From contig NZ_NEGE01000005.1 of the NCBI RefSeq assembly GCF_002135355.1, positions 1 through 64,000 of the forward strand: 64,000 nucleotides of DNA, written 5' to 3'. The stretch is from Acinetobacter sp. ANC 4169. GTDB taxonomy: Bacteria; Pseudomonadota; Gammaproteobacteria; Pseudomonadales; Moraxellaceae. Shown here in pieces: positions 1 to 64,000 of the stretch. Positions within the stretch are counted from its first letter, which is position 1. Each line of letters opens with the position of its first letter. A program made the translations under genes and the position numbers. The notes below the pieces were generated by a model. The model ran no database searches. It had not been told where the DNA came from and saw nothing but the letters and a program-made list of their open reading frames with translations.

Positions 1-152
1 GAACCTGTTGGGTTAGCTTCACGAATCCATTTATCTAATGTGGAATAACCCACACCTAATTTCTGGGCGATTGCAGCTACAGACTCGTGTGAGTTTGAAA
101 GTGCATAATCAATTGCTTGCTGTTTAAATTCTGGACTAAAGCGTTTAGCCAT
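1..152 (-). CDS. IS3-family transposase OrfA, N-terminal part (cut by window edge)
   Basis: Reading leftward from the ATG at 152, the frame stays open to base 1 and encodes about 50 residues beginning MAKRFSPEFKQQAIDYA. It continues with a helix-turn-helix (AIAQKLGVGYSTLDKWI). This is the DNA-binding first ORF typical of IS3-family elements, which bind the IS ends and yield OrfAB by frameshifting. A ribosome site (GGAG) lies about 8 bases upstream of the ATG. The remainder of the element lies outside the window, so completeness cannot be judged. A terminal inverted repeat was not located between this gene and the next. Confidence 0.75.
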   Translation of the reverse strand, partial: MAKRFSPEFKQQAIDYALSNSHESVAAIAQKLGVGYSTLDKWIREANPTG

Positions 153-174
153 TTTTACATCTCCAAAGTTAACG

Positions 175-417
175 TTACGTTATCTTTAGAGGGACTACAT
201 GTCCATTATTTTGGCTAGGATCATATTGACATTTATCTTTATCGTAATCCCATGCCCCTCCAAAATCTGCACAACTATCTTTCTTTGCAGCATTATCAAA
301 GAAAGTATCGGCAATAAAGACGGCTATCCAGATTAAGGCTATAAATGAAACCAAAATAACCACTAACCATTTCAGCACTTTTAAAAGCTTAATAAATATA
401 TACTTAAGGGTTGCCAT
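175..417 (-). CDS. Small single-span membrane protein, unknown function
   Basis: This 80-residue protein has a basic N-terminus, a long hydrophobic segment at about residues 13-38, and a short outer tail with two cysteines (C49, C63). The cysteines frame a C-x4-GGAWD-x6-C pattern, a layout seen in many small exported proteobacterial proteins and probably a disulfide loop. It overlaps the upstream small gene by 14 bases and lies only 22 bases from the transposase ORF on the same strand. The insertion sequence may therefore have altered its 3' end. Function is not recognised. Confidence 0.5.
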   Translation of the reverse strand: MATLKYIFIKLLKVLKWLVVILVSFIALIWIAVFIADTFFDNAAKKDSCADFGGAWDYDKDKCQYDPSQNNGHVVPLKIT

Positions 418-619
418 TTTTTAAGTACCTCTTATTTATTCCAGGCACAATATACGGGCTATACAAAGAATAACAAGCATTTCCAACTCTACCTCCCTCT
501 CTATCTGTAAGATTGGCATCCTTATCAGCCTTTGTGTCTTGCCATTTATAATTAAAAGTTTCTCTATAGAGCTTTGGAGTTTTGATTCCATTTATCAGGT
601 TGTACCATATCTGTGACAA
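404..619 (-). CDS. Hypothetical 71-residue protein
   Basis: This short ORF begins at TTG (619) and has an in-frame stop a few codons upstream, so a longer form is excluded. The product is hydrophilic, with no signal peptide or membrane segment, and contains a run DREGGRVGNACYSLYSPY. It overlaps the following small membrane-protein gene by 14 bases on the same strand, suggesting co-translation. The family is not recognised. The non-ATG start and the adjacent transposase leave open that it is the tail of a truncated gene. Confidence 0.35.
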   Translation of the reverse strand: MSQIWYNLINGIKTPKLYRETFNYKWQDTKADKDANLTDREGGRVGNACYSLYSPYIVPGINKRYLKNGNP

Positions 620-791
620 TGATGGATTAACCTACAGTTGCTTATTAAAAATAGGTCTGAATTTATTTTTAAATTTTAAATAAAATGTTATTGCACTCTA
701 TGTTCGATTCAGTTTTTCTGTTTCAAACAAAAAGAATAAGCTGAATATAGAATTATCCTGTTTTTAGCATTTTTAGTTGCGTCACACTTAA

Positions 792-975
792 AACAAATTC
801 AGATTAACTCGACATACCCGTAACTACAACAGCGCATGCTTCAGTCGCAATGCTGAACCTGTCTACTGCACCATTGTATTTTTATGCGCAACCTTAAGTC
901 GATTCAAGTCGTTTAGCAACCGGACAGCAGTTGACCATTCCAGTTTATAGCCCTGTGGCAAATTATCCTTATTAA
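792..975 (+). pseudogene. Decayed 3' end of a gene, frameshifted
   Basis: In one frame (from 792) codons read RNYNSACFSRNAEPVYC. From about 908 the +1-shifted frame reads SRLATGQQLTIPVYSP and ends at TAA 973-975. The second part resembles the end of a LysM-type or similar repeat. A well-formed rho-independent terminator follows 18 bases later on the same strand, as expected behind a real gene. No start codon or continuous frame remains. Gene identity is unknown, and coding-like character is inferred from reading only. Confidence 0.35.
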
Positions 976-992
976 TTTATCTTTTGATATCA

Positions 993-1018
993 AATCCCGG
1001 CTTCGGCTGGGATTTTTT
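993..1018 (+). terminator. Rho-independent terminator after the gene remnant
   Basis: A nine-base-pair stem (AATCCCGGC/GCTGGGATT, one G-T pair) carries a TTCG tetraloop and is followed by a T run. It is oriented to end transcription from the remnant at 792-975. Confidence 0.75.
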
Positions 1019-1053
1019 ATTGAGAATTGGTTGAACAAAAATAGTTGGCAATA

Positions 1054-1084
1054 AAAAACCCCAACCTTTCGGTTGGGGTTTTTG
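1054..1084 (-). terminator. Terminator of tRNA-Ser, usable in both directions
   Basis: An AAAAACCCCAACC stem with loop TTTC and GGTTGGGGTTTTT sits immediately 3' of the tRNA-Ser gene. Both flanks are A/T runs, so it could work bidirectionally. Confidence 0.8.
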
Positions 1085-1088
1085 AATT

Positions 1089-1178
1089 TGGCGGAAGCGG
1101 TGAGATTCGAACTCACGGAGGACTCGCACCCTCGTCGGTTTTCAAGACCGGTGCATTAAACCGCTCTGCCACGCTTCC
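1089..1178 (-). tRNA. tRNA-Ser, anticodon TGA
   Basis: The minus strand reads GGAAGCGTGGCAGAGCGG and runs to a CCA end encoded at 1091-1089. The 90-nt length with a long variable arm, the CTTGAAA anticodon loop (TGA) and GTTCGAATC in the T arm identify a class II serine tRNA reading UCN codons. Acceptor stem GGAAGCG pairs with CGCTTCC. A terminator follows directly. Confidence 0.95.
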
Positions 1179-1275
1179 ATGTGCGCCATAATACGGATGT
1201 TTTTAAAAGCTGACAAGTAAAAATTACAACTAAACTATTCAAATGAATATTGTTTCACCAAATCAACTTAAAAAA

Positions 1276-3318
<2,043 letters not shown>

Positions 3319-3423
3319 TTAATATATTGGCTCTGCAACTTGTTGCATATTACTTTACCTATTTTTATCATTTTGTTTATGACTTGTTTTAAACATTGTC
3401 TGACGAATTAGTCAATTTTTCAT

Positions 3424-3449
3424 AAAAAAGTGCAGCGATTAGACTGCAC
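3424..3449 (-). terminator. Probable terminator downstream of dld
   Basis: On the minus strand GTGCAG and CTGCAC form a short stem around an 8-base loop, followed by TTTTTTATG. It lies 73 bases beyond the dld stop codon. Confidence 0.5.
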
Positions 3450-3488
3450 CATAGATAGAACCCGTGATGATTTTTTTATTTAACTCAT

Positions 3489-3516
3489 TTTTTTTAGTTC
3501 TGTTTTTTTAGTTCTG
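3489..3516. repeat. Two tandem 14-bp repeats beside the dld stop
   Basis: The unit TTTTTTTAGTTCTG occurs twice back to back, followed by a degenerate third copy that runs into the dld stop region. It is a homopolymer-rich tandem repeat that could vary by slippage. No function is apparent. Confidence 0.6.
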
Positions 3517-3521
3517 ATTTT

Positions 3522-5219
3522 TTAATTCCAGTGTTTTAATTTTGAAGTATGGCCAATTCCCACATTAAAGCTATTGGTCGGATCCAGCTTTTGATAATGA
3601 TTTTTCAGCGCAGGCTTGGCCACATATAAATGCCCGACATTATGTTCTGCGGGATATTCGGCTCCACGTGCATCCAGTAAATGCCACATTTGATGTTCTA
3701 TTGCCAGAGGATCAACGCCTTTTTTCACAATATAGTCCTGATGGAACACATGACATAAAAAATGACCGTAATACAGTTTATGAATAATCAAGTCATCCAT
3801 TTCCTCAGGCAAAGTTTCGACCCATTCACGGTCATTACGGCGTAAGGCAATATCCAGCGCCACAATATCTTCCACTTCTGAACGATGAGTATCACGATAG
3901 CGGATGGCCGCACCAGCTACGGCAAAACGGTGTAAAAAGGCTTTACGTCCTTCTTCCTCGCTACACAGGAAATAATTTCCAGTGAGGTTGGCGGAAAAAT
4001 ATTGCTGTAAAAATTGCTGAACCTGTTCTACATCCTGATTCTCGATACGCAGCACCAGATGATGCTCATACAAATCACGAAACTCATTCATGCGTTTCGG
4101 TAAATGTGACGGTAAAAATTTACTCACCAATTGCAAGATTTTATCTGAAAGACCTTTCATGCCAAATTTTTCTAAATAACCATCAACCTTATCTTTCATG
4201 GCAAAAGCAGTCGGCACTTTAGCAGTCCCGAACTTTTCAATAAACATGAAGGTATCTTTGCCATATTCCGCGCCAATATCGTAAGCCACCCGGTGAATAT
4301 ATTCGCCCGCAATCGGTAAACGTGGCAAATCGGTGAGTAGAAAACGACGGATTGCGGTTAAATCTTCCTGAGTGTTGGTGCCGACATAAAAAACCTGACT
4401 GGGGATTTTTTCAAAGGTATCCAAACGTACCGCAAACACACAGACTTTTCCTGCCGAACCGGATGCTTCATATAAACGCGATGGATCGGCATTAAATCGT
4501 GCCGGAGTATTTTCATCGACCTGCGTCACGTCATGTGCATAACGATGGTCCGAAGCACAGCAATGTTGATCATTTTCAATGTCGGTCAATTGATATTGCT
4601 GATTTTCCAGATTAGATAAAATTTCTTCTGGCGTTGAACCGAGCTTGATGCCCAAATGATTGACCAGTTCCAGTTGCCCGGATTCATTTACACGTGCATA
4701 CAAGGCAAGTTCCGTATAGGCAGGTCCACGTCGAACCAGTGCACCACCCGAGTTATTGCAGACTCCACCCAAGACCGATGCACCAATACAGGAAGAACCG
4801 ATCACGGAATGCGGCTCACGATTAAATGCTGCGAGTTCTTTTTCCAGTCTGTCCAGTGTGGCACCGGGCAAGCAAACCACTTGTTTGGCACTATTGATGA
4901 CTTGAATACCAGCTAAACGCCGAGTATTGATCAGAATCACAGGACGGTCATAATCATCGCCAAAAGGGGTTGAACCACCGGTGAGTCCAGTATTGGCTGC
5001 CTGCATAATCACGATACAGTCTGCATCCACCGCAGCCTGCAAGACTTGCCACTGCTCCAGCAATGAACCCGGCACAACCACAGCCAAGACTTGGCCAGAA
5101 CCGTAACGGCGACCTTGACGATATAATCGTGTGTCATTGTCATCTGTTAATACATGTTGCTTGCCAACAATATTGATGAGCTTTTGAATGGTTTGCGGTG
5201 CAGCTGATTGCGTAAACAT
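3522..5219 (-). CDS. dld: Quinone-dependent D-lactate dehydrogenase
   Basis: Dld is a peripheral membrane flavoenzyme that oxidises D-lactate to pyruvate and passes electrons to quinone. The 565 residues match E. coli Dld (about 571). The N-terminal half is a FAD-binding type 4 (PCMH) domain: VVVPGSLLEQWQVLQAAVDA, then ANTGLTGGSTP and GASVLGGVCNNSGGALVRRG. The C-terminal half is the Dld membrane-binding/cap domain, ending in LDPTNSFNVGIGHTSKL. It sits downstream of lldD, completing a module for both lactate isomers. A 444-bp gap with inverted repeats separates it from lldD, so it may have its own promoter. Confidence 0.93.
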   Translation of the reverse strand: MFTQSAAPQTIQKLINIVGKQHVLTDDNDTRLYRQGRRYGSGQVLAVVVPGSLLEQWQVLQAAVDADCIVIMQAANTGLTGGSTPFGDDYDRPVILINTRRLAGIQVINSAKQVVCLPGATLDRLEKELAAFNREPHSVIGSSCIGASVLGGVCNNSGGALVRRGPAYTELALYARVNESGQLELVNHLGIKLGSTPEEILSNLENQQYQLTDIENDQHCCASDHRYAHDVTQVDENTPARFNADPSRLYEASGSAGKVCVFAVRLDTFEKIPSQVFYVGTNTQEDLTAIRRFLLTDLPRLPIAGEYIHRVAYDIGAEYGKDTFMFIEKFGTAKVPTAFAMKDKVDGYLEKFGMKGLSDKILQLVSKFLPSHLPKRMNEFRDLYEHHLVLRIENQDVEQVQQFLQQYFSANLTGNYFLCSEEEGRKAFLHRFAVAGAAIRYRDTHRSEVEDIVALDIALRRNDREWVETLPEEMDDLIIHKLYYGHFLCHVFHQDYIVKKGVDPLAIEHQMWHLLDARGAEYPAEHNVGHLYVAKPALKNHYQKLDPTNSFNVGIGHTSKLKHWN

Positions 5220-5318
5220 ATTTCCAATCCTTTTCTAAAGTCATTTTGAGCTACTCACCGCTCTTTTTAATATGCTTTAAAAATATCGTAATAACTAAAA
5301 CATTTGATACACGAAAAC

Positions 5319-5414
5319 GTCATCCGTTGCTGTTCGAGGCAAACTAAAATATGAGCCTAAATGTTTCTGCGAGAGATTAATTCGTTTTGTTATTTGACGA
5401 GTTCAACGGATGAC
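5319..5414. repeat. Long inverted repeat in the lldD-dld gap
   Basis: GTCATCCGTTG at 5319-5329 is exactly inverted at 5404-5414, enclosing 74 bases. Partial pairing continues inward (TTCGAG against gACGAGTT). It resembles a mobile-repeat end or a cruciform, but no matching copy was found elsewhere in the window. Confidence 0.5.
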
Positions 5415-5425
5415 AAATGCCTTTG

Positions 5426-5451
5426 GTTACTTTGGGCGAAACCAAAGTAAC
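5426..5451. repeat. Perfect 10-bp hairpin, REP-like
   Basis: GTTACTTTGG and CCAAAGTAAC flank a 6-base GCGAAA loop, directly after the larger inverted repeat. No T run follows, so it is not a standard terminator. It looks like a dispersed palindromic unit. Confidence 0.5.
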
Positions 5452-5606
5452 AGCTGAGCTCCAAGTATTTGCTTATTCACGATAAGACTCCGTCTAAAAT
5501 CGTTTTGCTTGAATTTCTTATGTATATGATTAACAAATACCTAGATAAAAATTAAAAAAGCGAAGCCATTTTTCTGGAATTTATTAATTTATAAATTCTC
5601 CCCTAA

Positions 5607-5627
5607 CCCCTCTTTAATAAAGAGGGG
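5607..5627. repeat. Hairpin beyond the lldD stop
   Basis: CCCCTCTTTA/TAAAGAGGGG forms a near-perfect stem with a minimal loop, 37 bases past lldD. It lacks a clear T run. It may protect or attenuate the lldPRD transcript before dld, but this is only inferred. Confidence 0.4.
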
Positions 5628-5663
5628 GAACTCATTCTTTTCAAAAAGAGTTTACTTAGGTCA

Positions 5664-6818
5664 TCACTCCGCCAATTCTCTATCTAACTTCACCAAACAA
5701 TCCGAAGTAATATCTGCAATCGTTTTTGCACCGGTGAGCGTCATCGCCACGCGCATTTCTTTGTCAATTAAATCCAGTAGATTCGAAACACCCTCACCAC
5801 CAGCTGCCCCCAGGGCATACACAAAGGCACGTCCGAGCATACACGTGTCCGCACCTAAGGCCAGCATACGTACCACATCCAGACCATTACGGATACCCGA
5901 GTCGGCTAGAATTTTGATGTCGCCTTTGACCGCATCGGCAATCGGTGGAAGCGCACGCGCGGAAGATAAAACCCCATCCAGCTGACGACCACCATGGTTT
6001 GACACCACGATGCCATCTGCACCAAAACGCACAGCATCTTTGGCATCTTCAGGGTCAAGTATGCCTTTAATGACCATCGGGCCATCCCAAAATTCACGAA
6101 TCCACTCAAGGTCTTTCCATGAAATTGATGGGTCAAAGTTATTGCCCAACCAGCCAATATAATCTTCTAGACCTGTCGGCTTACCTAAGTATTTAGAAAT
6201 ATTGCCCAAGTCATGCGGACGGCCCATCATGCCCACATTCCATGCCCAGTGTGGATGGAAACACGACTGTATATAACGGCGCATTGCTGCATTTGGGCCA
6301 CTCATCCCTGAGTGGGCATCACGGTAACGCGCACCCGGTACCGGCATATCCACCGTAAATACCAAAGTTGAGCAACCTGCCGCTTTAGCACGTTCCAGGG
6401 CATTTTTCATAAAGCCACGGTCACGCAGCACATACAGCTGGAACCACATTGGACGCTGAATCGCAGGCGCAACTTCCTCAATTGGACATACTGAAACGGT
6501 AGACAGCGTAAATGGAATACCCTTTTTATCTGCGGCAACGGCTGCTTGAACTTCGCCGCGGCGTGCATACATCCCGGTTAAACCGACTGGTGACAGTGCA
6601 ACAGGCATCGACAAAGTTTCATCAAACAGTTGGGTTTCCAGACTTAACTGTGACATATCGTTTAATACACGCTGACGCAAAGCTATTTGTGATAAATCTT
6701 CTACATTACGCTTTAGGGTATATTCGGCATATGCACCACCATCGATATAATGAAATAAAAATGGTGGTAAACGACGTCGTGCCGCTTCACGATAATCATT
6801 GGCAGAAGAAATAATCAT
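5664..6818 (-). CDS. lldD: FMN-dependent L-lactate dehydrogenase
   Basis: LldD oxidises L-lactate to pyruvate at the membrane, feeding the quinone pool. The 384-residue alpha-hydroxy-acid dehydrogenase contains the FMN/substrate motif [10 protein letters not shown] with catalytic H275 and R278. It also has GILDPEDA and [19 protein letters not shown], which bind the FMN phosphate. It is slightly shorter than E. coli LldD (396). It lies 2 bases behind lldR in an lldP-lldR-lldD operon and should be induced by lactate through LldR. Confidence 0.95.
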
Positions 6819-6820
6819 GC

Positions 6821-7564
6821 TTATATCCTGTTTAATCGACTGGCACGCTGACGACGAGCTTCTTCTTCATCAATCATGCGTACCTGTTGTACTACAAACT
6901 CAATGTGTCCACAGACTGCTTTACGTGCAGCTTCTGGATCACGACGTTCAATTGCATTCATGACTTGAAAGTGCTGATCATGCAATTGATCAAATCGGTG
7001 TGCTTCGCTATAAACTTTTCGACGACCTAAAACGACATTAAATTGCAACAGATCAAATAGACCACGCATCATCTGAATCAACACTAAATTATGTGAAGCT
7101 TCAGCAATCGCTAAATGAAATTTCGCATCAGCTCGAGCTGCTTCATCATCATTTCCTAAAGCCTGAAAATGATTGATCTGATCATAATAATGTCGGATAT
7201 GTGCCAAGTCCTCTGCTGTAGCACGTTGTGCTGCATACCATGCAGTACCACCTTCCAAAATAATGCGCGCCTCTTGCACATCAAAACGGTAGGCAGGGTC
7301 TTCACTAATCAAACTGCTGATCGGCTGCACAATTTGATAACTCGACCAAGTTGCTGGCAATTGCTTTAAAAAAGTCCCTGCACCCACCTTACTGACTAAC
7401 ACACCCATGCTGGTCAATTGAGAAATCGCTTCGCGTAAAGAGGTGCGTGAGACTCCAAGTTGTTCACACAATTTCCGTTCAGCAGGCAGACGATCTCCAA
7501 CTTGCATATTGCTTTCTTCAATCAATACACGAAGACTTTGAACAGTTTTATCAGAGACTTTCAT
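6821..7564 (-). CDS. lldR: LldR, FadR/GntR-family regulator of lactate use
   Basis: This 247-residue regulator has an N-terminal winged helix (about 1-75, with [22 protein letters not shown] as the recognition region). A C-terminal FCD ligand domain (about 95-230) contains the conserved acidic/histidine set, e.g. [14 protein letters not shown]. In enteric and pseudomonad relatives LldR represses lldPRD and is relieved by L-lactate. It is encoded between lldP (32-base gap) and lldD (2-base gap). Three palindromes matching its known TTGGT-n3-ACCAA box lie upstream of lldP. Confidence 0.92.
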
Positions 7565-7596
7565 CTGCTTTCCTTAACGTTGTTACACAATTCGTG

Positions 7597-9258
7597 TTAT
7601 GGAATCATCCAAGGGAACACATAAGCTTGTAGGGTGATTAAAACCCCCATCATGATTGTGAACGTTATACTGTGTTTTACGGTAAAACGGAATAAATCCG
7701 ACTCTTTACCCACCAAGCCTACTGCTGCACAAGCAATGGCAATCGACTGCGGTGAAATCATTTTCCCTGTTACACCACCACTGGTATTCGCAGCAACCAG
7801 TAGCACTTCAGGTACTCCAATTTGCTGTGCGGTTGTCGCCTGCAATGCTGCAAATAAAGCATTGGCTGAGGTATCTGAACCGGTCAGGAATACACCCAAC
7901 CATCCCAAGAATGGCGAGAAGAACGTAAAGGCTTGGCCTGTATGTGCAAGTGCTAGTGCAAGCGTTGCAGACATGCCTGAATAGTTCGCAATAAAAGCAA
8001 AGGCCAATACCATCCCGATCGAATAAATTGGAATCTTTAATTCATTAATGGTTTCACCAAAAGTCACTAGGGCTGCTTTAGGCTTCATTTTCAAGAACAT
8101 GATGGTGATGATGGCCGCGATCACGATTGCCGTACCCGTTGCCGAAAACCAGTCAAATTTATAGATTGCATCGTAGTCTTTCATTTCAGGAACGACTGGC
8201 GGCATCTTTTGCACCAGTTGATGTAAAAATGGCACATGTATCGAAATCACCATGTCATGCAATGCACCATCTTTGGTAAATAAATCCTTAAAAGGTTTAA
8301 TACTCCAAATGGTGACCATCACGGTTAAGATCGCAAATGGCGACCATGCTTTGGCAATTTGACCCAAGCTATATTTTTGCTGTTTTTGTGCTGCGACGTC
8401 TTCGTTCATATTTGCGTCTTGATCTGCAAAACGGAAAATATGTTTAGGCTGCCAGCATTTAAACAAAATTGTTAATGAAATCAAGGATGCAATTGCAGCC
8501 GTAATATCGGGTAGTTCTGGACCGACAAAGTTAGAAGTTAAGTATTGTGCGATTGCAAAGCTACCTGCACCGACCACAACCGCAGGCCATGTTTCTTTCA
8601 CCCCACGCCAGCCATCCATAATGGCCATAATCCAGAACAATACGATTGGCACCATAAATGGTAACTGACGGCCCACCATTTGGCTGATTTCCATGGTATC
8701 AACGCCAGATACCTGCCCGGCAACGATAATTGGAATCCCCATCGCACCAAAAGCCACAGGAGCTGTGTTTACAATTAGACAAAGACCTGCTGCATATAAA
8801 GGTTTAAAGCCTAAACCAACCAATAGTGCTGCGGTAATCGCTACAGGTGCACCAAAGCCTGCTGCACCTTCAAGGAAAGTACCGAAAGCAAAGCCTACCA
8901 AAAGCATCTGCAAACGCTGATCTTCTGTAATAGACAGAATAGACGAGCGAATAATGTCAAACTGTCCTGTTTTCACTGAAATTTTATACAGGAAAACAGC
9001 GCCGATGATGATCCACGCAATTGGCCACAAACCGTAGAAAAAACCATAAACCATGGAAGCCAATGCCATCAGCGCAGGCATCTTATAGGCAAATAAAGAC
9101 ACCAAAAGTGCAAGTACAACGGTGATCGTACCTGCAACACTGCCTTTTAAACGAAATACAGCAAGCGCCAAGAAAAAAAAGATAATCGGAATGAGCGCAA
9201 TTAAACTTGATATCCATATATTTCCCATTGGGTCATATATCTGCTGCCATTGAAGCAT
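7597..9258 (-). CDS. lldP: L-lactate permease
   Basis: LldP is an inner-membrane lactate/proton symporter of the LctP family. The product is about 553 residues with at least twelve hydrophobic spans, and contains [13 protein letters not shown] and [15 protein letters not shown], both typical of the family. The ATG at 9258 is preferred to the one at 9264 because AAGGAG lies 6 bases before it, while it directly abuts the earlier ATG. It is first in the lldPRD operon. Expression is expected to depend on LldR through the palindromes starting about 65 bases upstream. Confidence 0.94.
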
Positions 9259-9321
9259 TGTCATCTCCTTGAAATGCTTACGAGATTTAATTATTGAGCA
9301 AAGTTAGGTTGATAATCCACA

Positions 9322-9340
9322 TATTGGTCATACCAATATA
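9322..9340. promoter_or_regulatory. LldR operator, proximal site
   Basis: ATATTGGTCATACCAATAT is a perfect dyad around a 3-base centre, matching the known LldR/PdhR box (AATTGGT-n3-ACCAATT). Its centre at 9331 is about 73 bases upstream of the lldP start. Confidence 0.75.
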
Positions 9341-9377
9341 ATGTAATTAATTCTCTACCCCAACATTATTGATGAAA

Positions 9378-9418
9378 TACTCAGCGATTTTTATTTATTT
9401 CAGGATAAAATTTCAAGC
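9378..9418 (-). promoter_or_regulatory. Possible lldP promoter
   Basis: On the minus strand TTGAAA is followed after 17 bases by TAAAAA within TAAAAATCG, lying between the proximal and middle operators. The -10 is weak and the assignment is tentative. Confidence 0.3.
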
Positions 9419-9426
9419 TTTTATTT

Positions 9427-9444
9427 ATTTTGGTCTGACCAATA
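9427..9444. promoter_or_regulatory. LldR operator, middle site
   Basis: TTTTGGTCTGACCAATA holds TTGGT-CTG-ACCAA, centre 9436. That is 105 bases (ten helical turns) from the proximal site, a spacing suited to looping. Confidence 0.7.
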
Positions 9445-9620
9445 CTTTAAATTTATTCCTGTATTTTCAATTAAAAAGATTATTTTAAAATACATAAACC
9501 ACTGTTTTAAATTTATTAATTTTATAAAATTTAGATCAGTTTATACTTTAGTCTAATGATGCATTATTCTCTAAACTCATCAACCATATTGTTAGCAGCC
9601 AGAAACACAGTTTAATTTTA

Positions 9621-9639
9621 ATATTGGTATGACCATTTT
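9621..9639. promoter_or_regulatory. LldR operator, distal site
   Basis: ATATTGGTATGACCATTTT contains TTGGT-ATG-ACCAT, with one arm imperfect. It is centred at 9630, 194 bases beyond the middle site and about 250 bases before argG. Confidence 0.5.
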
Positions 9640-9786
9640 ATTTTAAGCATATTATCTCGCCAGAAATAAACTTCGTTATTCACCCAACCTCATTATTCAG
9701 GCAACAAAAATGGGGCCAAGTATTCAGCTAGAGATTTCATCTACGAATTTTTTCTAAGACATCACTTGTATATAATGATTTTTTAG

Positions 9787-11226
<1,440 letters not shown>

Positions 11227-11259
11227 GTAAGACAAAAACAAATAAGTTTGTTTAAAGTC

Positions 11260-11289
11260 AAAAAAACCGCTCGAAAGAGCGGTTTTTTT
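11260..11289. terminator. Bidirectional terminator between argG and the GGDEF gene
   Basis: AAAAAACCGCTC-GAAA-GAGCGGTTTTTTT lies between the two convergent genes, with A and T runs on either side. Confidence 0.85.
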
Positions 11290-11300
11290 ATATGATCTGT

Positions 11301-12578
11301 TTATGATTTCATGAAATCACTTGCAGATATATGCGCACCAATAGATTGATAATAAATCTGATTTCGACCAAGTTCTTTGGCACGATATAAAGCCTGATCG
11401 GCAATGCTTAATACTTCTTCCTTATTCAAACCAGCTTCGCCACGATACACCGTGATTCCCAAACTGATGGTAATATAGTTCGAGACCAAAGATTCGGCAT
11501 GGGGAATTTCCAAACGTTCTATGGCCTTAAAGATATTCGATGCAACAGCATAAGCACCATGAGCATCTGTTTCAGGCAGCAATACCACAAACTCCTCCCC
11601 GCCATAGCGCGCAACAAAATCCATATGCCGAATGGCATTTTTAATAGACTTGGCGATAGAGGAAATAACATCATCCCCCTTCTGATGCCCATAAAAATCG
11701 TTATATTTTTTAAAGTAGTCGATATCTATAAACAGCACGGATAAAGAGCTGTGGTCATGACGGGTTTGTTCATAAAATACTTGCATCATTTCATCAAAAG
11801 TACGACGGTTTGAAATTTTAGTCAGGTCATCATGCTGACTTAAATGCAATAATTCAGAATTGTGGATGCGATGCATTTTTTCACTGATTCTGGCACGCAT
11901 GGAATACAAATAAATCATTCGTTCACGCGCAAAGATCATATGACTAATCACATAACCAAATACACAACTACCAAAAAGAATACGCCCCAGCACCACGGCA
12001 TCAAAATCAACATGAAGTAGAAAAAAAACAATCACTGTTACTGTTGCCGCTAAAAACCCGGTCATCAGCATCTGGAATGGCTTTACCCCCGTAATAAGGG
12101 AACCCATGATGTAAATCATGCACAGGATGGCCATACCTTGTTGTCTTAAGGCGATGGTTTCTACTGTCAAGGTTAACCAGGACATGGAAATCATGGCCCA
12201 AAACATCAGTGCCATAGAGGCTGGAGAAAAATAGGGACGCAGTTTAGGGAAATGAGAAAAAGCAAATAAAGCCACTAGGCATAGCGCACCATTGGCCAAA
12301 CCTAAGCTACAGTTCAGGAAATCATGCTTGAAGTACTGTTTGTCGATCACCCAGTAATCGCTGGGTAAAATAACCAAAATAAAAATAAAATAAGATAAAA
12401 CACCGCCCCACAAGTATTTTTCTACATGCTTACGGGCACGCTCCAAGTTTTTCGACCAAAATTCCTGTTCCATTTTTTTGGGAAAAACCTGCCCTACACG
12501 TTGACTTTGCCGCGTAATCAGTTCTTCTATTTTTTCTTTATCGTACTGTAATTTCGCTAAAATATACTTGGATTCCAT
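11301..12578 (-). CDS. Membrane-bound diguanylate cyclase
   Basis: The 425-residue protein makes cyclic di-GMP. A soluble N-terminal coil (about 1-50) precedes roughly six membrane spans (about 55-220), then a GGDEF domain (about 245-415). The active-site signature is GGEEF at 326-330. An RxxD product-inhibition site is present at R317-D320, so it should be active and feedback-controlled. Metal-binding DIDYFKKYND is intact. No known sensory domain is evident in the membrane part. It is divergent from pyrC and monocistronic. Confidence 0.88.
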   Translation of the reverse strand: MESKYILAKLQYDKEKIEELITRQSQRVGQVFPKKMEQEFWSKNLERARKHVEKYLWGGVLSYFIFILVILPSDYWVIDKQYFKHDFLNCSLGLANGALCLVALFAFSHFPKLRPYFSPASMALMFWAMISMSWLTLTVETIALRQQGMAILCMIYIMGSLITGVKPFQMLMTGFLAATVTVIVFFLLHVDFDAVVLGRILFGSCVFGYVISHMIFARERMIYLYSMRARISEKMHRIHNSELLHLSQHDDLTKISNRRTFDEMMQVFYEQTRHDHSSLSVLFIDIDYFKKYNDFYGHQKGDDVISSIAKSIKNAIRHMDFVARYGGEEFVVLLPETDAHGAYAVASNIFKAIERLEIPHAESLVSNYITISLGITVYRGEAGLNKEEVLSIADQALYRAKELGRNQIYYQSIGAHISASDFMKS

Positions 12579-12723
12579 TTCCTAGCATTACTTACTTCTT
12601 TTAGTTACTAAAAATAACATATATTTCACGTTTGTAATTATCTATAATTAACCATTTGTCTGTAATTCTCGTTACCATTTTCACACTTTATGGATTATCA
12701 TTTGTTTTATTTCTTCGATTGAA

Positions 12724-13764
12724 ATGGCCTTGAATACTCTTACTCTTCTCCAGCCAGACGATTGGCATGCTCACTTACGTGACGGTTTATCTCTAAAACG
12801 TACAGTTCCTGATCTTGCCAAGCAGTTCGCGCGTGCCATCTGCATGCCCAATACTGTCCCTCCCATTAAAACAGTTGAAGAAGCACTGGCTTATCGTGAA
12901 CGTATTATGGCGCACGTTCCTGAAGGTGTCGCATTCGATCCGCGTATGGTGCTTTACTTTACCGATCAAACCCAGCCGAGCGAAGTAAAAAAAATCAAAG
13001 ACTCTGAACATGTCAATGCCATCAAGCTGTATCCCGCTGGTGCAACCACCAATTCAGATAATGGCGTAAGCGATATTCGTAAAGTCTATGCCGTGATTGA
13101 ACAGCTTGAAGAACATCAGGTACCGTTGTTGCTTCATGGTGAAGTCACCCATAACCATGTCGATATTTTTGACCGTGAAAAACGCTTTCTGGATGAAGTC
13201 CTTTCACCCCTGCTTAAACAGTTTCCAAAGCTTAAACTGGTACTTGAACATATCACCACCAGTGAAGCTGCACATTTTGTACTTGAACAAGACCGCAATG
13301 TAGCTGCTACTATTACCCCTCAGCATTTATTGTTTAACCGTAACGATATGCTGGTGGGTGGTATTAAACCGCATTTTTATTGTTTGCCGATTTTAAAACG
13401 TCAAACCCATCAGCAAACTTTACTTGAAGTTGCGACCAGTTCTAATCCTAAGTTTTTCTTGGGAACAGACAGTGCCCCTCATTCAAAAAATGCCAAAGAA
13501 AATGCTTGTGGCTGTGCCGGCTGTTATAGCGCACCGACTGCAATTGAACTCTATGCGCAGGCTTTTGATCAGGCAGGCCGACTGGACCGTCTGGAAGGTT
13601 TTGCCAGCCACTTCGGTGCTGACTTCTATGGCCTGCCGCGCAATACCAATACCATTACCCTGGTAAAAGAAGAGCAAGTTATTCCGGAAAGTTTAGACTA
13701 TTTGGATGGTGAACAGATTATCCCACTGTATGCGGGTAAAACCATCCAATGGAGAAAAGTGTGA
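12724..13764 (+). CDS. pyrC: Dihydroorotase
   Basis: PyrC cyclises carbamoyl-aspartate to dihydroorotate in pyrimidine synthesis. The 346 residues fit the class II (E. coli-type) enzyme. Zinc ligands appear in [10 protein letters not shown] (H15, H17), the carbamylated lysine is K101 in [10 protein letters not shown], and further ligands lie in LLLHGEVTH and LEHITT. Asp lies in FLGTDSAPH. The gene ends 16 bases inside rnt, so the two are translated from one mRNA. Confidence 0.96.
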
Positions 13765-14408
13765 CAGATGAAACCCAACCAGTAATTGGTCAGCGTTTCC
13801 GTGGATTTTTACCTGTTGTTGTCGATGTCGAAACAGCAGGTTTTAACTCCCAGACCGATGCCTTACTGGAAATTGCAGCCATCCCGATTATATATAATGA
13901 AGAAGGTCAATTTGTACCTGGTGAAGCCCACCATGCACATATTAACCCTTTTGCAGGGGCAAATTTAGACCGTCGTTCCTTAGAGTTTATTGGTATAGAT
14001 CCTTCAAACCCAATGCGCATTGCAATGGCGGAAGATGAAAAGACGGCACTTAAGCGTATCTTTAAATCTGTGAATGAAGTTCGCCGCCAGCAAAACTGTA
14101 CCCATGCAGTTTTGGTCGGTCATAATGCGCATTTTGATTTAGGCTTTGTTCAGGCTGCCATTGCACGTACCGGCACTAAAAACCAGAATCCGTTCCACAG
14201 TTTTTCTGTGTTCGATACCGTGACTTTAAGTGCCGTGATGTTTGGTCAAACCGTACTGGCAAAATCATGTATTCAGGCTGGAATTGAGTTCGATGGTAAG
14301 GAAGCACACTCTGCTTTATACGATACTCAAAAGACTGCTGAACTGTTTTGCTATATTTTGAACAAACTCGCGCCCCATCTACTTGACACTTTGGTGGCGG
14401 ATCAATAA
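13749..14408 (+). CDS. rnt: Ribonuclease T
   Basis: RNase T is a DEDDh 3'-5' exoribonuclease that trims the 3' ends of tRNA, 5S and 23S RNA. The 219 residues contain the exonuclease motifs [10 protein letters not shown] (D26, E28), [11 protein letters not shown], and [14 protein letters not shown] with the catalytic His and Asp. It overlaps pyrC by 16 bases; a GTG at 13761 is an alternative start. Its 3' end carries a consensus promoter for the tRNA-Glu gene that follows, a fitting neighbour for a tRNA-processing enzyme. Confidence 0.94.
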
Positions 14409-14411
14409 GAT
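14383..14411 (+). promoter_or_regulatory. Promoter of tRNA-Glu copy 1, inside rnt
   Basis: TTGACA at 14383-14388, a 17-base spacer and TAAGAT at 14406-14411 lie 18 bases before the tRNA. The -35 is within the last codons of rnt. Confidence 0.6.
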
Positions 14412-14428
14412 ACCGCCATCTTCTAAAC

Positions 14429-14504
14429 GTCCCTATCGTCTAGAGGCCTAGGACATCGCCCTTTCACGGCGGTAACCGGGGTTCGAATCCCCGTAGGGAC
14501 GCCA
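14429..14504 (+). tRNA. tRNA-Glu (TTC), copy 1
   Basis: A 76-nt gene with CCCTTTCACGG anticodon arm (TTC), GGTTCGAATCC T arm and encoded CCA. The acceptor stem starts GTCCC and ends GGGAC. Confidence 0.96.
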
Positions 14505-14730
14505 TCTATTTTCTCTGTCTGTTTTAATTCAATACTTCAATTTCTTTATTCTATTTTCATTCTTTTGATATCAATTGCTGCTTAAGCACAACTATATTTA
14601 ATTTTTAGCTTTAAAATTTTAGTTTTTGCAGATTGATTGTCTGAGCACTGTACTTAAGGCTTGGTTTATCGCAATTTACATGTGAAGATCAACTGATCAA
14701 TACTCAAATCATCAGGTAGAAAAAGCCATT

Positions 14731-14889
14731 ATGTTGAAAAAAGTTTTTATTGTTTTCATGATTTTGCTGCCTTCAGCTGTATATTTATATCTCGCCAGCA
14801 AAGATGCAGAACAAAGCAAAAATTCTGCCAATACTCCAACCACAACTTCGGCACCACAGCCGCAGAAATATCAGACACCAGACCACTAA
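14731..14889 (+). CDS. Small exported or membrane-anchored protein, unknown
   Basis: A 52-residue ORF begins MLKKVFIVFMILLPSAVYLY: two lysines then a hydrophobic stretch (about 4-20), a signal anchor. A polar Ser/Thr/Pro/Gln-rich tail ends QKYQTPDH. The ribosome site is weak (AGG about 14 bases upstream). A strong terminator hairpin begins within the last two codons, supporting a genuine short transcript. No homologue is recognised. Confidence 0.5.
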   Translation: MLKKVFIVFMILLPSAVYLYLASKDAEQSKNSANTPTTTSAPQPQKYQTPDH

Positions 14890-14908
14890 AATGTGGTCTT
14901 TTTTTTAA
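14881..14908 (+). terminator. Terminator overlapping the stop codon of the 52-residue ORF
   Basis: GACCAC-TAAAAT-GTGGTC followed by eight T. The left arm is the last two codons of the ORF and the stop codon sits in the loop. Confidence 0.8.
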
Positions 14909-15010
14909 TCTACAGCTGTAATGAGTCCATTATTATCAGCAAAAAATGATTTATTTGAAAATTCATCGAACAAACACTTAAAATGGTACTTTCAACCTAT
15001 TATTTATTTT

Positions 15011-16444
15011 ATGCAATCTCCTACCCAACCTTCGCAGCATTCGTCTGCCGAGGAGCGTAAGCCATCGCTCAAAAGAGCCATGTCTACACGTCACCTCATT
15101 ATGTTGTCACTTGGTGGTGCCATTGGTACAGGTCTGTTCATGGGCTCTGGTGAAGTTATTTCACAAGCTGGGCCTCTTGGTGCAGTACTTGCCTATATCA
15201 TTGGCGGTTTAATCGCTTATATGGTCATGCTTTGTCTGGGCGAACTGGCGGTGCATTTACCGGTATCCGGTTCTTTTGGGGCGTTTGCCTCGAACTATAT
15301 TGGTCCCGGTACAGGCTATATGGTGTCCTGGATGTATTGGCTGGGCTGGTCGGCCACCTTAGGTACAGAATTCACCGCAGCCGCCATTTTGATGCAGGAA
15401 TGGTTCCCGCAAACCTCCATCTGGTTATGGACCCTGATTTTTGCCAGCGGCGTACTCATTTCAAACTTGAGCTCAACCCGTACTTTTGCGGAGTCCGAGT
15501 TCTGGCTGTCGATGATTAAAGTCGCGACCGTGCTGGTGTTTATTATTCTCGGTTTCGGCAGTATTTTTGGCTTTATTCCATTCCAGGGTTACGAATCTGC
15601 GCCCTTGTTCAGCAACTTGACTGAACACGGCTGGTTACCCAATGGCTTGATTCCGCTTTTCAGCACACTGTTGATTGTTAACTTTGCCTTTAATGGTACT
15701 GAGATGATCGGTATTGCTGCCGGTGAAACAGAAAACCCTGAAAAAAATGTCCCTAAAGCAATTCATGCTGCAGTCTGGCGTTTGATGATTTTCTTTGTCG
15801 GTACCATCATCGTGATCAGCTCACTGCTTCCTTATACCGACGCAGGTCTCAATGCTGGCGCTCAGGGTGAAGGCTTAAGCAGCAGCCCATTCGTATCAGT
15901 ATTTAACCTGATGGGCATCCCTTATGCAGTGGATATCATCCGTTTTGTAATTATTACTGCCTTGCTTTCTACCGCAAACTCAGGCTTGTATGCCGCTTCA
16001 CGCATGATGTGGGCTTTGGCTGCACAAAACCAGTTGCCACGTATCTTTGCCAAAGTGAGTAAATCAGGTGTTCCTGTTATTGCGATCTGGGTCACCATGA
16101 TTGGCGGTTTGCCAGGATTGTTGTCTGAACAGTTTGGTGCAGATGTTATTTTTAAAAACCTGATGGGAGTTGCGGCATTCACCATGGTGATTGTGTGGAT
16201 GAGTATCTGCTGGAGTCAGTTTAACTTCCGCCGCCAATGGCTGAAACAGGGCAATAGTGTTGCAGAACTTAAATTCCGTACCCCATGGTTTCCTCTGGTG
16301 CCGATTCTTGGTTTTGTGTGCTGTACAGCAACAGGTCTAAGTATGGCCTATGATCCTGAAATGCTGTCAGGTTTTATTGGCTGCTTGCTGTTTATGGCCG
16401 CTTGCTATGCCAGTTATTACTGGTTATATCACAATAAAAATTAA
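15011..16444 (+). CDS. Amino acid permease (APC superfamily, AAT type)
   Basis: A proton-driven amino acid importer of 477 residues from the ATG at 15011; a 30-residue upstream extension to 14921 looks unconserved. After a hydrophilic N-terminus come about twelve membrane spans. The family signature is STRHLIMLSLGGAIGTGLFM in TM1, followed by AFNGTEMIGIAAGETENPEK in the region of TM6. It resembles the LysP/AnsP/GabP/ProY group. The substrate cannot be told from sequence alone. It is monocistronic with its own terminator. Confidence 0.85.
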   Translation: MQSPTQPSQHSSAEERKPSLKRAMSTRHLIMLSLGGAIGTGLFMGSGEVISQAGPLGAVLAYIIGGLIAYMVMLCLGELAVHLPVSGSFGAFASNYIGPGTGYMVSWMYWLGWSATLGTEFTAAAILMQEWFPQTSIWLWTLIFASGVLISNLSSTRTFAESEFWLSMIKVATVLVFIILGFGSIFGFIPFQGYESAPLFSNLTEHGWLPNGLIPLFSTLLIVNFAFNGTEMIGIAAGETENPEKNVPKAIHAAVWRLMIFFVGTIIVISSLLPYTDAGLNAGAQGEGLSSSPFVSVFNLMGIPYAVDIIRFVIITALLSTANSGLYAASRMMWALAAQNQLPRIFAKVSKSGVPVIAIWVTMIGGLPGLLSEQFGADVIFKNLMGVAAFTMVIVWMSICWSQFNFRRQWLKQGNSVAELKFRTPWFPLVPILGFVCCTATGLSMAYDPEMLSGFIGCLLFMAACYASYYWLYHNKN

Positions 16445-16465
16445 TGCCTGCTTGTATGATCAATT

Positions 16466-16493
16466 AAGCGCAGTGTAATCACTGCGCTTTTTT
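16466..16493 (+). terminator. Terminator of the amino acid permease gene
   Basis: AAGCGCAGTG-TAAT-CACTGCGCTT plus T run, a perfect 10-bp stem 22 bases after the stop codon. Confidence 0.9.
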
Positions 16494-16556
16494 CTTTCAG
16501 ACTTGTCATTTTTTATGCAATTAATTCAATATCATAAAAATAACCCAATTACAGGT

Positions 16557-16585
16557 TTGACAGTCCGCTGAAAACTCCATAATAT
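16557..16585 (+). promoter_or_regulatory. Promoter of tRNA-Glu copy 2
   Basis: TTGACA (16557-16562), 17-base spacer, TAATAT (16580-16585), 17 bases before the tRNA. Confidence 0.8.
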
Positions 16586-16602
16586 ACGCATCACCTCCTA
16601 AC

Positions 16603-16678
16603 GACCCTATCGTCTAGAGGCCTAGGACATCGCCCTTTCACGGCGGTAACCGGGGTTCGAATCCCCGTAGGGTCGCCA
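16603..16678 (+). tRNA. tRNA-Glu (TTC), copy 2
   Basis: Identical to copy 1 except for a compensatory swap at acceptor pair 2-71: the stem starts GACCC and ends GGGTC. CCA is encoded. Confidence 0.96.
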
Positions 16679-16997
16679 TATATCGTTCCATCCGATTTTC
16701 CAAAATTTAATACTGATTATTATTTCATTGCAGATTTTTAGTTTGCATGATAACGACTCGTTTATCCATTTTTCTTCAGCCATACTCTTTTCAATATCCG
16801 CTAAAAGTGATTGCACAAGATCAGTCTGTGGCAGTTATTATCTCTTAGATTTCTGACCATCTGATCTTTATGGCCAGCTGCCATCACAGCTATTTTTTTA
16901 TGATAAGCAAAACTAACACATAAATAGAATAGTCAAATTCCGCTGTTTTTTTTAATCTGAATAAAGATAATGATATCTATAAAAAATCAGACCCTGT
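16679..16997. other. Intergenic, nothing recognised
   Basis: AT-rich spacer between tRNA-Glu copy 2 and the hydrolase gene. No convincing ORF, terminator or repeat was seen. Confidence 0.5.
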
Positions 16998-17891
16998 ATG
17001 AAAATCCTTTTTATTCATGGCATGAATCAACAAAATTATGATGAAAAGTCATTAAAACAGTACTGGTTAAATGCATTTCAAACAGGTTTACGCAATTCAC
17101 AATTGAATATCGATTTTCATTCGCTGGATTTCAACCTGCCTTTTTATGGGGATTTGCTTAGTAAACATCACTTATATAACAGCCTGGACCTAAATACCTT
17201 TTTACCCAAATCTATTGCACATTTACATCTTCCCTTTCATTTGGGCCATAACGACACCATGGTGCAGGAACACAAACCCTGCATTCGCTCCTTACCCATC
17301 TTTAATCCTGAACATTCTGAATCACTTACCCAGCGACTGAGCATATTTAGCGCGCTCACCAGAGACCATGCCTTTAAAGAACTGGCGCTGTTTCTGAATC
17401 ACTATCCCAAGCTGCACGAAACATTCATTCATAAATTTTTAATTGAAACTTATTTATATTTATCCAATCCGGACTTCATGCATGAAGTTCACCACAGGAT
17501 TATGTCTCATCTTCGTCCGGAGATAGATCACATTATTGTGGCGCACTCATTAGGGTCAGTCATTAGCTACAACCTGCTCCATCTATGTATAGGCTTCAAA
17601 ATCCATCGCTTTATTACCTTAGGTTCACCTCTGGCCTTTAAAGTCATACAGGAAAAACTCAGCTTACCCATTTCCCGCCCCTCACAGCTTCAGGGCGACT
17701 GGTTTAATTTTTATTCCCCAGATGATTTTTTGACTGCTTTTCCCTTATCAGAACCACCCTTCAATTTTGATCCCCCCATCATTAATCAGGCCATTACCAC
17801 CTTCTTTCAAAACCCGCATAGTATTAACGGTTATTTGCAACATCCTGCCGTGATCAAAAGCATCATTGAAGGTTTAATGCCTGAAAAATAG
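16998..17891 (+). CDS. Alpha/beta-hydrolase-like protein of unknown substrate
   Basis: The 297-residue protein begins MKILFIHGMNQQNYDEKSL, a beta-strand and oxyanion HG motif, and contains IIVAHSLGSVISYNLL, a GxSxG-type nucleophile elbow (HSLGS). Downstream it has FITLGSPLAF and SPDDFLTAFP, plausible acid-bearing turns. There is no signal peptide, so it is probably cytosolic. It is wedged between tRNA-Glu copies 2 and 3, overlaps no neighbour and has a weak ribosome site. This type of protein is often annotated as a hypothetical or lipase-like hydrolase; the substrate is unknown. Confidence 0.65.
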   Translation: MKILFIHGMNQQNYDEKSLKQYWLNAFQTGLRNSQLNIDFHSLDFNLPFYGDLLSKHHLYNSLDLNTFLPKSIAHLHLPFHLGHNDTMVQEHKPCIRSLPIFNPEHSESLTQRLSIFSALTRDHAFKELALFLNHYPKLHETFIHKFLIETYLYLSNPDFMHEVHHRIMSHLRPEIDHIIVAHSLGSVISYNLLHLCIGFKIHRFITLGSPLAFKVIQEKLSLPISRPSQLQGDWFNFYSPDDFLTAFPLSEPPFNFDPPIINQAITTFFQNPHSINGYLQHPAVIKSIIEGLMPEK

Positions 17892-17972
17892 TGCATTTCA
17901 GAGTACTTTTCACCTATTTGTTTTATTTTTATTCAGTTGAATGGGTTTTTAAAAATTATCCCGGAAAAAGGT

Positions 17973-18001
17973 TTGACAGGGTCTGCTATCCACCCTATTA
18001 T
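17973..18001 (+). promoter_or_regulatory. Promoter of tRNA-Glu copies 3 and 4
   Basis: TTGACA (17973-17978), 17-base spacer, TATTAT (17996-18001), 17 bases before copy 3. No separate promoter fits in the 10 bases between copies 3 and 4. Confidence 0.8.
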
Positions 18002-18018
18002 ACGCCCACCTCTGAAAC

Positions 18019-18094
18019 GTCCCTATCGTCTAGAGGCCTAGGACATCGCCCTTTCACGGCGGTAACCGGGGTTCGAATCCCCGTAGGGACGCCA
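18019..18094 (+). tRNA. tRNA-Glu (TTC), copy 3
   Basis: Same sequence and acceptor allele as copy 1 (GTCCC/GGGAC), with CCA encoded. Confidence 0.96.
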
Positions 18095-18104
18095 ATACTT
18101 AGAT

Positions 18105-18180
18105 GACCCTATCGTCTAGAGGCCTAGGACATCGCCCTTTCACGGCGGTAACCGGGGTTCGAATCCCCGTAGGGTCGCCA
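18105..18180 (+). tRNA. tRNA-Glu (TTC), copy 4
   Basis: Same allele as copy 2 (GACCC/GGGTC). It lies 10 bases after copy 3 and is presumably cotranscribed with it. Confidence 0.96.
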
Positions 18181-18204
18181 TATTCGAGATTGCAAAGTCT
18201 CAGC

Positions 18205-18238
18205 AAAAAGCCTGATCATCATGAATCAGGCTTTTTTG
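18205..18238 (+). terminator. Terminator of the tRNA-Glu pair
   Basis: AAAAAGCCTGAT, an 8-base loop, ATCAGGCTTTTTT; 24 bases beyond copy 4. Confidence 0.85.
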
Positions 18239-18312
18239 TTTTTAGATATCTTAGATTTAAAACTACTTTCTGCTTTATACTTTCAAAACAGTAAAATAAT
18301 AAACCGATCCTT

Positions 18313-19025
18313 ATGCATATTCGTCTGTTCCACAAAACCAATTCACGTTCGCAACGCATCCTCTGGTTACTGGAAGAGTTAAATCTCGATTATGAGTTAA
18401 TCCATTGTGATGGCTTCATCCCGACTCAAGCTGTCGAGAAATTAGCCAATCAGGATTCATCACTCAAATTTCCGACGCTACACCTTGTTGATGATCATTC
18501 CACAGAAGTCATTAGCCTGACTGAAACGGCTGCGATTGCCGATTACCTGAGCCATCAGTTCAATGATTTAGGCATAGCTCAGCTCTCCCCATCCGAGGTT
18601 CTTGAATATTATTTCTGGAAAAATTTTGCTGAAGCGACGTTTATGCCTGAGCAAGAACAAAGCACTGCTTTGTTCGTAGCGCAAGGTACGGCTTAGAAAA
18701 AAACGTCAACAGCTTCTATAGTAAGTTTCCCAAATTTGGCTTTGACCGTGGTTATTTGAATCATGCGCTGAATCAGCATTTATACAGGATAGATACTCAT
18801 CTTAAAAATCATGATTATGTAGCAGGTGATCACTTCAGCATTGCAGACATTTTATTGTGGTTTCCGCTACTGGCCTGCATGCAATCGAATACGAAATTTG
18901 CATCGTTCCAGCATATTCAGCGTTATCTGCACCAGATCCAAAGCAGACCTGCCTTTCAACGTGCATTGGAGAAAGGACAATGGTCTGCTGTGCAATTTCA
19001 GTCTTATTGGTCTAAAGCATGGTAG
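18313..19025 (+). pseudogene. Glutathione S-transferase, disrupted by a repeat fragment
   Basis: The first part (18313 to about 18645) encodes a thioredoxin-fold GST N-domain: MHIRLFHKTNSRSQRILWLLEEL, then KFPTLHLVDD and the glutathione-binding ES-like LTETAAIADYL. Sense ends abruptly at FMP. The next 48 bases match the interior of the MITE found at 44.5 and 58.6 kb and run into a TAG at 18694-18696. Beyond it, another frame resumes GST C-domain sequence (LEKNVNSFYSKFPKFGF to HDYVAGDHFSIADILLWFPL) and ends at 19025. About 25 native residues seem to be missing. It is probably non-functional. Confidence 0.8.
18646..18693 (-). repeat. 48-bp internal fragment of the MITE inside the GST pseudogene
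   Basis: Matches the reverse complement of 44603-44650 at about 42 of 48 positions, including the palindrome AAAGCA-C-TGCTTT. Both ends of the element are missing. Confidence 0.75.
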
Positions 19026-19027
19026 CG

Positions 19028-20272
19028 CTAAGCACTACGACGTGAATTAATCTGGCCTTTAATAATGGCAGTAATGTTATTTTTGGCATATTTCAAGAAA
19101 ACTTTGAGCGGTGATAGTTTAGGGTTTGGACGCTTGCCTCGTGCAATATCCTTAAACTGCGCGGCATACCAGATAATTTCCATAATTGCCATTTTATCGA
19201 CCATAGGAATGCCGGTTTTAATTTTATTCACCGCATAACGCACATCCTGACCAGCGATCAGACGATCAGTTAGATCAGTTTCCACCGCCAATGGACGGGC
19301 GATCCCAATAAAATCACAAGCACCACTGTCCAGTGCTGCATTCATCCCTTCTACGGTACGGAAGCCACCAGTCACCATTAAATGACATTCCACTTCTTTA
19401 CGGATGTTCTCGGCAAAATCGAGAAAATAGGCTTCACGGGCAATGGTACTGGCTTTGCGCTTATCTTCTTTCGCGCCCGCCATAGCCGGAGCTTCATACG
19501 TTCCGCCAGAAATTTCAATCAAGTCAATTCCCGCTGCATCAATCGCTTTAAAGACCGTAACCACTTCTTCTTCAGTAATGCCGCCACGCTGGAAATCGGC
19601 CGAGTTCAGTTTCACTGAAATGATAAATTGATCCGAGGTTGCCGCACGAACCGCTTTGTAAATTTCCAGCAGGAAGCGCATCCGGTTTTCAATCGAACCG
19701 CCCCACTGATCCTGACGCTTATTGGTCAAAGGCGATAAAAACTGGCTAATCAGATAACCATGCGCACCATGCAACTGTATGCCTTCAAAACCGGCTTTTT
19801 CGCAGATTTGAGCAGAAGTAGCAAAACGCTGAATAATGTCGTGAATCTCATCTTCACGTAATTCACGCGGTGTGCCAAACGTGGTTGCCAGCATCGGAGA
19901 GAAAGCTACCGCGGAAGGTGCCACGGTTTCCTTGTTTAGACCTTTAGGACACTGACGGCCTGGATGAGACAATTGAATCAGTTGCATCATGCCATATTTC
20001 TTGCCCAATTCGGCCCATTGCTGTAGTTTGGCCAAATCACGTTCTGATTCAACCACCACCACGCCCGGTTCATTCTTGGCACGAAAATCCACCATCACAT
20101 TTCCGGTAATGGCACAGCCCAAACCACCTTTGGCCCAAGCTTCATACAGATTGAAATGCAACTGGCTTGGCTGACCTGCATCATTTGCCAAAGCCTCACT
20201 CATCGCAGCTTTGATAATTCTATTTTTAAAAGTGGTATTTCGAATGGTGGTTGCTTCAGCTAGATGGCTCAT
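19028..20272 (-). CDS. NADH:flavin oxidoreductase (Old Yellow Enzyme family)
   Basis: A 414-residue FMN TIM-barrel ene-reductase. Family motifs visible are LIQLSHPGRQ, the EKAGFEGIQLHGAHGYLISQFLSP stretch with the His/His-Gly-Tyr active-site block, QDQWGGSIENRMRF, and the phosphate site TGGFRTVEG with GACDFIGIARPL. It lacks the C-terminal FAD/NAD domains that fadH carries in this window. The natural substrate is unknown; homologues reduce alpha,beta-unsaturated carbonyls. Its stop codon lies 2 bases from the convergent GST pseudogene. Confidence 0.85.
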   Translation of the reverse strand: MSHLAEATTIRNTTFKNRIIKAAMSEALANDAGQPSQLHFNLYEAWAKGGLGCAITGNVMVDFRAKNEPGVVVVESERDLAKLQQWAELGKKYGMMQLIQLSHPGRQCPKGLNKETVAPSAVAFSPMLATTFGTPRELREDEIHDIIQRFATSAQICEKAGFEGIQLHGAHGYLISQFLSPLTNKRQDQWGGSIENRMRFLLEIYKAVRAATSDQFIISVKLNSADFQRGGITEEEVVTVFKAIDAAGIDLIEISGGTYEAPAMAGAKEDKRKASTIAREAYFLDFAENIRKEVECHLMVTGGFRTVEGMNAALDSGACDFIGIARPLAVETDLTDRLIAGQDVRYAVNKIKTGIPMVDKMAIMEIIWYAAQFKDIARGKRPNPKLSPLKVFLKYAKNNITAIIKGQINSRRSA

Positions 20273-20372
20273 ATCTCAATCCTGATTTATTTGTATTTAT
20301 TTAGCTTTAATACCCTAAACGTATTCTGCAATCCGTCAATGACTTTTCTGACAATATATCTTGTCAGTATAT

Positions 20373-21962
20373 TTAAACATACTGACTCGCCTCTATAAGC
20401 TGCTGGGTATATTCAGTTTGCGGATTTAAAAATAATTGTTCAGTGTTTTGAAATTCCATCACTTGCGCATGTCGCAATACCAGTACTTTCTGGCACAGCG
20501 CCTTCACCACTTGTAAATCATGACTAATAAACAAATAACTGATCTGATGCTCTTGCTGCAAGCGCCTTAACAGCTTCACAATTGCGCGCTGGGTGGTACG
20601 GTCCAGTGCCGAGGTTGGTTCATCCAGAATCAGTAACTTCGGTCGTAAAACCAAGGCTCGTGCCAAGGCAACACGCTGACGTTGTCCACCAGACAGTTCA
20701 TGCGGATAACGGTTTCGAAAAGACACCGGCAATTCCACTTTTTCCAGGGCTTCATCAATGCGCTGCGATATTTCCATGGCAGAGAATTTTTTTAAGCCCA
20801 GACCTTCCCCAATGGTTTGCTCCACATTCAGACGTGGATTTAAACTGCTAAACGGATCTTGAAAGACTATCTGGAAATCAGCACGTAAAGGCCGTAACTG
20901 CTTTTCATTGCACTGGTTTAAATCGGTGCCGAGCAGCACAATTTCACCAGAACTTTTAATCAGGCGGGTAATCGCCAAAGCCAGCGAGCTTTTACCGGAT
21001 CCGCTTTCGCCGACAATGCCAATCGATTCGCCTTGCATTAACTGCAAGTCCAAAGGTTCTACCGCCACAAAGTAATCTTTGACCCGGTTCAACAATCCTT
21101 GCTTGATCGGAAACTTCACCGCAACATGATTTAAAGTTAATAAATTTTCAGCCTCGGCAATGTGCAACGCTTCACCAAAATCATGATTCAGCAAATCACG
21201 GGTATAGGCTTGTTTCGGGTGTTTAAAGATTTCGGTAACACTACCCTGTTCTTCCACCACACCTTTATTCATCACAATGACCTGATCGGCATAGCGACGC
21301 ACCAGATTCAAGTCATGACTAATCAGAATCATCGCCATATTTCGGCTTTGCTGTAAAGATTTCAACAGTTTTAAAATCTGTGCCTGTAGCGTTACATCCA
21401 GAGCAGTGGTCGGTTCATCCGCAATTAAAATATCCGGATCTAGCGCCAAGGCCATGGCGATCATCACGCGCTGACGCTGTCCACCAGAAAGCTCATGCGG
21501 ATAACGGCGCAATTTATCTTCCGGATCGGGAATCCCTACATCCTTGAGCAATTCGATAATGCGTGCCCGGGTCTTCTGTTTAGACCAGCCTTGCAACAAT
21601 AAAGTTTCACCGATAATTTTTTCCACCCGATGCAAGGGATTTAAAGCCGTCATCGGTTCCTGGAAAATCATGGCAATTTTATGGCCACGAATTTGTCGCA
21701 GCTGTTCAGTTTTCAGCGCCAACAGATCTTGCTTTCCCAATAAGGTCTGACCTTGAATCTTCAAAGTACTGGGTAAAAGCCCCAGCAAGGCCAGACTGCT
21801 AATCGACTTGCCCGAACCACTTTCACCGACTAAGGCAATGGTTTCACCGGCATGCAGCTGAAAATTCAGGTCAGCTACCAGCACATGTTCTGCTTGCCGG
21901 ATATTTAAATGTTCAACGCTGAGCAGAGCTGGCGGATTATTGGCGTCTTGGATCGAATGCAT
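20373..21962 (-). CDS. yejF: Peptide/microcin C-type ABC transporter, dual ATPase
   Basis: This protein drives import by the YejABEF complex. About 529 residues hold two complete ABC domains. Each has a Walker A (GESGSGKS), a signature LSGGQRQRV and a Walker B ([18 protein letters not shown]). The start at 21962 is chosen over 21980 because GGAGG lies 9 bases upstream; it overlaps yejE by 26 bases. It is last of four genes on the minus strand (yejA, B, E, F). In E. coli the system imports oligopeptides and microcin C. Confidence 0.92.
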
Positions 21963-22950
21963 CGCGTGTCGCCTCCCCAATATAAATCAATAAAGATAGG
22001 ACAATCGCCAAGCTAAAGAAGCCCGATAGTGCCAACCACGGTGCATTCAAATTGGATTTGCCTTGTAATAATAATTCACCCAAAGATGCCGCATCCGGTG
22101 GTAAGCCGTAGCCTAAAAAGTCCAATGCAGTCAGTGCAGTGATGTTTGCGGTTAACATAAAAGGGAGCTGCGACAGGCTGGAGCTCATGGCATTCGGCAA
22201 GATGTGGCGCAGCATAATGGTCCGGTCTGTAACTCCCAGGCTACGTGCTGCGCGTACATAATCCAGATTACGTGCTTTTAAAAACTCGGCCCGCACCAAA
22301 CCGACCAAGGTGGTCCAGCCAAATAACAGCATAATCAGAAATAGCCAGTAAACATTGGGCGTAAACATGCTGACCAGAATCATCACCATGAATAACATCG
22401 GCAAACCACCCCATACTTCCAGGATGCGCTGACCGAGCAGATCGATCCATCCACCGTAATAGCCCTGAATCGCGCCTACCGCAATACCTAGAAGTGCTGA
22501 TGCAATGGTGAGTGCAAAACCAAAAAGCAGTGAAACGCGCAAACCATACAGAATACGGGCCAATACATCGCGGCCCTGGTCATCGGTGCCTAGCCAGTTT
22601 TGTGAAGTCGGTGCAGATGGTACTGGTACAGCCAGTTCCAAGTTAGGTGTTTGGTAGGAATATTTAATCAGTGGCCAAACTGCCCAGCCTTTTGCATTGA
22701 TCAGTTGCTGCACCGCTGGATCTTTATAATCGGCTTCGGTTTCAAACACGCCACCAAAAGTCGTTTCCGGATAAGACTTCAACACAGGTAAATAAAGCGA
22801 ATGGTTATAACTCACCAACAGCGGTTTATCGTTGGCAATCAATTCTGACACAAGCGATAAAATGAAAATCACGGCAAAGATGATTAAGCAGCCGAAACCG
22901 AGTTTATTTTCCTGGAAACGCTTAAAACGCGCATGCATTAATGGCGACAT
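21937..22950 (-). CDS. yejE: ABC transporter permease YejE
   Basis: A 337-residue inner-membrane permease with an N-terminal span (about 17-40), a long periplasmic loop, then five or so spans in the binding-protein-dependent transport domain. The EAA-type loop for ATPase contact is seen at YVRAARSLGVTDRTIMLRHILPN. The N-terminal OppC-N region is present. The start codon overlaps the last base of the yejB stop (TAATG), so translation is coupled. Confidence 0.92.
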   Translation of the reverse strand: MSPLMHARFKRFQENKLGFGCLIIFAVIFILSLVSELIANDKPLLVSYNHSLYLPVLKSYPETTFGGVFETEADYKDPAVQQLINAKGWAVWPLIKYSYQTPNLELAVPVPSAPTSQNWLGTDDQGRDVLARILYGLRVSLLFGFALTIASALLGIAVGAIQGYYGGWIDLLGQRILEVWGGLPMLFMVMILVSMFTPNVYWLFLIMLLFGWTTLVGLVRAEFLKARNLDYVRAARSLGVTDRTIMLRHILPNAMSSSLSQLPFMLTANITALTALDFLGYGLPPDAASLGELLLQGKSNLNAPWLALSGFFSLAIVLSLLIYIGEATRDAFDPRRQ

Positions 22951-24014
22951 TATTCTGCACCTCGCGACTCAAAATTAATCCGCGGGTCAATCACCTGATA
23001 TAACACATCGCTGATTAATCGCAGCACCAGACCGAGCAAGGTAAACAGGAACAAAGTGCCAAAAATCACCGGATAATCTCGCTGTTGAATCGCTTCAAAG
23101 CCCAACAGGCCCAAGCCATCCAGATTGAAGATAATTTCAATAAACAGGTTGCCAACAAAGAAAATGCCAATCAGCGCTTCCGGTAAACCGGCAATCACAA
23201 TCAGCATGGCATTACGAAACACATGGCCATAGAGTACCCGTGACTCACTTAAGCCTTTAGAACGTGCCGCCAAGACATATTGCTTGTTTAACTCTTCCAT
23301 AAAAGAATATTTGGTTAAATACGTGAGGCTGGCAAAACCGCCAATCACCATCGCCAGTAAAGGCAAAGTCATATGCCAGAAATAGTCTTTGATTTTGCCC
23401 AGCCAGCTTAAGCTGTGAAAATTTTCCGAGACCAGACCCTGTAGTGGAAACCACTGGAAATAGGATCCACCGGCAAAAAACACAATCAATAACACAGCAA
23501 AAACAAAAGAAGGTACTGCATAGCCAATCGCGAGTAATAGCGAAGTAGATTTATCGAACAGCATGCCATGCTGACGGGCTTTTTTTATCCCTAAAGGAAT
23601 AGACACCAGATAAATCAGCAAAGTGCTCCATAGCCCCAAAGACAGCGATACCGGCATTTTCTCCCACAGCAATTGGGTCACCGGTTTATCTTTAAAAAAA
23701 CTGCTGCCAAAATCAAAAGTGGCATAACTTTTTAACATGTCCCAGAAGCGGATGTGCGCAGGCTGATCAAAACCGTATTGGGCTTTAATCTTTTCCACCA
23801 TTTCTGCACTTAAACCTTTAGCCCCTTGATAATTACTTTTGACACTTGCAGTTTCGCCACCCGTTGCACCGAGGCCCTGAAATGTTTCTGCCTGTTGAAT
23901 CGCCTGTTCGACTGGCCCGCCGGGTGCAATCTGAATCACCACAAAGTTAATCAATAAAATGAAAAACAGCGTGGGAATAATCAGCAGCAGTCTTTTTAGT
24001 ATATATATGCCCAT
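22950..24014 (-). CDS. yejB: ABC transporter permease YejB
   Basis: A 354-residue permease partner of YejE: an N-terminal span (about 8-30), a periplasmic stretch, then a five-span core. The coupling loop reads YVLAARSKGLSESRVLYGHVFRNA. GGPVEQAIQQ after the first span is typical of Opp/Yej B subunits. It lies 33 bases after yejA and overlaps yejE by one base. Confidence 0.92.
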   Translation of the reverse strand: MGIYILKRLLLIIPTLFFILLINFVVIQIAPGGPVEQAIQQAETFQGLGATGGETASVKSNYQGAKGLSAEMVEKIKAQYGFDQPAHIRFWDMLKSYATFDFGSSFFKDKPVTQLLWEKMPVSLSLGLWSTLLIYLVSIPLGIKKARQHGMLFDKSTSLLLAIGYAVPSFVFAVLLIVFFAGGSYFQWFPLQGLVSENFHSLSWLGKIKDYFWHMTLPLLAMVIGGFASLTYLTKYSFMEELNKQYVLAARSKGLSESRVLYGHVFRNAMLIVIAGLPEALIGIFFVGNLFIEIIFNLDGLGLLGFEAIQQRDYPVIFGTLFLFTLLGLVLRLISDVLYQVIDPRINFESRGAE

Positions 24015-24047
24015 CGAAACAGTGTTCCTTGTGCCTGCACTATTGCT

Positions 24048-25886
24048 TTATTGTTGACGTAAATAATGAGTAACTTTTTTCGCTTGTTCGGCATCGCTCC
24101 ACCAATAGTCAATACCGGATGACAGCTTCGGTTTCACTTTCGGTTGATGATACATATTCCAGTAAGCAAACCAGTTTTCACCCTTACCATAGGTCGGAAT
24201 CTGATAATAACCGGCACGCAGCAAACGATCCAGCACCCGGGTTCTGATGACCAGTTGCTCACGGCTCGGCGCACGAATGACCTGTTGTACCATGTCGTCA
24301 ATCACAGGATTTTTAATGCCTGCATAGTTGTAATTCCCTGGTTGATCTGCCGAGGCACTGCCCCAGAACTGTGCCTGTTCATTGCCCGGATTGAGTGACT
24401 GCGGCATTACACTGGTGGTCATATCAAAATCCTTGCTGCGCATACGCTCGATATATTGCGGCACATCGACATGACGGATAGCAACTTCGATTCCCAAACG
24501 TTTCATATTGCGGATAAAAGGCATTAAAGTGCGCTGCAAACCATCTTGATGAATCAGAAATTCAATCCGGATCGGCTTGCCTTTGGTATCGAGCAAGCGA
24601 CCATTTTTAAAGGTATAGCCGGCTTTTATGAGTAGCTGACGGGCTGTGAGCAGATTATTGCGGTTAAACCCGCTGGCATCAGACACCGGGTATTTCCAGT
24701 TTTGAACGACACCCTGCCGCTGAATGGGACTCAGTCTGGCTAAATAGGGTTTTAAAATTGCCAGCTCTGCAGGGTTTGGCGTGCCTTTGGCTTCCAGTTC
24801 ACTATTGGCAAAATAACTCTGTAGCCGTTGATATTGGCCATAGAACAACGCTTTGTTTTGCCATTCAAAATCGTAGGCATAAGTAATCGCTTGGCGGAAT
24901 TTAATGTCTTGAAAAGGTGCACGGCGGGTATTAAACACAAAACTTTGTGTTGGAATCGGGTTGTGGTGCTGGAACCTGTATTTCACCACCATGCCTGCTT
25001 TGACCGCAGGAAAATGATATTCAGTCACCCATTTACGCGCGGTAAATTCTTCATGCAGGGTATATTGGCCCGACTTAAAACCTTCAAAAGCAATGTCCAG
25101 ATTGCGGTAGTAGACATACTTCAAACGGTCAAAGTTATAACGCCCTGTGTTTACTGGTAAATCTTTACCCCAGTATTTGGGATTGCGTTTATAGCTAATA
25201 CTTCGACCTGCATCGATACGGTCAATCAGATACGGACCGGAACCTAAAATCGGTTGCATGGTGACCCGGGTGAAATCCTTATTCTGCCAATCTTTTTTGG
25301 AATAGATCGGCATTTGTGCCAGAATCAGCGGCATTTCCGAATTATTGCCGGACTTAAAACTCATCTTGACCGCATATTTGGACAACACTTCGGTTTTCTC
25401 CAGATCAGACAGATACATTTGCAGTCCCGGATTAGACTTGGTTTTATAGGTATCAAAACTGAATTTTACATCTTGTGCGGTAACTTCACTGCCATCACTA
25501 AAACGTGCTTTGGGATTAAGATGAAAAATGACGTATCTGGTTTGCTCAGGATCATAAGTCACTTTTTCGGCCAGCAAGGGATACATCACCCCCGGCTCAT
25601 CCAGCGAATTCGACATCAGCGAATCAAACAGAAATTCCACCCCATCCGTTGAGCTGCCTTTGCCATTCATACTGTTTAGATTGTCAAAAGTACCATTGCT
25701 GGCGGTACTTAAATAACCGCCCTTAGGCGCTCGGGCATTGGCATAAGGCATGACTGACAAGTCGGCATATTTCGGCTGGCTATGTACTGCAATGTAGGGG
25801 GTGGTCTGCACAGCAGCCCACAGCCCTTGAGTCAACAGACTCATCCCACAGGCAAAACTCAAGCGTTTTGCGATAGCAAATGACAT
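24048..25886 (-). CDS. yejA: Periplasmic peptide-binding protein YejA
   Basis: The 612-residue solute-binding protein of the SBP family 5 delivers peptides to YejBE. The N-terminal signal peptide runs to about residue 24 (ACGMSLLTQGLWA). Family features include RAPKGGYL, ARFSDGSEVTAQDVKFSFD, and a C-terminal segment with FAYWNMYHQPK. It heads the yej operon, just downstream of the MltD-type gene on the same strand (26-base gap). No promoter was identified in that gap. Confidence 0.92.
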   Translation of the reverse strand: MSFAIAKRLSFACGMSLLTQGLWAAVQTTPYIAVHSQPKYADLSVMPYANARAPKGGYLSTASNGTFDNLNSMNGKGSSTDGVEFLFDSLMSNSLDEPGVMYPLLAEKVTYDPEQTRYVIFHLNPKARFSDGSEVTAQDVKFSFDTYKTKSNPGLQMYLSDLEKTEVLSKYAVKMSFKSGNNSEMPLILAQMPIYSKKDWQNKDFTRVTMQPILGSGPYLIDRIDAGRSISYKRNPKYWGKDLPVNTGRYNFDRLKYVYYRNLDIAFEGFKSGQYTLHEEFTARKWVTEYHFPAVKAGMVVKYRFQHHNPIPTQSFVFNTRRAPFQDIKFRQAITYAYDFEWQNKALFYGQYQRLQSYFANSELEAKGTPNPAELAILKPYLARLSPIQRQGVVQNWKYPVSDASGFNRNNLLTARQLLIKAGYTFKNGRLLDTKGKPIRIEFLIHQDGLQRTLMPFIRNMKRLGIEVAIRHVDVPQYIERMRSKDFDMTTSVMPQSLNPGNEQAQFWGSASADQPGNYNYAGIKNPVIDDMVQQVIRAPSREQLVIRTRVLDRLLRAGYYQIPTYGKGENWFAYWNMYHQPKVKPKLSSGIDYWWSDAEQAKKVTHYLRQQ

Positions 25887-25912
25887 CTAAACGACTCCCT
25901 GTCTTTGCATTA

Positions 25913-28900
25913 TTATAAGTTTGGAACTTTAATCACTTCACCAATACGCAATTGTTTATTGGGTTGCATATCATTCATTTCTGCGAGTTTCGCGCTATCC
26001 AAACCATAACGGTTAGCCAGCCCGATTAAAGTGTCACCACGTTTGATTTTATATTCAACCACAGTTTTAGGTAGCACAATCTGCTGCCCCACACGTAAAC
26101 CAGCACGGGCATTTAAATCATTCATCGCTGCCAATTCGGCAACCGATACACCGACCCGATTGGCAATGGCATTTAAAGATTCACCTGACTTTACGGTATA
26201 TGCATCGGTACTTTTCGATGATTTCACTGCTTTTGTTACCGCAGCTTCTGCCTTAGTTTCAAGCTGTGGCAAATCACCCTCGATTTTTAAACGTTGCCCG
26301 ATACGTACCGTTGAATTGCGGGTTAAACCATTTAACGCAGCCAAATAATCCAGTTGTAAATGGTATTTTTTCGCAATGCTGCTTAATGTTTCACCTGGTT
26401 TAACCACATGGCTATCGCTCTTTGCAAAGCTGACTTTTTCAACTTTGACGTCTGCTTTGTTAGGCGCTGCGACGGGTTCTTCACCGCTGAGCTTTAAACG
26501 CTGCCCCACGCGTAAGCCAGTATTGCGGTTAATTCCGTTAATATTGGCAATATAATCCATGCCTAAATTATATTTGGCCGAAATGGCAGACAGGCTATCC
26601 CCCGATTGCACGGTATAACTATCCGGAACAGTTGAACTTGCAGGAATCTTCAGGCTTTGACCCACTTGTAAACCATGCGTATGGGATATTTTGTTCAGCT
26701 GTGCCAATTCAGTGACTGAAATTTTCGATTTGGCTGCAATGCTCGACAGGGTATCGCCACGTTGAACGAGATAAATTTCAGTTTTATACGAAGATTCCCC
26801 AGTAGCATTTTCTGCTTTCACAGAATTGGCTTTTTCTTCCTGCTTGGTTTCTGGATTGGTGTCAACTTCATTTAATGGCACATTAATTTTTTGTCCCACC
26901 CTTAAGCTGCTGCCCGCAGTCAAGCCACTGGTTAAATCAGCCAGCTCCTGATTGGACAAGGCATAACGGTCTGCAATCAGCTTGAGATATTCGCCACGTT
27001 TAACTACATAGGACTTGGTTTTCACTTTGGCAGTGGATTTTGAATTATTGGTCTTGGTTTCAGCAGTATCGGAATTACTTTGCGCAGTTTCTTTTAACGA
27101 TAATTTTTGCCCTACACGCAAACCACTGCTAACCGACAAATTGTTGTAATCGGCCAGCTGTTTCACCGACAAGCCAAATTGGCTAGCCACACCGGTCAGA
27201 CTATCATTGGCTTGAACCACATAAGTTTCAGGCTGTGCTTTAGACTTAGACGATGCAGAGGTTTCTGTAGTTTGTGGTTTGGCATCGTACAAATAAATAC
27301 TGGTTCCCACATACAGCGGCGAGTTTGGATCAATCTGGTTCCATTTCGCTACATCGCGCCAGTTTAAGCCATTTTTCATGGCAATGACCGCCAAAGTATC
27401 ACCCGGCAGAACGGTATAAGTAGTACGTTTTCCTTTAGGTGCGGTAACAACAACTTCTGAATCGGTCTTAACGTAGTTTTTACCCTGGTTGCGTTTAGCT
27501 TCATCAGAGTCCGCCTTGGTACTTTCCGCCACACCTTTTGGATAAGCAAAACCTTTGGTTAATTCCTTACCTTGCTGCTCAGCCACTGACAGACTGGTTT
27601 GAATGGCAGTTAACTTAATTTTGCCGTCAAATGGATCGACAATTTCGGTGCCTTGCGGTGCAATGGCTTTAATTTCTGCCACCACTTTTTCCTGTTCAGC
27701 TTTACTTGCTACAGGCTGAAGCACCTGTTCTACGGTTTTATTTTCACCTTCTGCTTTTACCGCCGCCATAATTTGCTCACGCTCAGCCGCAGACAATGGC
27801 GGTTCTATAGTCACTGGCTTGACATTGGCTCCCTGACTCACCGCAACAGGAATACGTGGTGCACTTGGAATATCACTATTTGCAGCAAAAGATGCCAAGG
27901 CATCAGAGCCTTGAGGCGTAGCTATACGTGCGGTTGTTGAAGGCTTTGTTCCCGTTACAGGGTTAGCTGCTTTAACTGGCGCAGTGGTGGCTGGCTGAGA
28001 ACTTTTAGTAGTAGTCGTTAATACGGGTGGCGCCGTTTTTACCGGATTAATTACTTGAGTATTTAACTCAGGTGGATTGCTTCTTTCCGGAGTAAATGGT
28101 TTTGCCGTGCTTGCCCATAGCGCACCTGAATTTGGCGAGAGCTTTTTAAGCCGGGCATCAATAGCAGGACTTAAATCTGCAGGAATAATGATCTTCATTG
28201 GGCTTTGATCATCAATCCAATCGCCACGATGACCTGGATTGAGCTGATATAGCTCGGCACGGCTTAAACCGGTCACGGATGCCACTTCATTTAAACTCAC
28301 CGGCCCTACCGACACTTCCCTAAAGTGTGGTCGGTTGGCAATCGGTGGTAAAGACACACCATAAGCATTTGGATTTTTAATAATTTGCGCCACTGCCAGG
28401 AAACGTGGCACATAGTTCATGGTTTCCTGAGGCAGTTTCAGTGACCAGTAATCAGTCGGTAAACCTGCCGCCTTATTACGGTTAATGGCTTGCTGGATAC
28501 GTCCCGGGCCTGCATTATACGCCGCCAAAGCCAATTCCCATGACCCAAACTGGTTATACAAGCCACCTAAAAACTCATAGGCTGCACGGGTCGATTCCAC
28601 CACATCACGACGGCCATCATACAAACTGGTTTGTCTTAAACCATAAATACGTCCGGTACTTGGAATAAATTGCCACATCCCGGCTGCAGCTGCGCTACTG
28701 GTCGCTGCAGGGTCATATGAACTTTCAATAATCGGCAATAAAGCCAATTCTGTCGGTAAACCACGACGTTCCGCTTCTTTTACCGTATGATAAAGATAAC
28801 GGGATGCACGGGCACTTAACCGGTCCAGATAAGGTTGTCGGGAAATAAACCAGCCGCGCTGGGCTTCAATACGAGAGTCCCAATGAGTCTGATCCATCTT

Positions 28901-29188
28901 GAAACCGACGGTCATACGCTTCCACACATCACCATGTTTCAAGATCAGCAAGCGGTCACCTTCTACCGCCCTCATATCGGTTGCAGACAATAAATCTTCT
29001 AATGAATCCAGGCTGTTGGCATCCAGATATCCGGATGAACCGACCATTTTCGATTTTGAGCCATGTGTTGCACTCTGGCTGGAGGAACATCCTGTCAGCC
29101 CCAAAGCAGCTAAAGCTGAACCCAGTACAGTTATTTTTAAAAAATTGGGTAATGTAGGCTGCCACAAAATCGCGGTTGGTTTATACAT
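25913..29188 (-). CDS. mltD: MltD-type membrane-bound lytic murein transglycosylase with eight LysM repeats
   Basis: It cleaves peptidoglycan glycan strands. Start at 29188 gives 1091 residues; an upstream 24-residue extension lacks signal character. The lipobox LTGC is at C34, predicting an outer-membrane lipoprotein. The SLT domain (about 125-265) has catalytic E155 in LLPIIESSYDP, then AAAAGMWQFIPSTGR and AAYNAGPGRI. A Pro/Thr-rich linker precedes eight LysM modules in the last 470 residues, each with the xVxxGDxL and GLRVGQxLxxP pattern. E. coli MltD has far fewer LysM modules. Confidence 0.9.
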   Translation of the reverse strand: MYKPTAILWQPTLPNFLKITVLGSALAALGLTGCSSSQSATHGSKSKMVGSSGYLDANSLDSLEDLLSATDMRAVEGDRLLILKHGDVWKRMTVGFKMDQTHWDSRIEAQRGWFISRQPYLDRLSARASRYLYHTVKEAERRGLPTELALLPIIESSYDPAATSSAAAAGMWQFIPSTGRIYGLRQTSLYDGRRDVVESTRAAYEFLGGLYNQFGSWELALAAYNAGPGRIQQAINRNKAAGLPTDYWSLKLPQETMNYVPRFLAVAQIIKNPNAYGVSLPPIANRPHFREVSVGPVSLNEVASVTGLSRAELYQLNPGHRGDWIDDQSPMKIIIPADLSPAIDARLKKLSPNSGALWASTAKPFTPERSNPPELNTQVINPVKTAPPVLTTTTKSSQPATTAPVKAANPVTGTKPSTTARIATPQGSDALASFAANSDIPSAPRIPVAVSQGANVKPVTIEPPLSAAEREQIMAAVKAEGENKTVEQVLQPVASKAEQEKVVAEIKAIAPQGTEIVDPFDGKIKLTAIQTSLSVAEQQGKELTKGFAYPKGVAESTKADSDEAKRNQGKNYVKTDSEVVVTAPKGKRTTYTVLPGDTLAVIAMKNGLNWRDVAKWNQIDPNSPLYVGTSIYLYDAKPQTTETSASSKSKAQPETYVVQANDSLTGVASQFGLSVKQLADYNNLSVSSGLRVGQKLSLKETAQSNSDTAETKTNNSKSTAKVKTKSYVVKRGEYLKLIADRYALSNQELADLTSGLTAGSSLRVGQKINVPLNEVDTNPETKQEEKANSVKAENATGESSYKTEIYLVQRGDTLSSIAAKSKISVTELAQLNKISHTHGLQVGQSLKIPASSTVPDSYTVQSGDSLSAISAKYNLGMDYIANINGINRNTGLRVGQRLKLSGEEPVAAPNKADVKVEKVSFAKSDSHVVKPGETLSSIAKKYHLQLDYLAALNGLTRNSTVRIGQRLKIEGDLPQLETKAEAAVTKAVKSSKSTDAYTVKSGESLNAIANRVGVSVAELAAMNDLNARAGLRVGQQIVLPKTVVEYKIKRGDTLIGLANRYGLDSAKLAEMNDMQPNKQLRIGEVIKVPNL

Positions 29189-29410
29189 AAAAAAATCCAA
29201 ACAACTCGTATAAAATTTATTTTTTAGATCTGCCATTGTAGTGAAGCATGGGGTAGACACAAGGGATTAATTTAGCGCGATTTCACTATAAATGTTACAA
29301 GAATTTAAAAAATAACCATGTAATACACTTTTAAAGTGGAATTGCGTTATACAATATGCCAATCACTTGGTTTAACTTGACTCTTATTTTAGCGTTCGGA
29401 TTTGGTTTAT

Positions 29411-30868
29411 ATGACTCAAACAATCACTCTCTATGTCGATGGCGCTTGTCGTGGCAATCCTGGTTTAGGCGGTTGGGGTGCATATATCATTACCGAATCA
29501 GAAAAGCATAAAATTTATGGCGGAGAAGCAGAAACCACCAATAACCGCATGGAACTCACCGCGGCAATTGAAGGCATTAAATTTTGCCCACAAGATGCCA
29601 AACTGATCATCTGGACCGACTCCAAATATGTCAAACAAGGCATTACCGAATGGATTCATGGCTGGAAAAAGAAAAACTGGAAGGATGTCAAAAATCCGGA
29701 CCTGTGGAAATTGCTGGATGCGACTTGTCAGGGTCGTGAAATCGAGTGGAACTGGATTAAAGGCCATGCCGGACATCCAGGCAACGAAATGGCCGATCAG
29801 CTGGCCAACCAGGGTGCCGATCAAACCTTAAAAACCATGAAAAATCCCTTAGCATCAGCCGGAACTGGACCAGAACAGGCCGATACGCTGGATAAAAAAA
29901 AAGCTGAAAAGGACTGGTTACTAGATGACCCCTTTGGTTTCGACCTGATGGAAGCCGAGCTGCAAGATGAGAGCGAAGTTTTGGATAGTGCAGCTTTAGA
30001 AAACCAAGCCCTAGACAACAAAGCTTTAGAAAATGCAGAACAGGAAAACCATCAGGCAGAGAGCTTGCAACACCAAGCAGAAATTCCAGAACCTGTTTTA
30101 GAAAGTGCAACACCTGCTTCCGCAAAACCGCTGCACCCTCATATCGTGATTACCCCACGAACCAAAGAAGTTCATGGCCCACGCCAACTGATTCTGGATA
30201 CAGAAACCACCGGTTTCTACTTTCAGGACACTGACCGCATTATTGAGGTCGGGGCAATTGAAATGGTCAACCGCAAACTGACCGGCAGCTCCATTCACAT
30301 TTATATCAATCCGCAAAAACCTGTTGGTGAATCTGAAAACATCCATGGTATTTCAGATGAGTTCTTGAAAGACAAACCGCTTTATGCAGACATTGCCGAT
30401 GTGCTGTTTGACTATTTAAAAGGCGCAGAAATTATCGCGCATAATGCGACCTTCGATATGAACTTCCTCGATATGGAGTTCAAGCGCGCAGGCTTTGTTG
30501 CATTATCGGAAGTGTGTGCAGTGACCGATACCCTGGCCATGGCCAAGAGCAAACACCCGGGACAAAAAAACTCCCTCGATGCTTTGGTGCGCCGTTATGA
30601 AATTCCGCAACGTGACCGTACTTTCCATGGTGCGTTACTGGATGCCGAAATTTTATCGGATGTCTATCTGGCCATGACCGGTGGTCAGGTTTCCTTTGAT
30701 ATGGATACCCTGACTGAAGCCGAGCAACAGCAAGGCCAAACTGCACGTAGCACAGTACAAATAGACCTGCCTGTGATTTTACCTTCAGCCGAAGAACTGC
30801 ACGCACATGAGAATTGGGTCAAACAATTTGAAGAAAAACATGGAACAGCTTGTCTTTTTACAAAATAA
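29411..30868 (+). CDS. rnhA-dnaQ: RNase HI - DNA polymerase III epsilon fusion
   Basis: A 485-residue fusion. Residues 1-142 are RNase HI, with metal ligands D10, E48, D70 and D129, removing RNA from RNA-DNA hybrids. A charged linker (about 145-255) contains repeated LxNxALxN-type units. From about 258 it is the proofreading exonuclease of Pol III, with DTETTG (D263, E265), HNATFDMNFLD and HGALLDAEILSDVY. MTGGQVSFDM sits where E. coli epsilon has its clamp-binding QTSMAF motif. ATG 29411 is preferred to upstream TTG 29402. In E. coli these are separate divergent genes. Confidence 0.93.
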   Translation: MTQTITLYVDGACRGNPGLGGWGAYIITESEKHKIYGGEAETTNNRMELTAAIEGIKFCPQDAKLIIWTDSKYVKQGITEWIHGWKKKNWKDVKNPDLWKLLDATCQGREIEWNWIKGHAGHPGNEMADQLANQGADQTLKTMKNPLASAGTGPEQADTLDKKKAEKDWLLDDPFGFDLMEAELQDESEVLDSAALENQALDNKALENAEQENHQAESLQHQAEIPEPVLESATPASAKPLHPHIVITPRTKEVHGPRQLILDTETTGFYFQDTDRIIEVGAIEMVNRKLTGSSIHIYINPQKPVGESENIHGISDEFLKDKPLYADIADVLFDYLKGAEIIAHNATFDMNFLDMEFKRAGFVALSEVCAVTDTLAMAKSKHPGQKNSLDALVRRYEIPQRDRTFHGALLDAEILSDVYLAMTGGQVSFDMDTLTEAEQQQGQTARSTVQIDLPVILPSAEELHAHENWVKQFEEKHGTACLFTK

Positions 30869-30994
30869 AATCTACATTTCTAGTGGTTTTTTGTATTTAA
30901 ACGTTTAACAGTTAAGTTATAGTTAAATGTAAAGAAGTTTCGCCTTGAACAGGCGACTCATAAACAGATAAAACACTAGGAAAGGTGCAGATCC

Positions 30995-32638
30995 ATGTCT
31001 TACCAAACCTCAATTCATTTTGATCCAACTGCATTGCTGATAATAAAAAATGAGGTTGATAATTCAATTAAATTAGTTGAATCAGCGGTTAGTTCCCTAG
31101 CAGAAGACCAGACTTTACCTTTTGGTATTGATGATGCGTTGAATCAATTTGAGCAATGTGCTCAGGTTCTTGCACTCATCGATATGCAAAGTTTGGCTAA
31201 AATTGCTCAATATTCAGCAGAGTTGATGCGCAAAATTATGGGGAATCCTGCGCAAATTAACACACAGGAAGTGGTGGCCTTAAGTGAAGGGACCACCATG
31301 TTGAAACGCTATATCGAATTTATTTGCTTACGCGAAGTTAAAATTCCCCAGTTCCTGCTCGACACCTTGAACCGTCTGGAAATTGTGCTGGGTAAACCTA
31401 TTACTCATGAAGGTCAGCATATCGAGTCATTGCTGGACTGTATTACTCCTGATTTTCAGCTGCCTCAAGCACCGAGTCTGGAAAAATCCCAGTACATCCA
31501 CCGCCTGTATAAACTGTCTTTACACAAGCTGATTAAGCAGGAAGAAACTGAATTTGATCTACAGGCGATTAAATTGGTCGGTGCATATTTAGCAGGTCTG
31601 GCTGAAAATACGCCAAGCAAGCAATATTGGAATCTGGTGCACGTCGCATTTAATCAAATCGATCATTTGCTGCTGAATGATCCGCGTTTACGCACGCTGG
31701 TCAGTATTGAGCGAAATATGGCGCAATATTTCAATGCTTCAGATCGCTTCAAGCCAAGTCTGGTCGATTTAGCCAACATCTTAAGTTTGTGTATTAGTCA
31801 GGAAGATGATACTGCGCAGCATATCCGTAGCCAGTTAAACGTAGCTGAAGATCATTTAACCGATACTCAATTGCAGGTATTTAGCCGTCATCTGTATGGC
31901 CCAGATTTTGATACCATGCATACCATTAGTGAACTTGTGACCACAGAAATGGCACAAATTCGTAATGATATTGAATTCAACTATCAAAACATGACTCCTG
32001 AGAAAACGCGGGAACTACAAGACAAACTGATTAGTCTTGCCAACATTTTCAAAGTGCTCAATCTGAATGAAGCTTTCAATGATTTATCCCGTCAAGCCAG
32101 CTTGCTGGAAAAGACTGAAGTGCTTAAAGATGAAAGTTTCGCACAACAATTGATGAATTGTATTTTATCGGCCATGAATTCGATTGGCGTTCTGGAACGT
32201 CATCATACTTCAAGCCGTTTACAGCTTCGCGTCCACAACATGAACATCTCTTTAGACCGTTTAGATGAAGCACACGATGCTTTACTCAACGAAACTAAAG
32301 CAGCAGTTGGACAGACCAGCGAATCTTTAATGCAATATCTACAAGATCAGAATCTGGCAGGCTTGGAAAACATCCCAACCCAATTACGTGAAATTGGTGG
32401 CGCCCTGCTGTTCTTAAATGCTGAATCAGGTCAGACTTCATTAAATACTGCGGCAGCGTTTATTCAGCAACAATTGGAAAATTCTGCAACCATCAGTGCT
32501 GAACAGATCAATCATGCTCTCGATACTTTAGCCAGTGCCGATATGCTGATTGACAATTTAAAATCGAAACAGCCTGTCCTGCAGTCCATGTTTGATGTAG
32601 CATTGCAAAGTAGCGAAAAACTGAAAACTGTTGCCTAA
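30995..32638 (+). CDS. fimL: FimL-like twitching/cAMP scaffold protein
   Basis: A 547-residue soluble, largely helical protein without signal peptide or membrane spans. Its length and layout match Pseudomonas FimL, which resembles the N-terminus of the ChpA/PilL chemosensory kinase but lacks phosphorylatable histidines. It helps link type IV pilus chemosensing to adenylate cyclase. Visible segments such as QFEQCAQVLALIDMQSLAKI and LKRYIEFICLREVKIPQ fit that family. It starts with an AGGAAAGG site upstream and abuts nudC (TAATG), so both are coupled. Identity is from remembered family features. Confidence 0.6.
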   Translation: MSYQTSIHFDPTALLIIKNEVDNSIKLVESAVSSLAEDQTLPFGIDDALNQFEQCAQVLALIDMQSLAKIAQYSAELMRKIMGNPAQINTQEVVALSEGTTMLKRYIEFICLREVKIPQFLLDTLNRLEIVLGKPITHEGQHIESLLDCITPDFQLPQAPSLEKSQYIHRLYKLSLHKLIKQEETEFDLQAIKLVGAYLAGLAENTPSKQYWNLVHVAFNQIDHLLLNDPRLRTLVSIERNMAQYFNASDRFKPSLVDLANILSLCISQEDDTAQHIRSQLNVAEDHLTDTQLQVFSRHLYGPDFDTMHTISELVTTEMAQIRNDIEFNYQNMTPEKTRELQDKLISLANIFKVLNLNEAFNDLSRQASLLEKTEVLKDESFAQQLMNCILSAMNSIGVLERHHTSSRLQLRVHNMNISLDRLDEAHDALLNETKAAVGQTSESLMQYLQDQNLAGLENIPTQLREIGGALLFLNAESGQTSLNTAAAFIQQQLENSATISAEQINHALDTLASADMLIDNLKSKQPVLQSMFDVALQSSEKLKTVA

Positions 32639-33411
32639 TGTCTGAATTGTCACTTGCTTATATCTTTCATCAACATCAAATTTTAGTCGATGAAAACTTT
32701 CAACTTCCCCGAGTAGAACGTGTAGCAAGTGACCTTCACTTCAGCACGGGTGATCAAGTGATTGCCCGTGATCTTCTTGAAAACGAACCTATTCCTAGTG
32801 GCCTGCAACTGGTTCCCATCCGCCAGTTATTAACGCTGTGGGATACCAAACAGTTTGAAACAGCCAGTCGTGCCATCCAGCTTTTAGAATGGCGCAGAAA
32901 TCATCAGTTCTGTAGTCATTGTGGTCATAAAACCGAAGTTCATCCGACTGAATATGCCATGGTTTGCCCTGCATGCCGTTATCACCAGTATCCGCGGGTA
33001 CAACCTTGCGTGATCACGGTCATTACTCGGGGTGATGATGAAATCCTGCTGGCAAAAAATGCGAAAAACAAAAGCAATATGTATGGACTTATTGCCGGTT
33101 TTGTCGAAGTTGGAGAAACTTTAGAAGAAGCAGTACGCCGTGAAACTTTTGAAGAAGTGGGTTTAAAAGTAAAAAATGTGCAATATCTTGCCAGCCAACC
33201 CTGGCCATTTCCAAGTAATTTGATGCTCGCCTTCCGTGCTGAATATGCTTCTGGTGACATCCAGCTACAAGAGGAAGAAATTAGCGATGCACAATTTTTT
33301 AAATTTGATCAACTGCCTGAAATTCCATTTAAAGGCAGTATTGCTTATGCCATGATTAAACACATCACCGACGGTCATCCGGTTGCAGATGACACCCGTG
33401 AGTGGCTGTAA
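32638..33411 (+). CDS. nudC: NAD+ diphosphatase / NAD-RNA decapping hydrolase
   Basis: NudC hydrolyses NAD(H) and removes NAD caps from RNA. The 257 residues contain a four-cysteine zinc ribbon (FCSHCGHKT...MVCPACRYH), the QPCVIT strand, the Nudix box GFVEVGETLEEAVRRETFEE, and the NudC-specific SQPWPFPSNLM motif. The start overlaps the fimL stop by one base. Confidence 0.95.
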   Translation: MSELSLAYIFHQHQILVDENFQLPRVERVASDLHFSTGDQVIARDLLENEPIPSGLQLVPIRQLLTLWDTKQFETASRAIQLLEWRRNHQFCSHCGHKTEVHPTEYAMVCPACRYHQYPRVQPCVITVITRGDDEILLAKNAKNKSNMYGLIAGFVEVGETLEEAVRRETFEEVGLKVKNVQYLASQPWPFPSNLMLAFRAEYASGDIQLQEEEISDAQFFKFDQLPEIPFKGSIAYAMIKHITDGHPVADDTREWL

Positions 33412-33412
33412 G

Positions 33413-34300
33413 TCAAGTTTTTAAGGCTTCTTCCAGCACTATTAAAATTTGTTGCTTGGTCTGAAAATAACGGCTAAACAGACTCGATACCGAACCCATA
33501 ATAGAAACATGCCCTGTTCCGGGAATGGTAATCATTTGGCTGTAATTGCCCTTTTCCTGCAAAATACGGTGCAAATCCTGCGAATTACTATGTCCTACCA
33601 CTTGATCATTTGCGGCCAAAAACAGGTAATGCCGCACCTGATTGGATTCAACAAAATAGTAAGGCATCACCTGTTGATAAGGCACGCTCTGATCAAAGGC
33701 CTCTGCACATAGCGGATCATCTTTATAATCAAAATGATATGGTCCCGACAGACCAATAATGGCACGGATCTGAGAACGGCATTGCAGACTATAAGGATGG
33801 GGATGATAGAGCGCCGACATCACATTAAAGGCACCGGCTGAATGCCCCATCAGTACTATTTTTTCAGTCCGAATATTTAGTCTGGATTGATGCTGAGTCA
33901 AATAATTCAGCGCCAAACTCAGGTCATCAATATAACTTGGAAACACATGTTCTGGTGCAAGATGATAATTAATCACCGCAACGTCATAACCTTCTTTGGC
34001 AAAGGCTTCACCGACAAAACGATAATCTTTTTTATCACCATGCAACCATGCCCCACCGTGGACAAACACGATTAAAGGCCGCTGCTCAAGCGGAGATGCA
34101 GCGGAGAAAATATCAAACCGCTGACGTGCTTTTAAACCATAAGCAATATTTTCATGCAGCGTATAACCTTTGCGTGGGGTTAAACGGTTAAGGGCATAAC
34201 TGCCAAAATCGTAAAGGCGAAAATCTTTGTAGAGTATTTTCGCTTTTTCGAGTTTTGGCTGAATTCCCTTTCTAACTGCTTGTACAACCTTATTGAGCAT
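33413..34300 (-). CDS. Alpha/beta hydrolase, esterase-like
   Basis: A 295-residue hydrolase from the ATG at 34300, which overlaps the dolP-like stop by 11 bases, suggesting coupling. Motifs: VFVHGGAWLHGDKKDY (oxyanion HGG), LMGHSAGAFNVM (nucleophile GxSxG) and GTGHVSIMG (catalytic His); the acid is probably in ANDQVVGHS. The HGG-W and GHSAG pattern places it with the hormone-sensitive-lipase/BD-FAE type carboxylesterases. No signal peptide is obvious. The substrate is unknown. Confidence 0.75.
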   Translation of the reverse strand: MLNKVVQAVRKGIQPKLEKAKILYKDFRLYDFGSYALNRLTPRKGYTLHENIAYGLKARQRFDIFSAASPLEQRPLIVFVHGGAWLHGDKKDYRFVGEAFAKEGYDVAVINYHLAPEHVFPSYIDDLSLALNYLTQHQSRLNIRTEKIVLMGHSAGAFNVMSALYHPHPYSLQCRSQIRAIIGLSGPYHFDYKDDPLCAEAFDQSVPYQQVMPYYFVESNQVRHYLFLAANDQVVGHSNSQDLHRILQEKGNYSQMITIPGTGHVSIMGSVSSLFSRYFQTKQQILIVLEEALKT

Positions 34301-34973
34301 AGGTTGGCTCTGCTTGATCGGGATCAATGGCCACTGGTGTCTGTTCCACCGGTTGTGCATTCACAAGGGCACTACTCAAGCTTGAAGTCACCGCTCTAGA
34401 CTGTTCAACATTATCAATCAGGGTAATGATTTTAGTGACATTGCCAACTTGCTGCAGCACTTGATTCAGATCATTAATTTCTGCGGTATTTAAACGCCCC
34501 ATCACATATAAAACACCATCTTCGGTGTGAATGCGTACTTTACTGTCAGATACCACTACGGCTTTCATAATCAGGCCACGGGTATTCGCAGTCACGGTGG
34601 TATCTTGCATGATCGTGCCATAACCAATCTGGTTACCGACAGTAATGTAATTATGCACGGTTTTAACATCACTCATGGCACGGACATTATCTTCAGCCAA
34701 CTGCTTTAAGTGTGCATCCGGCACTTGACCGGTTAATAATACATTGCCATGAAAACTTTCTATATTGACGCGAGATTGTTTAAAGCGGCTGTCTAATTTA
34801 TATAAATTGATTTTAGCGGTACGTTCTATAGAGGAATCGATAAATACCTGTCCCAGAGAACGGGCGCCACTTTCTGTCCCTACCGGGGCCGATCCTGTGC
34901 CACTCGAGATAAAACTTGCACAACCAGATAAACTTGCTACACACAGTAACGTCATTGCAATACGGTTAAACAC
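34290..34973 (-). CDS. dolP: DolP-like dual-BON-domain outer-membrane lipoprotein
   Basis: DolP (YraP) binds anionic phospholipid and supports outer-membrane integrity. The start is GTG at 34973 with GGAG 9 bases upstream. The lipobox LSGC is at about residue 18. Two BON domains follow (about 55-115 and 125-195), with conserved GNVLLTGQVPD and DGVLYVMGRL. It follows yraN and the lpoA-like gene, as in the E. coli yraM-yraN-diaA-yraP cluster, although diaA is absent here. Confidence 0.8.
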   Translation of the reverse strand: MFNRIAMTLLCVASLSGCASFISSGTGSAPVGTESGARSLGQVFIDSSIERTAKINLYKLDSRFKQSRVNIESFHGNVLLTGQVPDAHLKQLAEDNVRAMSDVKTVHNYITVGNQIGYGTIMQDTTVTANTRGLIMKAVVVSDSKVRIHTEDGVLYVMGRLNTAEINDLNQVLQQVGNVTKIITLIDNVEQSRAVTSSLSSALVNAQPVEQTPVAIDPDQAEPTYAQ

Positions 34974-35033
34974 TCAGCAAGACTCCTCATTATTCAGTTC
35001 TATTTTATTTCAGCATTTATGCTCTGATTTTGT

Positions 35034-35462
35034 TCAAAGATTAATAAACTCTTGATCAAAAGTAAAAGCATTTTCAATCCATTGTTGATCATAAGTGAAT
35101 TTGGAAAAATCTTGCTGTATGGTTTTTGCAAATTGTTGAAGAAAATCAAAACAAATCACATCAAAGCGACAATAACAAGTTTGATATTCCGGATAAGCAT
35201 GCAAAAAGCACAGTGCCGATTTCATAATCTTGCGCTGTTTAGAAAAAGAAATGCTTTCACAGGACTGGGCATATTGGGTCACTGAACGCGCTTTCACTTC
35301 GACAAAAATCAGTTCCTGAGCTTTATGTACAATTAAATCAATTTCCCCATAACGACAATGGTAATTTGCTACAATCAACTGAAAACCGTGTTCCCTTACT
35401 AACTTTAAAGCTTGCTGTTCAGCCCATTGCCCCAAATTTAAATGCGCTGGAAGATTTGACAT
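35034..35462 (-). CDS. yraN: YraN, UPF0102 endonuclease-like protein
   Basis: A 142-residue protein with the PD-(D/E)xK nuclease-like core: E in EQQALKLV, D in YGEIDLIV, and E-V-K in IFVEVKARS. Its biochemical role is unproven in the family. The ATG at 35462 shares a base with the lpoA-like stop (TGATG), indicating coupling. It is about 60 bases ahead of the dolP-like gene. Confidence 0.85.
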
Positions 35463-36397
35463 CACAATGCCCTGATCCCTTTTTTGGTATTTTCATAACA
35501 ATGGGGAATCCGGTGAATTAGGTTATTATTGATTTGAATCAAGCCAGTACGTCCCTGAAACTGTAGGTTTTTTAAATGGGGCTCTACTAAATACTGGCTT
35601 GCAATATGCCAGGCATCACCACCAAAGGCGATCAGGCGCTGATAGGCCATGGAAACGCTGTTTTGCTGATTGGCTTGCATGACATCTGGCCATTCAGTGC
35701 CATATAAAGCCGGAGCATCACAAAACTTCACCCCTACGGGTAATGCCTGATCTTGTTCAATGGCATTGGCTAAGATATAGATATTTTTATGTGGCAGCTT
35801 TGCCAGCTTATTTAGCCAGCTATTATTGCCCAGTAACAATAAACCGGTTTGTTTATTTAATTTTTTCGGGGCTTCCTCAATTAAATTTAGCGGATAATCT
35901 GTCTGGGTAAGCAAAGAAATCAAAAACAGTTCATTGTCAATTTCAGAATCCTTTTGCTGCAAAACATATAGCTCTTTGATTTTGTCATTTTGTAATACCT
36001 GATCTAGCGCCACCGCATCATCCTGCTTGGACAAACTAAATTGTCCCACATTGGCAAACTGCGATGACACCTCATTCAAAGCCAAAACCCGAACCTTCGG
36101 CTGTGTCTTGATTACAGCTTCCACATCTTGACGTGCCAAGGGTCCAATCACCAGTTGGGTTTTTTTATTGACATTTTGTTTAAGCAACTGCGCGATTTGT
36201 TTTTTGTCCGAGTTTACAAATCTAATTGGCGTTTTCAGGTCTGATGCCTGATAAGCACTCATAAAACCCTGTTTGATACTTAATCCGGCTCGCGCCAAAG
36301 GTCCCGATTCGGGTAAAATGACCAGCACTTCAGCTTGGGCGTGATTCAAAATGCAATACAGGATGAAGCTCATCAATATTTTTTTATTATTCAACAT
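35462..36397 (-). CDS. Short LpoA-type penicillin-binding-protein activator
   Basis: The 311 residues correspond to the C-terminal periplasmic-binding-like half of LpoA ([23 protein letters not shown], then [15 protein letters not shown]), which in E. coli activates PBP1A. The N-terminal TPR-like half is missing. The N-terminus is a signal peptide ending LNHAQA with no lipobox cysteine, so the protein looks soluble in the periplasm. It is in the yraM position of the yraM-yraN cluster and divergent from rsmI, 12 bases apart. AAGG lies 8 bases before the ATG. Confidence 0.75.
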
Positions 36398-36409
36398 TGG
36401 AGAAACCTT

Positions 36410-37249
36410 ATGAGTGCTCAGTTATTTGTTGTAGCGACCCCAATTGGGCACTTAGATGACATTACTTATCGTGCTATTGATATTCTAAAGTCTGTAAGTA
36501 TCATCGCGGCAGAAGATACGCGCACTTCTGCTCAATTATTAAAGCACTTTAATATTACAACTCCGCTTACTGCCTGTCACGAACATAATGAAAGCAATAA
36601 AATTGATGTATTGATTCAAAGACTACTAAACGGCGAGAACATGGCGCTGATTAGTGATGCAGGAACGCCGCTGATTAGCGATCCGGGTTTTAAACTGGTT
36701 CGTGCAGCTCAGCAGCACAATATCCGTGTGGTTCCGGTACCTGGTGCATGTGCAGCCATTGCCGCGCTCAGTTCAGTCGGTTTACCGAGTGACCGTTTTA
36801 GTTTTGAAGGTTTTTTGCCTTCTCGCCAAAGCCAGCGGCTTAGCCAGTTAGAAAAGCTGAAAGATGAAACCCAAACCCTGATTTTTTATGAAGCACCGCA
36901 TCGTATTCTGGAATCAGTGAAAGATATGGCACAGGTGTTTGGTGCCGATCGCCCAGTGGGTTTTGCCCGTGAAATTACCAAGACCTTTGAAACCATCAAA
37001 AAGATGACCTTGGCAGAACTGGTGCAGTTTATTGAAGCTGACCACAACCAGCAAAAAGGTGAAATTGTGCTGGTGATTGGCGGTGCAACTGAAGAAAAGG
37101 ATCTGGAACAGGAAAAACTGGACCAGTTATTGAGCCGTTTATTACAGGACTTATCAGTAAAGGCCGCTTCGCAACTGGCTGCAGACTTGACCGGAATTAA
37201 AAAGAAAGTGGCTTATCAACGTGCGTTGGAACTCAGCAATAAAATCTGA
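36410..37249 (+). CDS. rsmI: 16S rRNA 2'-O-methyltransferase RsmI (C1402)
   Basis: RsmI methylates the ribose of C1402 in the 30S decoding site. The start at 36410 (GGAG 8 bases upstream) gives 279 residues. Conserved tetrapyrrole-methylase motifs: VVATPIGHLDDIT, AAEDTRTSAQLLKHF, MALISDAGTPLISDPG and VPVPGACAAIAAL. It is divergent from the lpoA-like gene, as in E. coli (yraL/yraM). A terminator follows. Confidence 0.95.
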   Translation: MSAQLFVVATPIGHLDDITYRAIDILKSVSIIAAEDTRTSAQLLKHFNITTPLTACHEHNESNKIDVLIQRLLNGENMALISDAGTPLISDPGFKLVRAAQQHNIRVVPVPGACAAIAALSSVGLPSDRFSFEGFLPSRQSQRLSQLEKLKDETQTLIFYEAPHRILESVKDMAQVFGADRPVGFAREITKTFETIKKMTLAELVQFIEADHNQQKGEIVLVIGGATEEKDLEQEKLDQLLSRLLQDLSVKAASQLAADLTGIKKKVAYQRALELSNKI

Positions 37250-37269
37250 GCGGCTGTCAGCTCAAAACA

Positions 37270-37298
37270 AAAAGCATCACTTTAGTGATGCTTTTTTA
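37270..37298 (+). terminator. Terminator of rsmI
   Basis: AAAAAGCATCAC-TTTA-GTGATGCTTTTTT, a perfect stem 20 bases beyond the stop. Confidence 0.9.
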
Positions 37299-37328
37299 TT
37301 CTGTAGCGAAACCCGGCAAAAGATTCAA

Positions 37329-37577
37329 TTAATCTTTTGCTGACTCATCTGCAGGTACTTCAGTGATACGACCACCACGAGCAAGGAAAGCAGCAACTTC
37401 ATCTTCCAAAGCTTGACGCTGTTTCAGTTTGGCAGTCACTGTAAGTGTTTCAGCTTCAGCAACATCACCATCAGTTGCAGTTGTATCACTGTCAGACGCA
37501 CCTTTTTCAGCAGCTTTTGCTTCATCTTCATCGACTGCAGTTTCTTCTACATCATCGTAGTCATTCATATCTGTCAT
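37329..37577 (-). CDS. Small acidic SutA-like protein
   Basis: An 82-residue protein from the ATG at 37577. The first half is a disordered acidic stretch (DYDDVEETAVDEDEAKAAEK). The second half is a helix with KLKQRQALEDEVAAFLARGG, then RITEVPADE. The AFLARGG-x2-xEV segment resembles the conserved part of Pseudomonas SutA, an RNA-polymerase-binding regulator of slow growth. The SutA C-terminal tail is absent. It stands alone, convergent with rsmI. The relationship is inferred from memory. Confidence 0.5.
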   Translation of the reverse strand: MTDMNDYDDVEETAVDEDEAKAAEKGASDSDTTATDGDVAEAETLTVTAKLKQRQALEDEVAAFLARGGRITEVPADESAKD

Positions 37578-37753
37578 CTTTCTTTCTCCCCACAAATGAC
37601 TTCTATCAATCCAGTTTAAATTGATTGCGAATTAGGAAGAAATTTAACAATCTCTGCACGTTTCGCATAGGGTCAATTTTAAAAAAATCGTATCTTTTTT
37701 AATCAAAAAAGTAAACTTGTATAAATATTTGTACAAAAAATGGTTCTTCAGTT

Positions 37754-39004
37754 TCAAACGGCATAACAAGTATCTTTTAAGGTTTGTAATCCGTTGGCTT
37801 GTGACATAAAGGCATCTTTTAATGCCGCATGTTGTTCCACCTGTTTTAAGCCAAAATTTCGGGCCCAAACCACCGGGAAAAGCTGGGTGGTTTCCATCCA
37901 TCCAATCGCAGACATGCTATGCATCATGGCATCATTTTGACCTTTGCGGCGGTGTTCATAGCGTTGCAAAGTCTGTTCATGTGCCCATACCCCACGTTTT
38001 AGATCATGCAGCAGTGCATCACATAAAATGGCGGCATCCAAGCAACCAATATTCACCCCCTGACCGGCAAGCGGGTGAATCACATGTGCAGCATCTCCAA
38101 TCAAGGCTAAACCGGCTTTGACATACTGCTGTGCAGCACGCGCTTTCAGTGGGAACTGTGCTCGTGGCGTTGCCTCTAAAACTTCGCCCAACATATGATG
38201 GCTTTCACGTGTGAGCAACGCAGTAAAATCACTATCATTCAATGCCGCATATTCTTCTGCATAATCGTCTGGCAAGGTCCAGACAATCGATTGCCAATAG
38301 CCATCCTGTTCCGGCTTTAAACTGGCCATCGGTAAAAAGGCCAACGGTCCCGTTTCCAGAAAAATTTGTCGGGCCACATGCTGATGCGGTTGGGCGGTAC
38401 GAATCGCGCAAGTCAGGCCAGCCTGCTTGTAATCGAGGATATCCAGATCAATAAAGGCCTGTTCACGGACAAAAGAATTGGCGCCATCTGCACCAATCAG
38501 CAGCTTGGTTTTCAACTGGGTTCCATCCGCCAGATGAATATGCCAAATGCCTGCTATACCCTGCTCTATAGCTGTTACCTTGACCTGAGTGCGGTAATCT
38601 TCAAGCTGTTGCAGCATGTGTTGCTGAATCGCCAGATTGAGGATACTCGGCTCGACCATTGAACCCAATGCCTGTTCAGCCGTTGGTGTTTTTATGGATA
38701 GCTGACCGAAATTGATTTCACCATAGCCATTTTTATTCCACACCTGCATGCCGCTATAAGGCATCTGGCGTGCCAGCTTTTCCCAGACCCCGACCGTTTT
38801 CAGCAAATGAATGGTCGCCTGACTTAAGGCCAATACCCGCGGATTGGCAATGGCCTTGGTTTTTTCTGCATCTAGAATGGGAGCCGCATCCAGTACGGTT
38901 GCCTGCACACCGCCTTGAGCAAGCAACAATGCAGTCAGACCGCCAACCAGACCGCCACCCACAATTACTACATCACGAATGTTGCTATTTTGGTTAAGTG
39001 TCAT
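37754..39004 (-). CDS. FAD-dependent ubiquinone-biosynthesis hydroxylase (UbiI/VisC or UbiF type)
   Basis: A 416-residue class A flavin monooxygenase: N-terminal GGGLVGGLTALLLAQ dinucleotide fold, mid-protein LLIGADGANSFVRE (DG motif), and GDAAHVIHPLAGQGVNIG (GD motif and ubiquinone signature). It hydroxylates the aromatic ring of a polyprenyl intermediate. Position (UbiI C5 or UbiF C6) cannot be fixed by reading. It overlaps the ubiH stop by four bases (ATGA) and is the last gene of the block. Confidence 0.85.
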   Translation of the reverse strand: MTLNQNSNIRDVVIVGGGLVGGLTALLLAQGGVQATVLDAAPILDAEKTKAIANPRVLALSQATIHLLKTVGVWEKLARQMPYSGMQVWNKNGYGEINFGQLSIKTPTAEQALGSMVEPSILNLAIQQHMLQQLEDYRTQVKVTAIEQGIAGIWHIHLADGTQLKTKLLIGADGANSFVREQAFIDLDILDYKQAGLTCAIRTAQPHQHVARQIFLETGPLAFLPMASLKPEQDGYWQSIVWTLPDDYAEEYAALNDSDFTALLTRESHHMLGEVLEATPRAQFPLKARAAQQYVKAGLALIGDAAHVIHPLAGQGVNIGCLDAAILCDALLHDLKRGVWAHEQTLQRYEHRRKGQNDAMMHSMSAIGWMETTQLFPVVWARNFGLKQVEQHAALKDAFMSQANGLQTLKDTCYAV

Positions 39005-40209
39005 GCTTTTAACCCCATGGCATAGTTGGCCACCAGCGGCTTAATGCCGGGAATGGTATCAAAAGCCACCAGTCCGGTATTGCGTATTAATTTCAGCATC
39101 GGATTCTGGTTACTAAAACCACGCACCACACTGTCACAGAACTTAATCACCCGTTGTTGATCGGTCAGACGTGATTTTTCATAATCCAGCAACATGGCTG
39201 CATCCCCCAAGTCGGCTGCTTGTGCCAGTTGTTCGGTTAAATAGCGTACCAACACATAGGCATCACGCATACACAGGTTAAAGCCCTGACCTGCTACCGG
39301 GTGAATGGTATGCGCTGCATTCCCCATCAGGACTACACGACCGACCGCCTGTTTTTCAGCTAACACTTGTGAAAGTGGGAAGCTAAAACGGCGACCTGTT
39401 TTCTGGAATTTTCCGGCACGGTCACCATAAGTTTCCTGTAAGGCATCTAAAAAGTGTTGATCGTTTTCTTCGCCTAACCATTCCCCTTCTGTGCCTTTTT
39501 TCACCGGCCAGACCACTGAACGGCGGTATTCACCCGGTAATGGCAATAATGCCAATGGTCCAAGCGGGCTAAAACGTTCAAAGCCGACATGGTTATGCGG
39601 TTTTGAGGTTTGCACCGTAGTTACGATGGCGACCTGATCATAATCATGTTCTGATGCGCCAATCCCTAGGGCTTTACGGCAAAAAGAATCACGGCCATCG
39701 GCAGCGATCAGCAGTTTTGCTTGTAAAGATAATGTTTCTTCGCCACGTTGTGCTTCGATAAAAGCTTGATCAGAATCTTGTTTCAGTGAAGTGACTTGTA
39801 CACCATCAATCAATTCAATTAAAGGCTGTTGACGTACTTCAGTAAGCAGCACACGCCCCAGCCATGCATTTTCAATCACTTGACCAAAGCTTTCGACTTT
39901 TTCCTGTTCTGCTTTTAAACGTGCCTTACCAAAGCTGCCCTGTTCGGTAATATGCACTTCTAAAATAGGAGTAGCATGTTCTTGCAAGGCATTCCATAAG
40001 CCCAGTTCCTGATAAATCTGTACACTACGGCGTGACAAGGCACTGTTTCGTGCATCAAAACTGGAGTGATAAGGTGCAAGATGGGCATCATCATAATTTG
40101 GGTATTTGATGGCTTCGAGCAGCTTCACCCCGATATTAGCCTTTGCCAACATTAAAGCCAGACTGAGTCCGACCATACCGCCGCCAACAATGATGACTTC
40201 TTGCTGCAT
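39001..40209 (-). CDS. ubiH: 2-octaprenyl-6-methoxyphenol hydroxylase-type monooxygenase
   Basis: A 402-residue paralogue of the adjacent gene, with IVGGGMVGLSLALMLAK, LLIAADGRDSFCRKALG and GNAAHTIHPVAGQGFNL. FDARNSALSRRSVQIYQELGLW and the HITEQGSFGKARL stretch favour UbiH. The pepP-ubiH-visC order is conserved with E. coli, although here a DUF378 gene sits between pepP and ubiH. A 460-bp gap upstream suggests its own promoter. Confidence 0.85.
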   Translation of the reverse strand: MQQEVIIVGGGMVGLSLALMLAKANIGVKLLEAIKYPNYDDAHLAPYHSSFDARNSALSRRSVQIYQELGLWNALQEHATPILEVHITEQGSFGKARLKAEQEKVESFGQVIENAWLGRVLLTEVRQQPLIELIDGVQVTSLKQDSDQAFIEAQRGEETLSLQAKLLIAADGRDSFCRKALGIGASEHDYDQVAIVTTVQTSKPHNHVGFERFSPLGPLALLPLPGEYRRSVVWPVKKGTEGEWLGEENDQHFLDALQETYGDRAGKFQKTGRRFSFPLSQVLAEKQAVGRVVLMGNAAHTIHPVAGQGFNLCMRDAYVLVRYLTEQLAQAADLGDAAMLLDYEKSRLTDQQRVIKFCDSVVRGFSNQNPMLKLIRNTGLVAFDTIPGIKPLVANYAMGLKA

Positions 40210-40543
40210 GCTTTCATCCTTTTTTATCAGGTATTCGAATTCAGGAGATTTATCGAAATACGTATAAGCTGTAATGGATTTTATATTACATCAAAGATTT
40301 TCATTTTTATAATGAATTAGAGCTTTGCTTGTTCTTGATATGGGAGTGTGGGTAAATTTCAGCTATACAGCTGCTCATACATTGCTAGCTTTTCGCCATA
40401 CAAGGAATTTTTCCTTTTACCCGAATTGCAGGAATAATTTTAAAATTTCCAACATAGTAAAATATGTTGAAACGTTGAGCTCTCGGTTCTATATCGATTA
40501 GAACTTCCCGCATAAAAAAATATAGTTCTCGACTTATTCGCAT
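40210..40543. other. Intergenic, nothing recognised
   Basis: Upstream region of ubiH. It must hold the ubiH promoter, but no convincing hexamer pair or operator was seen. Confidence 0.4.
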
Positions 40544-40572
40544 AAAAAAACGGAGCTTAGGCTCCGTTTTTG
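40544..40572 (-). terminator. Terminator downstream of the DUF378 gene
   Basis: AAAAACGGAGC-CTAA-GCTCCGTTTTTTT on the minus strand, 100 bases after the DUF378 stop. It could also act on the plus strand. Confidence 0.8.
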
Positions 40573-40672
40573 TTTAGGGAAATGAGTTCAGCCAAATAAG
40601 CCGATAATATAAATGATGCAACCATCGACTTCATCAGGGTTCAAGTTAATCTATACATTCAAAGCTTGGCTG

Positions 40673-40912
40673 TTAACGCACAATATTTGTATGTGTATCA
40701 GTATGATGTACTGTTCTGCCTAATTTCGTGCCTGTATAGATTAAATAAAGTGCAGATAAACCCACCAGGACATACACAATTCGAGATAAGGTGCTCATTT
40801 CACCAAAGATTGCAGCGACCAAATTGAAATCGAATGCACCAATTAAGCCCCAATTTAGGCCGCCAATAATCGCTAAAGCATAGGCAATCCAGTCTATAGT
40901 ATTTAATCTCAT
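40673..40912 (-). CDS. DUF378-family small membrane protein
   Basis: A 79-residue protein with two hydrophobic spans (about 7-32 and 43-62) and the family signature DWIAYALAIIGGLNWGLIGAF followed by SRIVYVLVGLSALYLIY. DUF378 members have unknown function. A GAGAAAAAT site precedes the ATG. It stands alone between ubiH and pepP, interrupting the order normally seen. Confidence 0.8.
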   Translation of the reverse strand: MRLNTIDWIAYALAIIGGLNWGLIGAFDFNLVAAIFGEMSTLSRIVYVLVGLSALYLIYTGTKLGRTVHHTDTHTNIVR

Positions 40913-41093
40913 AATTTTTCTCCCACTCTTCTTTAGTTTATTTAAGGATCAGAGAAATTATGGAAAAGAAAGCCCATTGAATATGTTGCTTTGATGCAAA
41001 AAACCGATTTCTTGTGTTGAATTAATGTGATTTTATAAGTCGTAATTTTTAATCTGGTTAGTTTTATTTAAGTTATTCGCGAAACGCGTAAGT

Positions 41094-41121
41094 AAAAAAG
41101 CCGATCATCTGACCGGCTTTT
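41094..41121 (-). terminator. Terminator of pepP
   Basis: On the minus strand AAAAGCCGGTCA-GA-TGATCGGCTTTTTT, 15 bases after the pepP stop. Confidence 0.85.
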
Positions 41122-41136
41122 AACATACACTTTCGC

Positions 41137-42471
41137 TTAGGCTACTTTCGCTTTTGCCATCAATGCTTCAATATCTGCTACGGTTTTTACTACATTTTTA
41201 GTGAGCACCAGTGGGCCATTTTCGGTAGCCACCACATCGTCTTCAATACGGATACCAATACCACGCCATTTGGCATCAACAGTTTCATCATCGGGTGCAA
41301 TGTATAACCCCGGTTCTACAGTAACCACCATGCCGTCTTCATAGGCACGCCATTCACCATCCTGTTTATATGAACCGACATCATGCACGTCCATGCCCAG
41401 CCAATGACCGGTACCATGCATATAGAACTGGCGGAAAGTTTCTTTTTCGATAATTTCTTCAAGATCACCTTGCATAATGCCGAGGTCTAATAAGCCTTGA
41501 ACCAGAATGCGTACCGCCACATTGTGCGGTTCTTTATACGAGTTACCAATACGCACCGCATCAATTGCAGCAATTTGCGAATCGAGTACCACGTTATATA
41601 AGGCTCTTTGTTCAGGACTAAACTTGCCGTTGACCGGGAAAGTACGGGTGATGTCTGAGGCATATAACTGATATTCACATGCCGCATCTATCAGCACCAA
41701 ATCACCATCCTTTAGCTCTTGGTCATTTTCCACATAATGCAAGATACAGCCATTTTTACCTCCACCCACAATACTATTGTAGGAAGGTAGGCAGCCATTT
41801 TTACCGAACACATAATTCAATTCTGCTTCCAGCGCATATTCCATCATGCCCGGTTTCACGGTTTGCATGGCGCGAGTATGCGCTTCAGCACTGATATTCG
41901 ATGCAAGTTGCATCAACTTGATTTCTTTTTCGGATTTGTGTAAACGCATTTCATCCAGAATGCGGTCCAGCTGAATCACATGCGCAGGTGCAGAAGTACC
42001 TTTACGTGATTCGCCATTGGCCTGAGTAAGCCATTTTGCTACACGGGCATCAAAATCAGCCTGCTGCCCAATCCGATAGAACAATTTTTGTTTATCGAAC
42101 AGTTTCTCGATAATTTCTTCATCCAGCAGGTCAATCGCATAAGCCTCGTCCGCCTCATAATCATCTACTGCCCCGTCGACACCGGCACGATAACCGTGCC
42201 ATATTTCCATTTCACGGTCACGTTCGCGGCAGAACAAGCTATAGGTATAACCTTCATCAATCGACTCAAAAGTTTCAATCACCGCCACAGCTTCAGGTTC
42301 TGCAAATCCCGTCAGGTAGAAAAAACTGCTATCTGCACGAAATTTATAATCTGCATCACGGTTACGCATAGCCACCGGACTGGTGGCAATAATCGCTATA
42401 CTGTGCGGACCCATTTCTTCTGCTAGGCGGTCGCGACGTTCCTGAAAATCGGCTTGAGTCAGTTTCATCAT
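41137..42471 (-). CDS. pepP: Xaa-Pro aminopeptidase (aminopeptidase P)
   Basis: PepP removes an N-terminal residue preceding proline. The 444 residues match E. coli (441). The N-terminal domain (about 1-170) precedes a pita-bread M24B metal site: LVLIDAACEYQLYASDITRTFP (two Asp), HGTGHWLGMDVHDVG (His), VVTVEPGLYI (Glu) and GIGIRIEDDV (Glu). It follows ygfB on the same strand with a 72-base gap. Confidence 0.95.
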   Translation of the reverse strand: MMKLTQADFQERRDRLAEEMGPHSIAIIATSPVAMRNRDADYKFRADSSFFYLTGFAEPEAVAVIETFESIDEGYTYSLFCRERDREMEIWHGYRAGVDGAVDDYEADEAYAIDLLDEEIIEKLFDKQKLFYRIGQQADFDARVAKWLTQANGESRKGTSAPAHVIQLDRILDEMRLHKSEKEIKLMQLASNISAEAHTRAMQTVKPGMMEYALEAELNYVFGKNGCLPSYNSIVGGGKNGCILHYVENDQELKDGDLVLIDAACEYQLYASDITRTFPVNGKFSPEQRALYNVVLDSQIAAIDAVRIGNSYKEPHNVAVRILVQGLLDLGIMQGDLEEIIEKETFRQFYMHGTGHWLGMDVHDVGSYKQDGEWRAYEDGMVVTVEPGLYIAPDDETVDAKWRGIGIRIEDDVVATENGPLVLTKNVVKTVADIEALMAKAKVA

Positions 42472-42543
42472 TGAATTTACTTTTATCTTTTATGAATAGG
42501 TTATAACTTTTAAATCATCTGTTCTTGAACACCATCGCCCGAA

Positions 42544-43176
42544 TTAGCTCGGACGATGTGGGGTAAACATTTCTACTACGTTGCTGGCTTCTGTAGTCGC
42601 ACTATTTTTTTGCAATTGCGGCTGAATATTTTGCAACAACGGCGTTTCTGCAACTTCTACTTTCTTGCGTCCCAAAGACAGGCTAACTGGAATCAGGCGC
42701 ACAAACTCATAAAGTTCTTGATAGCTTTCTTCGCCTTCTTCGTCATCATCCGACTCATCAAACTCGACTGCTGCTACATCTTGCAGATGTTCGATCAGTT
42801 CCATTTCATCTTGACGGATATGTCCTGAAGCCAAACCAAAACCTAGAACCACACCGGCACACCAGTCTGCCAAGGCTTGTACACGGTCTGCAAGCACATG
42901 TTCATCATCAGGAAGTAAAGGAAGATAGTCGAGCTCATCTTCAGATAGCGCGTGGGCAATATCTTCTGCTTCATCGGCTAATATCTCTAAAACCTGCTGT
43001 TCTAACGCCGGAATTTCAAGGGTGGCTAAAATTTGTTGCCATTCCTCACTTGTCGGTGCCTGAGTAACACAAACAATACCCGTTAGTAGTCCATGTAACT
43101 CACTTGGGCTTGAAATCTCTTCAATTTTTGAAAAATTGTGGTGCCATTCCGACCAACCTGAAATATCGTCTTGCAT
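42544..43176 (-). CDS. ygfB: YgfB/UPF0149-family protein
   Basis: The ATG at 43176 (GGAT 6 bases upstream) gives 210 residues; a TTG at 43188 is an alternative. Family features are SPSELHGLLTGIVC near the N-terminus and ADWCAGVVLGFGLA in the middle, followed by an acidic stretch (EFDESDDDEEGEES). The tail of about 40 residues (after LSLGRKKVE) looks like a lineage-specific extension. The function is not firmly established. It is the first gene of the ygfB-pepP block. Confidence 0.85.
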   Translation of the reverse strand: MQDDISGWSEWHHNFSKIEEISSPSELHGLLTGIVCVTQAPTSEEWQQILATLEIPALEQQVLEILADEAEDIAHALSEDELDYLPLLPDDEHVLADRVQALADWCAGVVLGFGLASGHIRQDEMELIEHLQDVAAVEFDESDDDEEGEESYQELYEFVRLIPVSLSLGRKKVEVAETPLLQNIQPQLQKNSATTEASNVVEMFTPHRPS

Positions 43177-43240
43177 TCGTTTATCCAATCTCTATACTTC
43201 TTATATATTACCTTTGTTTGCGATACTGTGCGACTACGAT

Positions 43241-43792
43241 ATGTTAGAAGAATTACAGCGTCTACAGGCGCATATTGGCGTTTTAAAAACGCGACTTGCG
43301 CATTTTAAAAGTGAAAATGATGCACTGAATGCTGCAAAAGCAGATTCCAATGAGCACCATCATGCCCAAATTGTGCAAAAAAATGGCATTATTACCCAGA
43401 AACAAGAAGAAATAGATAATCTAAGCGAGCAATTAAACGAAACCCAATCGCAATTCAAGCAATTGAATACCGATGCGGCCTCTTTAGCTGACCGTTATAG
43501 CCGTTTGGAAAAGAGTTGTACCGATCTTAAAAACCGCTTTCAGGAAATTCTGGCTGAACGTAATGAATTACGCATCATTAAAGAAAAGATGCAAAATGAA
43601 CAGCGCCTTGCCCAGCAGGAAATTCAAAGCTTGCAACAGGAACGTGAAAGATTGTTACAAAAAAATGAACATGCCAAAGCCAAGGTAGAAGCCATTATTC
43701 AGCGTCTTTCTATTTTAGGTACTGCTCAAGATCAACACGCGCAAGAAATTCAACAGCTTGCTCACCCAACCGATGCAAATGAGGACATTTAA
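43241..43792 (+). CDS. ZapB-like coiled-coil protein (TIGR02449-type, enlarged)
   Basis: From the ATG at 43241 the product has 183 residues, nearly all coiled coil (Leu/Ile heptads with Glu/Gln/Lys). Its ends, LEELQRLQAHIGVLKTRLAH and LLQKNEHAKAKVEAIIQRL, match the small TIGR02449/ZapB-like protein that precedes zapA in pseudomonads. Those relatives are about 70 residues, so roughly 110 residues appear inserted in the middle. It lies 2 bases before zapA and probably functions in cell division with it; this is inferred from context. Confidence 0.65.
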   Translation: MLEELQRLQAHIGVLKTRLAHFKSENDALNAAKADSNEHHHAQIVQKNGIITQKQEEIDNLSEQLNETQSQFKQLNTDAASLADRYSRLEKSCTDLKNRFQEILAERNELRIIKEKMQNEQRLAQQEIQSLQQERERLLQKNEHAKAKVEAIIQRLSILGTAQDQHAQEIQQLAHPTDANEDI

Positions 43793-43794
43793 TC

Positions 43795-44079
43795 ATGAGT
43801 GAACAAATTGCGGTGGAATTGCGTGTACTGGGGCATAATTTCCGTTTAGCGACGACAGAAGCAGAGAAAGCTGATTTAGAGCGTGCAGCTGAATTATTAA
43901 ATGAAAAATATGATGATTTTCGTCGTAAAGCACCGCGGGTTGAACCGAGCAAGCTGATTATTATGGTGGCACTGGAACTGATGCAGGAAGTGCTGGCTAT
44001 GAACAAATCCTTGCAGGAATACTCACACTGTGAACGATTATTGACGACAATTTTAGAAGAAGTGGATGAGTTAGTTTAA
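43795..44079 (+). CDS. zapA: Cell division protein ZapA
   Basis: ZapA bundles FtsZ filaments at the division ring. The 94-residue protein has the ZapA N-domain (VELRVLGHNFRLATTEAEKADLERA) and a C-terminal coiled helix. Cotranscribed with the coiled-coil gene upstream; the 6S RNA gene follows about 100 bases later, as in many gammaproteobacteria. Confidence 0.93.
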   Translation: MSEQIAVELRVLGHNFRLATTEAEKADLERAAELLNEKYDDFRRKAPRVEPSKLIIMVALELMQEVLAMNKSLQEYSHCERLLTTILEEVDELV

Positions 44080-44147
44080 TTTTCATTTAAATTGACTAAA
44101 GTATCGACAGTTGAAAACTAAGTTTACAGTTCCTGAACACTGAAGAT

Positions 44148-44175
44148 TTGCCAATATCTCATTATTAGTTATACT
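44148..44175 (+). promoter_or_regulatory. Promoter of 6S RNA
   Basis: TTGCCA (44148-44153), 16-base spacer, TATACT (44170-44175), 6 bases before the predicted RNA 5' end. Confidence 0.6.
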
Positions 44176-44181
44176 TACTTC

Positions 44182-44360
44182 ATCTCTGAGGTGTTCGCCA
44201 GCGAGTCTATATCCCTGCCGATACTTAAATCTACGGATTGTGTTCTGCATATTTAGAGTGTATGCCCATCTTCGTATGGGAAACCCAGCAAGTATGCGTC
44301 GCGTCCACCTTGAACTTCTTCGGGTTCAGGGTAACGACATGCAGCGGCATCTTCGGAGTG
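44182..44360 (+). ncRNA. ssrS: 6S RNA
   Basis: About 180 nt beginning ATCTCTGAGGTGTTCGCCAG and ending CAGCGGCATCTTCGGAGTG. Both ends match the 6S RNA termini (E. coli CTCTGAGATGTTCGC...GCGGCATCTCGGAG) and pair with each other as the closing stem. CACCTTGAACTTC-TTCGGGTTCA near the 3' side matches the conserved 6S hairpin. 6S RNA mimics an open promoter and sequesters sigma-70 RNA polymerase in stationary phase. Its position after zapA is conserved. Exact ends are estimated. Confidence 0.9.
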
Positions 44361-44468
44361 TTTTTCTTAATATTCTAATAATCTTTTATTACAACAATTT
44401 TTCATATTTCTTAGCTTTAAATAAATTCTGCATTTAAATTCAATTCCATCTTCCACTTATCTTTTATT

Positions 44469-44792
44469 AGGGTCTGTTAACAATTCATCTATGTTTGCGA
44501 CGACGAGTATTTTTTAGAGGATACTAGGCATGAACTACGAAATTTAGCCATTCTAAATGTGTAGTTCACAACGACGTAGCATCAAAAAATACTCTAGTCC
44601 CCAGCTGCGCCTTGCGCTGCAAACAAAGCAGTGCTTTGTTTTTGCTCAGGTTGTGGCTAAAATTATCTCAAACTGCGTCATGAAATTTAAAAATGGAACC
44701 ACCATTCTTTGCCTTTCATTCTTGCGACGTATATGTCTCATGCTCAATTTTAGCCTATAACGCAAGCCATTTATGAAATGTCAACAGACCCT
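44469..44792 (+). mobile_element. MITE-like element, copy A (324 bp)
   Basis: Ends AGGGTCTGTTAACA and TGTCAACAGACCCT are 14-bp inverted repeats with one mismatch; TA sits at both borders, consistent with a TA target duplication. There is no coding capacity. A 90-base imperfect hairpin (44505-44594, arms GAGTATTTTTT/AAAAAATACTC and GAACTAC.../...GTAGTTC) and a 10-bp palindrome at 44621-44641 lie inside. It is about 85% alike to copy B by eye, and 14 bases longer. Confidence 0.85.
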
Positions 44793-44806
44793 AATATCTT
44801 TTATGC

Positions 44807-44836
44807 AAAAAAATACCCAAGATTTGCATCTTGGGT
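44807..44836 (-). terminator. Terminator of the copper ATPase gene
   Basis: ACCCAAGAT-GCAA-ATCTTGGGT then a T-rich run on the minus strand, 30 bases after the ATPase stop. Confidence 0.85.
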
Positions 44837-44866
44837 AAGTTATATCAAGGCCTACACTTTCCAGTA

Positions 44867-47800
44867 CTATTCAGACTTTTGCAAACGTAGTGCATTAATC
44901 ACGACAGACAAAGAACTGAGTGACATGGCCAGCGCAGCAAGCATCGGAGTGAGTAACAAACCTGTTAAAGGATAAAAAATACCCGCAGCAACTGGCACAC
45001 CCAAGCCATTATAAACAAAGGAAAATGCCAGATTCTGCTTCATGTTTTTCACGCCCAGTTTTGCCATATGAATGGCATCTGCCACGCCACGAATATCCCC
45101 TTTCACCAAAGTCACTTGGGCCGTCTGTTTGGCAATATCGGTACCATTGCCCATTGCCACACCCACATTGGCTTGGGCAAGTGCCGGTGCATCATTAATA
45201 CCATCGCCTGCCATGGCCACAACTTTTCCTTGAGCCTGATATTTTTTCACGATGTCTAATTTTTCATTCGGGCTACAGTTACCATAGACCTGCTGTATGC
45301 CGAGTTCAGCAGCCACCAGTTTGGCATTTTGCTCATGATCACCTGTGGCCATCACCACCTCTATGCCATCAGCAATCAGCTGGTCGATTACCTGGTGTGC
45401 ATTGTGTTTAATCGCATCATGAATAGCGATATAGGCCAATACCTGCTGCTGATTGGCCAGAAAGCTAATCACATTGCCTTTCAAGCGCTGCTGATCCAAC
45501 TGTGCCTGAATCTTTTCATCCAGTTCTAAGCCAAGTTGCTCCAGCAGTTTTTGACTGCCTACATAGAGTGTTTGATTGTCAATCTGCCCTTTCACCCCAA
45601 AACCGGTGACATCTTCAAAATCATTGACTTTAATCAGTTCATTATTCGGAACCAGCTTGGTTAAAGTCTGGGCAATCGGATGGGTTGAATACTGTTCAAT
45701 CGAGGCAATCCATTGTTCCACTTGCGCTTGCTGTACAATATCTGCAAGCAGTTTAATCTCTTTCAGGCTGGGTTTACCTTCTGTCAAAGTGCCGGTTTTA
45801 TCAACAATTAAAGTGGTGACTTTGCTTAAAGCTTCAATCGCTTCTGCATCTTTAAACAGCACGCCTTTTTGCGCTGCCCGACCTGTGGTTGCCATCACCG
45901 ACATTGGAGTTGCCAGACCCAAGGCACATGGACAGGCGATAATGAGTACAGCCACTGCACACATCAGTGCCAAGTCAAATTGCGCTTTACCCAACACCAT
46001 CCAGGCAATAAAGGTCAGCACACTAATTGCTAAAACAATCACCACAAAATATTTGGCAAACACATCGGCAAGCCGTTGCAACGGCGCTTTGGAACGCTGT
46101 GCTTCGGCGACGGTCTGAATCATTTTCGCCAAGGTGGTATTTGCGCCCACTGCCGTGGTTTGAATACGAATACTGCCCTGCTGGTTCACCGTACCGCCAA
46201 TCACCCGGTCATCAACTTCTTTTTTTACAGGAACCGGTTCACCCGTCATCATCGCTTCATCGACATAGGTCTTGCCTTCCACCACAATGCCATCCAGTGG
46301 AATTTGATCACCTGAAGAAATCTGCAAGATATCGCCCTGTTTCACCATACCGATATCGACTTCTACCACCTGATCATGCTGCACCAGTTTTGCAGTATGC
46401 GGTTGCAGTTTCAGCAAGGATTTTAGTGCGTCTGCGGTTTTGGCACGGGCTTTCAGCTCCATAATCTGCCCAAGCAAACTCAAGGACACAATCATGCAAG
46501 CCGCTTCATAATACACGGCAACCCCATGACCGGTTTTGGCCTGCATAGGAATCAGAGATGGGAAAACTGTCGCCACGACACTGTAAATAAATGCCGCCAG
46601 CACCCCAACACCAATCAGGCTCCACATATTCAGGTTGCGAGTTCTATAAGAGATCCAGCAACGCTCGATGAATGGCTTACCCGCCCAAAGGATGACGGGA
46701 ATGGATAAAACCAGTTCAATCCACGGCTGAATATGCTGTGGAATAAAGGCATGAATATGCGAACCCATGGCCAGTACAAATACAATTAAAGTCAGTGGCA
46801 AAGTCATCCAGAAACGATGACTGAAATCGACCAGCTCAGGATTCGGTGCATCATTTAAACTGGGTTGCATCGGTTCCAAAGCCATACCACAGATGGGACA
46901 GGTTCCCGGTCCCTTCTGCACAATTTCAGGATCCATGGGACAGGTATAATCCATGTCCGCAGCACCTTCCGGTACAGGTCGCTGATCTGCCGGAATCAGA
47001 TAAAACTCCGGGTCGTCTTTAAATTTCCCCAGGCAAGACGGGTTACAAAAATAGTAAGTTTTACCAGAATAATCAATTTTTAAATCGGTTGCCATATCCA
47101 CCGACATGCCACATACAGGATCGATCTCTGAACTCTGTACTGATGAAGAATGCGCTCCGCCACAACAACTGGATTTCTTTTCTTCAACTGCTGCTTTTGC
47201 TAGTGAAGCACAGCAGGATGATGTTTTCTGATTACTTTGCACATATTGTTCAGATTGCTGGTTAAATTGAGTCAAACAGCGTTCTGAACAGAAATAATAA
47301 TCTTGTGATTCAAACTGGCTGTGCCATTTAGAATCGGTTTTCACCTGCATGCCACAGACGGGATCAATAGTTGTTTCACTCACCTGCGCTACGGTTTGCG
47401 CTTTATTTCCCGCACAACAGCCTGATGATTGCGCTACTGGTGGTTGATTTTGCGAACCACAGCAAGACTTTTTTTCATCTGCTTTTGGTTTAGATGCACA
47501 ACTGCAGCCCGAAGTTTTAGGTTTATGTTTTTCTAAATACTGTTCTGGATTGACCTCAAACTTATTTAAACAGCCCTGACCGCAAAAATAATAACTTTGC
47601 CCTGAATATTCAGCATGCGGTTTGGACAAATCTGTCACCATCATGCCGCAGACCGGATCAATATACTGTTGTGACGCAGCTTTTTGACCACCACAACATG
47701 AAGATGATGGCGCTGCCACTTTGGCTTTATTTGCACAGCCACAGCCTGATTTAAGCTTGGTTTGTTGAAGGTAAGCTTCAGGATTTTCAATAAACTTTTG

Positions 47801-47959
47801 TTTGCAGCCATCACAACAAAATAAATATTTTTTCCCCAGATATTCAAAATAATGTTCTGAACTTTCCGAAACGTTCATTCCACAGACCGGATCAACTTTC
47901 ACTAATTCAAGGACTGAATTCTGTTTTGCACAGCAGGAAGATTTTTGTTGCTCATTCAT
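44867..47959 (-). CDS. Cu(I)/Ag(I)-type P1B ATPase with four N-terminal YHS domains
   Basis: A heavy-metal exporting P-type ATPase. ATG 47959 (AGGTGAG upstream) gives 1030 residues; GTG 47968 is less likely. Four YHS/TRASH modules start at DPVCGM (about 23, 101, 199, 280), each with a later C-x2/3-C pair, joined by linkers rich in CC and CxC. A heavy-metal-binding motif (YTCPMDPE...CPICGM, 338-359) follows. The core has TGEPVPV, CPCALG, DKTGTLT and GDGINDAP. YN and MSLSS in the last spans point to monovalent copper/silver. About 32 cysteines lie in the first 360 residues. Divergent from a CueR-type gene. Confidence 0.9.
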   Translation of the reverse strand: MNEQQKSSCCAKQNSVLELVKVDPVCGMNVSESSEHYFEYLGKKYLFCCDGCKQKFIENPEAYLQQTKLKSGCGCANKAKVAAPSSSCCGGQKAASQQYIDPVCGMMVTDLSKPHAEYSGQSYYFCGQGCLNKFEVNPEQYLEKHKPKTSGCSCASKPKADEKKSCCGSQNQPPVAQSSGCCAGNKAQTVAQVSETTIDPVCGMQVKTDSKWHSQFESQDYYFCSERCLTQFNQQSEQYVQSNQKTSSCCASLAKAAVEEKKSSCCGGAHSSSVQSSEIDPVCGMSVDMATDLKIDYSGKTYYFCNPSCLGKFKDDPEFYLIPADQRPVPEGAADMDYTCPMDPEIVQKGPGTCPICGMALEPMQPSLNDAPNPELVDFSHRFWMTLPLTLIVFVLAMGSHIHAFIPQHIQPWIELVLSIPVILWAGKPFIERCWISYRTRNLNMWSLIGVGVLAAFIYSVVATVFPSLIPMQAKTGHGVAVYYEAACMIVSLSLLGQIMELKARAKTADALKSLLKLQPHTAKLVQHDQVVEVDIGMVKQGDILQISSGDQIPLDGIVVEGKTYVDEAMMTGEPVPVKKEVDDRVIGGTVNQQGSIRIQTTAVGANTTLAKMIQTVAEAQRSKAPLQRLADVFAKYFVVIVLAISVLTFIAWMVLGKAQFDLALMCAVAVLIIACPCALGLATPMSVMATTGRAAQKGVLFKDAEAIEALSKVTTLIVDKTGTLTEGKPSLKEIKLLADIVQQAQVEQWIASIEQYSTHPIAQTLTKLVPNNELIKVNDFEDVTGFGVKGQIDNQTLYVGSQKLLEQLGLELDEKIQAQLDQQRLKGNVISFLANQQQVLAYIAIHDAIKHNAHQVIDQLIADGIEVVMATGDHEQNAKLVAAELGIQQVYGNCSPNEKLDIVKKYQAQGKVVAMAGDGINDAPALAQANVGVAMGNGTDIAKQTAQVTLVKGDIRGVADAIHMAKLGVKNMKQNLAFSFVYNGLGVPVAAGIFYPLTGLLLTPMLAALAMSLSSLSVVINALRLQKSE

Positions 47960-47991
47960 CCGACTCACCTGTTTTATTCTTGCATTGTGTT

Positions 47992-48023
47992 AGCATAAAG
48001 TCTGTACCCAGGTACAGAGTCAA
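47992..48023 (-). promoter_or_regulatory. MerR-type stretched promoter/operator for the ATPase gene
   Basis: On the minus strand TTGACT (48023-48018) and TATGCT (47997-47992) are 20 bases apart (19 to TTATGC). They enclose the dyad CTGTAC-CTGG-GTACAG. An overlong spacer with a central dyad is the hallmark of promoters untwisted by MerR-family activators. Confidence 0.75.
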
Positions 48024-48041
48024 GTCATTTGAGGATATTTT

Positions 48042-48422
48042 ATGCTCACCATCGGAAAACTGGCCAAACAGTGTCATGTAAATGTCGAAACCATTCGTTA
48101 TTATCAACGCATCGGTTTAATGCGCGTGCCTGAAACCACGCAGAGTTATCGTTATTACAATGACAAAGATATCGAAACCTTGAACTTTATTCAAAAAGGT
48201 AAAGATGCCGGCTTGCAACTCAGCGAAATTCAGGAATTACTTCAGCTTCGGCTGGATGACCGTGAACAGGTCCGTCATGTCATTCAACAGCGTCTGGATA
48301 AAATTGATCAGCGCATTCAGGAATTAAACAGCCTCAAACAACGCCTTTCCAGCTGGGTGGATGAATGTAAAAGTTCACATGAACAGGGTTGTCCAATTTT
48401 GAAAGAACTTAAAAACCGTTAA
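48042..48422 (+). CDS. CueR-type MerR-family metal sensor
   Basis: A 126-residue MerR protein: winged helix (LTIGKLAKQCHVNVETIRYY and RRIGL-like QRIGLM), a dimer helix at about 80-115, and a metal loop C-x7-C (ECKSSHEQGCPI) as in CueR. The usual Cys near residue 77-82 of the divalent sensors MerR/ZntR is absent, favouring monovalent Cu/Ag/Au sensing. It is divergent from the ATPase, with the dyad promoter between them, and should activate it. ATG has GAGG 9 bases upstream. Confidence 0.85.
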   Translation: MLTIGKLAKQCHVNVETIRYYQRIGLMRVPETTQSYRYYNDKDIETLNFIQKGKDAGLQLSEIQELLQLRLDDREQVRHVIQQRLDKIDQRIQELNSLKQRLSSWVDECKSSHEQGCPILKELKNR

Positions 48423-48483
48423 ACTCTATTTTCCTTTAAACTCTTTTTTTGAATGCGGTTCTATTTTCAGGAATATTTTGGTG

Positions 48484-49071
48484 ATGTCAGTGGATTTAAA
48501 AACTTTACGTAAACAGCTTCGACATCAACGCAGAAAAGTTTCCAGCTTTCAACACAAACAGTCACAGCAACAGGTACTGAACCGACTGCTTCGAATCAAG
48601 GCTTTTCAGCAAGCCCAAAAGATCGGCATCTATCTGAATGCCTTTGGTGAAATCCATACCCAACACATCATTGAATATTGTTTCAAACTGGGTAAAGAAG
48701 TTTATCTTCCCATGATTTGCAGCATGAACCAGCAATTGCATTGGGTGCGAATTAGCCAAAAACAATACCGAAACAATCAATTTTCATATCACCCTTTAGG
48801 CATGAAAGAGCCTATGGCGCAGCGTGGACTGCATGTCTCGATTCTGGATTTTTTAATCATGCCTTTGCTGGCTTGTGATAGTTACGGTACCCGCATTGGG
48901 ATGGGAGGCGGTTTTTATGACAAAACCCTGGCCACTGCACCGAACAAACCCTATCGGCTTGGTCTTGCGCATGACTTTCAGCTGATTCAGCAGCGTTTAC
49001 ATCGTGAAGTCTGGGATCAACCCCTCGATGCCTTACTGACCCCTTCAAAATATCTACACTTTAAACGTTGA
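48484..49071 (+). CDS. fau: 5-formyltetrahydrofolate cyclo-ligase
   Basis: YgfA/Fau converts 5-formyl-THF to methenyl-THF with ATP. About 195 residues contain the family features LRKQLRHQRRKVS at the N-terminus, IGIYLNAFGEIHT, and the nucleotide site RIGMGGGFYDKTL. Start codons TTG-GTG-ATG occur in a row (48478-48484); AGGA spacing would also allow GTG 48481. In most relatives this gene directly follows 6S RNA; here about 4 kb of DNA intervenes. Confidence 0.9.
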   Translation: MSVDLKTLRKQLRHQRRKVSSFQHKQSQQQVLNRLLRIKAFQQAQKIGIYLNAFGEIHTQHIIEYCFKLGKEVYLPMICSMNQQLHWVRISQKQYRNNQFSYHPLGMKEPMAQRGLHVSILDFLIMPLLACDSYGTRIGMGGGFYDKTLATAPNKPYRLGLAHDFQLIQQRLHREVWDQPLDALLTPSKYLHFKR

Positions 49072-49217
49072 ATTGGTATTTTTGACCGATAGGAATACTT
49101 CAAAATCACATATTTACTCATTTTTTATACATTTTCATTTGCCCTGCCCTTGTAATTTTTAAAATACACTTCACTATAAAAATATGGCAACGCTGTTGTT
49201 ACTCATTAGGAGTGCCC

Positions 49218-51644
49218 ATGTCTGAAATTATTATGAATCAAGAAACCTTAGCTACACAGGTTCCAAGCGTATTACCGCTTTTAGCGCTACGAGATGTGGT
49301 GGTTTATCCACACATGCAAATTGCGTTATTTGTAGGTCGTGAAAAATCGATCAATGCAGTTGACGTGGCCCGTAACAGTGACAATCTGGTATTTGTAGTT
49401 GCACAACAAGATTCTCTTACAGAAGAAATTGATCACGACAACTTATATCAATACGGTACTGTCGCGAAGATTGTGCAAGTTGTGAATCATGAAAATGATG
49501 AAAACTGTATAAAAGTACTCATTGAGGGCTTACACCGTTCGAAACTGGTCAAAATCATCGACAACGATGCATATTTATCAGCCGAACATGCACTTAGCCC
49601 AATGACAGTGAATATTGAAGCCGACTCTCAAGAAACACGTGTACAAGAACTGCGAACTTTATTTGCCCAATATGCAGAAGCAAAATTACGTAATGCACGT
49701 GAATTGATTACTGCTGCAAATAAAATCGATGATTTATTGCAACTGTTGTTCTTCGTGGCCACTCGTGTGCCATTGAACATCGATGTCAAACAAAAGTTCC
49801 TGGAACATGATGACTTTGAAGCACATTTGACTGAGCTCATGACTTATTTGTTGCAACAATCTGAAGAACAGCAGATTGAGCAAACCTTGCATGACTCGGT
49901 AAAACGCCAGATGGAGAAAAACCAGCGCGAATACTTCCTGAATGAAAAAATGAAGGTGATTCAGCGCGAGCTTTCCGACATGAACGGCGGTGCTGAAGAT
50001 GATGTAGCTGAAATTGAGCGTCGTCTTGAAGAAGCTGACTTACCTGAACACGTGCGTAAAAAAGCGGAATCTGAATTCCGTAAGTTAAAAGCAATGCAAC
50101 CTGCTTCAAGTGAAGCTGCCGTGGTGCGCAATTATATCGAGGCGATTTTAGATACGCCTTGGAATAAAGCCAGCAAAGTCAGCATTAACCTGAACAAGGC
50201 ACAAGAGATTCTGGATGCTGACCATTATGGTCTAGATGAAGTGAAACAACGTATTGTTGAATACTTGGCTGTTCAATCTCGCGTGAAAAAACTCAAAGGT
50301 CCAATTCTTTGTCTGGTTGGTCCTCCAGGGGTAGGTAAAACCTCACTGGGTGAATCGATTGCCAAAGCCACAGGTCGTGAATTTGTGCGTATGGCCTTAG
50401 GTGGCGTGCGTGACGAAGCGGAAATCCGTGGTCACCGTCGTACTTATATTGGTGCGATGCCAGGTAAAGTGGTGCAGTCTTTGACCAAAGTCGGCGTGAA
50501 GAACCCGCTGTTCTTGCTCGACGAAATTGACAAGATGGCACAAGACTACCGTGGCGATCCGGCTTCAGCATTACTTGAAGTACTCGATCCATCACAAAAC
50601 AGCAAGTTCAACGATCACTACCTCGATCTTGATCTTGACCTTTCTGAAGTGATGTTCATCTGTACTGCAAACAGCATGAATATTCCTGAAGCCTTGCTGG
50701 ACCGTATGGAAGTGATTCGTCTACCGGGTTATACCGAAGAGGAAAAAGTTAATATTGCTGAACGCTACTTGGTTCCTAAAGCCATTAAGGACAACGGTTT
50801 ACGTAGCAAAGAACTGACTATTCATGAACAAGCGATCCGTGACATCGTGCGTCGTTATACACGCGAAGCCGGTGTGCGTAGTCTGGAACGTGAAGTATCA
50901 AAAATTGCGCGTAAAGTGGTAAAAGAAGCGGTCAGCAAAAAAGCCAAGAACTTGCATCTTGATATTACTGCAGAAAACTTGCCGGATTACCTGGGCGTAC
51001 ATAAGTTCGACTACGGTATGGTGGAAGAAGAAGCACAAGTCGGTCGTGTCAATGGCTTGGCTTGGACTTCGGTCGGTGGCGAATTGTTGACCATTGAAGT
51101 TGCAGCCATGAAAGGTAAAGGAAAATTCATTACTACCGGTTCACTCGGTGATGTCATGAAAGAATCCATTACCGCTGCAATGACGGTGGTTCGTACCCGT
51201 GCAGATGCACTAGGTATTGAAGCTTCAAGATTTGAAGAAACCGATATCCATGTGCATTTACCTGAAGGTGCAACCCCGAAAGATGGTCCGTCTGCAGGCT
51301 TGGCACTCACCACTGCCCTGGTTTCTGCCTTCACTGGCATCCCGGTTCGTGCTGATATTGCCATGACCGGTGAAACCAACCTTGGCGGTCGTGCAATGCG
51401 TATTGGTGGCTTAAAAGAGAAACTTTTGGCAGCTCATCGCGGTGGCATTAAACTGGTATTCATCCCTCAAGAAAACGTTCGTGACTTGGTGGAAATTCCA
51501 GAAAATGTTAAAGCCGGTCTGGAAATTAAGGCAGTGAAAAACATCGATGAGATCTTGCCATTTGCCTTGATTGAAGCGCCAAAACCGTTGGTGAAAGCAC
51601 CAATTGTGAAGCCAATTGCAGAAGGCAAAGCAGCCCGTCATTAA
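49218..51644 (+). CDS. lon: ATP-dependent protease Lon
   Basis: Lon degrades misfolded and regulatory proteins. ATG 49218 with AGGAG 6 bases upstream gives 808 residues; GTG 49212 is an alternative. The N-terminal substrate domain (about 15-205) starts LPLLALRDVVVYPHM. The AAA+ module has Walker A GPPGVGKTS and Walker B LFLLDEIDKM. The serine-lysine protease domain shows DGPSAGLAL (Ser) and GGLKEKLLAAHRGGI (Lys). It is monocistronic with a terminator. No clear sigma-32 promoter was identified. Confidence 0.97.
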   Translation: MSEIIMNQETLATQVPSVLPLLALRDVVVYPHMQIALFVGREKSINAVDVARNSDNLVFVVAQQDSLTEEIDHDNLYQYGTVAKIVQVVNHENDENCIKVLIEGLHRSKLVKIIDNDAYLSAEHALSPMTVNIEADSQETRVQELRTLFAQYAEAKLRNARELITAANKIDDLLQLLFFVATRVPLNIDVKQKFLEHDDFEAHLTELMTYLLQQSEEQQIEQTLHDSVKRQMEKNQREYFLNEKMKVIQRELSDMNGGAEDDVAEIERRLEEADLPEHVRKKAESEFRKLKAMQPASSEAAVVRNYIEAILDTPWNKASKVSINLNKAQEILDADHYGLDEVKQRIVEYLAVQSRVKKLKGPILCLVGPPGVGKTSLGESIAKATGREFVRMALGGVRDEAEIRGHRRTYIGAMPGKVVQSLTKVGVKNPLFLLDEIDKMAQDYRGDPASALLEVLDPSQNSKFNDHYLDLDLDLSEVMFICTANSMNIPEALLDRMEVIRLPGYTEEEKVNIAERYLVPKAIKDNGLRSKELTIHEQAIRDIVRRYTREAGVRSLEREVSKIARKVVKEAVSKKAKNLHLDITAENLPDYLGVHKFDYGMVEEEAQVGRVNGLAWTSVGGELLTIEVAAMKGKGKFITTGSLGDVMKESITAAMTVVRTRADALGIEASRFEETDIHVHLPEGATPKDGPSAGLALTTALVSAFTGIPVRADIAMTGETNLGGRAMRIGGLKEKLLAAHRGGIKLVFIPQENVRDLVEIPENVKAGLEIKAVKNIDEILPFALIEAPKPLVKAPIVKPIAEGKAARH

Positions 51645-51658
51645 TTGCAATTCGCTAC

Positions 51659-51688
51659 AAAAAAGAGAGCTTCGGCTCTCTTTTTTTA
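51659..51688 (+). terminator. Terminator of lon
   Basis: AAAAGAGAGC-TTCG-GCTCTCTTTTTTT, 14 bases after the stop. Confidence 0.9.
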
Positions 51689-51830
51689 TGTGCATAAGTT
51701 TTACTATATAAATAGAAAAGGACTTGAAAAATCTACTTCTCACCCTTATCTAATAGTATAGAGACCCTAAATGCGCTGTTCGTTTCTAATTGATTTCTAG
51801 TTAAATTTCTAATTAATAAGTTATGTGAAT

Positions 51831-51862
51831 GGTCATCTACATCTCCAGGTAGATGGCCTTTT
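51831..51862. terminator. Hairpin near the 3' side of the M28 peptidase gene
   Basis: GGTCATCTAC, an 8-base loop, GTAGATGGCC, TTTT. It is oriented as a plus-strand terminator, although no plus-strand gene ends just here. A second barrier after lon is possible. Confidence 0.4.
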
Positions 51863-51900
51863 GATCGCAGTCCCAGTTTTCACTTAAGGGGCTGCGTTTT

Positions 51901-52860
51901 TTATTCATCAGCTTGCAGCAATAAACTATAAACCAGACCATCAATCACGTTGGCCATTTTTCCAATATTGAGTGTCTTCAGCGTATCGGCCGCAGTATGA
52001 TAATGCTTGTTACGGAAAAAAGCCGTATCTGTAATCATCATGGCCGGAATACCAAACTTCCAGTAATTCAAATGATCAGAAACCTCCATAGCACTAATAA
52101 AAGAAGGAGCCACCAGTCTTTGGCACTCCAAACGATCGAGCATACGCATCGCTTGACAGTATTTCGCCCCCAGATCATAAGACTGTAAATTACTCACCGC
52201 AGCAATAAAATTACCATGCTGTGGATACACCCATTTCAAACCCGCCGGATATTCCTGTACCAGTTTTTCATCAAAGTAACCAATCATCTCTAATATATAA
52301 ACGCCCTGAATCTGCTCCTTTTGCGCCTGTACAGATTTCGCATGCACAAAACTCCCCATCTGCTCAGTCTTAAAAAATGGCGGCTCAGCCAAAGTATAAA
52401 ATACAAAATCCACATTATGTGCCAGTTGGGATTTCTGCTGCGCCAGTATCCGCGCCGTTTCAATCACTCCCGCCACACCCGAAGCATTGTCATCTGCGCC
52501 CTGAGTTTCCCCAAACACATCATAATGCGCACCGACAATCACCTTGTCCGCATGGCCTGCAGTGAGCGTACACACCACATTGCGATAACCCGAGCCATTG
52601 ACCGAATAATTCTGATACTGGCACGGAATACCAAACAGGCGCATTTGCTCTTTAATCCATGCAGAAACACGTTGCAATTCTTCTATATTTTTATAATGAC
52701 GATTGCCCTGCTCACCCATAATTTGTTCCAGATAAACCTGTAAATTATCGGTACTGGCCGGTGATGCACTGGGTAATGCCCATGTCGAAGCACTGAAAAA
52801 AATAGCAACAAAGAAGCTACCCAATAAGCAGCTTAAATTTTGATGATGTTTAAATCTCAT
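51901..52860 (-). CDS. Exported M28-family zinc metallopeptidase
   Basis: A 319-residue aminopeptidase-like protein with a signal peptide (LLGSFFVAIFFSASTWA, to about residue 29). M28 ligands: VGAHYDVFGETQGADDNASG (His and bridging Asp), the acid in FVFYTLAEPPFFK, and DTAFFRNKHYHTAADT near the C-terminus (His). It acts in the periplasm or outside the cell; the substrate is unknown. The position of the catalytic Glu (EPP in place of EE) is somewhat atypical. It is monocistronic and divergent from rlmH. Confidence 0.85.
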   Translation of the reverse strand: MRFKHHQNLSCLLGSFFVAIFFSASTWALPSASPASTDNLQVYLEQIMGEQGNRHYKNIEELQRVSAWIKEQMRLFGIPCQYQNYSVNGSGYRNVVCTLTAGHADKVIVGAHYDVFGETQGADDNASGVAGVIETARILAQQKSQLAHNVDFVFYTLAEPPFFKTEQMGSFVHAKSVQAQKEQIQGVYILEMIGYFDEKLVQEYPAGLKWVYPQHGNFIAAVSNLQSYDLGAKYCQAMRMLDRLECQRLVAPSFISAMEVSDHLNYWKFGIPAMMITDTAFFRNKHYHTAADTLKTLNIGKMANVIDGLVYSLLLQADE

Positions 52861-53013
52861 TAATTGCTAATCCACTCTTATTATTGGTTTTGATCCATGA
52901 ATGAAGATTAAAACAACATCTCAAGCTCATTTTCAATTTCAATTTGTTGCGCTAAATAAGTAAAAACCATTTTAGCGTTTATAATGGTGCTGACTTTCAA
53001 ATCACCGAATCTT

Positions 53014-53496
53014 ATGAAAATCCGAATTATTACCATCGGTCAAAAAATGCCAGCCTGGGTACTCACTGGTTTTGAAGATTACTTCAAACGCATTCAGCCT
53101 TTTGTGCAAACCCAGATTATTGAATTGCCGATGGCCAAACGCGGCAAAAATGATTCTGAGGCCGATATTCTGAAATACCGCAATATTGAGGGAGACAGCA
53201 TTTTAAATGCACTTAAACAGAATGAAACCTTAATTGCACTGGAAGTTGGCGGTAAAGAATTCAGTACTGAAAAACTGGCCGAAACCATGAAACAATGGAT
53301 GCTTGAAGGCAATGATGTGGTTCTGGCCATTGGTGGCCCGGATGGTCACTCCGAAGCGGTACGTAAAGCCGCTGCATGGCACTGGTCACTCTCCAAGCTG
53401 ACTCTGCCTCACCCTATGGTTCGGGTCATGCTGATCGAGCAGTTATACCGTGCCATGAGTATCAACAATAATCATCCTTATCATCGGGCAGGTTAA
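53014..53496 (+). CDS. rlmH: 23S rRNA pseudouridine-1915 N3-methyltransferase
   Basis: RlmH is a SPOUT methyltransferase acting on helix 69 of 23S rRNA in assembled ribosomes. Start at 53014 gives 160 residues, near the usual 155. Motifs: MKIRIITIGQKMPAW, LEVGGKEFSTEKLA, LAIGGPDGHS (SAM knot) and the tail EQLYRAMSINNNHPYHR. Confidence 0.96.
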   Translation: MKIRIITIGQKMPAWVLTGFEDYFKRIQPFVQTQIIELPMAKRGKNDSEADILKYRNIEGDSILNALKQNETLIALEVGGKEFSTEKLAETMKQWMLEGNDVVLAIGGPDGHSEAVRKAAAWHWSLSKLTLPHPMVRVMLIEQLYRAMSINNNHPYHRAG

Positions 53497-53697
53497 GCAG
53501 GCGCACAGCGGATGTTTTGAGTTTGGCTAAATCGTTTTACAGCTCGTGTATTTCTAAACCTAAATCATACATTTAATTGAGTCCTGCTCTATTGTTCTAT
53601 AAACGAAACAATATGTTGATATAAATTGTATTTATTCTATTTCTCTTTATTTGGCATCATATCCTCAATCGATATTATTTGAATTAGGCGCGTCATC

Positions 53698-54474
53698 ATG
53701 AATTTACAAACTTTACCCGGTTTATTTATTTCACATGGATCACCCATGTTGGCGCTTAATCCGGAACAGGTTGGCCCGGCTTTGGAGCGATTGAGTTTAA
53801 ATCTGCCTCAACCACAAGCCATTATTGTGATGTCAGCCCACTGGGAAAGTAATGCCCTTGAAGTGAGTAGCAGTGTTCGCCCCGAAACCTGGCACGACTT
53901 TCGCGGTTTTCCGCCTGAGCTGTATGAAATGCGCTACCCTGCACCAGGTCAGCCGGAACTTGCAGAAGAAATCCTGCACCTTTTAGCCAGTGCCGGCTTG
54001 GCTGCTCATGCCAATAGCACCCGTCCACGTGATCATGGCGTATGGATGCCATTGCTGCATATGTATCCTGCTGCTGATATTCCGGTGGTAGAAATTTCTT
54101 TACCCATGAACATGTCTGCTGAAGAGATTTATAAAATCGGTCAAACCCTTGCACCACTTCGAGAAAGACAAGTATTGATAATTGGTTCAGGCAGTATTAC
54201 CCATAACTTGCGTGAACTGGCATGGCATGGTGAAGCTGCTGCTGTACCCGAATGGGCCTCGACTTTCCGTAACTATGTGGTAAGCAAGCTAAACCATGGC
54301 GACTATGACGCTGTGCTGGACTGGCAAAATATCCCTTATGTAGAGCGTAATCATCCGACTCTGGAACATTTTGCGCCACTGTTCTTTGCGATGGGTACAG
54401 GCTCGCGCTTTAGCATTGTGCATAGCAGTTTCAGCATGGGCTCGCTGGGTATGGATATTTACCGTTTTGATTAA
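53698..54474 (+). CDS. ygiD: YgiD/LigB-type extradiol dioxygenase
   Basis: A 258-residue class III extradiol dioxygenase related to 4,5-DOPA dioxygenase. Metal-ligand histidines appear in LFISHGSPMLAL, VMSAHWES and RPRDHGVWMPLLHMYP; ITHNLREL carries the catalytic-region His. It is monocistronic. The in vivo substrate is unknown in this group. Confidence 0.88.
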   Translation: MNLQTLPGLFISHGSPMLALNPEQVGPALERLSLNLPQPQAIIVMSAHWESNALEVSSSVRPETWHDFRGFPPELYEMRYPAPGQPELAEEILHLLASAGLAAHANSTRPRDHGVWMPLLHMYPAADIPVVEISLPMNMSAEEIYKIGQTLAPLRERQVLIIGSGSITHNLRELAWHGEAAAVPEWASTFRNYVVSKLNHGDYDAVLDWQNIPYVERNHPTLEHFAPLFFAMGTGSRFSIVHSSFSMGSLGMDIYRFD

Positions 54475-54613
54475 TTCATAACTTTTTATTAATTATTAAC
54501 AAAATTATAGTTATGGATACATTTTGATACTAAATTCACCAGAATGTATCCATATTTTTTGAATACTCATGCTTTATTCTAATAAAAATTCTTCAAAACC
54601 AAGTACTTTTAAA

Positions 54614-55381
54614 ATGAAACTTAAACTTTTAGCGATAGCCCTTTTCCCTCTCATGCTTGTTGCATGTCAGTCTGGCGATATTCAAAAAGCTGGGGATGTT
54701 GCCGTGTCAGTGTTACATCAACAAAAAGCCGATCAGACTTTAGCTTCCTATCAATGGAGTACCAGTACCGGTACTGCACCTAAACCATTGGTACTGAATT
54801 TTGATGATAAAGGCCGCTTGAGCATTGCTACCAGCTGTAATGGTATGGGCAGCAGCTGGAAAGTGGAACATAACCAGATTGTGACAGGGCCTCTAATGGG
54901 CACCCTAATGGCATGTGAACCAAAAGCCATGCAACAAGAAAGTGTCGCTAAAGATTTGTTTAACGACCGCAAAGCTCCATTTATTTTAGATTTAAAAGAT
55001 ACCCAGCAACCTACATTGACCATCATTTCAGCGACAGGTGAGAAATATATTTTTACAGGAAAAATGACAGCTGAAACTAAATATCAAAGCCAAGCTGAAA
55101 CTATTTTTCTGGAAATTTCACCTGAAACTAAACCATGTAGCGGTGTTGCTCCACAAACCTGTTTACAGATTCGGGAAGTTAAATATAGTGAAAGCGGGAT
55201 AAAAACCCAGGTCGATAAAGACTGGACTTTATTCTACGACCAGATCGAAGGTTTTACCCATAACCCCAACGAGCGACAAATCATTCGTGTCAAACGTTAT
55301 GAAATCAAGCATCCTGCTGCAGATCAGTCGAAATATGCTTATATCCATGACATGACCGTTGAACGCTCAACAGTGAAATAA
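54614..55381 (+). CDS. META/DUF4377-domain lipoprotein
   Basis: Start at 54614 gives 255 residues with a signal sequence and lipobox LVAC at about residue 18. The first domain (about 45-145) resembles META/HslJ (LASYQWSTSTG, then ATSCNGMGSSWKV and GTLMACEP). The second (about 160-250) resembles DUF4377 (ETKPCSGVAPQTCLQIREVK, WTLFYDQIEGFTHNPNE). An outer- or inner-membrane envelope protein, possibly stress related; the role is unknown. Confidence 0.75.
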   Translation: MKLKLLAIALFPLMLVACQSGDIQKAGDVAVSVLHQQKADQTLASYQWSTSTGTAPKPLVLNFDDKGRLSIATSCNGMGSSWKVEHNQIVTGPLMGTLMACEPKAMQQESVAKDLFNDRKAPFILDLKDTQQPTLTIISATGEKYIFTGKMTAETKYQSQAETIFLEISPETKPCSGVAPQTCLQIREVKYSESGIKTQVDKDWTLFYDQIEGFTHNPNERQIIRVKRYEIKHPAADQSKYAYIHDMTVERSTVK

Positions 55382-55398
55382 ATAGTTTATTCAAGACA

Positions 55399-55430
55399 TA
55401 AAAAACCGATGCCAAAGCATCGGTTTTTTA
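55399..55430. terminator. Shared terminator between the META lipoprotein gene and gdhA
   Basis: AAAAAACCGATGC-CAAA-GCATCGGTTTTTT lies between the convergent genes, with A and T runs on both sides. Confidence 0.9.
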
Positions 55431-55450
55431 AAGCTTAAACTAAGTCAAAC

Positions 55451-56794
55451 TTAGAATACGCCTTGAGCAAGCATTGCATCGGCAACTTTTACGAAGCCGG
55501 CAATGTTCGCACCGTCAACATAGTTCACAGTACCATCTTCTTTAGTACCGTATTTCACGCAGTTACGGTGAATTTCTTTCATGATCGCGTGTAAACGCTC
55601 ATCAACTTCTTCGAAAGTCCAGCCTAAACGCAATGCATTTTGAGACATTTCAAGACCAGAAGTTGCTACACCACCGGCATTCGATGCTTTACCTGGAGCA
55701 TAAAGAATTTTCGCTTCAACGAATTTCTCAACCGCTTCAAGCGTAGAAGGCATGTTTGCACCTTCAGCAACACAGATTGCACCGTTTGCTAAAAGTTTAG
55801 CAGCATCATCAGCATCTAATTCGTTTTGAGTTGCACACGGAAGCGCGATATCACACTTGATACCCCAAGGACGTTGACCTTCAAGATATTCAAAACCGTG
55901 TTTAGAAGCGAACTCGGAAATACGGCCACGTTTAACGTTTTTAAGTTCCATTACTTCTGCAAGAAGTTCCTCAGTGAAACCATCTTTAACAAAAACAGTA
56001 CCAGCAGAGTCAGAAAGTGAAACGACTTTCGCACCCAAGAACATTGCTTTTTCAGCAGCGTATTGAGCAACGTTACCCGAACCAGAAATAGTCACGACTT
56101 TATCTTTAAAGCTGTCGCCACGAGTTTTCAGCATTTCCTCAGCGAAATACACAGTACCGTAACCAGTTGCTTCAGGACGAGCCAATGAACCACCGAAAGT
56201 TAAGCCTTTACCAGTGAATACACATGAAGTGTCATTGCTGAGTTTCTTCATCATACCAGCCATGTAACCCACTTCACGGCCACCTACACCGATATCGCCC
56301 GCAGGAATATCAGTATTAGAACCAAGGTGACGGTACAACTCGATGATTAATGCTTGGCAGAAACGCATGATTTCGCCTTCAGACTTACCTTTAGGGTCGA
56401 AGTCTGAACCACCTTTACCACCGCCCATAGGCAATGTAGTCAAGGCATTTTTGAAAGTTTGTTCAAAACCTAAGAACTTAAGAATTGAAAGGTTCACTGA
56501 AGGGTGGAAACGCATACCACCTTTGAATGGACCAATAGCTGAGTTGTACTGTACGCGGAAAGCACGGTTCACATGAGTTTGACCTTTGTCATCTACCCAA
56601 GAAACGCGGAATTGAATCGCACGTTCAGGTTCTACCAGGCGTTCAAGTAATCCATGATCAGCATATTCTGGATTCTTTTCAATGAAAGGCCAAAGGCTGG
56701 TCATTACTTCTTCTACAGCTTGTAGAAACTCTGGTTGATGTTGGTCACGTGATTTAACGTAATTTAGGAAGTCGTTAAGGCTGTTGTATTTCAA
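55451..56794 (-). CDS. gdhA: NADP-specific glutamate dehydrogenase
   Basis: GdhA assimilates ammonium by converting 2-oxoglutarate to glutamate. The 447 residues equal the E. coli hexameric form. Motifs: FRVQYNSAIGPFKGGMRFHP, PMGGGKGGSDFDPKGKS (catalytic Lys), and the GSGNVAQYAAEKA nucleotide fold. The start is TTG at 56794: GAGGA lies 7 bases upstream, and TAA two codons before excludes an upstream start. It is monocistronic. Confidence 0.96.
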   Translation of the reverse strand: MKYNSLNDFLNYVKSRDQHQPEFLQAVEEVMTSLWPFIEKNPEYADHGLLERLVEPERAIQFRVSWVDDKGQTHVNRAFRVQYNSAIGPFKGGMRFHPSVNLSILKFLGFEQTFKNALTTLPMGGGKGGSDFDPKGKSEGEIMRFCQALIIELYRHLGSNTDIPAGDIGVGGREVGYMAGMMKKLSNDTSCVFTGKGLTFGGSLARPEATGYGTVYFAEEMLKTRGDSFKDKVVTISGSGNVAQYAAEKAMFLGAKVVSLSDSAGTVFVKDGFTEELLAEVMELKNVKRGRISEFASKHGFEYLEGQRPWGIKCDIALPCATQNELDADDAAKLLANGAICVAEGANMPSTLEAVEKFVEAKILYAPGKASNAGGVATSGLEMSQNALRLGWTFEEVDERLHAIMKEIHRNCVKYGTKEDGTVNYVDGANIAGFVKVADAMLAQGVF

Positions 56795-57129
56795 CGCTTA
56801 ATCCTCAGCAGATTTATGGATCAAAATTGGTCAAAATTTCAATCAATGATATATTTTGGCGCAAAACATTAAATATCACTTGCACCTATTCAGCAATAGT
56901 TTTTTAAAAAAAACTTCAATTACCTATATAGAACATATATTTAATTTAATTATTCAGTCTTTTTAGTTATATATGACATAACTTTTATATATGTATTGAT
57001 GTAATAATTTGCCCAATATTAATGCATTCATGGTTCCATTTTTGCGCACAAGAATTCTATGTAAAAACATGCTAGTATTGCTCTCCAGCACATTGTTTCA
57101 CACTGCTTGCCCAGCACTCCCGGTTATAC
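56795..57129. other. Divergent gdhA/rsxB promoter region
   Basis: An AT-rich 335-bp gap. It must carry promoters for both genes, but no confident hexamer pair, operator or small gene was seen. Confidence 0.5.
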
Positions 57130-57924
57130 ATGAACACTCAAATTAGCTTGATTCAAAAAATTGACGCCCTGTTGCCGCAAACACAATGCGGACTTTGCGG
57201 TCATCGAGATGGATGCCTGCCTTATGCAAAAGCCATAAGTGAAGGTGAAGAGGCCAATAAATGTGTACCAGGCGGACAACCGATTGCCAATGCTTTGGCT
57301 GAATTGCTGGGTCGCCCTCCACTGCAAGCGGAAGAAAGTGTTTGGCCGATTCAAAGTGATGGTCGTCCGCAACGCATGAAAGCGATTATTCGTGAAGATG
57401 AATGTATTGGTTGCACCAAATGTATCAGCGCCTGCCCAGTCGATGCCATTATTGGCTCAGGCAAACTCATGCATAGCATTTTGACTGACCTGTGCACGGG
57501 TTGTGAACTCTGTATTCCACCCTGCCCGGTCGACTGCATTGACCTGATTGAAGATCTGCAAGCCGTACCCTCCGAAGAGGCGCGTATTGCTGAACAGAAT
57601 GACCTGCGCAATCGCTATTATGCCCATATTCAACGTGAAGAAAAACGCCGTATCAACCGTAAAGGTCCGGTGGTGCGTGCCAATATTGACACCGCATTAT
57701 TTGCCCAATTTTCAGCGCAAAGCGATGTGGTTCAAGAAATCCAGTTGGTAGCGAAAATAGATAAACCTGTCATTAGCCAGGATGCGGCAACAACCATTCA
57801 GCTTGCCAAAATTCGCACACAAATCAAAAAATTAGAAAAACAGCTTAATGTTCGGGAAGACATAAAAAAACGTGCCCTGCTTGATGATTTACAACAGCAG
57901 CTGAGTGCTTTGGGAGCATCATGA
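57130..57924 (+). CDS. rsxB: RsxB-like iron-sulfur protein without Rnf partners
   Basis: A 264-residue ferredoxin-type protein. The N-terminal [4Fe-4S] motif [10 protein letters not shown] with a later C in KCVPGG is the Rnf B domain. Two ferredoxin clusters follow ([12 protein letters not shown] and [12 protein letters not shown]). The membrane anchor of classical RsxB is missing, so it should be cytosolic. The C-terminal 90 residues are charged and coiled. It overlaps nth by four bases; rsxA, C, D, G and E are absent. In E. coli nth ends the rsx operon, so this looks like a retained remnant. Confidence 0.85.
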
Positions 57925-58619
57925 TGGCGGTTAAAAACATGACCAGAAAGCAGATTCAGGTGTTTTTTGAGCGTTTACGTGAGCAAAGGCCCAGCCCCAA
58001 AACCGAACTGAATTATAACAACCCTTTTGAACTTTTAGTGGCCGTGACCTTATCAGCCCAAGCTACAGATGTCAGTGTCAACAAAGCTACGGATAAGCTG
58101 TTTCCGGTGGCAAATACTCCTAAAGCCATTTATGCCTTGGGCGTTGAGGGATTAAAAGAATATATCAAGACCATTGGCTTATATAATGCCAAAGCCGAGA
58201 ACGTGATTAAAGCCTGCAAGATGCTGATTGAGAAACACAACAGCGTGGTACCCAATAATCGTGCCGATCTGGAAGCATTACCCGGTGTGGGACGTAAAAC
58301 TGCAAATGTAGTACTTAATACCGCCTTTGGCCATCCGACCATGGCGGTCGATACCCATATTTTTCGCGTAGGCAATCGAACCGGTCTGGCGGTGGGTAAA
58401 AATGTGCTTGAGGTTGAATATCGACTAGTGAAAGTCATTCCAAAGGAATTTATTGTCGATGCCCATCACTGGCTGATCTTGCACGGTCGTTATTGTTGTA
58501 TTGCCCGCAAGCCCAAATGTTATGAATGTGTGGTCTCAGATGTCTGCAACTGGCCAGACCGTTTCGAATTCGGTGCAGCACGTAGCATTGCTGTAAAAAA
58601 TATTGAAGCTGAACTTTAA
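57921..58619 (+). CDS. nth: Endonuclease III
   Basis: Nth is a bifunctional DNA glycosylase/AP lyase that removes oxidised pyrimidines. The 232 residues contain the helix-hairpin-helix [15 protein letters not shown] with the catalytic Lys, the Asp in [12 protein letters not shown], and a [4Fe-4S] cluster C-x6-C-x2-C-x5-C ([17 protein letters not shown]). It overlaps the rsxB stop (ATGA). Confidence 0.96.
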
Positions 58620-58643
58620 GTTCAGCTTTTTTATACGCAGTTT

Positions 58644-58953
58644 AGGGTCTGTTGACAATTCGTCTATGTTTGCGACTGTGAGTATTTTTTAGGCGATACG
58701 AGGCGAGAACTATAAAATTTAGTCATTCTAAATGCGTAGTTCACAACGATGTAGCGTCAAAAATACTCTAGTCCCCAGCTGCGCCTTGCGCTGCAAACAA
58801 AGCAGTGCTTTGTTCTGGCTCAGGTTGTGGCTAAAATTATCTCAGACTGCGTCATGAAATTTAAAAATGGAACCACCATTCTTTGCATTTCGTTCCTTGT
58901 CTGCTCAATTTTAGCCTACAACGCAAGCCATTTATGAAATGTCAACAGACCCT
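58644..58953 (+). mobile_element. MITE-like element, copy B (310 bp)
   Basis: Perfect 14-bp terminal inverted repeats (AGGGTCTGTTGACA/TGTCAACAGACCCT) with TA at both borders. It is non-coding, has the same internal hairpin (58680-58769) and palindrome as copy A, and lies in the same orientation. It begins 24 bases after nth and ends inside the stop codon of the convergent small membrane-protein gene. Confidence 0.87.
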
Positions 58954-59158
58954 ATTTTTTTTCTTGCTCAGCTTTTTCTTGGTCGCGTTTTTGTTGATCG
59001 CGTTGCGCCTGTAACTTCGGATGCAATTGACGCTGTGGGGCTTTAGCTGCATTTTCTGCACGTTCTTGTTGGCGCACTTTGCCCAGTATTTTAAAGCTCA
59101 TATAGAACAAAGCGATCAAAACTACCAGAAACAGCAGCATTAAAACCAAAACACCCAT
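58952..59158 (-). CDS. Small membrane protein, possibly truncated by MITE copy B
   Basis: The ATG at 59158 gives 68 residues: a strong hydrophobic span (about 2-22, MGVLVLMLLFLVVLIALFYM) and a very basic/polar, Lys/Gln/Glu-rich tail ending EQEKK. The stop TAG uses the TA border plus the terminal G of the MITE, so the original C-terminus may have been longer. It is followed upstream by a terminator that belongs to adk's side. The family is not recognised. Confidence 0.5.
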   Translation of the reverse strand: MGVLVLMLLFLVVLIALFYMSFKILGKVRQQERAENAAKAPQRQLHPKLQAQRDQQKRDQEKAEQEKK

Positions 59159-59191
59159 TTTCACAGTGGCAGTTCCCGTCAACAAGACAAA

Positions 59192-59226
59192 TAAAAAAGA
59201 GCCCTAATATGACTTAGGACTCTTTT
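59192..59226 (-). terminator. Terminator of adk
   Basis: On the minus strand AAGAGTCCTAAG-TCATA-TTAGGGCTCTT with one mismatch, then TTTT; 37 bases after the adk stop. Confidence 0.75.
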
Positions 59227-59262
59227 AATGTCAAAACATTCAGCCTTATGCGGGCATATGAA

Positions 59263-59934
<672 letters not shown>

Positions 59935-60004
59935 TCATTTAACAAATATATGTGATGCGTTGGCATGGCGAACCGATCTATTCACCATGTAGTCCAGCAT
60001 CTAA

Positions 60005-61321
60005 TTATAAGAAAGCCACAAACAAATGTATTGTACCCGCTATAAATCCGGTTACGCCACCCAAGACAATCAAAATCCATTCATCTTCCTGAAAGGCAGG
60101 ACGTAATAAATTCTGAAACTCTCTTGGCGTCAACTCGCGAATACGGTCTCTAAACATTTGATAGATTTTCTGTGCACGGCTCGCATTGAAGGCCGGGTCG
60201 CATACAGGCACCATCGTAATTTCAATCGAGCGATCGATCAAGTCCGTCTTGAGTTTTGCATACTCTTTTGGACCTAAAGACAACTGCAAAGAGGTCCGAA
60301 CAATCGGAGTTTCCATAATTTCATTAATATGGCGTTTAACGATACGGCGAGTTTTATCTTTCTTCCCGCCATACATCATTTCAGTCATGATGGATTTTAA
60401 CGTAATTAGGTCTTCTGTGACTACTCGCGCAAAAACATCGGAAACTTCATCCTGACGTTTCATAAACGCACCCTGAATATTATAGGTACCTATACGCGGA
60501 ATGACCGGTTTTAGCCATGGAAACTTGCGACTGTCTGTGCGTGCAAAAAACTGTGGATAGCGAATATAGTGTGGTTCAAGCGGATTGAATACCATCCAGA
60601 TGGCAATCCAGTTGGTCAGGAAACCCCAGACAGACGCCCAGAAAGGAACCGTCCAGTGCCAAGGCACGACAAACCAGACGATCATCTGGAATACCCCAAA
60701 AAACATCCCGATTAACGCACTAATATGCCAAATAAAGTTGATTTCTTTCTGACCCACTTTCAGAAACATATTCACCATTAAACGGCGATCACCTTCCATC
60801 TGGCGAACCACCATTTCACGCATATCCACAAGTGACTCGACGTTCATGGTCAGCTCGGTCACCAATTCTCTTAAAATACCTGGCAGCTGTTTATGCGCTT
60901 GCGAATAGATACGGCGTTTAATTGAATAGGGCAAGTTTTCCCAAAGTACCGCATTACGGTCAATCATCATTTCATCAATCAGATGTTCAAGTTCAAAACC
61001 GACCTGTTCACCGATGATCCGTGCCATATCTTCTGGATCCATGGCGTCTAAAAATTCACGCAATGAACCCAGTTTCGACAAGGTATTATCTGTAATAATT
61101 CCTGAAATGCGACCAGCTTTACGTGGCACAATCCCCTGCCAACCGACAGGTAATGGTCCTAAATGAAATCCCCAAAACGTCAGGGGATAAAATACCATTT
61201 TTAGCGCCATCCACACATGCGCCCAAGTTACAAAAGCTGTCACAGGAATGATGCTAAGTACTGCCCAGAAATCAGGGCGATTCAAGAAGGTTTGCCACAA
61301 TTCGTTGACGTACTCAAACAT
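60005..61321 (-). CDS. DUF445-family membrane protein
   Basis: A 438-residue protein. A membrane segment near 18-45, a soluble DUF445 region (LGSLREFLDAMDPEDMARIIGEQ and MIDRNAVLWENLPYSIKRRI), two central spans (about 205-245), and a final hydrophobic stretch (WILIVLGGVTGFIAGTIHLF). DUF445 members have unknown function. It stands alone between adk and the exported barrel-like protein, all on the minus strand. Confidence 0.8.
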   Translation of the reverse strand: MFEYVNELWQTFLNRPDFWAVLSIIPVTAFVTWAHVWMALKMVFYPLTFWGFHLGPLPVGWQGIVPRKAGRISGIITDNTLSKLGSLREFLDAMDPEDMARIIGEQVGFELEHLIDEMMIDRNAVLWENLPYSIKRRIYSQAHKQLPGILRELVTELTMNVESLVDMREMVVRQMEGDRRLMVNMFLKVGQKEINFIWHISALIGMFFGVFQMIVWFVVPWHWTVPFWASVWGFLTNWIAIWMVFNPLEPHYIRYPQFFARTDSRKFPWLKPVIPRIGTYNIQGAFMKRQDEVSDVFARVVTEDLITLKSIMTEMMYGGKKDKTRRIVKRHINEIMETPIVRTSLQLSLGPKEYAKLKTDLIDRSIEITMVPVCDPAFNASRAQKIYQMFRDRIRELTPREFQNLLRPAFQEDEWILIVLGGVTGFIAGTIHLFVAFL

Positions 61322-61385
61322 GCACGATATCCATATTTAATTTTTTAATCACAGTATACTAAATGGTAAAAACCAACTATTTTCA

Positions 61386-61913
61386 CTATAAACCGATACT
61401 TAGAGTATAGGAAAATTGTAGCATCGGTTCTGTTTCTTCAACCACTTTGCCATATTGATTCTTCATCTCTTCACCAGCGCCGATCCCGATACTAAAACTG
61501 CTGATCCGTTCTTTACTGAGCAATACATAAGATAAATCTACACCAGCACCCAGTCTGGCTTCATATTCATTATCAATCCGTTTACTTTCAAGATGCCCGG
61601 CATAGACACCAATATAGTAACCATTTTTATCTTTACCGGTGAGGTAGTAGGGATAGCGGAACCCGACCTGAGCACCGGCATTATAGTCATCATTATAAAA
61701 CACCCCTGCTTTCGCATAGGCGATTCCATAAGGATTAACCCATTCTGCATTTAAATGAAGGAGTTTTTTGGTAAATCCCGCCCCAACATTCCATGTTTTA
61801 GCACTGTCTGATGTCAATTTCGCTTCAGGTAAATATGGGTTGTCTTGTGCATGAGCAACATTTGCCAGCGCAAAAAAAGCCAGCAAAGGATACACTTTTG
61901 TGATTATTTTCAT
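61386..61913 (-). CDS. Exported protein, probable small outer-membrane barrel
   Basis: The 175-residue protein has a signal peptide (to AHA at about 22). The mature part alternates hydrophobic and polar residues with repeated Gly/Tyr/aromatic strands (NVGAGFTKKLLHLNAEW, AGAQVGFRYPYYL, YYIGVYAGHLES, LGAGVDLSYVLLS) and ends in LQFSYTLSIGL, with hydrophobic alternate positions as in barrel C-terminal strands. About eight strands could form. It is unnamed; barrel folding is inferred. Confidence 0.6.
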   Translation of the reverse strand: MKIITKVYPLLAFFALANVAHAQDNPYLPEAKLTSDSAKTWNVGAGFTKKLLHLNAEWVNPYGIAYAKAGVFYNDDYNAGAQVGFRYPYYLTGKDKNGYYIGVYAGHLESKRIDNEYEARLGAGVDLSYVLLSKERISSFSIGIGAGEEMKNQYGKVVEETEPMLQFSYTLSIGL

Positions 61914-62141
61914 CGTTGTCCCTAAATTTTATTTTTTAATACAGTCCTTTTTTGAATTTTGACTTTAGCAGAATTATTAGAACTCTTATATACTGCACTT
62001 TACAATTTTAATGTCTGTAAAGTCAAAGTTTAAGCTAAACCGATTCAACTGTTCTCCAGAACAAATATCAAAAAAAGCTGACTTGCGTTAGAATGTGCCA
62101 CTGGATTTTTCACTCCCCTGTATGATGTAAGTCGATCGCGT

Positions 62142-64000
62142 ATGAAGCAGCACTTTCCTTTAAAAAACGTTCAACAAGAAAAGCGCATTTATCGCAATCG
62201 GGTTTTTATCTCCATCGGGATTGTGGCGTTCTTTCTGCTCCTGCTTGTTGCCCGTTATGCCTATTTGCAACTCGCGCATTTTAATGAATTTTCAACCGCC
62301 TCAGACCAGAACCGTATTCGGCTACAACCTTTGGCACCTGCGCGTGGCTATATTTATGACCGTAACGGCATTTTGCTGGCAGATAACTATCCGGTATTTT
62401 CCGCAACTATGTCACGGGCCGATGTGCAAGATATTGATGGAACCGTACAGCGTTTAACTCCCATCTTAAGCCTGACCCAAGAAGACATCGACCGTTTTAG
62501 CAGCCGGATTAAAACGTCTAAAAAAACCGAACGCGTATCATTAAAATTAAATTTAACCGAAACCGATATTGCCAAATTTAGCGAAGTCAAATTCCAGTTT
62601 CCCGGGGTAAATATAGAAACCCAGATGACCCGCTACTATCCGCATGGCGAGCTGTTTGCCCATGTGATTGGTTATGTGGGGCGTATTAACGACAAAGAAT
62701 TAAAATCGATTGACAAAGACTTGTATGCCGGCACCAACCTGATTGGAAAAATCGGGGTGGAGAAATCCTATGAAGACCTGTTACACGGCTTGCCCGGCAA
62801 TGAGTCGGTAGAAGCCGATGCTCACGGTAATGTATTACGTAATTTAGGCCGTAAAGAGCCTGTTCGTGGAAATGATTTATACCTTTCAATTGACTATGGC
62901 TTACAGGTCACAGCCACTGAGCAATTGGCAGGTCGTCGTGGTGCCATTGTTGCGCTAAATCCTAAAACTGGTGAAATTTTAGCTCTGGTTTCCAGCCCGA
63001 GTTTTAACCCGAATTTATTTGTGACCGGTATTAGCAGTACCGACTATAGTGCACTTCGTGACAATATTGACCAGCCACTTTATAACCGGGCTGTACAAGG
63101 TGCCTATCCTCCAGGTTCAACCATTAAACCGATGTTTGGCTTAGGCGGTTTACACTATAATATTGTCGATTGGAACACCGCTATTTTAGATCCCGGTTAT
63201 TTCTCTTTACCTGGCGATTCGCATAGATTCCGTGATTGGCGCAAATCCGGCCATGGTGTGGTAAACCTGCATAAAGCTCAGGTGATATCTTGCGATACTT
63301 ATTTTTATATCCTGTCTTACCGCATGGGTATTGAAAAAATGAATGCCTGGATGCGCCAATTCGGCTTTAGTCAAAAAACTGGCGTCGATTTACCGAGTGA
63401 AAGTACCGGCTTGTATCCAAGCCCGGACTGGAAAATGCGGACCCGCAAAAGTAAATGGCTGAAAGGTGAAACCATTTCCGTAAGTATTGGACAAGGTGCC
63501 TTTACTGCAACACCGCTACAACTGGCGATGGCCACTGCAATTACTGCAAACCAGGGTGCGCACATTACTCCTCATGTACTGCGTGAAAGTCATGGTGCCA
63601 AACCTTATACAGCCCATAATGCGCCAGATGGCAAAATTCAGTTTAATGGCAAACCTGAAGACTGGATCAAAATGCGTGATGCCATGATCGATGTCATTGA
63701 GACCGGTACAGGTCGTGGTATCCGTACCCCGCTGTATCATATTGCAGGGAAAACCGGAACTGCACAGGTCAAAAGTATTGCCCAGGGTAAGAAATACAAC
63801 GAAGCGTTATTAAGTGAACGTCAGCTTGACCATGGTTTATTTATTGGTTTTGCCCCAGCTGAAAATCCTGAGATTGCAGTTGCGATTGTTTGGGAAAATG
63901 GTAAACACGGTGGTTCGGCAGCACAGCTGGCTCGTCCTCTGTTTGACTATTGGCTATACACCCGTAAAAAGAATCCGATCCGTCCTGCAGGCCATCAAAT
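62142..64000 (+). CDS. mrdA: Penicillin-binding protein 2, elongasome transpeptidase (runs past the window)
   Basis: PBP2 cross-links peptidoglycan during cell elongation with RodA. About 620 residues lie in the window; the 3' end is missing. One N-terminal membrane anchor (about 22-42) is followed by the PBP dimerisation region (PARGYIYDRNGILLADN) and the transpeptidase domain. The nucleophile box is PPGSTIKP, the second motif SCDTYFY, and the third KTGTAQ. FSLPGDSHRFRDWRKSGHG matches the PBP2 zinc-loop region. The start at 62142 has no strong ribosome site. rodA or a lytic transglycosylase gene would be expected next. Confidence 0.93.
   Translation, partial: MKQHFPLKNVQQEKRIYRNRVFISIGIVAFFLLLLVARYAYLQLAHFNEFSTASDQNRIRLQPLAPARGYIYDRNGILLADNYPVFSATMSRADVQDIDGTVQRLTPILSLTQEDIDRFSSRIKTSKKTERVSLKLNLTETDIAKFSEVKFQFPGVNIETQMTRYYPHGELFAHVIGYVGRINDKELKSIDKDLYAGTNLIGKIGVEKSYEDLLHGLPGNESVEADAHGNVLRNLGRKEPVRGNDLYLSIDYGLQVTATEQLAGRRGAIVALNPKTGEILALVSSPSFNPNLFVTGISSTDYSALRDNIDQPLYNRAVQGAYPPGSTIKPMFGLGGLHYNIVDWNTAILDPGYFSLPGDSHRFRDWRKSGHGVVNLHKAQVISCDTYFYILSYRMGIEKMNAWMRQFGFSQKTGVDLPSESTGLYPSPDWKMRTRKSKWLKGETISVSIGQGAFTATPLQLAMATAITANQGAHITPHVLRESHGAKPYTAHNAPDGKIQFNGKPEDWIKMRDAMIDVIETGTGRGIRTPLYHIAGKTGTAQVKSIAQGKKYNEALLSERQLDHGLFIGFAPAENPEIAVAIVWENGKHGGSAAQLARPLFDYWLYTRKKNPIRPAGHQ

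Follow-up and report, generated by a model that had tools for sequence, protein, structure and literature searches.

Helically phased pairs of candidate LldR operators upstream of lldP across Acinetobacter, and a third site in one clade

Looping of DNA by LldR of Escherichia coli was reportedly proposed by Aguilera in 2008. The LldR box has been described as a 17-bp element that occurs twice per target, with lldP as the strongest target of E. coli LldR (PMC10272880). In work with a synthetic E. coli lacUV5 library, LldR is listed as possibly looping; the excerpts cited here report no significant synergy between proximal and distal LldR sites, and a lone proximal LldR site also failed to repress (PMC7804116). 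Boxes of the TKGT/ACMA type, mostly with a 3-nt gap, are common to FadR-type regulators (PMC4494728; see also PMC5343134 for background). For Acinetobacter baumannii, an LldR iModulon has been reported (PMC10878099), in which, as in the present case, the LldR regulon is the lactate operon. iModulons are, however, expression modules, and the available passages of that study mention neither operators nor spacing, whereas we deal with operator sites. Among the papers listed in a literature search, with most subscription journals outside its coverage, none was seen to describe phased spacing of LldR sites in Acinetobacter.

The control region analyzed here belongs to a known kind. The window, that is, the whole analyzed stretch of 64,000 nucleotides from Acinetobacter sp. 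ANC 4169, carries on its minus strand the genes lldP for L-lactate permease (7597..9264; NF007740, 1042.6 bits, cut-off 918), lldR for a FadR-type GntR regulator (6821..7564; NF007741 LldR, 352.6 bits, cut-off 311), lldD for L-lactate dehydrogenase (5664..6818; NF033901, above cut-off), and dld for D-lactate dehydrogenase (3522..5219; NF008387, above cut-off). The lldR product combines GntR and FCD domains (PF00392 and PF07729) and shares 47% identity with LldR of E. coli; the closest named lldR genes, those of A. amyesii and A. gandensis, encode proteins with 100% identity to it. On the plus strand, argG (9883..11226; NF003779, above cut-off) is the divergent neighbour of lldP. The two genes are separated by a gap of 618 bp, from which the lldP-lldR-lldD-dld operon is controlled and which contains all three dyads discussed below. 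As in the lldPRD system of E. coli K-12, a FadR-type LldR is encoded together with lldP and lldD, and two boxes of the same type are separated by an integral number of helical turns. In E. coli K-12 the sites are 126 bp apart (12.0 turns), whereas the window has 106 bp (10 turns) and, in addition, a clade-specific third candidate operator. A palindrome resembling the ACTU box, the position of dld behind lldD, and the divergent argG also set the window apart.

A sequence-only reading of this DNA had placed three LldR-type dyads upstream of lldP. They are indeed present, two of them perfect and one with a single mismatch. Site 1, the downstream candidate operator (9324..9336, TTGGTCATACCAA), is a perfect TTGGTNNNACCAA centred at 9330, 66 bp before the lldP start. 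Site 2, the upstream candidate operator (9430..9442, TTGGTCTGACCAA), is likewise a perfect TTGGTNNNACCAA and is centred at 9436. Site 3 (9624..9636, TTGGTATGACCAT), centred at 9630, has one mismatch but retains the core TGGTNNNACCA. The latter two centres had been placed correctly; the first lies at 9330 rather than 9331, and sites 1 and 2 are 106 bp apart instead of the claimed 105. At 10.5 bp per turn this corresponds to 10.1 turns, and the assertion of a ten-turn distance stands. Sites 2 and 3 are separated by 194 bp (18.5 turns), so that site 3 does not share a face with the other two. The assignment of the dyads to LldR also fits, as lldR is part of the operon and the core TGGTNNNACCA, carried by two boxes before lldP, is that of the E. 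coli box AAnTGGTCnGACCAnTT given in the cited part of PMC10272880. Sites 1 and 2 have the appearance of LldR operators, and LldR is predicted to bind them.

The loose motif is not enriched. Within the window, 40 matches with at most two mismatches compare with 43.3 in shuffles, and the genome contains 17 exact copies of TTGGTNNNACCAA versus 16 of the reversed control pattern. A stricter form, WTTGGTMNKACCAAW, was derived from the flanks and the centre of the relatives' sites. Only three perfect copies of it occur in the 3.23-Mb genome, two of which are sites 1 and 2. The third sits within a long open reading frame, which we take to be rapA. Allowing one mismatch, we counted 28 genome copies by eye, and about 0.005 would be expected per 618-bp gap, compared with the three found. 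It is the clustering of the dyads and their stricter form that is unusual, not the loose motif. A genome-wide LldR regulon was considered and rejected: the sole perfect WTTGGTMNKACCAAW beyond the lldP pair is the one within the reading frame, matches with up to two mismatches number 255 versus 347 for the reversed control, and the exact 13-mer shows the 17 versus 16 copies given above. Another perfect TTGGTNNNACCAA, at 10359-10371 within the coding sequence of argG, is probably incidental.

Matches to LldR were obtained in 133 of 175 same-genus genomes (E up to 1e-90), including that of the window, and the stretches upstream of lldP were taken from the 132 relatives. Two of the 133 loci were left out, L057 with a contig end within lldP and L074 with an lldP match of 26% identity. 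Both operators are present in all 131 usable lldP-lldR loci of the genus, in 129 of them with at most one mismatch per operator; for L094 and L102, the call was based on the intact core. A separate scan of named loci, which overlap with the 131, likewise detected both operators in 34 of 34 (33 titled Acinetobacter and one Moraxellaceae bacterium).

The distance between sites 1 and 2 takes discrete values. It amounts to 83 bp in one locus, 86 bp in two, 94 bp in one, 95 bp in eight, and 103-108 bp in 119, and nothing falls between these classes. With a turn of 10.5 bp, they correspond to about eight, nine, and ten helical turns (3, 9, and 119 loci, respectively). A quick tree built from lldP DNA shows six changes of class, landing at 83, 86, 94, 95, 95, and 95 bp. 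For six random shifts of 5-25 bp to be phased this well, we obtained a rough p of 0.0007, a post hoc value that rests on six parsimony changes, a single quick lldP tree, and shifts taken as uniform over 5-25 bp. The interval between site 1 and the lldP start, used as a control in the same genomes, was not quantised but covered 51-72 bp nearly free of gaps, with a few values at 77, 79, and 116 bp; it carries some noise, as the lldP starts were extrapolated from tblastn matches and are possibly a few codons off. L066, L069, and L160 have one more weak match inside the interval from site 1 to site 2, which was skipped in the spacing measurement. The helical phase of the boxes is thus kept across the genus, as in E. 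coli, which bears out the earlier claim that sites 1 and 2 lie on one face of the helix. The pattern supports the phasing idea and lends indirect support to looping by LldR.

Outside Acinetobacter, a class-wide search revealed a close lldP in five of 369 genomes, that of the window included, and a follow-up within the order of one of these five found one in 11 of 250 genomes, all from one genus. All 11 loci of this genus (L183, L184, and L204-L212), whose strand was set by tblastn, have paired sites, with a spacing of 96 bp in one, 97 bp in nine, and 98 bp in one (9.1-9.3 turns). Two further stretches from outside Acinetobacter, L185 and L186, contained neither an LldR match nor paired sites. 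A spacing of 96-98 bp, 2-3 bp off the nine-turn class of Acinetobacter, indicates a constrained distance but argues against an exact whole-turn rule. Phasing is better supported than the sequence-only reading could know, yet it is inexact outside Acinetobacter.

A candidate lldP promoter lies between sites 1 and 2 (9387..9416, minus strand; TTGAAA, 18 nt, AAAAAT). It is weak in the window, and promoter-like sites in its surroundings do not clearly exceed the number in shuffles (6 versus 4.2, sd 2.5). In most of the genus, TTGATC-17-TANNAT-like promoters take its place, and a score tuned to TTGATC or TTGACA finds a candidate between the boxes in most members. The clade of the window has a drifted promoter in which the TTGAA element is kept, with a poor -10 at best. 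The candidate -35 begins 26-30 bp after the centre of site 2 in 92 of 131 loci, and in the ten-turn loci the -10 mostly ends 46-50 bp before the centre of site 1. With the putative start point placed accordingly, the centre of site 2 would lie near -64 and that of site 1 near +40 in most of the genus. Four of the nine nine-turn loci have lost the turn on the site 1 side, where the -10 is 37 bp from site 1 compared with about 47, while the -35 is still 29 bp from site 2. In some members of the genus (L109, L131, L042, and L114), half-sites were seen between site 2 and the lldP start, for instance GATCAGACCA on the downstream side of site 1 and CAGACCAATATTGATC in overlap with the -35.

Site 3 is confined to one clade. 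It occurs in all seven members (the window, L031, L032, L033, L094, L095, and L096), corresponding to seven of 131 loci and one change on the lldP tree; extra distal sites were sought in the 133 loci at up to one mismatch. Its carriers in the set of 34 named loci are A. amyesii, A. gandensis, A. tianfuensis, and Acinetobacter sp. ANC 4204. Extra weak matches of their own, elsewhere, were noted in L040, L117, L130, and L139. The pairwise identity of the gap to that of the window is 47-60% within the clade. In the seven-way alignment, nine of the 13 columns of site 3 and 11 of those of site 2 are invariant, compared with a maximum of seven in 251 background windows. Site 1 reaches seven of 13 here, no more than the best background windows. 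We conclude that site 3 is a real clade-level addition of single origin. Its distance to site 2 is 192-194 bp in five genomes (18.3-18.5 turns) and 183-184 bp in two (17.4-17.5 turns). Site 3 may keep a phase of its own, a tentative reading from only two values, and is offset from the other two sites by almost half a turn; the idea that it would join the same one-face loop is not supported by these distances.

Site 3 could also be a neutral or decaying dyad that is non-functional for LldR, a possibility to which we give appreciable but clearly minor weight. Its restriction to seven of 131 loci, its lack of helical phase with the other two sites, and the mismatch in one of its half-sites in the window would be expected of such a relic. 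An ACCAT variant confined to one half-site, as in site 3, is shared by site 2 in A. towneri and A. indicus, which favours the operator reading. Counting against a decaying dyad are a conservation above that of all 251 background windows despite the low pairwise identity of the gap, and the perfect dyad at site 3 in four members of the clade (L032, L094, L095, and L096). Furthermore, site 1 is weakened (TTGGACAGACCAA) in L032 and L095, where site 3 is perfect, and the reverse holds for the window, L031, and L033, as if sites 1 and 3 traded strength.

Taken together, a phased pair of LldR operators that acts through a loop of about ten turns, or through a one-face clamp over the promoter, and is released by L-lactate, with site 3 in an auxiliary role, appears to us the probable explanation. 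LldR dimers would occupy both operators of the pair, site 2 ahead of the promoter and site 1 past the start. As both operators lie on one face of the helix, the bound dimers could meet, either joining across the promoter in a loop of about ten turns or clamping it from one face. Binding of L-lactate would then release the LldR dimers. In the clade of the window, a third operator of LldR type arose once, 183-194 bp further out; it would most likely be auxiliary, by raising the local LldR concentration or by making an alternative, longer loop, rather than by joining an in-phase loop. Several observations count against this explanation, namely the half-turn offset of site 3, the weak promoter of the window, the lack of enrichment of the loose 13-mer, and the modest invariance of site 1 within the clade. 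The loop in particular is called into question by the lacking synergy of LldR sites in the lacUV5 library, as far as the cited excerpts go (PMC7804116). The earlier analogy with two-site looping in E. coli thus holds for the two-site layout but finds no backing in that synthetic test.

Phasing could also be obtained if each site faced RNA polymerase separately, which likewise speaks against the loop. According to this alternative, which we regard as rather unlikely, LldR is a dual activator and repressor that makes face-dependent contacts with the polymerase at sites 2 and 1, with no loop being formed. E. coli LldR is indeed called a dual regulator in sequence annotation and in the title of Aguilera 2008, and the 26-30 bp between site 2 and the -35 in 92 of 131 loci, the result from the lacUV5 library, and the 96-98 bp of the other genus, which are not an exact whole turn, agree with separate contacts. 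The four nine-turn loci described above argue against them: site 2 keeps its 29 bp to the -35, and the turn is missing between the -10 and site 1 (37 rather than about 47 bp), in the transcribed leader, where a direct contact with the polymerase is less expected.

The real binder could, in principle, be another FadR-type regulator, PdhR- or GlcC-like, which would recognize boxes of the same common type. We consider this very unlikely, because only four places in the genome encode a GntR domain, two of them in frames of more than 450 aa, the LldR model is the only one listed that reaches its cut-off with the regulator of the operon, and in eight inspected loci the sites go with lldP whatever gene lies beyond. 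The weakest suggestion, that site 3 places argG under LldR control, as the original claim of an influence on argG implied, is very improbable and was rejected for reasons of conservation and spacing: although site 3 is 253 bp before the argG start codon and thus nearer to argG than to lldP, 34 of the 42 loci with argG in the stretch taken upstream of lldP lack an extra distal site at up to one mismatch, an indel of about 23 bp makes the site 3-argG distance vary over 250-272 bp whereas sites 2 and 3 stay 192-194 or 183-184 bp apart, the LldR sites are retained in the eight inspected loci while the gene beyond the lldP control region changes, and we know of no metabolic link.

The most conserved block of the lldP-argG gap within the clade is a further palindrome between sites 2 and 3 (TATACTTTAGTCTA, 9542-9555), with 13 of 14 columns invariant. 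It is similar to the ACTU box of CrbR/ErdR and resembles instances listed in the cited part of PMC5715377, e.g., that for PFLU0447. With a matrix built from five of these instances, 9542-9555 gave the best ACTU-like score among 103 chunks of the 64-kb window. The published ACTU box, in contrast, occupies -52 to -36 of acs (PMC5715377), just upstream of the -35, whereas that of the window is situated some 112 bp past site 2, in front of a lactate permease gene and far from the candidate lldP promoter. An ACTU box before acs of this genome was looked for and is represented by a half-conserved, weak match only (score 10.8 versus 16.6 at lldP). Of the five places in the genome with a GerE domain, one was scored; its best model was ErdR, with 253.4 bits at a cut-off of 390.

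Related palindromes (TAGACTNNAGTCTA, at most two mismatches) occur in 58 of 133 same-genus loci, a few of them likely by chance. Up to 190 bp past site 2, the core GACTWWAGTC is present in 42 of 131 loci, compared with 0.05 in shuffles, although the relatives are not independent; the window, with a one-base difference in its core, does not count among these 42. The shuffles used here and for TATGGTCTAAT keep dinucleotide blocks, not exact dinucleotide counts. In the genus of the other order, TATGGTCTAAT, the core of an ACTU-like box, is located between the LldR sites in 11 of 11 loci, and the box is centred 24-26 bp after site 2. In ten of these loci, no more than 9 of 300 shuffles scored as high, and in L212 48 of 300 did so. 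Genome-wide, neither TANACTNNAGTNTA (5 matches versus 5 in the control) nor TAGACTTTAGTCTA at two mismatches (17 versus 36) is enriched, and a regulon defined by the palindrome was rejected on these grounds. Inspection by eye for a second lldP promoter at the palindrome revealed no consistent -10 and -35 elements, and a literature search with the letters of the palindrome yielded papers that looked unrelated. The same type of palindrome also lies before the gene for the C4-dicarboxylate transporter DctA and between two outer-membrane-type genes, one of them weakly porin-like, of the same genome (L194 and L187, respectively, each near 1501). The palindromes at lldP, dctA, and the porin-like gene may possibly form a small organic-acid regulon, though one without genome-wide enrichment.

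The paired sites and the ACTU-like box in the other genus lend some weight to a two-signal control of lldP, which nevertheless is a tentative and, on balance, improbable model. The LldR pair would respond to lactate, and an activator of the ErdR/CrbR type, acting on the ACTU-like palindrome, would respond to another organic acid or an alcohol. In the clade of the window, the box is upstream of the pair instead of inside it as in the other genus; sites 2 and 3 bracket it, and LldR bound there could shut off both the activator and the promoter.

Looping of DNA by LldR was proposed for E. coli, and yet a synthetic test came out without it. The jumps of the operator spacing by whole turns over the genus Acinetobacter represent a natural experiment, according to which the helical face matters, and the genus offers ready-made promoters with eight, nine, and ten turns for testing. 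Moreover, the occurrence of candidate ACTU-like boxes in two genera suggests that a second input feeds into lactate uptake.
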